From Gemmatimonadota bacterium (GTDB lineage: Bacteria > Gemmatimonadota > Gemmatimonadetes > Longimicrobiales > Gaopeijiaceae), in assembly GCA_028874985.1 (NCBI GenBank), contig JAPPGI010000116.1:1-64000 (forward strand): a DNA stretch of 64,000 nucleotides, written 5' to 3'. How positions within the stretch are numbered: position 1 is the first letter of the stretch; the number at the start of each line of letters is the position of its first letter. Positions 1-64,000 of the stretch are shown piece by piece. Under the pieces are notes generated by a model. The model was not told where the DNA came from, searched no databases, and worked only from the letters and a program-made list of their open reading frames with translations. Made by a program: the position numbers and the translations under genes.

Positions 1-541
1 CCGTGCCATTTTGGATGCCCACATGTGTGCAATTTTGCGCGCCCGGCAACAGTCGGTTACGAGGAAACGGATGCCGCGGTGCCGCTCCTCCACGTCCTGA
101 AGCCGCGGCTGTCCCGGCGTTGACCGGGGTGGGACTGTGGAACGAGCGCCGGCTCCAGTCGGCACTTCCCACGCGCTGCCTTCCGGGACCTCGGCTTGCC
201 TGAATGAGGAACGCGGGTCGGCAGCCGGTAGACAAAGCCGCGCCCTGCCAGCCCTGTCGCCCACCGCTCTCGGTTCTCGTGCGGGGTTGTCCACGCTTGC
301 TATGCTGGTGTCGTGTCACACGTGATATGGACGCCGCAATGGGGGCGGCCGGTCTGGCCGGGACTGCATGCCGGGGTCTGGGCTGGGCCGGACGACTTCG
401 CGGCCGCGATGGCTTCAGGGCGGACCTTCGAGGCGCGGCTGGCACGGGAAGAGCGCGAAGAGCTGATAGCGGGGTGGGAGGCGGCGGTGGGGGGTACGTT
501 GGCCGTGGCGCAGGGGAGCTGACATCGGCGGAAGCCAAGTG

Positions 542-1120
542 CTAACCGCCCAACAGAGTGTCGCTGCCGCCGAGACTTATGCCGCCCTCCACTCCCTCGT
601 GTCCGCACACATTCCCCTTGTATACACCTACATTCCCGGGCCTGAGACTCAGGGTCAGGTCCATGGCACAATCTCGCGTCCGCCCACCCAGCTGCCAGAA
701 AAGCCCGCCCTTCAGACCTCCTGAAGCAGCCCTGACCCTGCCCCGCCAGCCAACGATTTTCGTGGCGACCTCGCTGTGGAGATTCGGGCTGCCGACCATC
801 CGGAAATCGAGACCGTCGCTCGCAAACCCGCACCGGTCCGGAATGACGGTCTCTCCCCCTTCAAACCACAGAGTGTCCGCGACCTGCAACGCGTAACCTG
901 TGTCCAGATACGTTACCCGCCCGTCAAGTGGGCACGCAGCCACAACGACGCTCCTTGATCCCTCAATCAGGGTCAACGCCCCCATCCTCCTCAGCACCAG
1001 TATCCCCTCGAGGAAGGACGTTGCCTCCTCTCTCGCCGTGGACGAGACCTCCCGGGGTCGCAACTCAACCTCCAGCCACGGTTTGGGACGGCTTCCAGCT
1101 CTGCGCGCCTGCGGGACCAT
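542..1120 (-). CDS. hypothetical protein
   Basis: 192-aa ORF with protein-like composition; no family recognised. Confidence 0.4.
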   Translation of the reverse strand: MVPQARRAGSRPKPWLEVELRPREVSSTAREEATSFLEGILVLRRMGALTLIEGSRSVVVAACPLDGRVTYLDTGYALQVADTLWFEGGETVIPDRCGFASDGLDFRMVGSPNLHSEVATKIVGWRGRVRAASGGLKGGLFWQLGGRTRDCAMDLTLSLRPGNVGVYKGNVCGHEGVEGGISLGGSDTLLGG

Positions 1121-1212
1121 CCGCGGACCGCTAGATTCATGCGGCTGCGAACGCGGCCGATGACGAGGTGCCCGAATGCGTCTCTCCCGACAGGGACCGG
1201 AGCGAAATCGAG

Positions 1213-1665
1213 ATGAAGAACCGACGTTTCTTGGTGGGTCTGGCCGGCGTCGCGGCCGTGGTGGCCTACCTGATGTGGACCGGGATCAACGACAGCATGG
1301 TCTACTACCTGACCCCGGTCGAACTCATGGACCGGGTCGAGGCCGATCCGACCTTCCACGAAGTCGGGGTGAAGGTCAGCGGCCGGGTCGTGGAGGGGTC
1401 TTGGTCGCGCGAGGACGGCACCCGCGGCGCTCATGAGTTCATCGTCACGGATCTGGAGGACACCGGTGTGACCTTCGCGGTACACTTCGACGACGTCGTC
1501 CCGGACACCTTCAACGACAGGGCCGAAGTCGTGGTGGAGGGCCGCTACGGGACCGACGGCGTCTTCCGCGCCCACACGGTGCTCACCAAGTGCGGCAGCC
1601 GCTTCGAGGCGGCCAAGGAGGAGCTGGCAGCCCGCGGACAGACCCCCCCGGCATTCGTGCGGTGA
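1213..1665 (+). CDS. ccmE: cytochrome c maturation protein CcmE, C-terminus altered by element insertion
   Basis: MKNRRFLVGLAGVAAVVAYLMWTGINDSMVYYLTPVEL... CcmE-like N-terminal TM plus OB-fold; next to ccmF. Last residues (ARGQTPPAFVR) and the stop lie in or at the edge of the repeat. Confidence 0.85.
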   Translation: MKNRRFLVGLAGVAAVVAYLMWTGINDSMVYYLTPVELMDRVEADPTFHEVGVKVSGRVVEGSWSREDGTRGAHEFIVTDLEDTGVTFAVHFDDVVPDTFNDRAEVVVEGRYGTDGVFRAHTVLTKCGSRFEAAKEELAARGQTPPAFVR

Positions 1666-1794
1666 TGCATCCGCGCCGGATCGCCTCGCTCTGCGTTGCT
1701 CCTCGGGCGAATAGCGCTGCTATTCCCCTTTCGTCGCGCCTTGCCAGCCCGGCGCCTCACCGCTCTCGGTGCTCGGGCGGCTCTATCCACGGAC
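1631..1794 (+). mobile_element. MITE-like palindromic repeat element, copy 1 of a tandem pair
   Basis: 164 bp nearly identical to 1802-1965 (two substitutions noticed by eye); imperfect inverted ends CCCGCGGACAG / CTATCCACGGAC; internal hairpin GAATAGC-GCT-GCTATTC at 1709-1725. Confidence 0.75.
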
Positions 1795-1801
1795 CAGGCA
1801 G

Positions 1802-1965
1802 CCCGCGGACAGACCCCCCCGGCATTCGTGCGGCGATGCATCCGCGCCGGATCGCTTCGCTCTGCGTTGCTCCTCGGGCGAATAGCGCTGCTATTCCCCT
1901 TTCGTCGCGCCTTGCCAGCCCGGCGCCTCACCGCTCTCGGTGCTCGGGCGGCTCTATCCACGGAC
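1802..1965 (+). mobile_element. MITE-like palindromic repeat element, copy 2 of a tandem pair
   Basis: Direct repeat of 1631-1794 at 171-bp offset; insert flanked by GCTGGCAG at 1623-1630 and 1967-1974. Confidence 0.75.
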
Positions 1966-1975
1966 TGCTGGCAGC

Positions 1976-4018
1976 GTGACAATCCTGGGCGAGATCGCCC
2001 TCTGGATCGCCCTTCCCGCAGCCCTCTGGGGGGCGGTCGTATCGTTCGCCGGGGGACGCTTCGGCCGCAGCGACCTGGTACTGAGCGGCGAGCGCACCGT
2101 TCACGTCGTCACCTTCCTGCTGGTGCTCGTGTCGGCGGGCATCATCGCCGCGTTCCTGGGCAACCGGTACGAGTACTACTACGTAGTCAACTACTCGAAC
2201 CGCGAACTGGACACCTACTTCAAGGTCGCGGGACTCTGGGCCGGGCAACGCGGCTCGCTGGTCTTCTGGACGGTCCTGCTCTCCGGCTTCTCCTCGATCG
2301 CCGTCTTCCTCAACCGGTTCCGCAACCGGGAGTTCATGCCGTACGTGAGCGGCACCCTTCTGGGCATCCTCTCCTTCCTCCTCATCGTCCTTCTCTTCGC
2401 CGACGTCAACCCCTTCGAGAGGCTGGGGTTCACGCGCGCCAACGGCCTGGGCCTCAATCCCCAGCTCCAGAACTACTGGATGACGATCCACCCGCCGACC
2501 CTGTACCTGGGCTTCACGGCCTTCGCGGTACCCTTCGCCTTCGCGGTCTCGGCCCTGCTCACCGGCCGCCTGGACTCGCGCTGGATCGCGGTCACGCGGC
2601 GCTGGATCCTGCTCAGCTGGTTCTTTCTCACGATCGGGATCATCTTCGGCATGCGCTGGGCGTACGAGGAGCTGGGGTGGGGAGGCTACTGGTTCTGGGA
2701 CCCCGTCGAGAACGCCTCGCTGCTCCCCTGGCTGACCGCCACCGCCTTCCTCCACTCGATCCAGATCCAGGAGAACCGGGGGATGCTGAAGGTGTGGAAC
2801 ATGGTGCTGGTGGTCCTCACCTTCCTGCTCACGATCTTCGCGACCTTCCTGACCCGCTCCGGGCTGATCGAGTCTGTCCACAGTTTCGCCGAGAATCTTC
2901 GCATCGCCTACATCTTCCTGGGCTTCATGGGCGGGATGGCCATCGTCGCAGCGATCCTGATCATCCACCGGCTCCCGTCGCTCAAGTCCGAGAACCACTT
3001 CCAGTCCTTCCTCTCGCGCGAGTCGGCCTTCCTCTTCAACAACCTGCTCCTGGTCGGCGTCACCTTCGCCGTCGCGTGGGGCACGCTCTTCCCCCTCATC
3101 ACCGAGGGGTTCTTCGGCGAGACCAGGAACGTCGGCCCGCCGTACTTCAACCGTGTCAACATCCCCATCGGGCTGCTACTCCTTGCGCTCATGGGGATCG
3201 GCCCGGTCATCGCGTGGCGGCGCGCTTCGCGGAGGAACCTGCTCCGGAACTTCACCATCCCGCTGGCGGCGGGCGGGGTGACGCTGGGCGTTCTGCTGGC
3301 GCTGGGCATCCGGCACGGCTTCGCGCTGGCCACCTTCGCCATCGGCGCCTTCGTTATGACGGTCGTGGTCACGGAGTTCTGGAAGGGGACGAAGGCACGG
3401 GCGCGGATCGCGGGGGAGGGGTTCATGAGCGCGCTCGGCAACCTGGTCGGACGGAACCGCCGCCGCTGGGGCGGCTACATCGTGCATGCGGGCGTCGTGG
3501 TGCTCTTCATGGGCCTGGCGGGCGCGGCCTTCGACCGGCTGGTGGTGCAGGAGCTGGTGCCGGGCGAGGCGATGACGGTACGCTCCGCCCTCGGTACCGA
3601 GTACCGACTGGTGTACGAGAGCCTGTCCCACTCGCGTCCCCGGGTGGCCGAAGACGTGGACGAGAACGACTGGCGCTGGACCGCGCTCATGACGGCGTAC
3701 CGGAACGGCGAGCGGATCGGGATTCTCAGGCCGGAGCGGCGGTTCTACCCGGTCATGGACCAGGCCTCCACCGAGGTCGGGATATCGAGCTCTGCGCTCG
3801 AGGACCTCTACGTGATCCCCCGGGAGCTGGACAACCAGTCCGACCGGGCGAGCTTCGAGGTGAAGCTGCTGCCCCTGGTCCCGTGGATCTGGTACGGGGG
3901 AATGGTGGTGGCGATCGGGACGCTCGTGGGGCTGTGGCCTCCGCGAACGGCTCCCGCGACCGCCGCTGTCCGCCGGCGGGCCGCACGGGGGGCGGCGCCG
4001 GCGGGGGCGCCGGGCTGA
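1976..4018 (+). CDS. ccmF: heme lyase CcmF/NrfE-family subunit
   Basis: Multi-TM protein with WGGYWFWDPVENASLLPWL (WWD domain); GTG start at 1976 just after the repeat. Confidence 0.92.
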   Translation: MTILGEIALWIALPAALWGAVVSFAGGRFGRSDLVLSGERTVHVVTFLLVLVSAGIIAAFLGNRYEYYYVVNYSNRELDTYFKVAGLWAGQRGSLVFWTVLLSGFSSIAVFLNRFRNREFMPYVSGTLLGILSFLLIVLLFADVNPFERLGFTRANGLGLNPQLQNYWMTIHPPTLYLGFTAFAVPFAFAVSALLTGRLDSRWIAVTRRWILLSWFFLTIGIIFGMRWAYEELGWGGYWFWDPVENASLLPWLTATAFLHSIQIQENRGMLKVWNMVLVVLTFLLTIFATFLTRSGLIESVHSFAENLRIAYIFLGFMGGMAIVAAILIIHRLPSLKSENHFQSFLSRESAFLFNNLLLVGVTFAVAWGTLFPLITEGFFGETRNVGPPYFNRVNIPIGLLLLALMGIGPVIAWRRASRRNLLRNFTIPLAAGGVTLGVLLALGIRHGFALATFAIGAFVMTVVVTEFWKGTKARARIAGEGFMSALGNLVGRNRRRWGGYIVHAGVVVLFMGLAGAAFDRLVVQELVPGEAMTVRSALGTEYRLVYESLSHSRPRVAEDVDENDWRWTALMTAYRNGERIGILRPERRFYPVMDQASTEVGISSSALEDLYVIPRELDNQSDRASFEVKLLPLVPWIWYGGMVVAIGTLVGLWPPRTAPATAAVRRRAARGAAPAGAPG

Positions 4019-4040
4019 CCGCGCCACGGGCGAGCCGACG

Positions 4041-4478
4041 GTGAGCGTCCTGATCGGCGGTGTGCTTCTGGCCGCGGGGGTCATGCTCTTCATCCTCGAG
4101 CCGGTGTTCTCGGGGAAGGGTGCGCCCCTGTACGACGGGGACGACGCCTACGACGACGGCGCGGCGCGGCGCAGGGTGGCGCTGACGGCGCTGCGCGACC
4201 TGGAATACGACCGCGCGACCGGGAAGCTGGATGAGGACGACTACGGACGGCTGCGGACCGAGTTGTCGCACGAGGCGCTGGCGCACCTGGGGGAGGAGGA
4301 GGGCGGGGGGGACGGGGGACGGGGACCGGACCGGGCGTCGCGCGAGCTGGAAGAGGAGATCGCCCAGCTCCGCCGTGCCATCCGGGAGGGGATGCAGTGT
4401 TCGGGGTGCGAGCACCTCAACCGGTCGGGAGCCCGGTTCTGCGCGAGGTGTGGCGAGGGGTTGGGGGGTGGAGGGTAG
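4041..4478 (+). CDS. CcmI-like membrane protein with C-terminal zinc ribbon
   Basis: N-terminal TM, ALRDLEYDRATGKLDEDDYGRL segment typical of ccm-linked small proteins, C-terminal CSGCEHLNRSGARFCARCG. Confidence 0.6.
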   Translation: MSVLIGGVLLAAGVMLFILEPVFSGKGAPLYDGDDAYDDGAARRRVALTALRDLEYDRATGKLDEDDYGRLRTELSHEALAHLGEEEGGGDGGRGPDRASRELEEEIAQLRRAIREGMQCSGCEHLNRSGARFCARCGEGLGGGG

Positions 4479-4738
4479 GGGAGGGTAGGGCGCTCTCGGC
4501 ACTCTCACGCCAACCCCGGGCCGAGCACCTCGATCAGCTCCGCCACCACCCCGATTCCCCCCTCGTCGTCAGCGCCGATCACGATGGGATCGAAGTCGGG
4601 GTTGACCGGCTCCAGCGTGATTTCCACATGCCGCCAGCCGCTCTCGTCCGTGCCGGGGGTCCTGGCGAACACGGCTGCGGTTGCCGGGATGCTCGTGGAC
4701 GGGGAAGATAGAGGGACACGTCGCTCGCCGCCCTGTTC

Positions 4739-5032
4739 ATGGACCTGGTCGATGATGAGGACGAGGAGGGGGACTCGACCTCCCTCTACTCACGGTATGT
4801 CATCGACGTATTCAAGACCTGCCGGGTGAAGGTGTCGAGCTGGCAGGACCGCAACGACGTGTCGGACTTCGTGTGGTGCCTGGAGAGGCGCCCCAACAAG
4901 GCACTTCACAAACGGCACTTCCCCGGTATCAATATCAACCCTCCCAGGGATGGTTTCCGAAAGGCCACGGAGCCGCCAGATTGGGACCGTGCCAAGATCC
5001 GGGCCACCTGGATCCACAACCTGAAGAGGTAA
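4739..5032 (+). pseudogene. hypothetical protein, probably a truncated C-terminal fragment
   Basis: MDLVDDEDEEGDSTSLYSRYVIDVFKTCRVKV... protein-like but lacks an obvious N-terminus or signal; in a decaying region. Confidence 0.4.
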
Positions 5033-5036
5033 TCCC

Positions 5037-5617
5037 ATGAAGATGCGACCCGCTTTCCTCCTCCCCCTCCTCCCCGTCCTGGTACCGGCATCATGTAACG
5101 AGACCGGACCCACATACTCCCTCAGCTCGGACGAAGCCTGGGCCGTGTTCTCCGGGCTGGCCGGGTTGGCGAAGGACGCGGACCCTGGAACCACGACCCA
5201 TGCCTGTCTCCGCGGGGGTACGGTCTCCGTCAGCACCACGGCGGAGACGGGGGAGCACGGGGACTCGTCCCGGACCTTGGCTTGGGCCGATGGGTTCTCA
5301 AACCGTCCGAATGCCGGATGATCGAGAGTAGCCCGAAGGTCAGCCTGTGGGGGAGGGGATCCGTGACCTTCGAGACCGAAACCGTCACTGCCGAAGGAGG
5401 AGGGGGCCGGATCCGTGTGTCTCTGGATGGGTGGGTCAACTGGAGCCGGTCGGAGATCGTGGGTAGCGTCTGCCCGTATCATCTCGACTTCGAATCCTCC
5501 TTCGGGCCGGACGATCCCGAAGGAGGGTTCCAGGGCTCGGTTGAGGATACCGAGATCTGCGGGCGCAGTTTCACAGTCCCTCTCTCCATGTTCCCGAGGG
5601 GGGAGGGGAATGTGTGA
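5037..5617 (+). pseudogene. frameshifted secreted/lipoprotein-like hypothetical gene
   Basis: ORF 5037-5321 has a signal/lipobox-like N-terminus; protein-like sequence continues in another frame in ORF 5282-5617. Confidence 0.5.
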
Positions 5618-5866
5618 TCTGGAGTCATGGGGAGGGGCGGTGGCGTTCGCGTTCGCGGTGGCCGGAGGAGCAAGGTGGATCGCATCCGAGATCGGGGAGG
5701 TCAGAACGGACCTGACCGCCGAGATTCACGCCCTGGAGGTACGGATGGAATCCCGGATCGGGGGCTGGAGTCCCGCCTCAGCGCGGTGGAGGCCAAGCTG
5801 GGCCTTCTGATCGAAGGGCTGAACATCGAAGTCAGGAGGGGAGAATGAAGCTGTCCAAGGGACTCT

Positions 5867-6983
5867 GTGTCGTCCTGTCCCCATGGGGGTACGGCTACGG
5901 TTGAAGTCATCAGCTACATCGAGCCCGCGGGAGACACGGTGTTGTATGACGACATGGTGTCGATCAAGCCTTCCGCCTGCAAGATGTCGCTGGCCGGGAG
6001 CACCTTCACCGTGGACGGAGCCCCGACGTGCGACTGCACATCGAGGGCTGGATACTCGACTCCGACGACTTTCTCTCTGGAGTGGCGGCTGTTCGGCGCG
6101 TTCACCTGGGACAAGGGCTCGGAGGGGGGCGCGAGATGTGAGGTGAGCCTGGAGAGTGAGGACGCCCTCCTGGCGACCGATGTTGCGGGGACACTGGATC
6201 GGTGGACGCGGACCGCGTTCGCATCGGGTGGAGCCTCGCGCTACGACAGGGCGTTGGACCTGACGTACAACACGCTGAAGCAGCACGGCGGCGACCACCG
6301 CATCTTCGACGGCAGCCACGACCCGATCGGGGCATGGAGGACCATCGCTGAGGCGTTCCCCGACGAAGGGTGGCTTGACCGCGGAGAGGGGTACGTCTCG
6401 GCCCTGTGGAAGGACATGGTCACGCCCAACGGAGTACCGGTGGTGACTTGGGACAAGGAGGCCTTCGACGCCGTCGCAGGCTTTCTGAACGAGACGCTGG
6501 GGGTGTCCCGAAATTGGTCGAAGGACATGGTCACCTTCACGGCCACGGAGTTCATCGGGGCGGCTCTGGGTGCTCTGGCGCTGGTGGAACAACGCCGAGA
6601 CCCGCCGGTTCGCGGAGATCGTCGCGACCCTGGTCCTGGGCGTCGTGAGCTATCTCGTGGCAACCAGGCTCTACGACAAGGCCGAGCCCGGGGCCGAGGA
6701 ACTGGGCCGAATCGTCCGTGACTGGTTCGGATCGCGGGAATGGACCGAATCCTGCTCCGAACTTGCCCGAAGTACCTACCTGCGGGGGAAGGCCATAGCC
6801 GGCGGCGTCCGCGAATCGGTGCTGGCGGGCGATCTGGCCGACACGGTGTCGGCATGGTCCCTCGCGAGCGCCGGGGCGATCGAGAAGGGGTGGTCGGCTG
6901 GGTACAGGAGAACGATCGGGGTGGCGTGCGCCGCAGTGCCGTCGTGGGCGCCTGCCGGACGGGTCGCCACGTCCGCCGGGTAA
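5867..6983 (+). pseudogene. frameshifted hypothetical gene
   Basis: Protein-like sequence ...NWSKDMVTFTATEFIGAALG runs in frame of ORF 5867-6721, then continues as LWRWWNNAETRRFAEIVATLVLGVVSYLV in ORF 6570-6983. Confidence 0.5.
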
Positions 6984-7018
6984 CGCCCATGTCCTTCGCC
7001 CGCCCGTAGTCCACGGTC

Positions 7019-7424
7019 ATGCTGCCCCGGACTCAAGCACCGAAAACGTGGGAGGATGTCCTGCGGATGCCGGACGACGGCAACCGCTACGAGTTCATCG
7101 TTCATATCCGACGAGAGGCGGGAGATCATCGGCGAAAAGCAGGTGCTTGGCGCTCCCGACCTGGTCGTCGAGATCCTGTCGCCTTCCACCGCGCACCGGG
7201 ACCGCGGGATCAAGCTCGACCTGTACGCACGATGCGGAGTCCGGCAATACTGGATCGTGGATCCGGTCGAGGACGTGGTCGACGTATGGCGCTTCGGGGA
7301 CGAGCCGGGGCACGAGCGCTTCTCGGGCGAGCTCCCCGTGCGGCCTGGTCGCGAGCGCCTGGGCCTGATCGACCTTGACGAGGTCTTCTCGCGTCATCTG
7401 GACCTGTGGGAGAGCGGAGCATAG
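7019..7424 (+). pseudogene. Uma2-family (DUF820) endonuclease remnant, internally deleted and frameshifted
   Basis: N-terminal TWEDVLRMPDDGNRYEFIV in one frame; ISDERREIIGEKQVLGAPDLVVEILSPSTAHRDRGIKLDLYARCGVRQYWIVDP in another; expected middle section absent. Confidence 0.7.
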
Positions 7425-7459
7425 TCCGCAAAGGACCGGGGAGGTATGATCAGTCCACC

Positions 7460-9025
7460 ATGGGCATCCAAGGCATCGAATACGGCCACGAACACGAGCG
7501 GCTCGAGCACCTCCTGCGTTCCGTCGACCGTCCCGGCGAATACTGTGTCGGCGGCCGGCTCTTCACACCGCTGCCGCGCGTCGTCGTGGATGGGGCCGGG
7601 GAGCTCTCCTTTCCCATCCCCCGCGCGCAGGTCCGGTCGCTGATCGCAGCGGCGGAGCGCGCGCCCTGCGGAAAGGGGACCGAAACGGTCGTGGACCCGA
7701 CCGTTCGGGACTGCTGGCAGATCGACGCCGAACAGGTGCGTCTGACCGGACGCGCGTGGCCGCACTCCTTCCGGAAGGTGATGGACCTCGTGGCCGCCGG
7801 TCTCGGCCTGCCCGCCGAAAGGCTCGGCGCCGATCTCCACAAGCTCCTCGTGTACCGCCCGGGAGGCTTCTTCTCCGAGCATCGGGACACCGAGAAGGTG
7901 CCGGGCATGGTCGCGACCCTCTCGCTGTCGCTGCCCGTACCGGGGGCCGGAGGAGAGCTGGTCGTTCGCCACGGGGGGAGGAAGGAGGTCTTCGACCTCA
8001 ACGCCGCCGAGCCGTCCGAGCTGTCGTACGCGGCGTTCTACGCGGACTGCCCGCACGAGGTCCGGCCGCTTGCGGAGGGCCACCGCGTCACGCTCGTCTT
8101 CAACCTGGAGTCCGCCGTTGACGCGCCGGGGGCGCCCGACTACTCCGATCTGGCGGCACCCGTCGCGGAGTGCCTGGCGCGCTGGCGCGACGAAGGCGTC
8201 ACGGACAAGATCGTGTGGCTGCTCGACCACGAGTACAGCGAGGGCGGACTGTCCTTCGCCACGCTGAAGAACACCGACGCGGCCGTGGCGAAGGTGCTCG
8301 GCGACGCGGCGGACCGGGCGGAGTGCGAACTCCATGCGGCCGTGCTTCGCATCGAGGAGTGGGGCTCGCCCGTATACGAGCCTCCGAGCCGCTGGGGTTG
8401 GGACGGGGAGTGGGACTACTACGGGGAGGAGGACGGGTCCGACACCGAGATGGACGAGGTCCACGACAGATGGGAGGCGCTGGGCGGCTGGGCGGGACGG
8501 GACGGAAGCCACCCCCCCTTCGGGCGGATTCGCCTGAACCCGCTCGAGCTCCTGCCGCCGGGAGGACTCGACGACGCCGAGCCGGATGACAGGGCGGCCG
8601 ACTTCCTGTTGGAGCGCAGTTCCGCGGTTCCCGTCGAGCCGGCCGACTGGATCGTCCCGGCGGCGGCGGACATCTCGTGCGACTGCGAGCTCTGCGCCAG
8701 GCTGCGTGCGTTCTGCGGCGACCCCGTCGAGCGAGTGGAGCGCTTCAGGGTGCGCAAGGATCTGCGCAGGCATCTGCATCAGGTCATCGACCGGCACCGA
8801 CTCGACATGCATCACGTGACCGAACGCAGCGGCAGACCCTATACCCTGGTCTGCACAAAGAACCGCGCCGGTCATGAACGGCGGCTCGAGGAGTACGCGG
8901 AGGACCTGCGCCGCATGAGTTCGCTCCTGACGTCGATCCCGGAGGGCGAGAGGCGGGGCGGGGGACCCGGAAGGGCGGAGATGCTCGAGAGGGCTCTGGC
9001 CGCGGGCGGGGCGGGCCCCGGATGA
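7460..9025 (+). CDS. 2OG-Fe(II) oxygenase-family protein
   Basis: LHKLLVYRPGGFFSEHRDTEKVPGMVATLSLSLPVPGAGGELVVRHGG...YAAFYADCPHEVRPLAEGHRVTLVFNL, prolyl-4-hydroxylase-like HxD...H pattern. Confidence 0.75.
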   Translation: MGIQGIEYGHEHERLEHLLRSVDRPGEYCVGGRLFTPLPRVVVDGAGELSFPIPRAQVRSLIAAAERAPCGKGTETVVDPTVRDCWQIDAEQVRLTGRAWPHSFRKVMDLVAAGLGLPAERLGADLHKLLVYRPGGFFSEHRDTEKVPGMVATLSLSLPVPGAGGELVVRHGGRKEVFDLNAAEPSELSYAAFYADCPHEVRPLAEGHRVTLVFNLESAVDAPGAPDYSDLAAPVAECLARWRDEGVTDKIVWLLDHEYSEGGLSFATLKNTDAAVAKVLGDAADRAECELHAAVLRIEEWGSPVYEPPSRWGWDGEWDYYGEEDGSDTEMDEVHDRWEALGGWAGRDGSHPPFGRIRLNPLELLPPGGLDDAEPDDRAADFLLERSSAVPVEPADWIVPAAADISCDCELCARLRAFCGDPVERVERFRVRKDLRRHLHQVIDRHRLDMHHVTERSGRPYTLVCTKNRAGHERRLEEYAEDLRRMSSLLTSIPEGERRGGGPGRAEMLERALAAGGAGPG

Positions 9026-9143
9026 GCGCTTCGGACCCCCGTGGCGGGCGGACGCGACGGCCGCCGGGCACGGCAACGGCATCGCGGCTGTTCCTCCACC
9101 GGGCTCACACCCATCCGCCGGTCACCCGCTCCGAGGGCGTGGC

Positions 9144-9878
9144 TTGACGCTGGAAGGACGACGGCTGGTCTGCCGCTACGGTCCCACGCGCGCCCTCGAC
9201 GGGGTCGATGTCGTAGCCGGAGGCGGCGAGATCCTGGCCGTCGTCGGGCCGAACGGCGCCGGGAAGACCACGCTGCTGCGCACGCTGAGCGGCGAGAAGC
9301 GGCCCGACCGGGGCGAGGTGTTGCTGGACGGGTCTCCGGTGTCGGGAGCGGACCCGCGGTGGCGGGGTAGGGTGGGGCTGGTATCGCACCGGCCGGGTCT
9401 CTACCGGAAGCTCTCCGTGGCCGAGAACCTGACCTTCTTCGCGTCCCTGCACGCGGTCCCCAGCGCCCGCGACGCCGTGGGCCGGGCCCTCGAGGCCGTC
9501 GGTGCGGCCACCCTGGCCGGCACCCGCGCCGAGGCCCTCTCACGGGGACAATCCCAGCGCGTGGCCCTGGCCCGGTCGCTCCTCCACGACCCCGACATCC
9601 TCTTCCTGGACGAACCCTTCACCGGACTGGACCCTGCCGGCGCGGCCGCCTTGGAAACCACCCTGCGGGCGCGCCGAACGGGGGGCGGAGTCATCGTCCT
9701 CGTCACCCACGACCTGCGCCGCTGCCTGGGTCTCGCGAACCGCGTCGCCGTGCTGCGCGGCGGCCGCAAGGTCCACGACGGCGGGACCGGCGCGGCCGAT
9801 GCGGCCGACCTCCTGGGATTCTTCACCGCGGGCGGCCGAGATGCTTCGACGACGCCCTCCGCCGGCCACCGGTCATGA
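9144..9878 (+). CDS. ccmA: heme exporter ABC transporter ATP-binding protein CcmA
   Basis: Walker A GPNGAGKTT, LSRGQSQRVALARSLLHDPDILFLDEP; followed by ccmB and ccmC. Confidence 0.88.
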   Translation: MTLEGRRLVCRYGPTRALDGVDVVAGGGEILAVVGPNGAGKTTLLRTLSGEKRPDRGEVLLDGSPVSGADPRWRGRVGLVSHRPGLYRKLSVAENLTFFASLHAVPSARDAVGRALEAVGAATLAGTRAEALSRGQSQRVALARSLLHDPDILFLDEPFTGLDPAGAAALETTLRARRTGGGVIVLVTHDLRRCLGLANRVAVLRGGRKVHDGGTGAADAADLLGFFTAGGRDASTTPSAGHRS

Positions 9879-10552
9879 ACGACCTCCGCCGCGCGTTGCT
9901 GATCGCAGCCAAGGACCTGCGGCTCGAGTTCCGCACCGGTGGCAGGCTCCCGTCGATGACCGCGTTCGTCGTCCTGGCCGGCTTCCTCTTCGGATTCGCC
10001 CTGGACCGGGGCCTGGTGCCGGGCCGGGACGTCGCGGCCGCCCTGATCTGGCTGACGATCCTCTTTGCGGCAACCGCCGGCGCCGGCCGCATCTTCGACG
10101 CGGAGGAGGAGGAGGGCGCCTTCCGCCACCTCCTTCTCACCCCGGTCTCCCGCCCGGCCGTCTTCCTCGGCAAGACGTTGGCGAACCTGGCCGTCATCTG
10201 GCTCGTATCCGCGCTCTCCTTCGTATCGCTCACCGCCTTCCTGGGCGTCCGCGACCCGGGTTCCCTCGCCGCGCACACGGCGATCCTCCTGCCCGGCACG
10301 GTCGGCCTGGCCGCCACGGGCACATTCTTCGGACGGATGTCCCGCCACAGCACCTTGGGCGACACCCTGCTTCCGGTGCTCACCTTCCCCCTCCTCGTTC
10401 CGGTGATCTTCTTCGGCGCGACCGCCACCGCACGGGTTTTCCTGGAGCGCCCCTGGACCGAGATTTCGGGTTCGGTGCGCCTGCTGTGGGCCTTCGCCCT
10501 GGGGGCGGTCGTGGCCGGCGGCGCCCTCTTTCGCCACCTGACCGACGAATAG
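9875..10552 (+). CDS. ccmB: heme exporter protein CcmB
   Basis: Multi-TM ABC-2 like permease with CcmB-like architecture, overlaps ccmA stop. Confidence 0.85.
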   Translation: MNDLRRALLIAAKDLRLEFRTGGRLPSMTAFVVLAGFLFGFALDRGLVPGRDVAAALIWLTILFAATAGAGRIFDAEEEEGAFRHLLLTPVSRPAVFLGKTLANLAVIWLVSALSFVSLTAFLGVRDPGSLAAHTAILLPGTVGLAATGTFFGRMSRHSTLGDTLLPVLTFPLLVPVIFFGATATARVFLERPWTEISGSVRLLWAFALGAVVAGGALFRHLTDE

Positions 10553-10573
10553 GAACCTACGACACACAGCGAC

Positions 10574-11278
10574 ATGGACTCGAACCGGGGCAGGATCGCG
10601 GCACTCGCGCTCGCGTCGGCCGGGGTGGCCACGATTCTCGTCGGCCACTGGATGATGGCCTTCTGGGTGCCCGACGAGGCGGAGCAGGGTGTGGTCCAGC
10701 GGATCTTCTACGTTCACGTCCCGGCCGCCTGGACCACCTTTCTCGCGGTCGGGATCGCGGCGCTCGCCAGCGGGGCGTACCTGTGGCTCGAGGACGAGCG
10801 CGCCGACGCGGCGGCGGTTGCGGCCGCCGAGGGTGGCCTGATCTTCGGCGCCATCATGCTGATTTCGGGTCCGCTGTGGGGACGGATCGCATGGGGGACC
10901 TACTGGACGTGGGAGCCCCGCCTGACGCTCACGCTCCTCCTCTGGTTCACCTACCTGGGCTACTTTCTCGTGCGCGGCTCGGTGGCGGACCCGCGGCGGG
11001 GCAAGCGCTTCGCCGCGGTCGTGGCGGTGATCGGCGCGCTCAACATCCCTCTCATCCACGTGAGCGTCGAGATGTTCCGGTCGCTGCACCCCGGACCCGT
11101 CGTGATCAAGCCCGAAGGCCCCACCCTGCACCCCGACATGCTGGTTACGCTGATGACCTTCCTGGCCGGCTTCACCATGTTGTTCCTAGGACTCTTCATT
11201 CTCCGCTACGCCGTCGAGCGGCTGCACCGGCGCGGTTCGGCGGGCGGTGCCGCGGAAGCTGCCGGAGCACTCATATGA
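10574..11278 (+). CDS. ccmC: heme transporter CcmC (cytochrome c assembly protein)
   Basis: WGRIAWGTYWTWEPRLTLTLLLWFTYLGYF (WWD-type) and conserved His in IFYVHVP and NIPLIHVSVE. Confidence 0.9.
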   Translation: MDSNRGRIAALALASAGVATILVGHWMMAFWVPDEAEQGVVQRIFYVHVPAAWTTFLAVGIAALASGAYLWLEDERADAAAVAAAEGGLIFGAIMLISGPLWGRIAWGTYWTWEPRLTLTLLLWFTYLGYFLVRGSVADPRRGKRFAAVVAVIGALNIPLIHVSVEMFRSLHPGPVVIKPEGPTLHPDMLVTLMTFLAGFTMLFLGLFILRYAVERLHRRGSAGGAAEAAGALI

Positions 11279-11484
11279 TCTCCAGGACCCTGACTGCCGT
11301 TCTGCTCTCCCTCGCCATGCCCGCCGGTCTGCTCGCCCAGGAAGCCGGGCGCGGTGCTTTGCGGCCCTACGTTCACGTTCTCCTCGCCTACGGTGCCGCC
11401 TGGCTCCTGATACTCCTCTGGGTCTGGATGATCGCCCGGAACCTAAAGCGTGCGGGTGCGTCCCCGAGGGCCGATGAGGGATAG
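11275..11484 (+). CDS. ccmD: CcmD-like small membrane protein
   Basis: 69 aa, RPYVHVLLAYGAAWLLILLWVWMIARNLKRA; ATGA overlap with ccmC. Confidence 0.6.
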   Translation: MISRTLTAVLLSLAMPAGLLAQEAGRGALRPYVHVLLAYGAAWLLILLWVWMIARNLKRAGASPRADEG

Positions 11485-12919
11485 CGGCGGCGCACCAGGG
11501 GGTTGGCCGCAACCAGCCCGGCGCTCGCGCGGATTCATCCACGGGCTCCTCACCCTTCTTCCCGCCCTCACGCTCCTGGTCCCGGCGGGGACCGCCCAGA
11601 CGGTGGGGACGATGCCCGGCACCCTCCGCTACGGCTCGGGGCTCCTCGACATCCCGGTGGCTTCGGTGCTCCCGCACATGGCCTTCACCGCCACCTGGTC
11701 TGGCTTCCGGGTGTCGGTCGCGGAGACGGTGGTCCCGGACGATCCGGGGGCGACGGTCCCTCCGGATCGGCGATTCGAACGCTGGTTCTCCGACGGCTCG
11801 CTCGCGCTCGGACTCTTCGGCCGCCTGGAAGTCGGCACGAGCCTGCAACACTTCGCGGGTGCGGACCGGGGTGGCAAGGTACTGGGAACGTTCGGGCGCC
11901 TGGCCCTGATTCGGCCGCGAGGCCACGGCCTCGGGCTGGCCGCGGGATTCCGCCATCTCACCTCGCCTTCATTCGGCGACGAGTCCGGCGAGGTTCAGCC
12001 CAACCGGCTCGGCTACCCGGACTGGCGCGTGACCCGAGAGGCGGCCGCCGACGGGAAGTTCGGCGGCAACTTCAGCCCCTACCTTGTGGCGACGGCCCTG
12101 CTCCCGGGTGTTGCCGCCGGACCCGCCACCCATGACGTGACGCTGCACCTGGGGTGGGGCGGGGGACTCTTTTCGGCCGGGCCGGAACTTGATTTCTACC
12201 AGGACGCCAACTCCGGCGGCATATTCGGCGGAGCCGCCATCCACTACGGCCTCGGGGGCGGACGCCTGCTGAACCTGATGGCGGATTTCAACGGCTTCGA
12301 CGCCAACGCCGGCGTGCAACTCGACTTGGGCGGGGTCCGGCTGGGGGCCTTCGCCCTGGGACTCCAGCACGACGGCACATCCACCTTCCGTTCCCGCAAG
12401 TTCGGCCTGCTCGGTTCGGTGGTGTTCTGCGGGGGGCGGCGGACTCTGTGCCGTGGCGAGCGGAAACCCGCCCCCGACACGGTTACGCTCCCGGCACCGC
12501 CGCCCGACACCGTGGTGATCGTGCGAGAGACCGCGGCGGGAGTGACCGAAGCGCCGGAGGGGACGCCGGAGACACTTTGCCTCGCGACCGGAAAGGGCGT
12601 GGAAGTACGGGTGACCACCGCGGGAGACACGCTTGTCGGGCCCTCGTGGGCGTCGATCGGGGAGCTGCGGCCCGGCCTGGTGTTCGCGGGCAGCTACGCG
12701 GGGGACCGCGCATGGTTCATCGCGGACGAACCCGTACGTTTCGAAGATCGCCTGTACGCGGGAACGGGCGGCGACATGCGGCTGAACTGCGACGAGATCG
12801 TGCGCGTCGGGGAATACGCGGGCGTGCCGGTCTTCGCGGACCGCTCGGCGGAGCCTCCGCTCGAGAATGTGCATGTGCCACGGCGGCCCGGCATCTGGCG
12901 GACATACCGGCACCGCTGA
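11474..12919 (+). CDS. secreted hypothetical protein, possibly beta-barrel-like
   Basis: Signal peptide ending PAGTAQ; Gly/aromatic-rich alternating strands in the N-terminal two thirds. Confidence 0.6.
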   Translation: MRDSGGAPGGWPQPARRSRGFIHGLLTLLPALTLLVPAGTAQTVGTMPGTLRYGSGLLDIPVASVLPHMAFTATWSGFRVSVAETVVPDDPGATVPPDRRFERWFSDGSLALGLFGRLEVGTSLQHFAGADRGGKVLGTFGRLALIRPRGHGLGLAAGFRHLTSPSFGDESGEVQPNRLGYPDWRVTREAAADGKFGGNFSPYLVATALLPGVAAGPATHDVTLHLGWGGGLFSAGPELDFYQDANSGGIFGGAAIHYGLGGGRLLNLMADFNGFDANAGVQLDLGGVRLGAFALGLQHDGTSTFRSRKFGLLGSVVFCGGRRTLCRGERKPAPDTVTLPAPPPDTVVIVRETAAGVTEAPEGTPETLCLATGKGVEVRVTTAGDTLVGPSWASIGELRPGLVFAGSYAGDRAWFIADEPVRFEDRLYAGTGGDMRLNCDEIVRVGEYAGVPVFADRSAEPPLENVHVPRRPGIWRTYRHR

Positions 12920-13031
12920 ACTCGAAGCAGGGGGTGGCGCGCTGCCCGAAGGGTCCATGTCGTTACCTTCATGAACCGCCCTCGGCGCTTCGCGGTGGAG
13001 AGGACGACACCTGGGTTGAGGAGGCTGGAAC

Positions 13032-14340
13032 ATGAGGACTACGAGGATGTCACCCTGCAACGGAACACTCCGGAGGACCATCCTGCCGGGGGCCGTGCTA
13101 CTACTCTGGGGATGCGCCGACCTGGCCCTGGAAGCCGATCGAATCCCGACCGAGCTGGCCATCCTTCCCGATCACGGCCGGTTTGCGTTGGCGGAACCGG
13201 AACAACTGGCGATCGTCGTGAAGGACCAGAACGGCAAGTTCATGCGGGTTCCACGCTGGGCGCCGCCGATCTGGAAGGTGTCGGACGACCTGGTGGCGGA
13301 AGTGGGCCGGGACGGAACGTTGAACACGATGGACAACGGCTGGGTGTCCGTCACGGCCCGGTTGGCCGACCTGACGGCGAATGCGCGCTTCTGCATCACT
13401 TCCGGCCGGACCACCATCGAAGCGCCCGCGATCTATCTGACCCAGGCTGCACAGGGCCTGGACAACACGACATCTCTGATAGCGGGCCGGCCGGCGCTCC
13501 TGCGGATCTTCATGATTCAGGATCGGGCCAGCGACCTTGAACTTGAAGTTCAGGTCACTCCGCATCATCCTGGTTCCCACCATCTTGCTCCCGGCGCCTG
13601 ACTCTTCGGTATTCGACTGGACGGACGGAGTGAACCCCGACAGTGAGCAGCTGCGCCTGTCCAGGACCATCCTGCCGGTGGGAGACATGGAGGTCGAGGT
13701 CCACGAAACCCATTTCACCAACCTGGAATTGCGGACCATTGTCGACTGGATCCACTGGCGTGGCGAAATCGAGGTCCTTTACGTGCACGAAGGTGGCCGC
13801 GGCTACTACTACGGGGTGGTGGGCGAGCCGGCCTATGGCGCCCAAGGGCTCGCCAACATCGGCTACCCGGTGAGCGTGGGGACGGGCGTCGACCTACATC
13901 CACGAGCACGAAGTGGGACACACGATGAGTCTGTACCACGCCGCGTGCGGCAACGCCCCCACGCCGGACCCGAACTATCCCTACGGCAAGGGGTCCATCG
14001 GAGTCTGGGGATACGACATCGCCGAGGGCCGGCTGCTGGATCCGGATCTCTACACGGACGTGATGAGCTACTGCCATCCCAGGTGGATCAGCGACTACCA
14101 GTTCAGCCGGGCGCTGAGCCACCGGCTCGACGGAGACGGCGGAATCGACCACGATGCGGATGCGGGCTCGTAGGGGATGAAGAACACGAAGCTGCCTCCG
14201 CCGGCGATGGCCGCGGAGAGTGTCGCGTGGAATGCGCCATGGGTTTACGTTAGGTTGGTGCCGGCGTCCGTGACCTTCTCCGCCGTCATGATTTCGGCCG
14301 CCCCTGTGGCCGGGACCCAGGGGACAGCCGGCGGAGGATC
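13032..14340 (+). pseudogene. degenerate metzincin-like lipoprotein, paralogue of the downstream gene
   Basis: LLLWGCADLALEADRIPTEL..., IILVPTILLPAPDSSVF, GYYYGVVGEPAYG, HEVGHTMSLYH spread over three ORFs in different frames; internal segment missing; inverted 39-bp fragment at 14164-14202. Confidence 0.75.
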
Positions 14341-14433
14341 GGAACGAGGAGAGTGTCGGAGGGTATCTTAGGAGTTCAAGGCTGGCCCCCATTTGTCGTC
14401 GGGGATGAGTGCTTACTGCGAGGAGGCGGAAAC

Positions 14434-16287
14434 ATGAAGGAGACGGGGACGCGCCCGAGGAAGAGGGACTTGGTGAAGACGTTGCTGCCGGGGATGGTTC
14501 TGCTCTGGGGCTGTGCCGATCTGGCCATGGAAGCGGACCGGATACCCACGGAGGTGACGCTTTCCCCCGATGCCGGCCTCTTTACGGTGGGGGAACCGAC
14601 GAAGCTGGAACTCACCGTCAGCGATCAGAACGGCGAAGTCATGCCGGTTCCCGGTTGGACGGCTCCGACATGGGAGGTGTCCGACAGGTCCGTCGCGGAA
14701 CTGAGCCGGGACGGCATGCTGGGCACGCTGACGGGACAATCGGGCGGGTGGGTCACGGTCAGGGCGAAGCTGGCCGGGCTGGAGGACGATGCGCGTTTCC
14801 GCATGAATCCCGACCGAATCGGTTTGACCGCGCCGGTCATCTACGTGAACCAGGTCACGCAGAACCGGGAGGGCACCGTACGACTCATCGCGGGCCGGCC
14901 CGGGTTGCTGCGGGTCTTCGTGGTGGGTGACCAGGTCAACTGGCTGGAGCCCCCGTCGGTCGCGGTCACGCTGTCGCACGGGAACGACGTGGTCTTCGAG
15001 CAGCTTCTCCCGCCCGAGACGGGGAACATTCCCACCGAGGTCAACGAGTCGAATCTGATAGGGTCCTACGACGCCGTGATTCCCGGCTCCGCGATCAGGC
15101 CCGGCGTCCGCTTGGTGGTGGAACTCGATCCGGACGGGATCGTTCCACTTGCCGAGGGGAGCCAGCTTCGGTATCCGGCCCAGGGTTCGATGGAACTCGA
15201 AGTGGTGGAGCCGCCCGTGTACCGCATCATCCTGGTCCCGACCATCTCACGCCCGGCCCCGGACTCGGCGGTCTTCGCATGGGTGGACGGAGTGAACCCG
15301 GACAGCGAGCAGATGCGCCTTGCCAGGACCATTCTCCCGGTGGCGGCGATGGAGGTGGAGGTCCGCGAGACCTACTTCACCAACCTCAATCTGCGAAGCT
15401 TCGGCACCTGGCTCCTGTGGCGAAACGAAATCGGGGTCCTCTACGAGCAGGAGGGCAAGCGCGGCTACTACTACGGGGTCGTGAGCCGGAACCTGTTGGG
15501 CGTTGCCGGGATCGCGAACTTCGCCTATCCGGTGAGTGTCGGCTCCGACGTCGACTACGTCCACACGCACGAAGTGGGACACACCATGGGTCTGTGGCAC
15601 GCCCCCTGCGGCGGTGCCGGGGGGCCGGATCCGGAATACCCCTACGGCGGAGGGCTCATCGGAGTATGGGGATATGACGTTGCCGGGAGCCGGTTGCTGG
15701 ATCCGGCGAGCTACGCGGACATAATGGGCTACTGCTTCCAGCGAGCCTGGATCAGCGACTTCCAGTTCAACAAGTCGATGACGCACCGGCTGAGCGGAGA
15801 CGGCGGGATCAACCACGGTCCGGAACCCGCGGCTTCCGGCGGGCCGGAACGGGGCGAGATGCTCGTGGTCTGGGGCGCGGTCCGGGACGGGCGCCTGATG
15901 CTCGAGCCGGCGTTCGTTCTGGACGGGCCGGTGCTGCTCCCGGAGGCGGGCGGTCCCTACCGGGTCGACGGGCTGGGCGCGGAAGGCGAGACGAGGTTCT
16001 CGCTCTCGTTCACGCCGACTCCGCTCGCGTATGGTGGAGGCAGCTTCGTGTTCTTCATCCCCTACGAGCCCGAGTGGGCCGACAACCTGGACCGGATGGT
16101 CCTCACCGGGCCGGAGGGGGAGACCACCGTAACGCGCGACGGCCCGTCCGAGATGGCCGTCGTCGCGGATCGGGCCACGGGGAGAATCCGGGCCATCATC
16201 CGAGACTGGGACGGAGGTCCGCTCCCCGGCGAGGCGGGCGCGAACGTCACGGTCACCAGGGGAATACCGGCGGGCGGGCTGCGGTAA
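14434..16287 (+). CDS. secreted metzincin-type zinc metalloprotease lipoprotein
   Basis: Lipobox-like MVLLWGCADL; HEVGHTMGLWH matches HEXXHXXGXXH; downstream DIMGYC compatible with a Met-turn; RBS GAGGAGG. Confidence 0.75.
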   Translation: MKETGTRPRKRDLVKTLLPGMVLLWGCADLAMEADRIPTEVTLSPDAGLFTVGEPTKLELTVSDQNGEVMPVPGWTAPTWEVSDRSVAELSRDGMLGTLTGQSGGWVTVRAKLAGLEDDARFRMNPDRIGLTAPVIYVNQVTQNREGTVRLIAGRPGLLRVFVVGDQVNWLEPPSVAVTLSHGNDVVFEQLLPPETGNIPTEVNESNLIGSYDAVIPGSAIRPGVRLVVELDPDGIVPLAEGSQLRYPAQGSMELEVVEPPVYRIILVPTISRPAPDSAVFAWVDGVNPDSEQMRLARTILPVAAMEVEVRETYFTNLNLRSFGTWLLWRNEIGVLYEQEGKRGYYYGVVSRNLLGVAGIANFAYPVSVGSDVDYVHTHEVGHTMGLWHAPCGGAGGPDPEYPYGGGLIGVWGYDVAGSRLLDPASYADIMGYCFQRAWISDFQFNKSMTHRLSGDGGINHGPEPAASGGPERGEMLVVWGAVRDGRLMLEPAFVLDGPVLLPEAGGPYRVDGLGAEGETRFSLSFTPTPLAYGGGSFVFFIPYEPEWADNLDRMVLTGPEGETTVTRDGPSEMAVVADRATGRIRAIIRDWDGGPLPGEAGANVTVTRGIPAGGLR

Positions 16288-16333
16288 CCGATCGGGGCCG
16301 GACGACCTCGCGCCGGATCTCCTGCCGGGTCGC

Positions 16334-17710
16334 CTACCCCATCCCCAGCCACCCCGCCACCTCGCCCGTCAGATCCGCCGCCGTATCGACATCCGACTCC
16401 ACCTCGAGCAGGGTGACCCGAAGCCCTCGTTCGCGCGCGCGCGCCGCGGTCTCCCGGAGGACCGCTTCGGTGCTCCACGCGATTCCCCTGAACAGCGCGG
16501 GGCAGGGCTCCCGCAATGCCATGAGGTAGTAACCCCCGTCGCGGGAAGGCCCCAGCACGACATCGGCAGTGTCGAGCGCGGCCAGCGCGCGCGCGACCGT
16601 GGCCGCGCCGACGGCGGGCGTGTCCGTGCCGATCACCACGGCGCGGCGGGAGCACTCTAACGCCCGGGCGAACATCCGCGAAATGCGTTCGCCGAGATCC
16701 CCCGCGCCCTGCTCCCAAAACCGCTCCGGCCCGGGACCGAGCCAGTCCCGGACTTCGGCCTCGGCGCCGGGGGGGTCGTAGCATACGGTCACGATTGCGG
16801 GCGCTTCCGCCACCCGGTCGACGATCAGACGGCCCATGCGCCGGTACAGGGCCGCGGCCGCATCGTGGTCGGGCGACCCGGCGCGCCCCAGGCTCCGCGC
16901 CAGGCGCGTCTTGACCTCGCCGGGCCGGGGGGCCTTGGCGAAGACCAGGAGGGTCGCTTCGGTGGCGTCGCCGGCGATTTCCGCGTCGTCCGCCCCGGCG
17001 CCCCCGCGTGTTCGCGCCGGATACCTCGCCGCCAGATCGCTCGGCCGGGTACCCGCCAGAAACCGGCTGACGAGTCCCACATTTCGCAACCATGCGTTCA
17101 GGCGGCCTTCCTCCTCGTAGCGGCGCGGGCTGGTGGAGATCGCGGCCGGAAGACGGATCAGCCGTCCCGCGCGCCGGAGCCGCCGGTTCAGGACGACGTC
17201 CTCCATGATCGGCTCGTCGGGGTAGGGGCCCGACGCCAGGAAGAGATCGCGCCGGATCAGGAGACCCTGGTCGCCGTAGACCAGGCTCGACAGCCACTCC
17301 CGCACCCGCTGCCCGCGCTCGATGATCCGGTAGTGGAAGTGGGGGTGGGAAATCAGCAGCCTGAAGTACCCGGCCTCGGGGCGGTCGGCGCGCACATGGT
17401 CCTCGATCGCCCGCAGGGCCCCTTCTCCCAGCCTCGAGTCGGCGTGCACGAAGAACAGCCACGGCGACCGCAGCCCGCGGGCCCCCGCGTTCATCTGCCG
17501 GGCACGGCCCCGCCGGCTCCTCATCACCCCGGCGCCCGCGGCCCTCGCGGCCGCGACCGTCCCGTCGCGCGAGCCTCCGTCCACCACCAGCACGACGTGT
17601 TCCAGCCTCAACCTCGACAGGTCCTCCAGCAGGTGTGACAGGTAGTCCGCCTCGTCCAGCGCCGGGACGACCACTCCGACCTTGGCGGACGGGGTGCCGG
17701 CCGGCAGCAT
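16334..17710 (-). CDS. fused family-2 glycosyltransferase (TIGR04283-like) and DUF2064/TIGR04282-like transferase
   Basis: N-terminal VVVPALDEADYLSHLLEDLSRL...VDGGSRDGT...QMNAGA; C-terminal LLVFAKAPRPGEVKTRLARSLG...VVIGTDTPAV...GPSRDGGYYLMAL. Confidence 0.85.
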   Translation of the reverse strand: MLPAGTPSAKVGVVVPALDEADYLSHLLEDLSRLRLEHVVLVVDGGSRDGTVAAARAAGAGVMRSRRGRARQMNAGARGLRSPWLFFVHADSRLGEGALRAIEDHVRADRPEAGYFRLLISHPHFHYRIIERGQRVREWLSSLVYGDQGLLIRRDLFLASGPYPDEPIMEDVVLNRRLRRAGRLIRLPAAISTSPRRYEEEGRLNAWLRNVGLVSRFLAGTRPSDLAARYPARTRGGAGADDAEIAGDATEATLLVFAKAPRPGEVKTRLARSLGRAGSPDHDAAAALYRRMGRLIVDRVAEAPAIVTVCYDPPGAEAEVRDWLGPGPERFWEQGAGDLGERISRMFARALECSRRAVVIGTDTPAVGAATVARALAALDTADVVLGPSRDGGYYLMALREPCPALFRGIAWSTEAVLRETAARARERGLRVTLLEVESDVDTAADLTGEVAGWLGMG

Positions 17711-17721
17711 CCGCCGGCCCC

Positions 17722-19251
17722 CTATCGCGGCGTGTCGTTCAGGGTCCAGTCGTAGTCGATGAAGTCCAGCTTCGTCCCGGGGTCCCGGAGCGCCTCGCGT
17801 TGGAGTCCGTCCGCGTAGCCCGCCAGAAACTCCCGGACTCCCGCATGGTCCCCGAAGTCCTCCTTGAACCAGTCGAGCACCTTGTTCACGTGCACGGTGC
17901 GCTCGTCACCCTCCGTCGTGACGGCGAAATGGGCGGAGTCGCTCATGAACGAGCCCACCCTCTCCTCCAACTGCTTGTGAAGCGTCTCACCCAGGTAGGC
18001 GCGGGCGATCAGCGGGGGACAGCTCACCGCTGCGCAGTTGACCGCGAAGTGGATGCGCGGGTCGCCCATCGGCCGGACGATCTCGTGCTCGATCTCGTCC
18101 TGGGAGCGTTCCCTGCCCGCCACGTCGCAGTGGGCGCCGGTGAAGACGTCCCTGATCTGCCACACGGAGTTGTCGGGCCTGCCGGCGGCGGCGTTCCTGA
18201 TGCGCTGAAGGCCGCCCGCCTTCCTGATCGGGTAGTTGTCGATCACGCGCTTCAGCATGCAGGCGTTGTAGGCATTGATCCAGAAGGCGAGCCGGTCGTC
18301 ATGCGACGCGTTCGCCACGGCCCCGGGATCGGTGGCCGCGAGTTGGGCGAGGTAGCTCCTGAGCCCCGCGTCGCTCCCGGCCAGCTTCGCGTAGTCCACC
18401 CGCGGCTCCACGACGACCTCGGCCAGCACCCCGGTGAAGGCCGTATGGTCCGGGAGTTCCTGCGCGGTCGCGTGCGCCTGCGATCCCGAGACCCCGAGAC
18501 CCGCCGTGGAGACAACTGCAGTTGACAAAAAGACAACTACGCTTGACATCCCAGGCAATCTCACATTCAGCCGTTTCAATATGGCGGGCAGGAAGCTCAG
18601 CAGTACCAGCAGCGCACCGGCCAGGATCAACCGCACCAGGGCGTCCCGCGAAGCCTCCTGGGAGCCCTGCAGCAGGGCGTCGGCGAAGAAGGTGTAGATC
18701 GCCGTGCCGGGCAGAATGCCGACCAGCGTGGCAACCGCGTAGGTGCGCCACTTCAGGGGCATCAGCCCGGACCCGAAGTTGAGGGCGTTGAAGGGGACCA
18801 GCGGGATGAGGCGCAGGGTGAGCAGCCCCCTGAATCCGTGGCGTGCGACTATGCCGTCGAGCTTGTTCAGCACCTTGGAGTCCTTTCCGATCAGGCGGCG
18901 CACCGCGTCCCTGCCCAGCGAGCGGGCGATGACGAAGGCCGCGTTGGCACCGATGTTTGCGGCGATGGAGTTGTAGAGCGTGCCCCACCAGAAGCCGAAG
19001 ACGGCGCCCCCGGCCAGTGTGAGGATGGCGCCGGGGACTGCCAGCGCTGTCGCGGTGGCGTAGACTGCTACGAAGATCACCGGGGCCCAGGCGTTCCCCC
19101 GCAGCCGGTCGATCGCGGCGCCGATGCCTTCCCGGGTGAGATAGTCGCCCACGGGTGTCGCACGGGCGACGAGGTAGCCGCCGGCCAGAATGAGCACGAG
19201 GATCCCCAGCTTCACGAAGGGACCGGTACGCGATGCCTCTACTTCAGCCAT
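17722..19251 (-). CDS. VTT (SNARE-associated/DedA-like) membrane protein fused to a DUF547 domain
   Basis: N-terminal FGFWWGTLYNSIAANIGANAAFVIARSLGRDAV...FGSGLMPLKWRTYAVATLVGILPGTAIYTFFA; C-terminal DDRLAFWINAYNACMLKRVIDNYPI...HFAVNCAAVSCPPL. Confidence 0.85.
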   Translation of the reverse strand: MAEVEASRTGPFVKLGILVLILAGGYLVARATPVGDYLTREGIGAAIDRLRGNAWAPVIFVAVYATATALAVPGAILTLAGGAVFGFWWGTLYNSIAANIGANAAFVIARSLGRDAVRRLIGKDSKVLNKLDGIVARHGFRGLLTLRLIPLVPFNALNFGSGLMPLKWRTYAVATLVGILPGTAIYTFFADALLQGSQEASRDALVRLILAGALLVLLSFLPAILKRLNVRLPGMSSVVVFLSTAVVSTAGLGVSGSQAHATAQELPDHTAFTGVLAEVVVEPRVDYAKLAGSDAGLRSYLAQLAATDPGAVANASHDDRLAFWINAYNACMLKRVIDNYPIRKAGGLQRIRNAAAGRPDNSVWQIRDVFTGAHCDVAGRERSQDEIEHEIVRPMGDPRIHFAVNCAAVSCPPLIARAYLGETLHKQLEERVGSFMSDSAHFAVTTEGDERTVHVNKVLDWFKEDFGDHAGVREFLAGYADGLQREALRDPGTKLDFIDYDWTLNDTPR

Positions 19252-20678
19252 TGTATGACCCGTTTCAGGATTCTCCCCGACGCCGTGTCGAGGCGGGAAC
19301 GCATGTACTCGCCCGAGGCGCGCTTCACCCCCTCGACCATGGTGGGGTAGGGGTAGATGGTGCCGTTGACCCGGCTCAGGCTCAGGCCGTGCGTCTTGGC
19401 GAGGACGAGCGGCATGATCAGGTCCCCGGCGCCGTGAGCCAAGATGGTGGCGCCGATCACCCTGCCCTTGCGGTCGGCCGAGATCTTGACGAATCCCACC
19501 GCCGAACCGTCCACGATGGCCCGGTCCAGGTCGTCCATCCCGTACCGGTAGGTCGTCCCCCCGGCCGCCTCGGCCTCGGCCTCCGACATCCCGATGTGCG
19601 CGACTTCCGGGTCCGTGAAGGTCACCCGGGGGACGCTGTCGTAGCGGATCTTCGTCTTCACCGGGAGGACCGAATTGCGGAGCGCGACCTTGGCCATCTG
19701 TTCGGCGACGTGGGTGAACTGGAGCGCCCCGGTAACGTCGCCCACCCCCCACGCCGACTTCGAGGTGGTGCGCAGGCGGGAGTCCACCACGACCGCGCCC
19801 CGCTCGGTGCGGATCCCGGCGGCTTCCAGGTCGAGTCCTTCGGTGCAGGGACGCCGCCCGGTCGCGACGAACACCCGCTCCACCGCGATGCGGCCCCCGT
19901 CGTCCGTCTCGACCACCGTGCCGCCGTTCTCCGAGCGCACGCCGCTCACCGCGGCCCCTGTGCGGATCTCGATCCCTTCCGCCTCGAGGAGCCCGTGCAT
20001 GAAGGCGGCGACGTCCGGGTCCTCGCGGACCAGGATCGACGGCATCATTTCGAGGATCGCGACCTTCGACCCCAGACGCGCGAAGACCTGCGCGAACTCG
20101 ACCCCGATGGGGCCGCCTCCCATGATTGCGACCGAACCGGGGAGCTCGTTCTCGTCGAAGACGGTCTCGTACGTCCAGTAGTCCGCGTCCGCCAGGCCGG
20201 GGATGGGGGGGATGGCCGGCACGGCGCCCGTGGCGACGACGAAGCGCTTGGCGCGCAGTGTCCCCTCGCCCTCCACCTCGACCGTGTTGGGATCGAGGAA
20301 GCGCGCGGCGCCGAAGTGCACGCCGACCCCCATCTCGCGGAAGCGCTCCGGGTCGTCGTGGTGCGCGACGGTGGCGCGCGCGGCTCGCACCCGTTCCATG
20401 ACGGCGCGGAAGTCGTGGCGTTCGCCGCCGGGTGCGAGGCCGAGACCCGCGGCGCGGCTCATCCGCCGGGCCAGCCGGGCCGAGGCGATGAGCGCCTTGG
20501 AGGGGACGCAACCGGTCCAGAGGCAGTCGCCCCCGAGGGCGTGCTTCTCGACGATGGCCGTCCGGAGACCCAGATAGGCCCCGCCCGCGGCCGCAACCAG
20601 CCCGCCGGTGCCACCCCCCAGGGCGACCAGATCGTAGTGCTGCGTGGACTTGGCCCGTTCTGACATGTATGCGCCCAT
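19239..20678 (-). CDS. FAD-dependent pyridine nucleotide-disulfide oxidoreductase (mercuric reductase/dihydrolipoamide dehydrogenase-like)
   Basis: GGDCLWTGCVPSKALI redox-active motif, FAD and NAD binding motifs; overlaps the VTT gene start. Confidence 0.88.
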   Translation of the reverse strand: MGAYMSERAKSTQHYDLVALGGGTGGLVAAAGGAYLGLRTAIVEKHALGGDCLWTGCVPSKALIASARLARRMSRAAGLGLAPGGERHDFRAVMERVRAARATVAHHDDPERFREMGVGVHFGAARFLDPNTVEVEGEGTLRAKRFVVATGAVPAIPPIPGLADADYWTYETVFDENELPGSVAIMGGGPIGVEFAQVFARLGSKVAILEMMPSILVREDPDVAAFMHGLLEAEGIEIRTGAAVSGVRSENGGTVVETDDGGRIAVERVFVATGRRPCTEGLDLEAAGIRTERGAVVVDSRLRTTSKSAWGVGDVTGALQFTHVAEQMAKVALRNSVLPVKTKIRYDSVPRVTFTDPEVAHIGMSEAEAEAAGGTTYRYGMDDLDRAIVDGSAVGFVKISADRKGRVIGATILAHGAGDLIMPLVLAKTHGLSLSRVNGTIYPYPTMVEGVKRASGEYMRSRLDTASGRILKRVIQWLK

Positions 20679-20777
20679 GAATAGTCGTAGCTTGATCGGT
20701 GCGGGACCGGTTCCCGGGTTCCGGCGCCAGCCAAGGGATGATCTCCCCGGGCGGGGAATTTCACAACCCCGCGAGGC

Positions 20778-20805
20778 TTGACCCGGACGGGTTTCGCATT
20801 ATCTT
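20778..20805 (+). promoter_or_regulatory. putative sigma70-type promoter upstream of recA
   Basis: TTGACC (20778-20783), 16-bp spacer, TATCTT (20800-20805). Confidence 0.4.
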
Positions 20806-20878
20806 CGGTATTGGTGCCGGGGTCTCCCGGAGACCGGCGCCCAAGGAAAGCCCCCGTTTACGAGGAAGAGGTTCATCG

Positions 20879-21982
<1,104 letters not shown>

Positions 21983-22119
21983 GGCGCCGGAAGGCGCCCC
22001 CTTTCCTAGGCGAGAGTGCCGGGAAACGCGTAGGTTTAGGCGGTTCCGCCGGGCCAGGTGACCCGGCGGTCGTCGTTCTCCCGCTGCCGACTCTGCGGTG
22101 CTCAACAACCTCCCGTCCG

Positions 22120-24792
22120 ATGACATCCGCTGAAATCCGCCGGAGATTTCTCGAATATTTCGAGGCCCGGGGCCACGCGGTTCGCCCCAGTTCTTCGCTG
22201 GTTCCCGAGGGCGACCCCACGCTCCTCTTCACCAACGCGGGGATGGTGCAGTTCAAGGGGGTCTTCCTGGGCGAGGAGAAGTCGGCGTTCGCGCGTGCGG
22301 CGACATCGCAGAAATGCGTGCGGGCGGGCGGCAAGCACAACGACCTGGAGGAGGTGGGCCGCACGGCCCGGCACCACACCTTCTTCGAGATGCTCGGCAA
22401 CTTCTCGTTCGGCGACTACTTCAAGCGCGACGCGATCGGTTTCGCGTGGGAGTTCCTCACCGTCGAGATGGGGCTTGATCCGAACCGGCTCTTCGTGACT
22501 GTGCACCGCACGGACGAGGAGGCGGCGGGGCTGTGGACCGAGGTGGCCGGGGTCGCGCCGGCACGGATCCACCGGCTGGGGGACAGGGACAACTTCTGGC
22601 AGATGGCGGATACGGGTCCCTGCGGCCCCTGTTCGGAGGTGCACTACGACATGCGGCCGCGGGCGCAGTGGGGGACGGTGCCGGAAACGGAGGAATTCGA
22701 GATACGCGGCGAAGCGGGCGAGTTCCTGGAGCTCTGGAACCTCGTGTTCATGCAGTTCGACAGGGACGGGTCGGGGGAACGGACGCCGTTGCCGGCGCCC
22801 AGCATCGACACGGGGCTGGGGCTGGAGCGGCTCGCGGCGGTGATGCAGGGGGTGGGCAGCAACTATCACACGGATCTGTTCATGCCGCTGCTGGACCGGG
22901 TGGCGGAGGTGGTGGGACGGCCGTACGAGGCGGCGTCGGAGGAGGGGGTTTCGTACCGCGTGCTGGCGGACCATGCGCGGGCGGTGGCGTTTCTGCTCGG
23001 CGACGGAGTGTTCCCGGCGAACGAGGGGCGGGGGTACGTGCTGAGGAGGATCCTGCGGCGCGGCGTGCGGCACGCGTGGCTGCTGGGGAGGAGGGAGCCG
23101 ACGCTGACGCGGGTGGCCGACCGGGTGATCGACGTGATGGAGGGAGCGTTTCCCGGGTTGGGGGCTCGCCGGGAGAGCATCGTGGCGGCGGTGCGGGGGG
23201 AGGAGGAGCGTTTCCTGGGGACGATCGAGGGGGGGATGGAGAGATTGGGCGAGGTGGCGCCGCGGGTGGAGGCCGGGACATCGCCCGCGCCGGTCATTCC
23301 CGGGGGCGAGGTTTTCAAGTTGTACGACACGTTCGGGTTCCCGCCGGATCTGACGCGGATCGTGGCGGAGGAACGGGGGTACGGGGTGGACATGGAGGGG
23401 TTCGAGGAGGCGTTGGAGGGGCAGCGGCGGCGGTCGCGGGGGGTGGAGTTTTCGGATACCATTGGCGCACGGGTTGAGGCGACGGTCGCGCGGGATCCGA
23501 TCATGCATCCGAGTGCCCGAGAGCAGGACTTCGTCGGCTACGACACCCTCGACGTCGAAACCGCAGTCATGGGCATCCGCATCCACGACGGCCAGGCCGA
23601 TCTCATCCTTCAGCACCGCCCCTTCTACCTCGAGGCCGGCGGCCAGGTCTCCGACCGGGGCCGCGTCTTCACCGACACCTGGAGCATGGACGTCGCCGAA
23701 GTGCTCCGCGACGGCGACCATGTCATCCTCCGCGGCACACCCACCGGCGGTTTCCCCGGCGAAGCCGTCCTCGGCGCCAGCGTCACCGCCCGGGTCGACG
23801 CCCCTTCACGCCGCGACACCGAACGCAACCACACCGCCACCCACCTCCTCCACGCGGCCCTGCGCTCCATCCTGGGCGACCACGTCGTGCAGCGCGGCTC
23901 GCTCGTCGCCCCGGACCGGCTTCGCTTCGACTTCTCCCACACCGCCCCGCTCACGCCGGCGGAAATCAACGAGGTCGAGGCGATGGTAGCCGAAGGGATC
24001 TGGGGCAACCACCCGGTCGGCACCGAATCCCGACCCTTCGCCGAGGCCGTCGAGGCCGGCGCGATGGCGCTCTTCGGCGAGAAGTACGGCGACGAGGTCA
24101 GGGTCGTGGAGATTCCCGGGGTGAGCATGGAGCTTTGCGGCGGCACCCACGTCCGCCGGACCGGCGAAATCGGGCTCTTCAAGATCACCTCCGAGACGGG
24201 GGTGGGCGGGGGCGTGCGGCGAATCGAGGCGCTGACCGGGCGGAAGGCCTTCGAGTATCTGGCCCGCTACAAGGAGCGCGTCGAGGAGCTGGCGGTCTCG
24301 GTGAAGGCCCGGCCCGACAACGTCGAGCGGCGGGTCGCCGAGCTCATGGCCGAGAAGGCCGCCCTCGAAGTGCTCGTCGACGACCTGCGCCGGCACGGCT
24401 CGGGGGGCGCCGATGTGCTGGCCGAGGCCGAGATCGAGGCGGGGGGCCGTCCCGTGAGGTACAGCGGGGTGCGCATGTGGGTGCGAAACGCGGCCGACGT
24501 GAGGAAGTGGGGTGACGCGTTCAGGGACGCGCCGGACGCGGCGGTGGCGGTGGTGGCGGCGGAAATGCCGGGGAGGAAGCACTCTCTCTTCGCGTTCGCC
24601 ACGGACGGCGCGATCGCCGCGGGCGTGAGGGCCGACCAGGTGGTGAGGGGGGTGGCCGCGAAGGTGGGGGGGCGGGGAGGGGGGCGTCCGCACATGGCGC
24701 AGGCGGGGGTTGGTGATCCCGGTGAACTCGATGGTGCGGTGCGGGGAGGGGCGGAGCTGGTGCGGGAGCTCGCACACGGAGCCCGGGCGTGA
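22120..24792 (+). CDS. alaS: alanine--tRNA ligase
   Basis: EIRRRFLEYFEARGHAVRPSSSLVPEGDPTLLFTNAGMVQFKGVFLGEE...NHTATHLLHAALR...SMELCGGTHV. Confidence 0.98.
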   Translation: MTSAEIRRRFLEYFEARGHAVRPSSSLVPEGDPTLLFTNAGMVQFKGVFLGEEKSAFARAATSQKCVRAGGKHNDLEEVGRTARHHTFFEMLGNFSFGDYFKRDAIGFAWEFLTVEMGLDPNRLFVTVHRTDEEAAGLWTEVAGVAPARIHRLGDRDNFWQMADTGPCGPCSEVHYDMRPRAQWGTVPETEEFEIRGEAGEFLELWNLVFMQFDRDGSGERTPLPAPSIDTGLGLERLAAVMQGVGSNYHTDLFMPLLDRVAEVVGRPYEAASEEGVSYRVLADHARAVAFLLGDGVFPANEGRGYVLRRILRRGVRHAWLLGRREPTLTRVADRVIDVMEGAFPGLGARRESIVAAVRGEEERFLGTIEGGMERLGEVAPRVEAGTSPAPVIPGGEVFKLYDTFGFPPDLTRIVAEERGYGVDMEGFEEALEGQRRRSRGVEFSDTIGARVEATVARDPIMHPSAREQDFVGYDTLDVETAVMGIRIHDGQADLILQHRPFYLEAGGQVSDRGRVFTDTWSMDVAEVLRDGDHVILRGTPTGGFPGEAVLGASVTARVDAPSRRDTERNHTATHLLHAALRSILGDHVVQRGSLVAPDRLRFDFSHTAPLTPAEINEVEAMVAEGIWGNHPVGTESRPFAEAVEAGAMALFGEKYGDEVRVVEIPGVSMELCGGTHVRRTGEIGLFKITSETGVGGGVRRIEALTGRKAFEYLARYKERVEELAVSVKARPDNVERRVAELMAEKAALEVLVDDLRRHGSGGADVLAEAEIEAGGRPVRYSGVRMWVRNAADVRKWGDAFRDAPDAAVAVVAAEMPGRKHSLFAFATDGAIAAGVRADQVVRGVAAKVGGRGGGRPHMAQAGVGDPGELDGAVRGGAELVRELAHGARA

Positions 24793-25085
24793 CCATCGCC
24801 GAGTGGATCGATCGCCGGGGTCGCCCGGTCCCGGCTGCCTTCCGGCCGTACCTGAAAGCCGAGGGCCCCGTCTCGCTCGACGCTCTGATCGGCGCGGCGG
24901 AGGCGGAACTGCACGCCTGCGCGGGCGGTGCGTCCGGCGACCGGGCCGCCGCATTCTCGCTGCTGGCCGCCGACGCGTACTTCTCCTACGCCTGTATCTG
25001 GGCGCTGACGGAGGGAGACGCGTGCGATCTCCGCATCATCGCGGAGCGCATCGTGAGGGCATGGACCCCGGGGGAGCCGGTGTGA
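24789..25085 (+). CDS. hypothetical protein
   Basis: 98-aa ORF with short overlaps to both neighbours (operon-like). Confidence 0.6.
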   Translation: MTIAEWIDRRGRPVPAAFRPYLKAEGPVSLDALIGAAEAELHACAGGASGDRAAAFSLLAADAYFSYACIWALTEGDACDLRIIAERIVRAWTPGEPV

Positions 25086-25885
25086 TCGAGAGCTACCGCG
25101 ACTTCCACAACCACCTCGTGCCCGGCGTGGACGACGGCTCCCGGACCGTGGACGACGCCATGCATTCGATCGCGCGCATGACCGAGGCCGGCGTCGGTGC
25201 GATCATCACCACTCCCCACTTGAACGCCTCCTACATCTCGAGCCCGGGATACGGTCAGCTGATGAACTTCCTGGATGGCAGATGGAGAGGCGTCCGCAAC
25301 GCGGCGCGCGGTGCCTTCCCCGGGCTCGACTTCCGCCGGGGCTTCGAAGTCCGCCTCGATACGCCCGGGCCGGACCTGTCCGATCCCCGCCTGCACCTCG
25401 GCGGCACGCGATTCGTACTGGTCGAGTGCCCCGGCTTCAGGGCTCCGGCCACTTCCCCGGCCGTGCTTGCCCGCCTGGCGGAATCCGGCCATGTCCCCGT
25501 GATCGCCCACCCCGAACGCTATTTCGGGATCGACGACGAGTTGAGTCTGGTCCGCTCCTGGAAGAGAGCCGGTGCCTACCTGCAGGGCAGCTACGGCTCG
25601 CTCGTGGGACAGTACGGACCACGGCCCCGGACGCTCATCCTCCGCCTGCTGCGGACGGGTCTGCTAGACTACCTGTCGTCGGACTTCCACGGAAGGCCCG
25701 GCTACACCTTCCACCTGGAGCCGGGCGCGGAGGAACTGCGCCGTCTCGGGGGCGAAGCGCAGCTGGAGTTGCTGGGAAGGGTGAACCCGGGCCGGCTCTT
25801 CGATGACGGGCCGCCCCTCGAGGTGCCGCCGCTGGCGGAGGCGGAGGCGGCCATGCACGCTTTCCGGGATTGGCCGGATGGCTGA
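25082..25885 (+). CDS. CpsB/CapC-like PHP-family tyrosine phosphatase
   Basis: DFHNHLVPGVDDGSRTVDDAMHSIARMTEAGVGAIITTPHLN...PVIAHPERY...LSSDFHGR. Confidence 0.85.
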   Translation: MIESYRDFHNHLVPGVDDGSRTVDDAMHSIARMTEAGVGAIITTPHLNASYISSPGYGQLMNFLDGRWRGVRNAARGAFPGLDFRRGFEVRLDTPGPDLSDPRLHLGGTRFVLVECPGFRAPATSPAVLARLAESGHVPVIAHPERYFGIDDELSLVRSWKRAGAYLQGSYGSLVGQYGPRPRTLILRLLRTGLLDYLSSDFHGRPGYTFHLEPGAEELRRLGGEAQLELLGRVNPGRLFDDGPPLEVPPLAEAEAAMHAFRDWPDG

Positions 25886-26453
25886 CGCCGCCAGGGTGCG
25901 CGACGGCCTCCGTGAACTGGCCGCGCTGGCCCGTGCCGTGGCGGATACCCGCCGGAACGAGATCCTGGCGTACGCCGAATTGGCGAGGTCCACCATCGCA
26001 TCCGGAGGCAAGCTCCTGTTCTGCGGAAACGGGGGGTCCGCCGCCGACGCCCAGCACCTGGCCGCGGAATACGTGGTCCGCCTGGAAAGGGACCGGCGGC
26101 CTCTTCCGGCTCTCGCGCTCACCACCGACACCTCCGTACTGACGGCATCCGCCAACGACATGGGCTACGACCACGTCTTCGCCCGCCAGGTGGAGTCCCT
26201 GGGCGGGACCGGTGACCTTCTCGTGCTTCACTCCACATCGGGTGAGTCGGCCAACCTGATCCGGGCGGCGCAAGCGGCTGCCGAGGCCGGCCTCTCGACG
26301 GTCGGCGTCCTGGCCCGGCGAGGCGGCCGTCTCCGGTCCATGGTCGATGTGGCGGTCGTCGTGCCGACGGAGCGGGTGTCCCGGGCGCAGGAAATTCACC
26401 TCGCGATCGGCCATATTGTCTGCCAGTACGTGGAAGAGTCTCTCTTCGGCTGA
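25878..26453 (+). CDS. gmhA: SIS-domain phosphoheptose isomerase (GmhA-like)
   Basis: GGKLLFCGNGGSAADAQHLAAEYVVRLERDRRPLPALALTTDTSVLTASANDMGYDHVFARQV. Confidence 0.85.
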   Translation: MADAARVRDGLRELAALARAVADTRRNEILAYAELARSTIASGGKLLFCGNGGSAADAQHLAAEYVVRLERDRRPLPALALTTDTSVLTASANDMGYDHVFARQVESLGGTGDLLVLHSTSGESANLIRAAQAAAEAGLSTVGVLARRGGRLRSMVDVAVVVPTERVSRAQEIHLAIGHIVCQYVEESLFG

Positions 26454-26508
26454 ACGAACCGCCGCGGCTCGTGCCGCGAAGGGCCCCTGCAAGGAAACGG
26501 AGGTGCGG

Positions 26509-27273
26509 ATGGGTCTGGAACTTGACCTGGCCGGAAAAAGGGCGCTGGTGACCGGGGGGTCGCGCGGCGTGGGTGCCGCGACGGCGCGGCTGCTGGCGCG
26601 GGCCGGGGCCGACGTGGGCATCTCGTACCGCCAACGGGCCGCCGAGGCGCGCCGGGTAGTCGAGGAGGCCCGGGCGAGCGGCGTGCGCAGTTGGGCCGAG
26701 TCCGGTGATCTTTCCGATCACGAAGCCGTGGGCCGGCTCTTCCGGCGCGTGGACGCCGAGTTCGGTGGACTCGACATCTTCGTGGGCAACGCAGGAATCT
26801 GGCCGGTGCCCGAGATCCCCGTGGCCGAAATGGACCATGCCCGCTGGCGCCGCACCATCGCGGTCAACCTCGACTCGATCTTCTTCACCACCCGAGAGGC
26901 GCTTCGCCGCATGAGCGACGGCGGCCGCGTCGTGCTCCTGAGCTCGACCGCGGGGCAGCGCGGCGAGGCCTACCACTGCGACTACGCCGCGAGCAAGGGA
27001 GCGATCATCTCCCTAGTCAAGGGGCTCTGCGGCGAGGTCGGCGACCGGGGAATCACAGTTAACGCGGTCGCGCCCGGCTGGATAGACACCGAGATGTCGG
27101 AGGACCCGCTGCGGGGAGAGGACCGCGCCGCAATCGAGGCGTCGATCCCCCTCGGCAGAGTCGCGACGGCGGAGGACGTGGCGGGCCCGATCGTGATGCT
27201 CTGCGCGGAGATGGCCCGGCACATCACTGGTGAGGTGGTCAACGTCAACGGGGGAGCGGTACTTGCAGGGTGA
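26509..27273 (+). CDS. SDR family oxidoreductase
   Basis: ALVTGGSRGVGAATA, NAGIWPVPE, YAASKGAIISLVKGL, VNAVAPGWIDTEM. Confidence 0.9.
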   Translation: MGLELDLAGKRALVTGGSRGVGAATARLLARAGADVGISYRQRAAEARRVVEEARASGVRSWAESGDLSDHEAVGRLFRRVDAEFGGLDIFVGNAGIWPVPEIPVAEMDHARWRRTIAVNLDSIFFTTREALRRMSDGGRVVLLSSTAGQRGEAYHCDYAASKGAIISLVKGLCGEVGDRGITVNAVAPGWIDTEMSEDPLRGEDRAAIEASIPLGRVATAEDVAGPIVMLCAEMARHITGEVVNVNGGAVLAG

Positions 27274-28625
27274 GATCCGAGATGGAGGGTGAAGGTGCGT
27301 TGGCGGGACGGTCGGAGCGATCCGCCGCCGCCGCGGGGCACCCGCCCCGGATCAGGGTACCGAAGGCCGTCCGCGAACTGGTCCGCCACCTCGAAGGCGA
27401 GGGGTTCGAGACCTGGACGGTGGGCGGCGGAGTGCGCGACGCGGTGAGGGGAAGCCCCGGCAACCCCGGGGACTGGGACCTGGCCACCCGGGCAACGCCC
27501 CCTCGGGTGCGCCGGCTCTTCCGCCGGACCGTGCCGCTGGGCCTGGAGTACGGGACCGTGGGCGTGTTCGGCTCGGACGGCAACCTCTACGAGGTCACGA
27601 CCTTTCGCCACGATGTGATCACCTACGGGCGCAAGGCCAGGGTGGCCTTCGCCGACACGCTGGAAGAGGACCTGGCCCGCCGTGACTTCACGGTGAACGC
27701 GATGGCCTGGCATCCGGATCGCGAGGAACTCCGAGACCCGCACGGGGGCCGGGACGACCTGTACGACGGGATCCTGCGCACGGTGGGGAATGCCAACGAG
27801 CGTTTTCGGGAGGACTATCTGCGGGTTCTGAGGGGGCTGCGATTTGCCGGGACGCTGGGCCTGGAGATCGAAGGGGAAACGTGGGATGGCATGGTGGAGG
27901 CCGTGCCCGGGCTCGCGCTGCTGTCGATGGAGAGGGTTCGGGAGGAGCTGATGAAGGTGCTGGCCGGACCGATCCCCTCGCGGGCGCTGGCGCTCTACCG
28001 GCGTTCCGGGGCGCTGAATCGCATCCTCCCGGAGTTCAGGAACGACGTCGCGCAGGATGCTCTCACCGCCGTGGATGCGCTGGAAGGGCCCGGGCGGGCG
28101 TTGCTGCGCATGGCCGTGCTTGTCCTGTTCGGCCTCGATCCGGGTGCCGACCCGGGCGAAGTAGCCGATCTTCTTGTCCGCCTGCGCTTCTCCAACGCCG
28201 AAGTCGAACGGATCGCCGGCGCGGTGGCGGGGGGACCCGGGCCGCCGCAGGGGATGGCGGCCAACCGGGTATCCCGGCGGCGCTGGACCGCCGCCGCCGC
28301 GAGAACCGGCCCTGCGACCGTCGACGATGTCTTCCGCATCTGGCGCGCCGTGCGACCGGGGGCCTCCGGGCATGCGGACACGAACGAGGTGGAGCCTGTC
28401 ATCGCCGCAGTGAAGCAGGACCTCGACGCGGGAGTCCCCACCTCGGTCGCGCAGCTCGCCGTCGCCGGACGGGACCTGATCGCGCGTGGGTGGCTTCCAG
28501 GCCCGGGGATAGGTGCCGCGCTACGCGCCCTCCTGGAGGCCGTGTGGGAGGACCCCTCGCTCAACAACCGCGCCGCCCTGCTGGAGAGGGTCGCGGCGAT
28601 GGACCCGGCGCGGACGGTGCGATGA
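27270..28625 (+). CDS. cca: CCA tRNA nucleotidyltransferase/poly(A) polymerase family
   Basis: WTVGGGVRDAV...GDWDLATRA...RRDFTVNAMAW...RFREDYLRVLRGLRFAGTLGL. Confidence 0.88.
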   Translation: MRSEMEGEGALAGRSERSAAAAGHPPRIRVPKAVRELVRHLEGEGFETWTVGGGVRDAVRGSPGNPGDWDLATRATPPRVRRLFRRTVPLGLEYGTVGVFGSDGNLYEVTTFRHDVITYGRKARVAFADTLEEDLARRDFTVNAMAWHPDREELRDPHGGRDDLYDGILRTVGNANERFREDYLRVLRGLRFAGTLGLEIEGETWDGMVEAVPGLALLSMERVREELMKVLAGPIPSRALALYRRSGALNRILPEFRNDVAQDALTAVDALEGPGRALLRMAVLVLFGLDPGADPGEVADLLVRLRFSNAEVERIAGAVAGGPGPPQGMAANRVSRRRWTAAAARTGPATVDDVFRIWRAVRPGASGHADTNEVEPVIAAVKQDLDAGVPTSVAQLAVAGRDLIARGWLPGPGIGAALRALLEAVWEDPSLNNRAALLERVAAMDPARTVR

Positions 28626-29962
28626 ACGACACGCTCGAGCTCTTTCCCGGCGACGCCCGGCCGGCCCGGGACACATCCGCCACCGCTCCCCTGGCCGCGC
28701 GCATGCGCCCCCGCACCCTGGGAGAGTTTCGCGGCCAGGAGAGGGTCGTGGGACCCGGAGGTCCCCTTCGCGCGATGATCGAAACCGGTACGATATCGAG
28801 CTTCATCATGTGGGGGCCGCCGGGCTCCGGGAAGACGACCCTGGCACGTCTCGTGGCCGAGTCGGCGGACGCCGCATACGTCGCCTTCAGCGCGGTCACG
28901 GAAGGCGTCGCCCGTGTGCGCGAGATCATCGCCGAAGCCCGCGCGCGCCGTCTTGCCACCGGACGCGGTACCATCCTTTTCTGCGACGAGATCCACCGCT
29001 TCAACAAGGCGCAGCAGGATGCCTTCCTCCCCGTGGTCGAGGCGGGAGACATCGTCCTGATCGGCGCCACCACCGAGAACCCGAGCTTCGAGGTCGTCCG
29101 GCCGCTCCTTTCCAGAGCCCCCGTCATCGTCCTCGACCCCCTTTCACCCGCACAACTCGCGCGGATCCTGTCCGACGCGCTCGCGGACGAGGACCGCGGC
29201 CTCGGCACCGCCCGCATCCGGGCGCCCGAAGACATCGTGGGGCGGATCGCCGAAGCGGCCGACGGCGACGCCCGCCGCGGGCTCGGGATCCTGGAGCGGG
29301 CGGCCGGGCTCGCGGGCCCGGGTGCGACCCTGACGCTGGAAGTCGTCGAGACCGCCGTTCAGCGACGGTTCGCCCTCTACGACAAGTCCGGCGACCAGCA
29401 CTACGACCACATCTCGGCGCTCCACAAGTCCGTGCGCGGGGGTGACGCGGACGCCGCTCTCTACTGGCTCGGCCGCATGCTCGATGCGGGTGAGGACCCG
29501 CTGTACATCGCGCGACGCCTGGTGCGCATGGCGTCCGAGGACATCGGTCTCGCGGATCCCCATGCCGTGGGCATCGCCATGGCCTGCCGGGATGCCTATC
29601 GCTTCCTGGGATCGCCCGAAGGCGAGCTGGCCCTGGCCCAGGCGGCGGTCTACCTGGCCGGGGCCCCCAAGTCGAACCGGCTCCACAGGGGTTGGGGGCG
29701 GGCACTGGGCCGGGCCCGTGAGACCCCCGGCAAGCCCGTACCCGCTCATCTCCGCAACGCCCCCACGCAGCTCATGAAGGACCTGGGACACGGCAGGGGC
29801 TACCTCTACGACCCCGACCAGCCCGGCGGCGTGTCTTCCCAGCAATACCTTCCCGAAGACATGGCGGGAGAGCGTTTCTACGAACCCGGCGGCACCGGTT
29901 GGGAGGCCGGCCTGCGGGAGCGTCTGGCCGCGTGGAGCCGGAAACGGGGCGAGAGGAGGTAG
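28622..29962 (+). CDS. rarA: replication-associated recombination protein A (RarA/MgsA AAA+ ATPase)
   Basis: MWGPPGSGKTTLARLVA...FCDEIHRFNKAQQDAFLPVVEAGDIVLIGATTENPSFEV...ALHKSVRGGDADAALYWLGRML. Confidence 0.95.
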   Translation: MNDTLELFPGDARPARDTSATAPLAARMRPRTLGEFRGQERVVGPGGPLRAMIETGTISSFIMWGPPGSGKTTLARLVAESADAAYVAFSAVTEGVARVREIIAEARARRLATGRGTILFCDEIHRFNKAQQDAFLPVVEAGDIVLIGATTENPSFEVVRPLLSRAPVIVLDPLSPAQLARILSDALADEDRGLGTARIRAPEDIVGRIAEAADGDARRGLGILERAAGLAGPGATLTLEVVETAVQRRFALYDKSGDQHYDHISALHKSVRGGDADAALYWLGRMLDAGEDPLYIARRLVRMASEDIGLADPHAVGIAMACRDAYRFLGSPEGELALAQAAVYLAGAPKSNRLHRGWGRALGRARETPGKPVPAHLRNAPTQLMKDLGHGRGYLYDPDQPGGVSSQQYLPEDMAGERFYEPGGTGWEAGLRERLAAWSRKRGERR

Positions 29963-30001
29963 CCGACCATCCCGACCCAGCTTCTGGACCTGCGCACGCC
30001 G

Positions 30002-31267
30002 GTGGAGCGCGCCATCCTGGTGGGTACGCCGCGCGATCGCGACACATCCGCCACCGCCGGGCACCTGGCGGAACTCGCCCGCCTGACCGCCACGGCGGGA
30101 GGACTGGTCGTCGGCAAGCTGGTACAGCGCCTCGCCGCGCCCCGGTCCCGCTACTACCTCGGCAAGGGAAAGGCCGGCGAGCTGGTGGAACTGGTGCGCG
30201 CAAGGGACGCACATCTGGTCATCTTCGACGACGAGCTGACCCCGGCCCAGTGCAAGAACCTGGAAACGCTCTGCGGTGTGCGGGTCATGGACCGCGCCGA
30301 ACTGATCCTCGACATCTTCGCCACCCGGGCCCGCACCTACGAGGCCCGTCTGCAGGTCGAACTGGCGCAGCTCCAGTACCTGCTGCCTCGGCTCCGGCGC
30401 ATGTGGGTGCATCTTTCCCGGATCCGCGGGGGGATCGGTTTCCGCGGCCCGGGCGAGACTCAACTGGAGACCGACCGTCGACTGATCGGCACGCGCATCG
30501 CCGAGCTGCGTCGCAAGCTCAAGGCCGTCGCGCGCGCCCAGGCCACCCGCCGCAAGCGCAGGGAAGGGCGCTTCCGCGCGGCGCTGGTGGGGTACACCAA
30601 CGCGGGCAAGTCGTCGCTGCTGCAGGCTCTCTCGGGCACGGAGCAGTTCGTGGAGGACCGGCTCTTTGCCACCCTGGACGCCTCGACCCGGCTCGTGGCC
30701 CTCGGCGGAGGCCGCGAAGCCCTGGTCACCGACACCGTCGGGTTCATCCGCAAGCTGCCGCACCATCTCATCGCCTCGTTCCGCTCCACGCTGGAGGAGG
30801 CCCGCGAGGCGGATGTTCTGCTGCACGTGGTCGACGCCTCCCACCCGGACCGGGACAGCCAGAGACGTGTGGTGCGCTCGGTACTGGAGGACCTCGGGCT
30901 GACCGGGCGTCCCCGCGTCCTCGTATTCAACAAGATCGATTTGCTGGATGACGAGGACCTGCTGGCGCTCCGGAGGCGGGCCGGAGGTTCCCGCGGTGCC
31001 CGGGCCCTCTTCACCTCGGCGCTTACGCCTTCTACAATGGAGCCGTTGCGGGCTGAACTCGGTGACCGGATCCTGGGTCGGTTGCGGAGGGTGAGCGTGG
31101 AACTCCCCGTGGGGGAGGGGAAGGCGCTGGCCGCACTCTACGAGGAGGCCGAGGTGATGTCCCGCAACCAGGACGGCGCCACGGTGACCGTGGTCGCGAA
31201 GGCTTCCCCCGCACTGATCGGGCGTCTCCGGTCGCACAGCGGCGTGCGGGTGACCGAGGGCGTGTGA
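30002..31267 (+). CDS. hflX: GTPase HflX
   Basis: GRIGFRGPGETQLETDRR-type signature (GGIGFRGPGETQLETDRRLI), ALVGYTNAGKSSLLQAL, DTVGFIRKLPHHLIASFRSTLEE. Confidence 0.95.
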   Translation: MERAILVGTPRDRDTSATAGHLAELARLTATAGGLVVGKLVQRLAAPRSRYYLGKGKAGELVELVRARDAHLVIFDDELTPAQCKNLETLCGVRVMDRAELILDIFATRARTYEARLQVELAQLQYLLPRLRRMWVHLSRIRGGIGFRGPGETQLETDRRLIGTRIAELRRKLKAVARAQATRRKRREGRFRAALVGYTNAGKSSLLQALSGTEQFVEDRLFATLDASTRLVALGGGREALVTDTVGFIRKLPHHLIASFRSTLEEAREADVLLHVVDASHPDRDSQRRVVRSVLEDLGLTGRPRVLVFNKIDLLDDEDLLALRRRAGGSRGARALFTSALTPSTMEPLRAELGDRILGRLRRVSVELPVGEGKALAALYEEAEVMSRNQDGATVTVVAKASPALIGRLRSHSGVRVTEGV

Positions 31268-31375
31268 CGGGACGACGCCTCGGTGCCCGGCTGGTAGATT
31301 TGGGTTGGCCGGCAGGGGGACGCCGTCGCGCAAGCGGTCCATCCGGATGCGGCAAGACTTCACGGGAACCTTCAG

Positions 31376-32146
31376 ATGAGGCTCTACATCAACATCGATC
31401 ACGTCGCCACGGTGCGTCAGGCGCGCCGCACCGACGAACCCGATCCGGTGCGGGCGGCCGTGCTCGCCGAGCTGGGCGGCGCGGACGGCATCACCATCCA
31501 CCTGCGTGAGGACCGCCGGCACATCAACGACCGCGACGTGCGCCTGCTGGCCGAAACGGTGCGCACCGGGATCAACTTCGAGCTGGCCGCCGCCGCTCCC
31601 ATGGTCGACATCGCCCTGCGGCTCGCTCCCGTGCAGGCCACCCTGGTCCCCGAGAAGCGCGAGGAGGTGACCACGGAAGGAGGCCTCGACCTGGCTTCCG
31701 CCCCGGTGCGGGGAGCCGTCGGCGCATCGCTCCGCCGTCTCGAGGCGGCCGGAGTCCGGACCTCGCTCTTCATCGATCCCGACCCCGACGCTCTCGACCG
31801 GGCGGCGGAGCTCGGTGCGCACGCCGTCGAGCTCCACACCGGAGAGTACGCCAACGCCTCCGGCGATGCGGAGAAGGCCGCCGAACTGACCCGGCTGGCC
31901 AACGCCGCCGCCCGCGGCCGCGAACGCAGCCTGGCTGTCCACGCCGGCCACGGCCTCACCTACGAGAACGTGATCCCGGTGGCCGCGCTCCCCCACATCG
32001 AGGAGCTCAACATCGGGCACAGCGTGGTTTCGCGCGCCGTCCTGGTGGGGATGGAGCGCGCGGTCCGCGAGATGAAGGAAATCGTGCTCGCGGCGCCGGG
32101 ACGCGTCCCGGAACCCGGGCGCTGGCTTCCTCCGATGGGCTGCTAG
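31376..32146 (+). CDS. pdxJ: pyridoxine 5'-phosphate synthase
   Basis: [23 protein letters not shown]...[19 protein letters not shown]...[14 protein letters not shown]. Confidence 0.97.
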
Positions 32147-32165
32147 CGGCCCGGCCACGCACACC

Positions 32166-33206
32166 ATGCGCACCAAGTGGGCTCTCGCCGCCGTCCTGGC
32201 GGCCGTCGCGCTCCTGCTCTGGTGGCTCTTCCGGGACGCGGATCCCGCGGAGGTCTGGGGTCACCTGCGAGCCGGCGATGCTCTGTTGCTCGCCGTCTCG
32301 GCGCTGGTCGCGCTGGCGGGGTTCGGGGCGCGGGCCGCACGCTGGCGGTACTTCCTCGCCCCCGTCCAGCAGGCCAGCCCGTTCAGCTCCCGCTTTGCCG
32401 CGGTTGCGGTGGGCTTCATGGCGAACAACCTGCTGCCGTCGGGACGCGCCGGCGAACCGGGACGCGCCTACGCCTACAGCCGCATGGAACCGGTCTCCTT
32501 CACGGCCGCGCTGGCCACACTGGTCGTGGAGCGGCTCCTCGACGGGCTGGTCATCTTCACCCTCCTGTTCGCGGCCATCGTGAGTCCCGGTTTCCCGGCC
32601 GAGGAGCTCCCGGACGATCTCGTCGCGGCCATGCGGGGCTCGGCGGCCGTCCTGGCCGTCGCCCTCGCCGGTGCGCTTCTGGTGGTCGCCTTCCCGGTCC
32701 GCAGCCTCCGCGTCGCCGCGCGGCTGATCGCACGGCTTCCACCCGGCCGGATCGCCGCGGGGCTCGAGAGGGTGATGGAAGGCGTGGTGAAGGGCCTGGC
32801 TTCAATGCGCGGCTGGCGTCTCATGCTTCCGGCCCTGGCGTGGACCTTTTGCGTTTGGCTCCTCCAATCCGTGTCGTTCTGGTTCGGGTTCATGGCCTTC
32901 GACATCCGCCTGTCCTTTGCGGCGGCGCTGCTCACCAATGCCGTGGTGGCCTTCGCGGCGGCGCTGCCCGCCACACCCGGCTACGTGGGCACCCTGCAGG
33001 CCGCGGTGTCCGTCGCCCTCGTGCAGGTGTACGGGGTGGCGCCCGAACCCGCCCTCGCCTGCGCGGTCGGCTGGCACATCGTGAACCTTCCGCCGATTAC
33101 GGTCCTGGGACTGTGGTACACCCGGCGGCTGGGGATTTCGCTGCGAGACTTCCGCGGGAGGGGCACCGGGACGGGCGGGGCGAGTGAAGGGGGTGCCGTG
33201 CAATGA
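32166..33206 (+). CDS. lysylphosphatidylglycerol synthase TM-region/UPF0104 family membrane protein
   Basis: FMANNLLPSGRAGEPGRAYAYSRMEPVSFTAALATLVVERLLDGL; polytopic; ALPATPGYVGTLQAAVSVAL. Confidence 0.85.
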   Translation: MRTKWALAAVLAAVALLLWWLFRDADPAEVWGHLRAGDALLLAVSALVALAGFGARAARWRYFLAPVQQASPFSSRFAAVAVGFMANNLLPSGRAGEPGRAYAYSRMEPVSFTAALATLVVERLLDGLVIFTLLFAAIVSPGFPAEELPDDLVAAMRGSAAVLAVALAGALLVVAFPVRSLRVAARLIARLPPGRIAAGLERVMEGVVKGLASMRGWRLMLPALAWTFCVWLLQSVSFWFGFMAFDIRLSFAAALLTNAVVAFAAALPATPGYVGTLQAAVSVALVQVYGVAPEPALACAVGWHIVNLPPITVLGLWYTRRLGISLRDFRGRGTGTGGASEGGAVQ

Positions 33207-34135
33207 ACGGGATCTCGGTGGCGTGCCCCGCCAAGGTCAACCTCTTCCTGCGCATCCTGGCGCGCGAGGATTCCGGGTACCACCAGATCGAGACGCTGTT
33301 CCAGGCGGTGGGTCTCTACGACAGGGTGGACGCGTATCCGGGGGGTGGGGGGATCGTGCTGGAGGTGCGGTCCGACACCACCGAACCCGGACTCGGCGAC
33401 ATCGCCGCCGAACTCGGGGACCCCGAGGACAACACGGTGGTCAGGGCCGCCCGGGCGTTCTTCGAGGCAACGGGCATCGAGCCGGCCGTCAGGATCGTCC
33501 TCAGCAAGGCGATACCCGCCGGAACGGGGCTGGGGGGCGCGTCTTCGGATGCCGCCGGAACCCTGGCCGCCTTGAACGCACTGCACGGCCATCCCCTTCG
33601 GCACCACCAGATCATCCGGGAGGGAGGCTGGATCGGCTCCGACGTCCCCTTCTTCTGTACCGGGGCGTCGACGGCGGTGGCGTGGCGCCGGGGAGACCGG
33701 CTGCTCGGTCGTCCCCCACCACCGGCCGCACACGTCGTCCTGGTCGTCCCACACGCCCGAACCTCGACGGCCGACGCCTACGGCGAAGTGTCGTCCAGGC
33801 TGAAACTGCCGGTCCCTCCCACGTGGCTGGCCGACATCGAGACGGGCGACTGGGAGGAACTCGCCGCCCTGCAGCACAACGACTTCGAGCTGGTCGCGTT
33901 CGAGCGGATGCCGGTGCTCGGGGCCATGCGGGAAGCCCTGGCGGCGTCCGGTGCGGTCATGGCGCGCCTGACCGGCAGCGGCTCCGCTCTCTTCGGCGTG
34001 TTCGCCGACACCGGCCCCGGCCGCGCAGGCGACGCCGCGCGGGTGGTGGGCGCGATGGAGGGTGTCGCGGCTGCAATCGTCGTCCCGACGTTGACCGGGA
34101 TTCCGGCACCGCAGCGTATCCTCGCCGACGTGTAG
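33203..34135 (+). CDS. ispE: 4-diphosphocytidyl-2-C-methyl-D-erythritol kinase
   Basis: ACPAKVNLFLRILAREDSGYHQIETLFQAV...KAIPAGTGLGGASSDAAGTLAALN...GSDVPFF...TGSGSALFGVF. Confidence 0.95.
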   Translation: MNGISVACPAKVNLFLRILAREDSGYHQIETLFQAVGLYDRVDAYPGGGGIVLEVRSDTTEPGLGDIAAELGDPEDNTVVRAARAFFEATGIEPAVRIVLSKAIPAGTGLGGASSDAAGTLAALNALHGHPLRHHQIIREGGWIGSDVPFFCTGASTAVAWRRGDRLLGRPPPPAAHVVLVVPHARTSTADAYGEVSSRLKLPVPPTWLADIETGDWEELAALQHNDFELVAFERMPVLGAMREALAASGAVMARLTGSGSALFGVFADTGPGRAGDAARVVGAMEGVAAAIVVPTLTGIPAPQRILADV

Positions 34136-34199
34136 CAGCCCGTGGACTCACGCCGTGCGCGGGTGGCGACGCGTGGACGGTGATGCGTGGATGGTGACC

Positions 34200-34229
34200 T
34201 TGAACGCCAACGCGTCGAACCGCTACCAT
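34200..34229 (+). promoter_or_regulatory. putative promoter for tRNA-Gln
   Basis: TTGAAC (34200-34205), 18-bp spacer, TACCAT (34224-34229), about 32 bp upstream of the tRNA. Confidence 0.4.
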
Positions 34230-34260
34230 ACCGCTGCCCCCCGCCCGCGACCCGCACAAC

Positions 34261-34331
34261 TGGCCCGTCGTCTAATGGCAGGACACCGGTCTTTGGAACC
34301 GGGGGTGGTGGTTCGACTCCACCCGGGCCAA
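34261..34331 (+). tRNA. tRNA-Gln(UUG)
   Basis: Cloverleaf TGGCCCG...CGGGCCA acceptor, anticodon arm CCGGT-CTTTGGA-ACCGG (TTG), T-loop GGTTCGACTCC; no encoded CCA. Confidence 0.95.
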
Positions 34332-34353
34332 TTGCGCGGAAGCGGGCCCCGTT

Positions 34354-34728
34354 TCAGCGGCTACCCTGTCTCACCATCCGCTTCCGCACCAGGCGCTCGA
34401 ACTCGTCCGCGAGCTCATCCGCATCCGGCGCCTCGGCGATCAGTTTCTCGAGGAACGAACCGTTCTCCTCGTTCAGCGTCGCTCCCCTCAGCCGGTGCAG
34501 GCCGAGCCAGCCGTCGAAGCGGCGACTGAGCCGCACCACCCCGTGGAAGAGGCGCGGATTCCGCCAGCGGCCGACGATCAGATCGGTGGCCATCGCCAGC
34601 ACCGAGAGGTTGATTGCGACCACGTCCTTGAACGCCTCGAGGACGAGCTTCAGCTGGAAGACGACGAAGTCGCGCAGTGTGACCCAGGGGGTGACCCTAA
34701 CCGGGAGGTTGTTGTGTGCGGTTGCCAT
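34354..34728 (-). CDS. hypothetical protein
   Basis: 124 aa from MATAHNNLPVRVTPWVTLRDFVVFQLKLVLEAFKDVVAINLSVLAMATDLI; coherent composition. Confidence 0.65.
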   Translation of the reverse strand: MATAHNNLPVRVTPWVTLRDFVVFQLKLVLEAFKDVVAINLSVLAMATDLIVGRWRNPRLFHGVVRLSRRFDGWLGLHRLRGATLNEENGSFLEKLIAEAPDADELADEFERLVRKRMVRQGSR

Positions 34729-34820
34729 TTCAGCTGCTCCTGGATTGTTGCATGCGTAGGGAATGGCCGGCGGGGCGGGCATTGCCTTCGGCGGCGTCGC
34801 GCCCCAAGGTTTCACGCAGG

Positions 34821-36698
34821 ATGACGACGCCCGCCGCACTCACGGTCGCCGCTCTGGCGCTCTCCGCGGGTACGGTCGTGTCCGGCGGCCCGAGCCACGG
34901 CCGCATCCGCGACGCGGCCGGCCGGCCCGACGAGGGACCCTACGGGGCCGCCGCTCACTTGGTGTCTCCGGCACCACAGCAGGCCCCCGACTCGTCGGCC
35001 GCGCGCTCCCGGGCCCGTTCCCTCCAGTCCCGCTTCGAGCGTCACGAGTTGCGGCATCTGCCCCTCACTTTGGGCGGCGACATTCCGGAATGCGACGAGA
35101 TCATCGGCCGCTTCTGCATATGGGACGAGGGGGACACCGGCTGGACGCCGAAGGAGGAGGCGGAGGAGATAGTGAAGGCCCGCAACGAGCTGCTCGACGA
35201 ACTCGAAGCGGTCGCCCGCGAAATCCCGGGAGACCACTGGGTGTTCGGCCAGCGCATCCGCTACCTGTTCGAGGCCGGCCGCCATGCTCAGGCCGCGTCG
35301 CTGGCACGTCGGTGCGCCCTCCCGGCACGGTGGCGGTGCGACGCCTACCTGGGCTATGTCCTCTACCGTGCCGAGGACATCTCCGGCGCCGAGCAGGCAT
35401 TCCGGAGAGCCCTGGAATCCATGCCCGCCGAGATGCGCGTCGAATGGACGGATCCCGATCCCGTTCTGGACCGGGAGCTGCGGCGGTGGCTCTCGGAACA
35501 GCCCGATTCGGCCGCGGCGGTGGACCGCCTGTGGAAGCTCGGGGACGGGTTGTTGCTGACGGAGGGCAACGACCGCTGGACGGCCCATCTGAGCCGCTGG
35601 GTGTACGCCATGAGTTCGGAGGAAGCACGCAATCCGTTCGGAATACGCTGGGGTGACGACCTTACCGAGATCATCGTCCGCTATGGCTGGACGACCGGGT
35701 GGGAGCGCTCCTGGCCCCAGGGGGGGCTGCTCCCCGCGGCCGACCGGGTGGCGGGCAGGGGGGACCCGCAGGCGTTCAGGACTTTTTCGCCCGGCGCCGT
35801 ACTGGAGCGGGACCCGGGCGGCCCGGAGCGTGTCCCGTGGGAGGTAGCGGAAGGTCATGCGCGCAGCACACATCGCCCCCCCTTCGTCGATTCGCTGGAT
35901 GTTCTCGACGCCCAGGCGGGGCGGTTCTGGCGGCAGGACGGCGTGGTCGTGGTGGGGGCCTGGACGGCGCCCCGGCCGGGGTTGGCTGAAGTGGCCGGCG
36001 GCGCTCGTGGAGCGGCCGGGAAGCCGGAGGAGGCGAGCGCAGTGTCGGCGGACGTCCGCGAACCGGTCTCGAAGCCCGTGCGCGCAGGTCTCTTCGTGGA
36101 GCAGGATGGTGTCGTGGCAATGGACGCGCGGGCGACCGGGGTGGACCCGGGAGGCCCCGTCCGCCTTTCGGGACACGCGCCCTTCGCCGACTGGGGCGTG
36201 CTGAGCATGGAGGTGTGGGCGCCCGCGACCCGCCAGGCCGCGCGCCACCGCCTCGCCATGGGCTTTCGCGAGGTGCCACCCGACCTCTTCACCCTCTCCG
36301 ACCTGATGCTGCTCGAGCCCAGGTCCGAGCCCGAGGACCTGGACGCCATGGTCGAAGTGCTGAGACCTTCGACCGACGCCGGTGGCGACGAGGTGCTGGG
36401 ACTGGCGTTCGAGGTCTACGGGCTGCGTTCCCCGAACGAATCGGTCGGGTTCAAGGCATGGGTGGAGAAGCGTGACGAATGGCTCATCACGCGACTGGTG
36501 CGCCGGCTGGGGTTCGGGCGCAAGGAAAAGGTCACTTTGAGCTGGCGGGAAGGCGGACCCGACCGGCCGGGGCCCCTCTTCCGGACCTTCACGATTCGCC
36601 TGCCGGACCTGGATCCGGGCGCCTACGATGTGGTGATAGAGGTGTCCACGTGGGGACGGTCCCCGCTCCAGACCCGGCGGAGCTTCACGGTCCGGTAG
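34821..36698 (+). CDS. secreted conserved hypothetical protein with TPR-like region
   Basis: Signal peptide; repeat-like helical region (YLGYVLYRAEDISGAEQAFRRALESMP); C-terminal beta-rich region. Confidence 0.6.
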   Translation: MTTPAALTVAALALSAGTVVSGGPSHGRIRDAAGRPDEGPYGAAAHLVSPAPQQAPDSSAARSRARSLQSRFERHELRHLPLTLGGDIPECDEIIGRFCIWDEGDTGWTPKEEAEEIVKARNELLDELEAVAREIPGDHWVFGQRIRYLFEAGRHAQAASLARRCALPARWRCDAYLGYVLYRAEDISGAEQAFRRALESMPAEMRVEWTDPDPVLDRELRRWLSEQPDSAAAVDRLWKLGDGLLLTEGNDRWTAHLSRWVYAMSSEEARNPFGIRWGDDLTEIIVRYGWTTGWERSWPQGGLLPAADRVAGRGDPQAFRTFSPGAVLERDPGGPERVPWEVAEGHARSTHRPPFVDSLDVLDAQAGRFWRQDGVVVVGAWTAPRPGLAEVAGGARGAAGKPEEASAVSADVREPVSKPVRAGLFVEQDGVVAMDARATGVDPGGPVRLSGHAPFADWGVLSMEVWAPATRQAARHRLAMGFREVPPDLFTLSDLMLLEPRSEPEDLDAMVEVLRPSTDAGGDEVLGLAFEVYGLRSPNESVGFKAWVEKRDEWLITRLVRRLGFGRKEKVTLSWREGGPDRPGPLFRTFTIRLPDLDPGAYDVVIEVSTWGRSPLQTRRSFTVR

Positions 36699-36702
36699 AC
36701 GC

Positions 36703-36733
36703 TTGGCGCACGGGCCGCCGGATTCGCTATACT
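36703..36733 (+). promoter_or_regulatory. putative promoter upstream of prs
   Basis: TTGGCG (36703-36708), 19-bp spacer, TATACT (36728-36733). Confidence 0.4.
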
Positions 36734-36773
36734 ACATGGCTGTCACCGAACCACACCCACCGCCCCCCCGGTC

Positions 36774-37763
36774 ATGGAAGATTCCCCCGTTCGCGGTCCC
36801 CTCCTTCTCCTCGCCGGACGCGCCAACCGCCCGCTGGCCGGCGAGATAGGCGACGCTCTCGGCACCTCCATCGAGGGAGTCACCATCTACAACTTCGCCG
36901 ACGGCGAGATCTTCGTGCGCATCGACCGCAACGCCCGCGGCCGCGACGTCTTCATCATCCAGCCGACCGTAGCCAACGCCGACAACATGATGGAGCTGCT
37001 GCTCCTGATCGATGCGGCGAGGCGCGCCTCGGCCGAGCATGTGACGGCGGTGGTACCCTACTTCGGCTACGGCCGCCAGGACCGCAAGGACCAGCCCCGG
37101 GTGTCGATCGCCGCCAAGCTGGTCGCGAACCTGATCGTGGCCGCGGGGGCCGACCGCCTGGTGAGCATCGACTTCCACCAGCACCAGATCCAGGGCTTCT
37201 TCGACATCCCCGTCGACCACCTCTACGCGGCCCCCGTCTTCACCGGGCACTTCCGCCGCAAGCAGTTCTCCAACCTGGTGGTGGTGGCCCCGGACGTGGG
37301 CTCCGCCAAGATGGCACGCGGCTTCGCCAAGCGGCTGGGTGCCCCGTTCGCGGTCATCGACAAGCGGCGCCCCGCCGCCAACGTCTCCGAGGTGCTTCAC
37401 GTGGTTGGGGACGTCGAGGGCCGCACCTGCCTCATCACCGACGACATGATCGACACCGGGGGCACGATCGCGCAGGCGATCACGGCCCTGAAGGACCGCG
37501 GCGCCGGTCGTGTCTACGTGGCCGCCACGCACGCGCTGCTCTCGGCGGATGCGGTGGAGAAGCTGGAGGCTTCGCCGCTGGAGGAACTCGTCGTCACCAA
37601 TACGATCCACGTCCCCGACGCCAAACGGTTCGACCGCCTGAGAATCCTCTCGGTCGCCGACCTCCTGGCGCGGGCCATCACCTGCATCCACTCCAACGCG
37701 TCGGTCAGCAAGCTCTTCGAACTCCGCGACCGGAAGGGTAGGGCCAGGGTGGCCCTGGCTTGA
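36774..37763 (+). CDS. prs: ribose-phosphate pyrophosphokinase
   Basis: FADGEIFVRIDRNARGRDVFIIQPT...VVPYFGYGRQDRKDQPRVSIAAKLVANL...LITDDMIDTGGTIAQAI. Confidence 0.97.
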   Translation: MEDSPVRGPLLLLAGRANRPLAGEIGDALGTSIEGVTIYNFADGEIFVRIDRNARGRDVFIIQPTVANADNMMELLLLIDAARRASAEHVTAVVPYFGYGRQDRKDQPRVSIAAKLVANLIVAAGADRLVSIDFHQHQIQGFFDIPVDHLYAAPVFTGHFRRKQFSNLVVVAPDVGSAKMARGFAKRLGAPFAVIDKRRPAANVSEVLHVVGDVEGRTCLITDDMIDTGGTIAQAITALKDRGAGRVYVAATHALLSADAVEKLEASPLEELVVTNTIHVPDAKRFDRLRILSVADLLARAITCIHSNASVSKLFELRDRKGRARVALA

Positions 37764-37794
37764 GCGGCGCCGCACCCCATACGAACACCGAGTC

Positions 37795-38109
37795 ATGGAA
37801 GCGAAACTGAGCATCGAGACCCGAACCGGGTCAGGAAAGGGCGCTGCCCGCAGGCTGCGCCGCGCGGGACGCGTGCCCGGCGTCATCTACGGCGGCGGGG
37901 CCGACAACGTGCTGGTCTCGATGGAGGCCCGCGAGACCCGGCTCGTGCTGCAGGCGGTCCCCGTGGAGGACACCGTCTTCGAACTGTCCCTGGACGGCGG
38001 CCGCACCGAACGGGCCCGGGTCCGGGAGGTGCAGACGCACCCTTACCGCGCCGAACTCCTGCACGTCGACTTCATGCGCGTCCAGCCCGACGCCGCCGGG
38101 GCCGATTGA
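37795..38109 (+). CDS. rplY: 50S ribosomal protein bL25, short form
   Basis: GSGKGAARRLRRAGRVPGVIYGGG...VQTHPYRAELLHVDFMRV; between prs and pth. Confidence 0.88.
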   Translation: MEAKLSIETRTGSGKGAARRLRRAGRVPGVIYGGGADNVLVSMEARETRLVLQAVPVEDTVFELSLDGGRTERARVREVQTHPYRAELLHVDFMRVQPDAAGAD

Positions 38110-38723
38110 CGCCCGACGGCGAGGCCGACCTCCGCGCCTCCGGCCCGGAAACACCGCAGACCAGGGTCGTGGTCGGTCTGGGAAATCCCGGGCCCAGGTA
38201 CGACGAGACCCGTCACAACGTGGGGTGGTGGGTGCTGGACCGCTTCGCCCACGACCACGGCTTCGAGTCCTTCGAACGGCGGGGCAGGCGGCTCGAGACC
38301 GCGGGCGAGGTGGGCGAACGCACGATCGTCCTGGTCAAGCCCCACACCTACATGAACCGGAGCGGACTGGCCCTCGCCGCGCTGGGGAAGATGGCCGGGT
38401 TCGACGCCGGTCGTGACCTGCTGGTCGTGACCGACGACGCCAACCTGGATGTGGGCCGCGTCCGGTTCCGCCCCGGCGGAGGTGCCGGCGGCCACAAGGG
38501 ACTGCGCTCGGTGACCGATGTGCTGGGCACGCGGGACTACGCCCGCCTGCGGGTGGGTGTGGGGGTGATGCCCGCAGGCTCCGACCTCTCCGACTGGGTC
38601 CTGTCGGCGATGCCCGTAGAGGACGAGGACGTGGTGGTGGGCCTGTTGCCGGAACTCAGCGAGGCTGTGGCGGTGTGGGCGGAGGAGGGAATCGAGAAGG
38701 CGATGAACCGCTTTAATCGATGA
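38106..38723 (+). CDS. pth: peptidyl-tRNA hydrolase
   Basis: VVGLGNPGPRYDETRHNVGWWVLDRFA...LVKPHTYMNRSGLAL...GGAGGHKGLRSVTDVLGTRDYARLRVGVG. Confidence 0.96.
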   Translation: MTPDGEADLRASGPETPQTRVVVGLGNPGPRYDETRHNVGWWVLDRFAHDHGFESFERRGRRLETAGEVGERTIVLVKPHTYMNRSGLALAALGKMAGFDAGRDLLVVTDDANLDVGRVRFRPGGGAGGHKGLRSVTDVLGTRDYARLRVGVGVMPAGSDLSDWVLSAMPVEDEDVVVGLLPELSEAVAVWAEEGIEKAMNRFNR

Positions 38724-38782
38724 AACATAAGCCAAGTCCCTGAAACGAATTGCAAACCATCAACACAGGAAACTGAAGAGCC

Positions 38783-40864
38783 GTGATCGAACTACTGGAT
38801 TTGACCGACTGGTCGTGGGCCGCCGGAGCCGTCGGGTTGCTGGCCGCGCTCGTCGTCTACCGCTACATGGTCGCCCAGCCGGGCGGCAACAGGGTCATGA
38901 CCGATCTTGCGGAGCAGATTCACGACGGGGCGATGGCGTTTCTGCGCCGCGAGTACACGGTGCTGGCGGTCTTCGTGCTGGTCGTCGCCGCACTCCTCTT
39001 CCTGGCGATCGGCCAGCCGACCGCGCTCGCCTACGTGGCCGGGGCGGCGAGCAGCGTGCTCGCGGGCTTCTTCGGGATGAAGGCGGCCACGCGCGCGAAT
39101 GTGCGCACCTCGGCCGCGGCCAACGAGGAAGGGCAGGGGAAGGCGCTCCGCATCGCATTCTTCGGGGGCGCGGTGATGGGCCTCTCGGTCGCCGCCCTGG
39201 GGCTCCTCGGGATCGGCGCGCTCTACTGGTTCCTGGCCGCCGATGCGATCCCGGGGACGGGCGAGCTGCCGAGCTTCGCCCGGATCGTCTCGGGCTTCGC
39301 CATGGGCGCCTCGTCGATCGCGCTCTTCGCACGGGTGGGCGGGGGCATCTTCACCAAGGCGGCCGACGTGGGCGCGGACCTGGTGGGCAAGGTGGAGGCG
39401 GGGATCCCGGAGGACGATCCGCGTAACCCCGCGACCATCGCCGACAACGTGGGCGACAACGTGGGCGACGTGGCCGGAATGGGCGCCGACATCTTCGAAT
39501 CGTACGTGGGCTCGATCGTGGCGACGATCGCGATCGGGGCGACCGCGACGGCGCTGGCGGCGAGCACCGCCGAGGCGGTGGCGCTTCCCATCATCACCGT
39601 GCTGGTGGGACTGGTCTGCTCGGTGATCGGTATCGCCGCGATGAAGCTCCTGGAGCGCAGCGACCCGGGGGCCGCGCTGCGCAACGTCACCTTCATCGCC
39701 GCGGGTCTCTTCCTGCTGGTCATGTTCTTCGTGGTGCGCGCCCTCGACATGCACTTAATCGACCCGGTGACCGGCTCCGAACGCTCGGCGCTGGCGCCGT
39801 TCTGGGCGATCCTCGCCGGCACGCTGGTGGGTATCCTGATCGGGCTCGTGACCGAGTACTACACCGGCGCCCGTCCCGTGCGGAAGATAGCCGGCGCCTC
39901 GGAGACCGGATCGGCGACCAACATCATCACGGGGCTGGCCGTGGGAATGGAGTCGACCGCGCTGCCGCTGCTGCTGATCTGCGGGGCCATACTGGTCTCG
40001 TTCCTGACCTGCGGCCTCTACGGGATCGGGATCGCCGCGGTGGGCATGCTGGCCACGGTCGGCGCCACCATGTCGGTCGACGCGTACGGCCCGGTGGCGG
40101 ACAACGCCGGCGGCATCAGCGAGATGGCGGGGCTGGGGTCCGAGACGCGCAAGGTCACGGATTCCCTGGACGCGATCGGCAACACCACCGCGGCGATTGG
40201 GAAGGGCTTCGCCATCGGCTCGGCGGCGCTCACCGCGCTGGCGCTCTTCTCGGCCTACGCCACGAGCATCGCCCGGCACGACACGAGCGCGGGCCTGGAC
40301 AAGGCGGTGATCGACATCACCGAACCGCTCGTGGTCGTCGGCCTTTTCATAGGGGGCATGCTGCCCTTCCTGGTCGCCTCGTTCACGATGACCGCGGTGG
40401 GGCGCGCCGCCGCGGGGATGGTCGAGGAGGTGCGGCGCCAGTTCCGCGAGATACCCGGGTTGATGGAAGGGACGGCCAAGCCCGACTCGGCGCGCTGCGT
40501 GGACATCTCCACCCGGGCCGCGCTCCGCGAGATGATGCTGCCGGGAATCACCGCCATCCTGGCTCCGGTGCTGGTGGGGCGCTTCCTGGGCGTCGAGGCG
40601 CTGGGCGGGATGCTCGCCGGCGCGACGGTCACGGGCGTGTTGATGGCTCTCTTCATGGCCAACGCCGGGGGGGCGTGGGACAACGCCAAGAAGTACATCG
40701 AGGGCGGTGCGCTGGGCGGCAAGGGGTCCGAGCCGCACAAGGCCGCGGTGGTGGGCGACACGGTGGGGGATCCCTTCAAGGACACCTCGGGTCCGTCGCT
40801 CAACATCCTGATCAAGCTGATGAGCGTGGTGTCGCTGGTGCTGGCGCCCTGGTTCGTGGGGTGA
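38783..40864 (+). CDS. hppA: membrane-bound ion-pumping pyrophosphatase
   Basis: [80 protein letters not shown]. Confidence 0.97.
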
Positions 40865-42093
40865 GGGCCGCCTCGTTCGACGGGGCGATCACCTTCGCGC
40901 AGGACCTGATCCGCATCCCGTCGCTGCCGGGCGAGGAGGGTGAGCTGGCCCGGCGCGTGGTGACCGAGATGGAGGCACTCGGCTACGACGAGGTGCGTAC
41001 CGACGAGCTGGGGAGCGTGATCGGGGTGGTAAGGGGAGGTGGGGAGGGCGGCACCGTCATGCTGAGCGCGCACTTGGACATGGTGTCGGCGGGGGACCCG
41101 GACGAGTGGGAACACCCGCCCTTCGACGGGGTGGTCGCCGGAGGGTACCTGCACGGACGAGGCGCGATGGACATCAAGGGGCCGCTGGCGCTGCAGGTGC
41201 ACGCCGCGGCGGCGCTGAGGGGACGGGTGGCGGGGGACATCATCGTGGCGCACCCCGTGTACGAGGAGCGGGGTGGGTGGGGGATGGACCACCTTGTGCG
41301 GCCCGACGGCGGGCTCAGCCCCGATGTGGTCATCATCGGCGAATCGACGCACGGCGACATCGCGATCGGCCACCGCGGCCGGACCGAGGTCGAGATCGTG
41401 GCGCACGGGCTCGCCGGGCACGCGTCCGCGCCCGACCGCGCGAGGAACGCCCTGGACCTGCTCCCCGCGATCCTGGCCGGCGTCCGCGACCTGGCCGCCC
41501 GGCAGGGGAGCGACGCCGTGCTGGGGCCCTCGTCCGTCGTGGCGACGGGCGTCGGCGCCGTCCCCGCGAGCCTGAACGTGATCCCCGACCGGGTCACCGT
41601 CACGCTCGACTGGCGGATCCTGCCCGAGGACACCGGTGAATCCCTAGTGGCGCGTGTGCGCCAGTCCCTTCAGCCCCATCTGGACCGTGCCGGGAAGGCC
41701 ACATGGGCCGGCGCCGCGGATTCCGTCCAGGTCCGTATCGCCACCGAAACACAGCGGACCTACACCGGCGTCGAGGCAGCCCGGCGCATGTTCAGCCCCG
41801 GCTTCCTCATGGACCCCTCCGACCCCATCGTCACGGCGGCGGCCCGCGCCGTCGGCACACGCGGCGACAGCGATGCCCCGGCCCGGGTCCGCCCTTGGAC
41901 ATTCGCCACCGACGGCGGCTGGACCCGCGGCGTGCGCGGCATCCCCACGATCGGCTTCGCACCGGGCGAGGAGCGCCACGCCCACACCAATACCGAACGC
42001 CTCGATCTGGAAGAGGCGCGCTGGGGCTACGCGAAACACCTGGATCTGGTTCCGGCGGTGCAGGGGGCCGTCAACGCAGGCTCCGCGCGCTGA
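40861..42093 (+). CDS. M20-family metallopeptidase/deacylase
   Basis: [53 protein letters not shown] overlap with hppA. Confidence 0.88.
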
Positions 42094-42133
42094 CGCGGGC
42101 GCCAACTGCTAGGAAGGGATGAAACCGCGGAGG

Positions 42134-42835
42134 TCAGCCGATCCGGTACACGAGGCCGGCGCGAATGGTCACGGCCCGACTTGTCGCGGATTCGCCCCTC
42201 CCCTGGTACAGGGCCTTCGTCAGATTGCGAATGCCGTGGGTGTATACGGTGCCTAGGGTTACACCAACGTCCCCGGCGCTTCGGTATTCCAGCCCCAGTG
42301 CTCCGGCGAGACCGAAATCCAGCCTGTCCCTGCCCCTGCAGCTCGAGGTCGTCGTCCCCGTAGTGTCCCAGTGGTAGGGCGATTCGTAGACGGTGGACTT
42401 GACATGACAGGATACTTCCCAGGACAGAGCGGGACCGGCCGCCACGTAGGTGCGCAATCCGTTCGCCATCCGGGGCAGGTTGACCCTGCCCAGCGCCGTC
42501 AGCCCCAGCTGGTTCCCGGAGACCACCCTTGCCGTTCGGATCGTGTCGTTGCTCCATGCCGGGATCGACACCGGACCATGATATGAGCTTGCTCGTCCCA
42601 TCCGGGAATAGGTGCCATGGAATTCGAACTCAAAAGCCCCGGACGTCGGAATGATCGCTGCCAGTCCGGCGGAGAATCCACTGGTCGATCCTCCCGGCCA
42701 CATCGAGTAGTTGTGTCCCTCGGTCTGGGCAAACTCGACGCCTCCGGTAAAGGCGACCCTGGTCTGCGCGTCAACATTCGCGGCGGAGAGGATCAGGAGA
42801 AACAGGACGGCTCCCAGGATTCGGAAGTTCTTCAT
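42134..42835 (-). CDS. outer membrane beta-barrel protein
   Basis: Signal peptide LILSAANVDAQ, alternating beta-strands, C-terminal AGLVYRIG; paralogous to 57055-57738. Confidence 0.75.
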   Translation of the reverse strand: MKNFRILGAVLFLLILSAANVDAQTRVAFTGGVEFAQTEGHNYSMWPGGSTSGFSAGLAAIIPTSGAFEFEFHGTYSRMGRASSYHGPVSIPAWSNDTIRTARVVSGNQLGLTALGRVNLPRMANGLRTYVAAGPALSWEVSCHVKSTVYESPYHWDTTGTTTSSCRGRDRLDFGLAGALGLEYRSAGDVGVTLGTVYTHGIRNLTKALYQGRGESATSRAVTIRAGLVYRIG

Positions 42836-43000
42836 TGGCGCATTCCTTTCGCGTTCGGGACACCGCTCATGTTCCGGACACCGGCCTCGTCGCGGCTGTC
42901 CAACGTCACATCGGTCCATCCTCATACCATAGTATAGTGACGTGGCGGGAACAACCACCTCTCCGTCAGTCCGCGGCAGCCCGGATGCCTCCGGCGGATC

Positions 43001-43093
43001 TCATGAGGAGTCCCGCCTTGCCTCAACAGTGAGCCAGGTGCACGCCGTAACCATCAAGGCGGCGAGAACCACATACAGGATCTTGTTGCTCAA
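43001..43093 (-). CDS. putative 30-aa small membrane/lipobox-like peptide
   Basis: TTG start 8 nt after AAGGAG; translates to MSNKILYVVLAALMVTACTWLTVEARRDSS. Confidence 0.4.
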   Translation of the reverse strand: MSNKILYVVLAALMVTACTWLTVEARRDSS

Positions 43094-43333
43094 CGATGCA
43101 TCTCCTTGTGGGGGAACTCGATGGATGGGACACCACGCCGCTGTACAATGCAGGACCCGCCCGGGGACCGGCAGAGGGATTACCCGCGAATTCGGAGGGG
43201 AAAAACACCACGGTCCCGTGACGGGAAATCCCCGTCAAGACGACTCCCCGGCCGGCGTGACCGCGGCGGAGGGGTCAAACCGGCCTTGTCCGAAGCCCAA
43301 CCCGGCTCCTGGCCTGGGAGCCCGTGGATGACT

Positions 43334-43990
43334 CTAGGGCTCCGTTTCGTCCCCCATCAGACCCGCCTCCAGGGCGAAGCGCACGATGTCACGCCGCCGG
43401 CTCAGTCCCAGTTTGTTCCTGGCGCGGGCCAGGTAACCCTCGACGGTCTTCGGACTCAGGAAGATCTGGCTTCCGATCTCGCTGGCGGTGAAGCCTCTGG
43501 CGTACAGGTTGATCACGGTGAGTTCACGCGGTGAAAGCACCTCTTTCGGCCCGGGTTCGCCGGTCGACCCGCCTCTGGCCCTGCTCCGCGCGAGCAGAGA
43601 TGCCGCTCTGCGCGGAAGGTAGGAGTGTCCGCGGATCAGCGCCTCTATGGCCCCCATGATATCCGTATCCGCCACGGACTTGTTCAGGAAGCCCGCCGCT
43701 CCCGCGTCGAGGGCGGGCTGGAGGTACTCGTCCTCGTCATGAATGGTGAGAACCAGGACCCGAGTCGGGAGTCCGAGATCGGTGATACGCCGGGTCGCGC
43801 GGATTCCGTCCATCCCGGGCATCGCCAGGTCCATGATGACGATGTCCGGTTCCAGAGACCGAGCCTTGTCGACCGCCTCCTGGCCCGAGGAGGCCTCACC
43901 CACGACATCCACCTCTCCGGCGGACTCCAGAAGAGCCTTGAGGCCGGCACGCACCACCTTGTGGTCATCGGCCAGGAGTACGGTCACCAC
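43334..43990 (-). CDS. LuxR/NarL-family response regulator
   Basis: Receiver VTVLLADDHKVVRAGLKALLES...PDIVIMDLAMPGMDGI plus LSPRELTVINLYARGFTASEIGSQIFLSPKTVEGYLARARNKLG. Confidence 0.93.
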   Translation of the reverse strand: MVTVLLADDHKVVRAGLKALLESAGEVDVVGEASSGQEAVDKARSLEPDIVIMDLAMPGMDGIRATRRITDLGLPTRVLVLTIHDEDEYLQPALDAGAAGFLNKSVADTDIMGAIEALIRGHSYLPRRAASLLARSRARGGSTGEPGPKEVLSPRELTVINLYARGFTASEIGSQIFLSPKTVEGYLARARNKLGLSRRRDIVRFALEAGLMGDETEP

Positions 43991-45096
43991 GCTTCGATCT
44001 CCTTTCGTCGCCTGTCGATTCCGAGCCCTACCATGGGTACGGTGGCTCGAATCATCGTGCCCTTGCCCGGTGCGGTATCGATGGTGATGCCGCCTCCGAC
44101 CATCGCCGCGCGCTCACGCATGCTGGTAAGGCCTACATGACCGTTGTACTCGAATCCGCAGCCCTCGTCGCGGATCTCGGCTATGACCACCCCACCTGCC
44201 GACCTCACCGTCACGCTGGCTTCGCTGACCTGCGCGTGCCTCACGGCGTTGTTCACGGCTTCCTGAATGATCCTGTACAGGGCCAGGGTGGCGACGGCGT
44301 CCAGTCGGCCGTCCACCCGATCAAGGCTGGCGTGGACCGTAAACCCGTAGACTTCCCGGATGTCGCGGAACTGGGAGCCGAGCGCGGAAGCCAGCCCGCG
44401 CTCGTCGAGTTCCGGGGGCAGCAGCCCCCGTATCATCCGCTTGATCCCGCGGATAGCCTCATGGATCTCGTCGGCGATCTGTGCCCGCGCCCGTCCTCGC
44501 TCTTCCCGGTCCGACTCTTCAGCGAGCAGTTTCACCCTGATCTTCAGTGCCACCAGCGACTGAAGGAACTGGTCGTGCAGCTCGCGGGACAGGCTCTTCC
44601 GCTCGTTCTCGGCCGCCGTCACCATGCTCCTGGACAGCTGCCGCATCTGCTTCCAGCCCGTGATGTCGCGGACGGCGCAGATGACGTGCCCCTGGCCCGA
44701 TGCCAGCTTCGAGGGACTTAGACTGATCTCGACCGGGAAGTTGGTGCCGTCCTTGCGCACGGCCAGCAGCTCCAGTCCCTGACCCATGGGCCGCGGCCGC
44801 GGCGATCTCACATAGTTGTCGCGGTGCTGCCGGTGCCGGCTTCGGCTGGCTACGGGCACCAACCGCTCCACGGGGGAGCCTTCCATCTCTTCACGGCTCC
44901 AACCGAACATTGCGACGGCCTGCGGGTTCAGGTCCCGGATCATCCCCTCCCAGTCCACGATGAGCATTGCGTCGGGTGACGCCTCGAATACGGCCCGGTA
45001 GTCCCTGTCGGTGAGCAAGCCAACTCCTTTCCCGGACCCCGGGCCGAGACCCGCCGGTCCGCCTCGTTCCCCCGATGAACCTGTAGCACGAAACAC
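43984..45096 (-). CDS. PAS-domain sensor histidine kinase (HisKA_3/NarX-DegS type)
   Basis: PAS ASPDAMLIVDWEGMIRDLNPQAVAMFGWSREEM; ENERKSLSRELHDQFLQSLVALK; IIQEAVNNAVRHAQVSE; overlaps the response regulator. True start may be internal. Confidence 0.9.
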   Translation of the reverse strand: MFRATGSSGERGGPAGLGPGSGKGVGLLTDRDYRAVFEASPDAMLIVDWEGMIRDLNPQAVAMFGWSREEMEGSPVERLVPVASRSRHRQHRDNYVRSPRPRPMGQGLELLAVRKDGTNFPVEISLSPSKLASGQGHVICAVRDITGWKQMRQLSRSMVTAAENERKSLSRELHDQFLQSLVALKIRVKLLAEESDREERGRARAQIADEIHEAIRGIKRMIRGLLPPELDERGLASALGSQFRDIREVYGFTVHASLDRVDGRLDAVATLALYRIIQEAVNNAVRHAQVSEASVTVRSAGGVVIAEIRDEGCGFEYNGHVGLTSMRERAAMVGGGITIDTAPGKGTMIRATVPMVGLGIDRRRKEIEAW

Positions 45097-45196
45097 CTGT
45101 TGGAGGGTGCATCGTCGGAGATTGTTACGTCAAGCAGGGGAACACCTTACACCACTTCCAACGAAGACGGGAAGCACCGGGCCCCGCATGCGCCCG

Positions 45197-46036
45197 TCAC
45201 CTGATCCAGACCCGCACGGCATCCGACGGGGTCAGGCCGTCGAAGTACCCGTACACCCCCTCGCCCTCGATCCCGAAACTCGGCCAGGGTTTGGGGGTCG
45301 GAAAGGTGCCGGTGTTCGCCAGGAAGTTGGTGTAGTGCCAGCCGATCCCCAGTAGGTGCAGCTTGAAGCGCAGGGGGTGGGTGCGGTAGTGGATGTACAC
45401 CGTGTCCGCTTCGGCGTCTTCGACGGGCCGGGGAAAATACCCGAGGTGGTGGCGGTTGATTTCCACTTCCTCTCCATCGTCCAGGGTCTCGAAGGCCTCC
45501 CGCACGTCGACCAGCACGGTACCGATGTCGGATCCGGTCCGGAATCGCATCGGTATCTCAACATCCCTGTAAGGCACCTGAGGCTGCAGCCTCAGGCTGT
45601 CCCCCGGATCCAGAACCTCCGGAGCGGCGGGCATTGTCATCGCGCCCTTGAACGCGCCGAGCGGTCCCGTTCCCACGATCGCGTATCGCCGGTTCGCCCT
45701 TACCGGCTCCGGCAGCCTCGCACCCAGGCATCGTAGCGGACCAGGCCAGCTGGTTGAGGACGTGCAGGAATGCAACTCCAACTCTTCCAGGAAGGGTGCG
45801 CTCCAACCCGGCCCCTCCAGCGTCGCCGTGATCTCGGGAGCCTCGCCATTCCGCGGGCGATGGGGATGCACCGCCACCAGGCGGGCCCGGCTCTCCCCGG
45901 CGATCAGCAGAATCGAGATCGATACGACGTCGGGATGAGCTTCGAACAGATCCGGCGGGCGGATGAAATCGCAGGCCGACCAGACCACGGCGGACGCGAG
46001 CGTGACCACCGGGCGCCAGACCGCGCGCCGGCTCAA
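45197..46036 (-). CDS. hypothetical protein paired with a TonB-dependent receptor
   Basis: Coherent ORF with TTG start overlapping the receptor stop; extracytoplasmic-looking. Confidence 0.6.
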   Translation of the reverse strand: MSRRAVWRPVVTLASAVVWSACDFIRPPDLFEAHPDVVSISILLIAGESRARLVAVHPHRPRNGEAPEITATLEGPGWSAPFLEELELHSCTSSTSWPGPLRCLGARLPEPVRANRRYAIVGTGPLGAFKGAMTMPAAPEVLDPGDSLRLQPQVPYRDVEIPMRFRTGSDIGTVLVDVREAFETLDDGEEVEINRHHLGYFPRPVEDAEADTVYIHYRTHPLRFKLHLLGIGWHYTNFLANTGTFPTPKPWPSFGIEGEGVYGYFDGLTPSDAVRVWIR

Positions 46037-48357
46037 AACCGGAACTCCAAGCCGAAGAACGGAATCATCGGCAGCTGCGGCAGGTACACTTTTTCCACCT
46101 TGTTGCTGTAGTATTCCTGTTCCACGTACCACCCCACCACGTTGGGAAGGCTGAAGAGATTGGCCACCGACACGTACGGCACAACCGACCCTCCCCCCAA
46201 CCACGACACTCGGCTCTCGCGCCGCCAGCCGATGTCGATGCGGGCGTAGCGGGGAAGCCGTTCGGAGTTGTACTCCCCCCCAAGCACCACGTTGTCGGTA
46301 TAGCCGGCCCCGTACTGATCGATCGGGACGATCGCGAGCACCGGTGTCTCGGGTTGGCCCGAGCGCAGCGAGACGCGGGCGGACCACGAAGACGCGCCGT
46401 GTGCGTACGAGGTCCCCAGCTCGAACTCATGGTCCCGGTGGAATCGCGGAGTGTAGGTTCGCGCACCGACCGTACGGGTCACCCTGCCCCAGCGGTAGCT
46501 CCCCAGCGCGGAGAGTCCCCTGTTCGATGTCCAGCTCCAGGACATCTCTACTCCCCGCGCGGTCCCGCCGGCCACCTCCCAGAGCGACGGGTCTCCCAGC
46601 GCCGTCCCGGTGACCGGCTTGGCTCCGAGCGCCGGCAGCCGGAGGTGGTCCAGGGTGCGGGCATAGGCGTCCACCCGGACACGCACCCCACCCCGTGAGC
46701 CCTGCCAGCCGATCGACATTTCGGTGTTGCGGGGAACCGGTGCCTCACTGACCGGCACCAGCAGGTCGTAGGCGAGGAAGCTCGCGCCGATCGCCTCCTC
46801 GTTGCGGACCGAAGACAGTGCCTGGTGCGAGCGTGAAGCCGAGATCCGCGCGTCCCACCACGAGGCCGCGTAGCTCAGCTCAGCGAACGGCGCCAGGGTC
46901 GTGCCCAGATCCTCGAAGCGGTCGACGCGAAGTCCCATGCGCGTCGAAAGCCCTTTCTGCAACGGGAGTTCCACGCTCGAATACGCGGCCAGACGCCAAC
47001 TCCCCTCCTTCAGCGTGACAGGCGAGAAGAAGAAGCCTTCGTCGGAGTCGAAAGCGTCGGTCACGTCGTAGTCGTGATCGCCCAGGAACCGGGTCGCCTG
47101 CGCCCCGGCGGTGACCGTGGCGAGGCCCGCGTGCCAGGTGACCCGCAGGTCGGCGCGGGTCTCGCTCATGGCGCCGTCGCCGAAGAGAAGAGTGTCCGCG
47201 GGCGGCACGTACTCGTGGGATTCACCTTCGTGGTCCACGTATCCGGGTGTGCCTCCGCCCAATGCGATCAGGTCGCTGCCGAAACGGCTGTGGCCCACGT
47301 TCACGTCGAGTATTCCACCGGCTCCGAGCCTGTCGCGGTAGTGGATGGAGGCCGCGGCGTTTCCCCACGCCAGCCCCATCGTCCTCGTCTCCTCTTCGTC
47401 GAAGATCTGCAGAGACTCGGAGTTCAGGTAGCCGCTCACGGACAGGCGGCGGACCCCGCCGAGATCGGCCGTCGCCTTGGCGTGGAGATCCTGGAAGAAG
47501 TAGGGAAGGTGCCCGTTGATGACCCCCACCCGCTCGAGCCCTGCCGTGAATCCGTCTATGTATGTCCGGCGGCCATCCAGCAGGTAGGACACGCTCCCGC
47601 CGATCGGTCCCTCGACGGAAAGACGGGACGAAGCGAGCCCCAGGGAGCCCGCCATCCGCATCTCGTCGCGGGAACCGTCCCGGGTCGCGATGTCGATGGC
47701 GCCCGAGAGCGACCCGATGGCCATGCCGTCTCCGCCCGAGCCGGCCAGGATGGTCGCCCGCTCGACCACCTCCGCGTTGATCGCGGAGAGGAATCCTCCC
47801 AGGTGGAAGGCGTTGAAAAGCCGGACCCCGTCGAGCAGGACGGGCGTGCCGTCGCTGGCGCCTCCCCGGATGAAGGGGACCGAAGTGTAGTCCGAGGGAG
47901 CGGAGGCGGAAGGTGATACGGCGGCGGCCCGCAGCACGTCCGTTTCCAGGATCGTGGGCAGGGTTCGAATCAGGGCCGAGTCTATGACGAAGGCATCCCG
48001 TGACCGCGAGATCGGGTCCCCGGGGCGGCCGCTCACACTCACCTCGAGACCTTGGAGGCCGATGGGGACCGGACTCAGCAGAACGCGGATGTGCTCGCCG
48101 GGGATTGACTCATGGCTTTGCGTCCACACGGCGTAGCCGTATGCCGTGACCTCCACGCGAACCGCGACGCCCTCCGGCGCCCCCGGCACCACGAACGCCC
48201 CATACCGGTCCGAGACCCCCGACGCAGCCGCTTCCCCCGCGACGGCGGTGACCGTGACCTGCGCGAACGCGATCGGTTCGAGATCGACGCTGTCGCGCAC
48301 CACTCCGGACAGGATGGCCTGCTGCATCGCGGCTACGAAAAGGGCGGTGTGGGTCAT
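46033..48357 (-). CDS. TonB-dependent receptor with N-terminal carboxypeptidase-like/plug domains
   Basis: AILSGVVRDSVDLEPIAFAQVTVTAV...SVPFIRGGASDGTPVLLDGVRLFNAFHLGGFLSAINAEVVERATILAG...; C-terminal GLEFRF. Confidence 0.88.
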   Translation of the reverse strand: MTHTALFVAAMQQAILSGVVRDSVDLEPIAFAQVTVTAVAGEAAASGVSDRYGAFVVPGAPEGVAVRVEVTAYGYAVWTQSHESIPGEHIRVLLSPVPIGLQGLEVSVSGRPGDPISRSRDAFVIDSALIRTLPTILETDVLRAAAVSPSASAPSDYTSVPFIRGGASDGTPVLLDGVRLFNAFHLGGFLSAINAEVVERATILAGSGGDGMAIGSLSGAIDIATRDGSRDEMRMAGSLGLASSRLSVEGPIGGSVSYLLDGRRTYIDGFTAGLERVGVINGHLPYFFQDLHAKATADLGGVRRLSVSGYLNSESLQIFDEEETRTMGLAWGNAAASIHYRDRLGAGGILDVNVGHSRFGSDLIALGGGTPGYVDHEGESHEYVPPADTLLFGDGAMSETRADLRVTWHAGLATVTAGAQATRFLGDHDYDVTDAFDSDEGFFFSPVTLKEGSWRLAAYSSVELPLQKGLSTRMGLRVDRFEDLGTTLAPFAELSYAASWWDARISASRSHQALSSVRNEEAIGASFLAYDLLVPVSEAPVPRNTEMSIGWQGSRGGVRVRVDAYARTLDHLRLPALGAKPVTGTALGDPSLWEVAGGTARGVEMSWSWTSNRGLSALGSYRWGRVTRTVGARTYTPRFHRDHEFELGTSYAHGASSWSARVSLRSGQPETPVLAIVPIDQYGAGYTDNVVLGGEYNSERLPRYARIDIGWRRESRVSWLGGGSVVPYVSVANLFSLPNVVGWYVEQEYYSNKVEKVYLPQLPMIPFFGLEFRF

Positions 48358-48589
48358 TCGGGATGAACTCCTGGCGGTTGGGGCCGACGTTCCGCGGCCG
48401 AAGCGGATTCTCGCGGTCAGGGGTGCGGAACGGAGGGTCGGCTGTTCCGATACCCCGGAGGAAGCGAAAAACGCGCCCTTGCCTAGTACCGGGCCGGGAC
48501 GCGTGAGGTTCCCGCACGCTGGAACGGGGTCCACACACAACCCCCACTCGGGCCAGGATCGGCGCCCGAGGAGGAATTTCCCGCCCTCG

Positions 48590-49672
48590 TCACTCCATCG
48601 GCACCGTCCGGAGAATCTTCCCATCCACCCGGGCGAATATCTCGTCCAGGCTGGTACCCGTGATCGTGAGGCCGTGGTTTCTGAGACCGACCACGCAGCG
48701 GCTCGGATCCTCGGCTTCGCGCACGATGCCGGCGACCGCCCGGCCCAACTCCCGGGTACCGCAGGGGTAGTTGAAGTCGGTGGAGCGAATGTCGCGCATC
48801 CAGCCATGGACGTGGAGGATCGCGCCCACGTCCGGGTGCTCCCGGTAGATCATCCAGTGTTCGATCGCGTCGACGGAGACACGGCGGGGCTCCACCCGGG
48901 GCGGATGGCTTACCAGCATGCCATTCCGGGCCGGGTCGTAGCCCGTGACCATGAGGATGTCCCGGCCGATGGCCTTCAGCCTGGACTTGTCGACCCCGCT
49001 GGCGCTCATCCAGAACCGGTCGGCGTCGTAGCGCGCGGAGATGTTGCCGTAGGAGAGGCCGCCGATTCCGAACAGGCGCCGGATATGCCGGAAATCGCGC
49101 GGAGACAGGAGTTCGTCCATCGGGAAGGGCGCGGGCAGAAGGTCGAGTTCGTCGAGCTTCCTCCCCGCACGGGATATCGACTCGGTGATCGCATCACCGC
49201 TCCACAGTGCTTCGGGCAGATCGGGCCGAAAGAAATTGTCGATGACCAGCGTGGAGGAGGCCATCGGTGCGATGCGCGCGTATACCTGCTGGAAGTAGCC
49301 GTTCGCCAGGGCATTCCCCGGCACCACATAGTGCCCCTGCTCCATGGTGATGAAATGGGCGTCCGGATCGCCTGGACCGCAACGCACGAGCCCGACGGCC
49401 AGGTTGGCGAGGGCCCGGGGAAGGATGGGATATCCCTGGGCGATGTGGTCCGTGAAGGGGTGGGGAAACTCGGTGACCGCGCAGACGAAGACGGCCTGGG
49501 CCCTGCGGCGGAAGGGGCGCGGCCGTCCCCGCGGGAAGAAGTTGAAGACGAGCTTGGCGCTGTCGGCGTCGTCCACATAGCGATGCCCTTCGGTCTCCAT
49601 GACCTCCCGCAACCCCCGCGAGAACCAGCCGAAGGTCCCGTTCTCCGGTGAGCCGACATATGTGAAGTTCAT
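48590..49672 (-). CDS. class II aldolase/adducin-domain protein with long N-terminal extension
   Basis: C-terminal half YGNISARYDADRFWMSASGVDKSRL...HPDVGAILHVHGW...VGLRNHGLTITGTSLDEIFARV. Confidence 0.75.
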   Translation of the reverse strand: MNFTYVGSPENGTFGWFSRGLREVMETEGHRYVDDADSAKLVFNFFPRGRPRPFRRRAQAVFVCAVTEFPHPFTDHIAQGYPILPRALANLAVGLVRCGPGDPDAHFITMEQGHYVVPGNALANGYFQQVYARIAPMASSTLVIDNFFRPDLPEALWSGDAITESISRAGRKLDELDLLPAPFPMDELLSPRDFRHIRRLFGIGGLSYGNISARYDADRFWMSASGVDKSRLKAIGRDILMVTGYDPARNGMLVSHPPRVEPRRVSVDAIEHWMIYREHPDVGAILHVHGWMRDIRSTDFNYPCGTRELGRAVAGIVREAEDPSRCVVGLRNHGLTITGTSLDEIFARVDGKILRTVPME

Positions 49673-49739
49673 TGGGGCACCACACCTCCTCGGAAGGGAA
49701 ATCAAGCCAAGACTAGCCTAAAGCGGGATCTTTCGGTGC

Positions 49740-49758
49740 GCCAGCAGTCCGTGGATAG
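49740..49758 (-). repeat. terminal fragment related to the ccmE-ccmF element
   Basis: GCCAGCAGTCCGTGGATAG is an exact 19-nt reverse complement of 1954-1972. Confidence 0.6.
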
Positions 49759-49952
49759 GGAGGTGGTCCCCAGACCAGGGGCCGACCGGGTCCACAATCC
49801 TGTTCCCGAGCCGGTCTCCGAGCCGGCCACCGGGTCATTCGGTCAGCCTCCCCCTGCTAGTCCCCTTCCACTATATTCCCGGCATCCATACCCGCTCCGC
49901 CAGGGAAGCGGAGCCCGTCATCAACCACGGTCCGAGGGAGTTCCCGCCACCA

Positions 49953-50666
49953 ATGAGAGAATACGAAGTCGTCTACATCCTGGATCCCACGCTGGAGCAG
50001 GATGCGGTGGACGAAAAGCTCGAGAGCTTTCACGCCGCACTCGGCGGCGAGATCACGGGGGTCGACCACTGGGGCGTTCGCCAGCTGGCCTACCCCATTC
50101 GGAAGTCACAGACCGGATACTATGTGATCGTCCACGTCACCGCCGACCCCGTGGCACTGCCCGAATTCGAGCGGCTGCTCAGGCTGGACGAGGAAACGAT
50201 GAGGTACCTGATCGTCCTCAACGAGGGGCAACCCATGTCGGGAGCGTCCGTTCTCGCTGAACGGGCCGGCCGACCCGCGCCGGAAGGGGGCGCCGACCCG
50301 GCGGTGGAGGAGGAGGGGGCGGCCGACAACCAGGAGCACGGCGCGGGTGAGGACGGAGATCCCGACGGGGGCGAGCGCCCGGATGAAGACGCGGAAGGAG
50401 ACCCGCGCGAAGCGGCTCCCAGGAGGTCCGGTCCGCCGGAATTCTCAGGCGCGCGAGGGCGCCGGCGGCGACACGAGGGCCCGCCGATCGCCATTCTCAA
50501 CTACAAGGATGTGACCACCCTGTCCCGCTTCCTGACCGAGCAGGGGAAGATCCTGCCCAAGCGCACGACGAAGGTCACCGCGCGGTTCCAGCGCCGGCTC
50601 GGGACGGCGGTGAAACGCGCGCGGTTTCTCGCCCTCCTTCCCTACATTCGCGATCACGGGAGCTAG
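49953..50666 (+). CDS. rpsF-rpsR: fused 30S ribosomal proteins bS6-bS18
   Basis: N-terminal [16 protein letters not shown]...[22 protein letters not shown] (bS6); C-terminal [51 protein letters not shown] (bS18); one uninterrupted ORF. Confidence 0.93.
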
Positions 50667-50673
50667 CTGAGAC

Positions 50674-51129
50674 ATGAAACTGATCCTGCGAGAGACGGTC
50701 GCGAGCCTCGGGCAGGCCGGGGACGTCGTGAACGTGAAGCCCGGTTACGCCCGCAACTACCTGCTTCCGCAGGGTCTTGCGTACATGGCGTCCGCCGTCA
50801 ACGTCCGGCGGATCGAGGAAGAGGCGAGCCGCCGCGAAGAGAAGGCCCGACGAGACTATCTGGAGGCCAACCGCCAGGCGTCGCGTCTGGAGGAGGTGAC
50901 CATAGCGGTGACGGCCAGGGCGGGGGCGGAGGGGCAGCTCTTCGGGTCGGTGACCGTGCGGGACATCTGCGAGAAGGTGGCGGAGTCGGGCATCGACTTC
51001 GAGCTGGATCCGCGGGCGGTGGAACTCCCCGCGCCGATAAAGTCGGTGGGTGAGCACCGGGTTCCCGTCCGGTTCCAGTCCGGGGTGGAAGTGGAGCTCA
51101 TGGTGGTCGTGGAGCCCGAAGAGGATTGA
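50674..51129 (+). CDS. rplI: 50S ribosomal protein bL9
   Basis: MKLILRETVASLGQAGDVVNVKPGYARNYLLPQGLAYMAS. Confidence 0.96.
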   Translation: MKLILRETVASLGQAGDVVNVKPGYARNYLLPQGLAYMASAVNVRRIEEEASRREEKARRDYLEANRQASRLEEVTIAVTARAGAEGQLFGSVTVRDICEKVAESGIDFELDPRAVELPAPIKSVGEHRVPVRFQSGVEVELMVVVEPEED

Positions 51130-51157
51130 GCGGCAGCCCGTGGGGGGCGCCTTCGAG

Positions 51158-51499
51158 ATGACGTCCGAGGTGCGCCGGGCCGTCCGCTACGCCCGTGAGC
51201 GGAAGGGCATCGACATTACCGTGCTGGACCTCCGCCACGTCTCGACCGCAACCGACTTTTTCGTGATCGCCTCCGGACGCTCCGACCTCCAGGTACGCGC
51301 CATCGCCGAACACATCCTCGATTCCGCCAAACGCGACGGGAACCGGCCGGACCATGTCGAAGGCCTGAAGGAAGGGCGCTGGGTACTTCTGGACTACATC
51401 GACTACGTCGTCCATGTCTTCCACCCGGCGGTGCGGGACTTCTACCGTCTGGAAACCCTGTGGGGCGACGCCAGGTCCACCGTCGTCGAGGACGACTAG
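51158..51499 (+). CDS. rsfS: ribosomal silencing factor RsfS
   Basis: GIDITVLDLRHVSTATDFFVIASGRSDLQVRAIAEHI...DHVEGLKEGRWVLLDYIDYVVHVFHPAVRDFYRLETLW. Confidence 0.95.
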   Translation: MTSEVRRAVRYARERKGIDITVLDLRHVSTATDFFVIASGRSDLQVRAIAEHILDSAKRDGNRPDHVEGLKEGRWVLLDYIDYVVHVFHPAVRDFYRLETLWGDARSTVVEDD

Positions 51500-51530
51500 C
51501 CCGTGGACAGAATCCCCACGGCATTCCCAT
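51498..51530 (+). repeat. partial element related to the ccmE-ccmF repeat (left end)
   Basis: AGCCCGTGGACAGAATCCCCACGGCATTCCCATG resembles AGCCCGCGGACAGACCCCCCCGGCATTCGTGCGG at the left end of the 1631 element. Confidence 0.5.
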
Positions 51531-51650
51531 GAAACAACACCGCTCGACGCGGCGCGTTTCAGCCCTGCGGGGTGGCCGCTCGCGGCCATGGGAGATTCGA
51601 GCGACGATGCATCCTGGCCGGACCGCTTCGCCCGCCCGTCCTCTGAAGCC

Positions 51651-54600
51651 ATGAAGCTCAAGTCGCTCCACCTGCACGGTTTCAAATCGTTCCCGGACGC
51701 GACCCGCATCGGGTTCCACGACGGCATCACGGCGATCGTGGGTCCGAACGGTTGCGGCAAGTCGAACATCGGCGACGCAATCCGCTGGGTCCTGGGTGAG
51801 CAGCGCCCCACGGCCATCCGCGGGGCCAGGATGGAGGAAGTGATCTTCCAGGGCACCGTGTCGCGCGGCGCCCTCAATCGCGCGGCCGTCTCGATGGTGG
51901 TGACGAACGAGGACGGAGCGCTGCCGGTGCCCTACGGCGAGGTGGAGTTCGGCAGGGCGGTCTTTCGGGACGGAGGCAGCGAATACCGCCTCAACCGGTC
52001 CTCCTGTCGGCTCCGCGACATCGTCGACCTCTGCCGCGACACCGGCCTGGGGGCGAACGCCTATTCGATCATCGAGATCCGGATGATCGACGCCATTCTC
52101 TCGGAACGCACCGACGAACGCCGTTCACTCTTCGAAGAGGCGGCCGGGATCGGCAAGTACAAGGACCGCCGACGAGCCGCGCTAAGGCGGCTCGACACCT
52201 CCGAGGCCGACCTGCAGCGCCTTGAGGACGTGATCGCGGAAGTGCGCACCAAGGTCCGGTCGCTCGCGCGCCAGAAGGGCAAGGCCCAACGGTACCGGGA
52301 GTTGCGCAAGCGGCGCCTGGACGTGGAGGTGGCGGTGGCGCGGCTCGACCTGGTCGAACTGGACGCCCGCCTGTCCCGGATCGAGGCCGCGCTGGCGGAG
52401 GGGCGCGAGGAGGCCGCCGGCATGGCGGCGGGGCTGGCGGCGGCCGAAGCCGCGCTGGAACGGGCCCGGGTGGAACACCTCGAAGCCGAGAAGGCGCGTG
52501 TGGAAACGGCCGGGCGGCTGGACGCGGTTGCCGCCGAGCTGTCGCGGGTGGAAAGGGAGGTGGCCGTTGCGGAGGAGAGGATCGCGGGTGGAGAACGCCG
52601 CCTGGCGCAGATTGCGCGGGAGCGCACGTCGCTTGGCGGACTCCGGGCGCGGTCGGAAGACGAGGGCGTCACGCTAAGGGAGGAGCAGGAGAACTGTCAT
52701 GCTGCGTTGACAGAATGTAAAGAGGAGTTGACATCCCGTGCCACTGCGGCCGCCGCGGCGAGGCGGCGAATGGAAGCCGCGCGCGATGAAGTGCGGGAGT
52801 TGGAGACCCGCGCGGGGGAGATCGCACTGGAGATCGCGCGCGCCGAGGGGGATCGCGACAGCGCCCGCCTGCAGGCGCGGGAACTGGGGCACAGGTTCGA
52901 CCGCCTCGCCGCCGACTCCCGCGAAGGTGCGGGTGCCCTCCGCGAACTGCAGTCGCAGGGCGACCTTTTCTCGGACCGGCGGGACGAGGCGGGCCGGCGG
53001 GCCGCGCAGGCCGAGAGGGAACTCGAAGGGGCCCGCCGTCGCGTGGCCCTGGTGCGGGAGCGGTTGAGTTCGGCGCGTTCACGGGAGAGGGAAGCCGAAG
53101 CCGGGGTGGCCGCGCTGGAGGCCGAGGCCGGGGCGCTGGGCCGGGCGGGAGAGTCGCAAGGGGCCAGGGCGGCAGTGGCTCAGGAGGCATGTGAAGCGTT
53201 GCCGGAATGTGTCCGGGGCGTACTGTCCGACTGCGTGCGGGTTACCGGGACCGGGCCCCGCGTCGTGGACGACGTGCTGGGCCGTTGCGGGCTGGCCCTC
53301 CTGGTCGGCGACCGTGGCGACGCGGATCGGGTCGTGCAGTGGTACCGCAGCGAGCCGGGGCGCCGGGCGGGGTTGGCGGTACTCCCGCTGGACGCGTGCC
53401 CCGAAGCTCCCGGACCGCTGCCCCCCGGCGTTGCCGCCTTCGGCGAAGGGGCGGCCTGGGCCGAGGCATTGCTGGGAGGTGCGGTAATCGGGGGAGACGA
53501 GCTCGCGGGGCCGGCATCCGGCGAGGAGGCAGGGCGGGGCGGCGGTGCCCCGGCCGACATCTGGACCGACGCCCTGGGCGCCATCCACCTGGTTGCGGAG
53601 CAAGGTGCCGAAGGCCGTCTCGAGCGCAGAAGCGGATTGCGGAAACTCGAATCCGCCATCGAATCCGCAAGGCGGGAACTCGATGAGGCGCGCGAGACCC
53701 GGCTTCTGCTGGATCGGGAATACGCCGGCTGCGAACGGCGCCGCGACGAGGCCGCCGAGCAGCTTCTGGCAAGCCGCGACGAGGCTCGCGCAGCCGAGGC
53801 GGGAGCTCTGGCCCAGACCGACCGCCGGCAACGTCTCAGCCGGCAGCAGGAGGAGATCTCGCGTCAACTCGAAGGCACCCGGACCGCGAGGGACCGGGCG
53901 GTGGAGCGGGGCCGGGCGGCGCGGGAGAAGCTGGCGCGGCTCGGTAAGACGGACATCGAAGTCGCCCAGCGACTGGAGCGGCTCCGTTCCGTCCAGAGCG
54001 CGGTCGAGGCCGAGTGGGAGCAGGCTCGCCACGCCGAGTCCGAGATGACGATCCGCTCGGCCCGGCTGGAGAGCGAACTCGGGCGGCTCTCCGAGCGGCT
54101 CTCCGACACGCGGGCCGCCTCCGACCGGGCGACCGCACGGATCGGGGAGTTGGCGAAGGAGGCGAAGACGCTCGGTGACGAAGTGGCCGCGGCCCGTGAC
54201 TCGAGGCGCGGCGGACAGGCGGCGCTGCAGGACCGCTTCGCACGGCGGGACGAGCTGCGCGGTGTCCTGGCGGACCAGGACCGCGATCTGCAGGCGGCCG
54301 CCGACGCCGTCCTGGGGGCCGAGCGCCGGGCCCGCGAGGTGCGGGAGGATGAGCGCGCGGCGATGGGCCGGGGCCACGAGCTGGAGCTGGAGCGCCAGGA
54401 CGTCCGGAATCGCGCCGCCCGGATAGGGGAGCGGCTGGAAGCGGAATGGGGGCGGTCGTTGGAGATTCTCCTCGACGAGGCGGGGCCTGCCGAGGGGGAC
54501 CCGAAGGGACTCCGGGCCGAGCTGGCGGAGATCGTGGCCCTCCTGGGGCGGATCGGTGCGGTGAACATGCTGGCCGTGGAGGAGCACGCCGAGGAGAGCG

Positions 54601-55175
54601 CCCGCCTGGACTTCCTGGTGAGCCAGCAGGAGGATCTGGAAGCTGCCCGAAACGACCTCCGGGCTGCCATCCGCCGCATCAACGCCACCGCCACCGAGTT
54701 GTTCATGACCAGCTTCGAGGCGATTCGGACGAACTTCCAGCGCACCTTCGAGCACCTCTTCAGCGGAGGCGAGGCCAACCTGTGGCTCTCGGACCCGGAC
54801 AGCCCGCTCGAATCGCGGGTGGAGATCCACGCCGCGCCCAGGGGCAAGCGAACGCAGCGCATCGATCTGCTGTCGGGAGGCGAACGCGCGCTGACCGCCC
54901 TGTCGCTCCTGTTCGGGATCTACCTCGTGAAGCCGAGTCCCTTTTGCGTCCTGGACGAGGTCGACGCCCCGCTGGACGAGTCCAACATCGGACGCTTCAT
55001 ACGCATGCTGGAGGGATTCAAGGCCGAGACGCAATTCGTCGTGATCACCCACAATCCCCGGACCATCGAGGCGGCGGACTGGATCTACGGTGTGACGATG
55101 GAGGAGCCGGGCGTGTCGTCCGTCGTGGGCGTTCGGCTGGAAGGGCAGGCGGGGACCGCGGGCCCGGCGGCGTGA
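51651..55175 (+). CDS. smc: chromosome segregation protein SMC
   Basis: MKLKSLHLHGFKSFPDATRIGFHDGITAIVGPNGCGKSNIGDAIRWVLGEQ; coiled coils, hinge, LLSGGERALTALSLLFGIYLVKPSPFCVLDEVDAPLDESN. Confidence 0.97.
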   Translation: MKLKSLHLHGFKSFPDATRIGFHDGITAIVGPNGCGKSNIGDAIRWVLGEQRPTAIRGARMEEVIFQGTVSRGALNRAAVSMVVTNEDGALPVPYGEVEFGRAVFRDGGSEYRLNRSSCRLRDIVDLCRDTGLGANAYSIIEIRMIDAILSERTDERRSLFEEAAGIGKYKDRRRAALRRLDTSEADLQRLEDVIAEVRTKVRSLARQKGKAQRYRELRKRRLDVEVAVARLDLVELDARLSRIEAALAEGREEAAGMAAGLAAAEAALERARVEHLEAEKARVETAGRLDAVAAELSRVEREVAVAEERIAGGERRLAQIARERTSLGGLRARSEDEGVTLREEQENCHAALTECKEELTSRATAAAAARRRMEAARDEVRELETRAGEIALEIARAEGDRDSARLQARELGHRFDRLAADSREGAGALRELQSQGDLFSDRRDEAGRRAAQAERELEGARRRVALVRERLSSARSREREAEAGVAALEAEAGALGRAGESQGARAAVAQEACEALPECVRGVLSDCVRVTGTGPRVVDDVLGRCGLALLVGDRGDADRVVQWYRSEPGRRAGLAVLPLDACPEAPGPLPPGVAAFGEGAAWAEALLGGAVIGGDELAGPASGEEAGRGGGAPADIWTDALGAIHLVAEQGAEGRLERRSGLRKLESAIESARRELDEARETRLLLDREYAGCERRRDEAAEQLLASRDEARAAEAGALAQTDRRQRLSRQQEEISRQLEGTRTARDRAVERGRAAREKLARLGKTDIEVAQRLERLRSVQSAVEAEWEQARHAESEMTIRSARLESELGRLSERLSDTRAASDRATARIGELAKEAKTLGDEVAAARDSRRGGQAALQDRFARRDELRGVLADQDRDLQAAADAVLGAERRAREVREDERAAMGRGHELELERQDVRNRAARIGERLEAEWGRSLEILLDEAGPAEGDPKGLRAELAEIVALLGRIGAVNMLAVEEHAEESARLDFLVSQQEDLEAARNDLRAAIRRINATATELFMTSFEAIRTNFQRTFEHLFSGGEANLWLSDPDSPLESRVEIHAAPRGKRTQRIDLLSGGERALTALSLLFGIYLVKPSPFCVLDEVDAPLDESNIGRFIRMLEGFKAETQFVVITHNPRTIEAADWIYGVTMEEPGVSSVVGVRLEGQAGTAGPAA

Positions 55176-55969
55176 GGCCGGTCCTGACCGTCGTCGGCTC
55201 GGGGACGCTGGTTCCTTCGGGCGAGCGGTCCTCTCCCTGCCACCTTGTCGAGGCCGAAGACACGGTGCTGCTGCTCGATGCCGGTCCCGGCGCCGTCCAC
55301 GGTCTGGCCCGTCTCGGCAAGCCCTGGTGGAAAGTCACCCATGTGGTCCTGACACACTACCACACCGATCACTTCGGTGACCTCCCACACCTTCTCTTCG
55401 CGCTCAAGTGGGGGTCGCCGGGTCCGCGGCACCGGCCGCTTCAAGTCCTGGGTCCGCCCGGCCTCGAGGGGCGTGTCGAAGCCCTGCGCCGCGCATTCGG
55501 CGACTTCGTGACCGATCCGGGGTTCGAGGTCGCGTACCACGAGGTGGGACGGAACGGAAGCCGGGACGAGCCTGCGCCCGGCGCGCCATCGTTGCGGTTT
55601 CTGCCCGTTCCCCATACGGCCGCCTCGGTCGCCGTGCGCGTCACGTTGGGGGGGCGGTCGCTCGGCTACACCGGAGACACGGGCCCGGAGCCCACGCTGG
55701 GGTCCTTCTTCCGGGGCGTGGACGTGCTCATCAGCGAGTGCGGGTACGCCGATCCTCCCGCCTCCGCCTCCCATCTCTCCCCGGCTTCGGTCGCGGCCAT
55801 GGCCCGGAGCGCCGAACCGGGAGTGCTCGTCCTGACGCATCTGTATCCGCCCCTGGATTGCGTATCCGCTCCGCGGCTCGTGCGCGAGGCCGGGTATCGC
55901 GGGGAGGTGGTATGTGCCAGGGACGGGGAGAGGTTCGTCCTGGGACCTGCCGGTGGACGATCGGAGTGA
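55172..55969 (+). CDS. MBL-fold metallohydrolase (RNase Z-like)
   Basis: VVLTHYHTDHFGDLPHLLFAL...LGYTGDTGPEPTLGSFFRGVDVLISECGY...LVLTHLYP. Confidence 0.88.
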   Translation: MRPVLTVVGSGTLVPSGERSSPCHLVEAEDTVLLLDAGPGAVHGLARLGKPWWKVTHVVLTHYHTDHFGDLPHLLFALKWGSPGPRHRPLQVLGPPGLEGRVEALRRAFGDFVTDPGFEVAYHEVGRNGSRDEPAPGAPSLRFLPVPHTAASVAVRVTLGGRSLGYTGDTGPEPTLGSFFRGVDVLISECGYADPPASASHLSPASVAAMARSAEPGVLVLTHLYPPLDCVSAPRLVREAGYRGEVVCARDGERFVLGPAGGRSE

Positions 55970-56237
55970 CCTGCTCGCGGTGCCGGCGCCATCGGGCGGG
56001 TTGCCGGGCATCCCCCGGGCACCCGGGTGTGAGTGCATCGCCGAACCCACCAACCGGTCTCAGCAGAGTAGAAGCGTGGCCCGAGTGTGCAATCTGTCAG
56101 GTAGATGCTGACCCGATGCTCCGCGCGGTCTTCGGCTGCTAGAAAGGCCTGCCCCGCTCGGCAGGAAGGTGGACGAACTGGGGGTGGGGTCGATCCAGCT
56201 GTGGCGGCTGGAGAGGTCGGGGCATATATTCCGACCA

Positions 56238-56252
56238 GACATATAATATGTC
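56238..56252. promoter_or_regulatory. palindromic operator overlapping a -10 box of the toxin-antitoxin operon
   Basis: GACATAT-A-ATATGTC; contains TATAAT at 56242-56247; 26 bp upstream of the antitoxin start. Confidence 0.5.
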
Positions 56253-56277
56253 CAGTTTTCCAGGAAAGGGGTGAACC

Positions 56278-56508
56278 ATGGAGCCGAAGATCATCGGGGC
56301 AGCCCGGTTCAAGGAGCGCTGCCTGGCCCTCCTGGACCGGCTGTCGCCCGAGGGACTGGTGATCACCAAGCACGGCAAGCCGGTCGCCAGGGTGCTTCCC
56401 TACCAGCAGGACCACGCGAGCCTGATCGGCAGCCTGCGCGACAGGATAAGGGTGCGTGGCGACATCATGACCACGAGGGTTCGCTGGGACGCGGATGATC
56501 AACCTTGA
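56278..56508 (+). CDS. type II toxin-antitoxin antitoxin, Phd/YefM-like
   Basis: IGAARFKERCLALLDRLSPEGLVITKHGKPVARVLPYQ; overlaps the PIN toxin. Confidence 0.8.
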   Translation: MEPKIIGAARFKERCLALLDRLSPEGLVITKHGKPVARVLPYQQDHASLIGSLRDRIRVRGDIMTTRVRWDADDQP

Positions 56509-56857
56509 CACGCACGTCCTGGTCCACGCGCTGGAAGGGAAGCTGAAGACGACCGAGCTGGAACTCCTGGACCGCAATCGCTGGTCGGTGTCGGCGATCG
56601 TCCTGTGGGAGATTGCGAAGCTGGTTCAGTTGGGTCGGCTGGATATGGATCTCGACGATCGCGAGGTCGTCCGAGCGTTGAGCAGGATCCACGTTTGGCC
56701 ACTCGACCTGGTGGTTGCGCGCGCGTCGACCCGGCTCGACTTCCGCGGCGACCCCGCCGACGAGATCATCGCCGCGACCAGCGTCGTGCACGGCGTTCCC
56801 CTCGTCACGCGGGATCGCACCATTCGGAGCTCGGCGGTGGTGCCGCTGGCGGTCTGA
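56495..56857 (+). CDS. PIN-domain toxin, VapC family
   Basis: INLDTHVLVHALEGKL...SAIVLWEIAKLVQLGRL...DPADEIIAATSVVHGVPLVTRDRTIRSS. Confidence 0.88.
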   Translation: MINLDTHVLVHALEGKLKTTELELLDRNRWSVSAIVLWEIAKLVQLGRLDMDLDDREVVRALSRIHVWPLDLVVARASTRLDFRGDPADEIIAATSVVHGVPLVTRDRTIRSSAVVPLAV

Positions 56858-57025
56858 CGACGGCAACCGGGGACATCCGGTAAGTCCGGGGTCGGATGAG
56901 CGGTATGGTGTCCCCAAATGTGAGCCGGCCTGCGTGAAGCCGGCGGAGGACAAGGAGAAGACCGATGCGCTGGTGTATGATTGTCGTGGCACCTCTGGCC
57001 CTGCACGATGCGCGGGAGCGAGCCC

Positions 57026-57045
57026 CGGGAGCCCGTGGACTCCCG
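57026..57045 (-). terminator. hairpin downstream of the outer membrane protein gene
   Basis: CGGGAG-n8-CTCCCG inverted repeat just 3' of the 57055-57738 stop; no clear U-tract. Confidence 0.3.
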
Positions 57046-57054
57046 TACCGCGAC

Positions 57055-57738
57055 TCAGCCGATCCGGTAGACCAGCCCCCCCCTGACCGTCACGTTTCGG
57101 AGCTCCATGTCTTCGATCCGGTGCAGGTCTTGCATTCCGCGACTGTAGACCGTGCTGACGGTAAGACCCAGTCTCCCGGTCATTCCAACCTCCAACCCCG
57201 CACCCCCGGTAAGACCGAAGTCCAGATTGTCCAGGCCCAATTCGCCGAATTCAGCGATGCCCCCGCAGGGCCGCGGGCCCGATTCGTCGCGGGGTAGCTG
57301 GTCGGAGGTTGGGACGAGACTCGAACGACAGGACAATTCCCACGCCACTGTGGGACCGACCGTCACGAAGGCGAGCACCCGGTTTCCGGCCAGAGGAAGG
57401 TTCACCCTCCCCAGTGCCTTGAACTCCAGGTATTCCATGGAGACCGACGCTCTTGGCCGGGTGGGGGTACCACACCACCCGAATTCGAATTCACGGCCCC
57501 TCTTGGAATAGGCACCGCCCAACTCGAGGGAAAGGCTCCGCGGCAACGCAACGACCGCGGACAGTCCGATCGAGGATCGGAGCACCGACTCCCCCACGCT
57601 GGAGGGGCCTCCGGGTCGAGCCTCGGCCGACGTCAGGCTGACGCCTCCGGTCAGGGCGATCCTGGTCTGGGCGGATGCGTGCGCGCTCGCGAGAAACAGG
57701 AACGGCAGACACGCTGCCGGGATGACGGAACCCTTCAT
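57055..57738 (-). CDS. outer membrane beta-barrel protein
   Basis: Signal peptide, alternating beta-strands, C-terminal RGGLVYRIG; paralogue of 42134-42835. Confidence 0.75.
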   Translation of the reverse strand: MKGSVIPAACLPFLFLASAHASAQTRIALTGGVSLTSAEARPGGPSSVGESVLRSSIGLSAVVALPRSLSLELGGAYSKRGREFEFGWCGTPTRPRASVSMEYLEFKALGRVNLPLAGNRVLAFVTVGPTVAWELSCRSSLVPTSDQLPRDESGPRPCGGIAEFGELGLDNLDFGLTGGAGLEVGMTGRLGLTVSTVYSRGMQDLHRIEDMELRNVTVRGGLVYRIG

Positions 57739-58002
57739 GAGACTGACCTCCTCGGCGACGAAGCCGATCCTGCGGTGGAGCTACGAACTTGCGCCCAATC
57801 TACACCCTTGCGGGGTGAAGGGTCCAGCGGCCCGTGGAAGGACCCTCACCGCATCTCCGCGGAACTCTACCGCCCGGGACGGGAGTTTCGGCCCCCGGGG
57901 GCCCTCCGCGCGACGAACCCCCGTGGACCTTTCCCGCGGCCTCGCTTATGATCCGTTGTTCAGGATGATCCGTCGTCCTTCCAACCCCGGAGAAACAGAG
58001 CC

Positions 58003-59061
58003 GTGCTGATCGTCATGCACCATCGGGCCACCCCGGATCAGATCCGGACGGTGGTCGACACGATCGACGAGATGGGCTACCGGGCCAAACCCATACCCGG
58101 CTACCAGCGCATCGCCATCGGACTTGTGGGCAACGACGGACGCGTCGAGGAAGCACGTCTGGTGGGCCTCCCGGGCGTCCGCGAGGTCATCAAGGTCAGC
58201 AAGCCCTACAAGCAGGTCTCGCGCGAGTGGCGGGAGGAGAACACCCTGGTCCGGCTGGAAAACGGGACGGTGCTGGGCGGTCCCGAAGTCGTCCTGATGG
58301 CGGGTCCCTGCGCTGTCGAGAGTCGCGGCCAGATCCTCGAGATCGCGGACCGGGTGCGACACCTCGGGGCGAGCGTGCTGCGCGGCGGCGCGTTCAAGCC
58401 GCGGACCTCGCCGTACTCCTTCCAGGGGCTGGGAGCACGGGGGTTGGAGCTGCTCGCGGAGGCACGCGACAGGACCGGGCTGGCGGTCGTGACCGAGGCG
58501 GTCGACGCCGAAAGCGTGGCCGTGGTCGCCGAGCATGCCGACATGATCCAGATCGGCGCGCGAAACATGCAGAACTACCCGCTGCTCAAGCGCGCCGGCC
58601 GATCCGGACGGCCGGTGCTGCTCAAGCGGGGGATGTCGGCCACGATCACCGAACTGCTGCTCGCGGCCGAGTACCTGCTGAGCGAAGGCAACCCCGACGT
58701 GGTCCTCTGCGAACGGGGGGTCCGCAGCTTCGATCCCGCGACCCGCAACGTCTTCGACCTGACCGCCATCCCTCTTGCGAAGTCGCTCACGCACCTCCCG
58801 GTCATCGCCGATCCCAGTCACGCCACGGGGATGCGCGACAAGGTGGTGCCCATGGCGAGGGCTGCGGTGGCGGCGGGGGCCGACGGCGTTCTCGTGGAGG
58901 TTCATCCCAATCCGCCCGAGGCCCTCTCCGACGGCGTGCAGAGCCTATACCCGGAGCAGTTCCGCGAACTCGTAGCCCAATGCGGCCCGATAGCCCGGGC
59001 CATCGGCCGCTCGCTGGCGTCGCCCCCCGTGCCGCTTGTGGCGGAGCACGCCGGCGTATAG
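58003..59061 (+). CDS. aroF: 3-deoxy-7-phosphoheptulonate synthase (AroF, KDOPS-like type)
   Basis: N-terminal ferredoxin-like domain; AGPCAVESRGQILEIADRVRHLGASVLRGGAFKPRTSPYSFQGLG...PVIADPSHATGMRDKV. Confidence 0.95.
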   Translation: MLIVMHHRATPDQIRTVVDTIDEMGYRAKPIPGYQRIAIGLVGNDGRVEEARLVGLPGVREVIKVSKPYKQVSREWREENTLVRLENGTVLGGPEVVLMAGPCAVESRGQILEIADRVRHLGASVLRGGAFKPRTSPYSFQGLGARGLELLAEARDRTGLAVVTEAVDAESVAVVAEHADMIQIGARNMQNYPLLKRAGRSGRPVLLKRGMSATITELLLAAEYLLSEGNPDVVLCERGVRSFDPATRNVFDLTAIPLAKSLTHLPVIADPSHATGMRDKVVPMARAAVAAGADGVLVEVHPNPPEALSDGVQSLYPEQFRELVAQCGPIARAIGRSLASPPVPLVAEHAGV

Positions 59062-59163
59062 GAGTCCGCGGATGAAGCCGCGCGAGCACCGGGAGCGGGT
59101 GCGGCAGCGGTTGGTCCCGTCTTCGCATGGCCCCGCCCGCCGGAGAGGCGGAGACTGTCTGCC

Positions 59164-59535
59164 ATGGAGAACCGCAGACTGAGACTCGGGCGCCGGGGCG
59201 AGGACCTGGCCGCAGCCTACCTGGAGGAACGCGACTGGACGATCCTCGCGCGCAACTACCGCGCCGGACCCAGGGAGATAGACCTGGTGGCGATGCGGGG
59301 ACGTGTCGTGGCCTTCGTGGAGGTGAAGACCCGCGCCACCGCGACCGGCGGCACCCCGCTGGAGCCGATCCGGTGGACGAAACAGCGGGCCGTGGAGGCG
59401 GCCGCCCGGCGCTGGATCATCGAGAACGGCCAGCCGGGCGTGGCCTACCGATTCGACGCCGTCGCCGTACGGATCAGGCACGGGCGGCACGAGATCGAAC
59501 ATGTCCGAGACGCCTGGCGTCCGGGAGGCCGCTGA
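59164..59535 (+). CDS. YraN/UPF0102 family protein
   Basis: RRLRLGRRGEDLAAAYLEERDWTILARNYRAGPREIDLVAMRGRVVAFVEVKTR. Confidence 0.92.
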   Translation: MENRRLRLGRRGEDLAAAYLEERDWTILARNYRAGPREIDLVAMRGRVVAFVEVKTRATATGGTPLEPIRWTKQRAVEAAARRWIIENGQPGVAYRFDAVAVRIRHGRHEIEHVRDAWRPGGR

Positions 59536-59602
59536 ACCCGGGTGGTTATGGGAAGCGGCCACACCGCGTTGACGCGCTCTCCACGATCCGGGTAGCTTTT
59601 GC

Positions 59603-59706
59603 GGGTGCCCCAGGTCCGTGGGACGGAAGCCCATGAACCCCGTCAGGACCCCGCAGGTAGCAGCGGTAAGTGCGGTAACCGTCGCCGCGGAGTGCCTGGG
59701 GCACCT
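59603..59706 (+). ncRNA. ffs: bacterial small SRP RNA (4.5S-type)
   Basis: Perfect 11-bp terminal pairing GGTGCCCCAGG (59604-59614)/CCTGGGGCACC (59695-59705); domain IV-like AACCCCGTCAGG-ACC...GGT-AGCAGCGGTAAGTGCGG; immediately upstream of dnaX. Confidence 0.85.
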
Positions 59707-59750
59707 CGCGCGCGCTGTCCCGGCCAACCTGCAGCCTCCGCCAATCCCTA

Positions 59751-61445
59751 TTGTCCTACCTCGCACTGGCCCGGAAGTACCGGCCCCGCAGCTTCGCGGA
59801 GGTGACGACACAGGAGCACGTTTCCGAGACGCTCAGGCGGGCTGTCGCGGGCGACCGGGTGGGTCACGCGTATCTCTTCTGCGGACCTCGCGGGGTGGGG
59901 AAGACGACGCTGGCCCGGATCCTTGCCATGGCGCTCAACTGTCCCCGCCGAACGCCCGAGGGGGAACCGTGCGGCGAGTGCGCGGACTGCACTCGGATCT
60001 GGGCGGGACACACCTCCCTCGACGTGGTGGAGATCGATGCCGCCTCGAACCGTGGAGTCGACGATGCGCGCGAACTCAGGGAACGCGCCATGTACGCCCC
60101 CTCCGAGGAGAAGCGCTACAAGGTCTATATCCTCGACGAAGCGCACATGCTGACGCGGGAGGCGTGGAACGCACTCCTCAAGATCCTGGAAGAACCGCCT
60201 CCCCGGGTCATCTTCGTCTTCGCCACCACCGAAGCGCGGAAGATCCAGCAGACCGCTTCTCCGATCCTGTCGCGCTGCCAGCGCTTCGACTTTCGGCGCA
60301 TCGGTACCGTGGACATAGTGAACCGGCTCGGCGACGTGCTCGGTGGCGAGGGGATCTCCTCCGACCCCGAGGCGTTGCGCGCCATCGCCCGCAAGGCGAA
60401 CGGGGGCATGCGCGACGGACTTTCGCTGCTCGACCAGGTGCTCGCGCTCTCCGACGAAAAGGTCACGGTCGATTCGGTCGTGCGCGTTCTGGGGGTCGTG
60501 GCCGACGAACGCTACCTCGAGCTCTTCGACCTGGTCAGCGAACGGAACCACGGCGCCGTATTCGACTTCGTGGAGGGACTCATCGACGAGGGACACGACC
60601 TGGTCGAGTTCTATCACGGACTGGCGGAGAAGCTGCGGCTGCTCTTGCGCATGTCCCTCGACCCGGGGTTCGCCGCGGCGAGCATGACATCCGAACTGCG
60701 GGAGGCCTTCGCGCGGCGGGCGGCGGCATTCGCGCCGGGCGACCTGGTCCGGATGCTGGCCATGTCGTCCGGCCTGGAGTCGGACGGAAGTCTCCGGCGC
60801 ACCGGCAGGCCGCGGGTCCTCGTCGAGATGCTTCTTCTGCGCATGAGCTATCTGGACCGCACCGTCGAGTTGGAGGAGATCATCCGGGCACTGGGTGGCG
60901 CTCCGCCCGCGGATCCGGCGTCTCAGCGGCCCGAGTCCGCCGCCGCTCCAGCGGCCGGCGGTTCCGCTTCACCCGGATCCGCGTCCGAATCCGCGGATGC
61001 TTCGTCCGCGCCCGGCGTCCGCGGCTCCCGGGTGTCCCCTACCCCCGGCCCCCTGCCGGACGCGTGGCGGGCGCTGGTGGCCAGCGGCAAGCGCTTCGGC
61101 CCGGGCGGGCTGAGAGTCGCCCTCCAGGCGGCCACCGTCGTCGAGGAGACGGGGGACGGGCGGCTGGTGCTGGAAATCCCCGGGGGACCGTTCGCCGAAG
61201 CGTTGCAGAGCGCACCGGTGCACAGGGAACTCGAGGAGGCCCTGGCACTTCATTCCGGACGGGATTCCGTCAAGATTTCAATCAGGGCTGCGGACCGGGA
61301 CTCCGGCACCACCACGCGTGTCCCGGATCCGTCCGGGAGGATCAGTGAGGGATCCGCACGCGAGACCCGGCTGCGGGAACTGGTCAGGCAGGCGCCGTAC
61401 CTCGAGCGGGCCGTGGCCGAGCTGGACCTCGAACTCATGGACTGA
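59751..61445 (+). CDS. dnaX: DNA polymerase III subunit gamma/tau
   Basis: LARKYRPRSFAEVTTQEHVSETLRRAVAGDRVGHAYLFCGPRGVGKTTLARILA...VYILDEAHMLTREAWNALLKILEEPP. Confidence 0.97.
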   Translation: MSYLALARKYRPRSFAEVTTQEHVSETLRRAVAGDRVGHAYLFCGPRGVGKTTLARILAMALNCPRRTPEGEPCGECADCTRIWAGHTSLDVVEIDAASNRGVDDARELRERAMYAPSEEKRYKVYILDEAHMLTREAWNALLKILEEPPPRVIFVFATTEARKIQQTASPILSRCQRFDFRRIGTVDIVNRLGDVLGGEGISSDPEALRAIARKANGGMRDGLSLLDQVLALSDEKVTVDSVVRVLGVVADERYLELFDLVSERNHGAVFDFVEGLIDEGHDLVEFYHGLAEKLRLLLRMSLDPGFAAASMTSELREAFARRAAAFAPGDLVRMLAMSSGLESDGSLRRTGRPRVLVEMLLLRMSYLDRTVELEEIIRALGGAPPADPASQRPESAAAPAAGGSASPGSASESADASSAPGVRGSRVSPTPGPLPDAWRALVASGKRFGPGGLRVALQAATVVEETGDGRLVLEIPGGPFAEALQSAPVHRELEEALALHSGRDSVKISIRAADRDSGTTTRVPDPSGRISEGSARETRLRELVRQAPYLERAVAELDLELMD

Positions 61446-61494
61446 TCTTCGGGGAACGGGACAATCAACAACATACAAGGAGTTGCCGGAGCGG

Positions 61495-61815
61495 ATGATG
61501 ACGAACATCCAACAACTGATGAAGATGGGACAGCAGTTGCAAGCCAGGATGAAGGAGCTGCAGGACACCCTGCAGACGGAGGAACTCGTGGCGTCGTCGG
61601 GAGGAGGGATGGTCACGGCCCGCGTGACGGGGAAGGGTGACCTCAAGAGCATCACCATCGACCGGGAGGTGATCGACCCGGAGGACCCGGAGATGCTGGA
61701 GGATCTCGTAGTGGCGGCCGTCGCGGAGGCTCAGAACCGGGCGCGCGATTTCTCGGAGGAACGGATGCGGGGAGCGGCGGGGGAGTTGCCGGTCACCCTG
61801 CCCGGGCTGTTCTGA
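61495..61815 (+). CDS. YbaB/EbfC nucleoid-associated protein
   Basis: NIQQLMKMGQQLQARMKELQDTLQTEELVASSGGGMVTARVTGKGDLKSITIDREVIDPEDPEMLEDLVVAAVAEAQ. Confidence 0.95.
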   Translation: MMTNIQQLMKMGQQLQARMKELQDTLQTEELVASSGGGMVTARVTGKGDLKSITIDREVIDPEDPEMLEDLVVAAVAEAQNRARDFSEERMRGAAGELPVTLPGLF

Positions 61816-61830
61816 CGACCGGCGCCGCGC

Positions 61831-62436
61831 GTGTCCGCCATCGAGGGGCTCACCGGAGAGTTGCGCAGACTGCCGGGAATCGGTACCAGGACCGCGTTGC
61901 GTCTTTCCTATCACCTCGTCAAGGGTCCGAAGGAGGACATCCGCCGCCTGGCTCGCGCCCTGGCCGAGGTCGCCGAGCGAATCCGTCCCTGCAGCCGCTG
62001 CGGGAACTACTGCAGCTCCGATCTCTGCTCCGTCTGCCGTGACCCGTCCCGCGACAGAAGCATGATCTGCGTGGTGGAAGAGGCCTACGAGGTGGGAGCG
62101 ATCGAGCGTGCCGGGCGCTACGGCGGACTCTTCCATGTCCTGGGCGGCCGCCTTTCGCCGCTGGACGGCGTGGGCCCCGACGAGCTGGACATCGGTGGTC
62201 TGCTCAAGCGGGTGAGGGATCCGGCCGAGGTGCCGAAGGAGGTCATTCTGGCAACCAACGCGAGCGTCGAAGGCGAAGCCACGGCCGTCTACCTGGAGAG
62301 TCTGCTGCGACCCTTCCCGGTGCGTGTCACGAGACTGGCGCGGGGCATCCCGGTGGGGAGCGACCTCGAGTACGTCGACGGCACCACGATCGCCGAGGCA
62401 CTGGCGGGACGGCGGGAAGTGCGAGAGGACGCGTGA
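61831..62436 (+). CDS. recR: recombination mediator protein RecR
   Basis: LTGELRRLPGIGTRTALRLSYHLV...CSRCGNYCSSDLCSVCRDPSRDRSMICVVEEAYEVGAIER...FHVLGGRLSPLDGVGPDEL. Confidence 0.97.
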   Translation: MSAIEGLTGELRRLPGIGTRTALRLSYHLVKGPKEDIRRLARALAEVAERIRPCSRCGNYCSSDLCSVCRDPSRDRSMICVVEEAYEVGAIERAGRYGGLFHVLGGRLSPLDGVGPDELDIGGLLKRVRDPAEVPKEVILATNASVEGEATAVYLESLLRPFPVRVTRLARGIPVGSDLEYVDGTTIAEALAGRREVREDA

Positions 62437-62732
62437 ACAGCCGCAATCGACGCATCGGTCTGTTCCTGCTGGGAGCCGGAGCCCTGGCGGCCCTGGCGAG
62501 CCTCTTCCTGCGGGATCAGGTGGCCCGTCACCGGCGGGAGCTGTTCAGCGCCAATCCGGTTCGCCGCCTTGCGGCATTGAGACACCTGAACGGGGAGCCG
62601 GCGAGCGTGGACGCGGTAACCGTGCTGCGCGACTTCAAGGCGTGGGAACGCCGGCGCCTGCTGCGCAACCGGGCAAGCACCGTTCTGGCACGCATGGAGG
62701 AGGAACTCCGGGATATGGCAGGACCCGCTTGA
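62433..62732 (+). CDS. hypothetical protein with N-terminal TM
   Basis: Overlaps recR; RRIGLFLLGAGALAALASLFLRDQ then charged helical region. Confidence 0.6.
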   Translation: MNSRNRRIGLFLLGAGALAALASLFLRDQVARHRRELFSANPVRRLAALRHLNGEPASVDAVTVLRDFKAWERRRLLRNRASTVLARMEEELRDMAGPA

Positions 62733-63358
62733 ACCTCCCCAACGCGATCAGCATCGGTCGAATCGCCGCCTGCCCCGTGATCTTCCACCTGACCCTTGCG
62801 TCCGGGACCACGAGCCGGTATGCCGCATTCTTCCTGTTCCTCGCGGCGGCGTTCTCGGATCTCTGGGACGGCTACCTGGCGCGGAAGTACGGGTGGATCA
62901 CGGACGTGGGCAAACTGCTGGATCCGGCCGCGGACAAGCTCCTGCTGGCCAGCACCTTCATTCCGATCTACATCGTGACCCGCAGACCCGACGAACTCGA
63001 CGCGTTGCCGTGGTGGGGGACCATGCCCCTCTGGGTGATGGTGGTGGTCTTCGGGCGGGAGATCTTCGTCACGCTGTTCCGCGGCTATGCCGCCCGCCGC
63101 GGCGTCGTCATCCCGGCGGGCAAGTCGGGAAAGTACAAGGCGTTTGTCCAGAATCTCTTCGTAGGGGGACTTCTTCTCTGGTACCCGGTGCTGCTGTCGG
63201 CCACGGAGCGCGGGTGGTCGGGGGCGTTCTGGGGCATCTGGCGCCCCTTCCACACGGCATGGATCGGCGCGACACTGGCCCTGGCAGTGGCACTCACCGT
63301 CTTTTCCATGGCCGACTATCTCTGGCGATACCGCGCTCTGGTCACGGGCGGTGGATGA
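62729..63358 (+). CDS. pgsA: CDP-diacylglycerol--glycerol-3-phosphate 3-phosphatidyltransferase family
   Basis: NLPNAISIGRIAACPVIFHL...SDLWDGYLARKYGWITDVGKLLDPAADKLLL (CDP-alcohol phosphotransferase motif); TTG start, TTGA overlap. Confidence 0.92.
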   Translation: MNLPNAISIGRIAACPVIFHLTLASGTTSRYAAFFLFLAAAFSDLWDGYLARKYGWITDVGKLLDPAADKLLLASTFIPIYIVTRRPDELDALPWWGTMPLWVMVVVFGREIFVTLFRGYAARRGVVIPAGKSGKYKAFVQNLFVGGLLLWYPVLLSATERGWSGAFWGIWRPFHTAWIGATLALAVALTVFSMADYLWRYRALVTGGG

Positions 63359-63881
63359 TCCGGCCGGCCGCGGCAACATGGACGCCGGAGTCCGCGAACT
63401 GGCCGCCCGGCTCTCCGCCGCGGCCGCGGCCCCGGGACTGAGGCTCGCCACCGCCGAGAGCTGTACCGGCGGGCTGGTGGCCAAGACGATCACCGACCTG
63501 CCCGGCGCGTCCCGTTGCTATGCGGGCGGGGTTGTGGCATACGCGAACGACGTGAAGGTGCGCGAACTGGGTGTCGATGCCGACGTCCTGGAATCCTCGG
63601 GGGCGGTGTCGCGGCCCGTCGCGCTGCAGATGGCGAGAGGGGTCCTCCACCGCTTTTCGGCCGACGTGGCGCTCGCCGTCACCGGGATCGCGGGACCCGG
63701 GGGCGGCACCTCGGCGAAACCCGTGGGCACCGTCTGGGTGGCGGTCGCGCTGGCGGACCGGACCGCACTGGCAAGGAGGTTCGGTTTTGCGGGCGACCGG
63801 CGGGCCGTGCGGGAACGGAGTGTCGCCGAGGCCCTTCGCATGGCGCTCGAAGCGGTGGAAGGACGTACCTTCCGGCAGTAG
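63351..63881 (+). CDS. CinA-family nicotinamide-nucleotide amidohydrolase
   Basis: LATAESCTGGLVAKTITDLPGASRCYAGGVVAYANDVKVRELGV...LAVTGIAGPGGGTSAKPVGTVWVAV. Confidence 0.93.
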   Translation: MDDPAGRGNMDAGVRELAARLSAAAAAPGLRLATAESCTGGLVAKTITDLPGASRCYAGGVVAYANDVKVRELGVDADVLESSGAVSRPVALQMARGVLHRFSADVALAVTGIAGPGGGTSAKPVGTVWVAVALADRTALARRFGFAGDRRAVRERSVAEALRMALEAVEGRTFRQ

Positions 63882-64000
63882 CCTGGCAGCCCGCTCCCGC
63901 GGGTCGTCGCGGCGGGCCAACCGGACAGGCCGCCTTCCCGGCCGGCATCCGGAACCTTGAAGTTGTCCTCGAATCGCGGGACCCCCGCCGATCGTATCGC

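Follow-up and report, generated by a model that had tools for sequence, protein, structure and literature searches.

A decayed metzincin gene (P1) and an intact paralogue (P2) stand side by side in the genome of a Gemmatimonadota bacterium, and the broken end of the first carries a "patch" of DNA that reads as the reverse complement of a segment of the second. The patch is probably a templated inverted insertion: a short piece of P2, copied backwards and left where a break in P1 was repaired. Both genes lie in the window (the whole stretch of DNA that was analysed, 64,000 nucleotides long), part of a 118-kb contig in a draft genome of 230 contigs. The relatives that carry names, RHO3_bin_71 and COS4_bin_2, are metagenome-assembled Gemmatimonadota, which we take from their bin names to be sponge-associated.

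The patch, the broken gene and its intact neighbour

The first-pass annotation of this DNA had reported an inverted match (38/39, 14164-14202 against 16033-16071), which is borne out and slightly lengthened: the longest ungapped match, 39/40, pairs 14163-14202 with the reverse complement of 16033-16072, and it contains a shorter core that is exact (see the table). The patch and its P2 counterpart are the only exact inverted match of at least 20 nt in the 64-kb window; ten Markov-1 windows, serving as the null, gave maxima of 17-21 nt. When the genome is searched with the patch segment, P2 is the best match and the remaining paralogues follow at ~80-90%. In short, the template of which the patch is the reverse complement can be identified, and a copy of it is kept in intact P2.

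Table. Coordinates of the features at the P1-P2 locus (positions in the window)
Feature	Position	Strand	Basis
P1, decayed metzincin paralogue	13032..14165	+	blastn to P2/family; tblastn frames against intact syntenic orthologue; synteny with L042
Internal P1 deletion point, ~250 bp relative to orthologue, with frame change	13559..13560	+	alignment jump L042 4485 -> 4732 across P1 13558/13560
CGG overlap, left junction	14163..14165	+	compatible with P1 direct homology (orthologue GCGGATGCGGAC) and with inverted patch
Inverted patch, exact core	14163..14199	-	37/37 = reverse complement of 16036-16072
Stop TAG from patch, in last open frame of P1	14171..14173	+	translation and sequence
Spacer between patch and P2	14200..14433	.	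no convincing homologue
P2, intact M66-like metzincin, 617 aa, patch source	14434..16287	+	ORF; Pfam PF10462
Patch source in P2	16036..16072	+	inside codons for GGGSFVFFIPYEP

The description of P1 as a decayed metzincin copy likewise holds, from 13032 to ~14165. What it shares with the intact orthologue is split over three frames (13029-13559, 13561-13893 and 13880-14164, by tblastn), and one of the breaks is accompanied by the deletion listed in the table. The N-terminal and catalytic parts are retained; the C-terminal part, beyond the P2-equivalent of 15824, is gone. The direct homology of P1 stops only a few bases from the patch, CGG being common to both, and the last P1 frame terminates inside the patch, at the TAG that the patch supplies. 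The overlap at this left junction amounts to these 3 nt only; on the right side the patch borders the spacer. As a separate observation, the short sequence TCGTNGGGGATGA occurs both at 14168-14180 and at 14396-14408.

P2 is assigned to its family by a match to the Pfam model that scores 28.3 bits, above the gathering score of 20.6, with just 55 residues matched. Its translation carries HEVGHTMGLWH, which fits the zinc motif HExxHxxGxxH; searches of the P2 sequence against NCBIfam and PDB gave no match. Informative sites along P2 (14884-16287) strongly resemble the branch of the family found on contig C73 as far as ~15633/15634 and are mixed after that point: P2 may be a mosaic. A chimera with the C-terminal part of P1 was considered, and a tree of the C-terminal region gives P2 no clear place.

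The genome holds nine further long matches to P2, of which contig C73 has three in tandem and contig C141 four, and family matches are present in 22/22 of the other genomes of the genus that were searched. The two clusters are M66-like tandem arrays: a three-gene array with very short spacers, ~13 nt between aligned copies (L034, G000:C73:25963-31380), and a four-gene array (L035, G000:C141:9820-17423). Large expansions of this family mark the genus, and presence or absence at the same site differs among its species.

Probable resident copy and donor

Which of the two copies belongs to the site? At locus L042 (G017:C146) of a related species, one intact gene occupies the place of P1, flanked as here by the 11450-12919 gene on the upstream side and the 16334-17710 glycosyltransferase on the downstream side. 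P1 is closest to this L042 gene over part of the N-terminal region (74-81% identity, against 57-71% for the others), and a tree of the core places P1 with the G17 genes (support 0.85) and P2 apart from them, in a branch with G17_102 and G14_32 (0.95). For these reasons (the one intact gene with the same flanks, the closeness of P1 to it and the grouping in the tree) P1 is most likely the resident copy, with P2 a member of a different branch of the family beside it; by the same sequence comparisons the two are not recent duplicates. At the same site in G018, G020 and G003 there is other DNA, with no detectable metzincin.

The surroundings have peculiarities of their own. Near the start of the 11450-12919 frame, at 11517-11556, lies a sequence of which ~30-40 nt recur, 88-97% identical, at eight further sites spread over seven contigs and in relatives too; it may be a dispersed repeat or a shared leader. 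Upstream of P1, a 35-nt stretch at 12955-12990 has further copies, 91% identical on contig C48 and in G014 but 83% identical in G003, and is possibly a shared regulatory element. The downstream neighbour, on the minus strand, is a fused glycosyltransferase with TIGR04283 and TIGR04282 (arsenosugar biosynthesis) domains, both above their cut-offs.

The donor can be asked for in the same comparative manner. Aligned directly (blastn), P1 and P2 are 68% identical in the N-terminal part and 76% in the core, that is, they differ by ~24-32%. Among 961 gap-free P1 windows of 37 nt, the fewest differences from P2 are 4 and the median is 10; the patch has 0. It differs from G17syn, the syntenic orthologue of P1, at two sites (where G17syn has GTC the patch has GTG, and where G17syn has GTC again the patch has ATC), and at both the patch agrees with P2; for the remaining full-length paralogues in the comparison the differences number 4-12. 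G014 also has, on contig C32, a partial copy with GTG and ATC, so that these states diagnose the P2 branch and not P2 alone. This part of the gene is conserved (G17syn and P2 agree at 35/37 of the segment), and P1's own copy could have resembled P2; because of this conservation the two diagnostic bases are stronger evidence than the 37/37 match. Position also counts: P1 homology to P2 ends at ~15824, the patch comes from 16036-16072, and its counterpart in P1 would lie ~210 nt past that break, so that an inversion in place would need large deletions as well.

The DNA beyond the patch, and how the patch arose

What follows the patch on its right bears directly on mechanism. According to the first-pass annotation the end of the gene appears to take up again in direct orientation (CCCAGGGGACAGCCGGCGGAGG, a string that lies at 14316-14337), and this part of its account finds no support: the resemblance is statistically indistinguishable from chance. 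The 22-mer matches 16256-16273 at 15/18, with p ~0.04 when it is singled out and 0.17 over the whole of 14200-14433; family profiles of the gene end give p 0.04-0.25 in the CCCAGGGGACAGCCGGCGGAGG region, varying with the choice of stretch; and a rival placement at the hinge 15834-15860, just as weak and incompatible with the first, has p ~0.07. Compared with the paralogues on both strands by pairwise alignment, shuffles and family profiles, 14200-14433 yields nothing beyond shuffled controls, and it has no match in the spacers at the syntenic locus or in the window, or among plasmids. Against the genome and 120 other genomes of the family nothing convincing emerges, only many equally weak short hits, from which it appears that such E-values are inflated in this GC-rich DNA; a single 50-nt match among phages (E 5e-3) is judged to be chance. 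A pattern scan of viral contigs gave no match.

A mobile insert was considered on account of a 14-nt direct repeat in the spacer (13/14; 14212-14225 and 14345-14358; p 0.01) and rejected: the repeat lies inside the spacer and does not flank the patch. Its 11-mer GGAGAGTGTCG has three genome occurrences only.

The proposed sequence of events is as follows. A break or stalled fork would have arisen in the C-terminal part of resident P1; ~37 nt would have been copied from the opposite strand of P2, already present downstream; and the broken P1 end, now bearing the copied patch, would have been joined to DNA further downstream that is unrelated. One side could be accounted for by a polymerase that switched template at the CGG overlap and the other by end joining, and the C-terminal loss of P1 and the patch would then be one event. 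A patch placed at the break in homology, with CGG shared, is the pattern to be expected if synthesis jumped to a nearby paralogue and copied its opposite strand. No original sequence detectably resumes after the patch in 14200-14433, as it would in a two-switch (four-point) patch; nor is a reversed segment held between intact flanks, as in a simple inversion, the left flank ending at P2-equivalent 15824 and no right flank being detected. Since 14200-14433 lacks significant gene homology, the event was not a clean inversion, and it was not a clean patch made by two switches either; since the resumed gene end is indistinguishable from chance, nothing points to a closed inversion flanked on each side by intact gene. 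The best fit is a deletion whose end was joined to unrelated DNA, a short inverted insertion lying at the junction.

The original suggestion had been "local inversion or template switch". Its second half is favoured by the 37/37 match, the P2-branch states and the location at the P1 break; inversion of P1 DNA is disfavoured by the 24-32% divergence and the ~210-nt offset. The inversion could be rescued by supposing that the C-terminal segment of P1 was converted to P2 before it was inverted in place, its flanks being deleted or decaying afterwards. Tandem paralogues are able to convert each other, and a segment as conserved in general as this one lends itself to the argument, but the scheme requires a conversion, an inversion and at least two deletions; P1 is still ~24% different from P2 right up to the break, and no C-terminal part is detectable in 14200-14433 on either strand. 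It is unlikely. The practical doubt that remains, likewise unlikely, is a chimeric join made in the library or during assembly of a metagenome-assembled genome. The draft state of this genome and the metagenomic origin of its relatives speak for such an artefact, as does the fact that inverted chimeras are a known product of amplified DNA. Against it, two joins within 40 nt would both need to be false, and the P1 truncation falls at the same point, with unrelated sequence after it; moreover, typical reads and assembly word sizes exceed 37 nt, so that a repeat of this length should not mislead assembly by itself.

If templated insertion at a repaired break produced the patch, has the patch since been put to use? 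Inverted repeats of 37-40 nt around 14203-16032 might flip P2 on and off, or the P1 transcript might act as antisense to P2 mRNA. The arms are indeed exact over 37 nt and ~1.84 kb apart, and a plus-strand RNA that reads across the patch would, over that segment, be antisense to the mRNA of P2. However, no such repeat exists at any family locus read (none of the others has an exact inverted match of at least 20 nt), and an Rfam search found no match and a simple scan no promoter-like site. That a functional element of either kind is present is very improbable, and it is just as hard to believe that the patch has been retained for antisense RNA from the dead gene's transcript against P2, or for switching of P2 by inversion. 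Most likely the patch is real but ordinary, a mutational scar that has no function of its own and sits in a gene already broken.

Comparison with known systems

The patch is of little wider consequence, and the fast-changing tandem metzincin family in these presumably sponge-associated Gemmatimonadota is the more interesting subject. The value of the patch is as a readable case of one bacterial repair or copying accident templated by a diverged paralogue: it is the divergence of the template that lets donor and extent be read from diagnostic bases.

Bacterial quasipalindrome template switching (the Ripley model, as cited in PMC7954356) likewise makes a perfect inverted repeat by a strand switch; the present case differs in that no pre-existing imperfect P1/P2 palindrome was found at the site. 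Template switches of the four-point model mostly yield single inverted repeats (PMC7954356), and the patch resembles them as a reverse-complement copy of a template in cis that has left a single inverted repeat; here the distance is ~1.8 kb rather than that of one local cluster, and no point 4 was found. Short inverted templated insertions at breaks, mostly ~5-34 bp, are documented in yeast (PMC11724301). The case described here is that of a bacterium, with a diverged paralogue ~1.8 kb away as the template, and is known as a past scar only; it has in common with the yeast insertions a short inverted copy of a template at a break and, possibly, short microhomology on one side. That a process of the yeast type made the patch is our inference.
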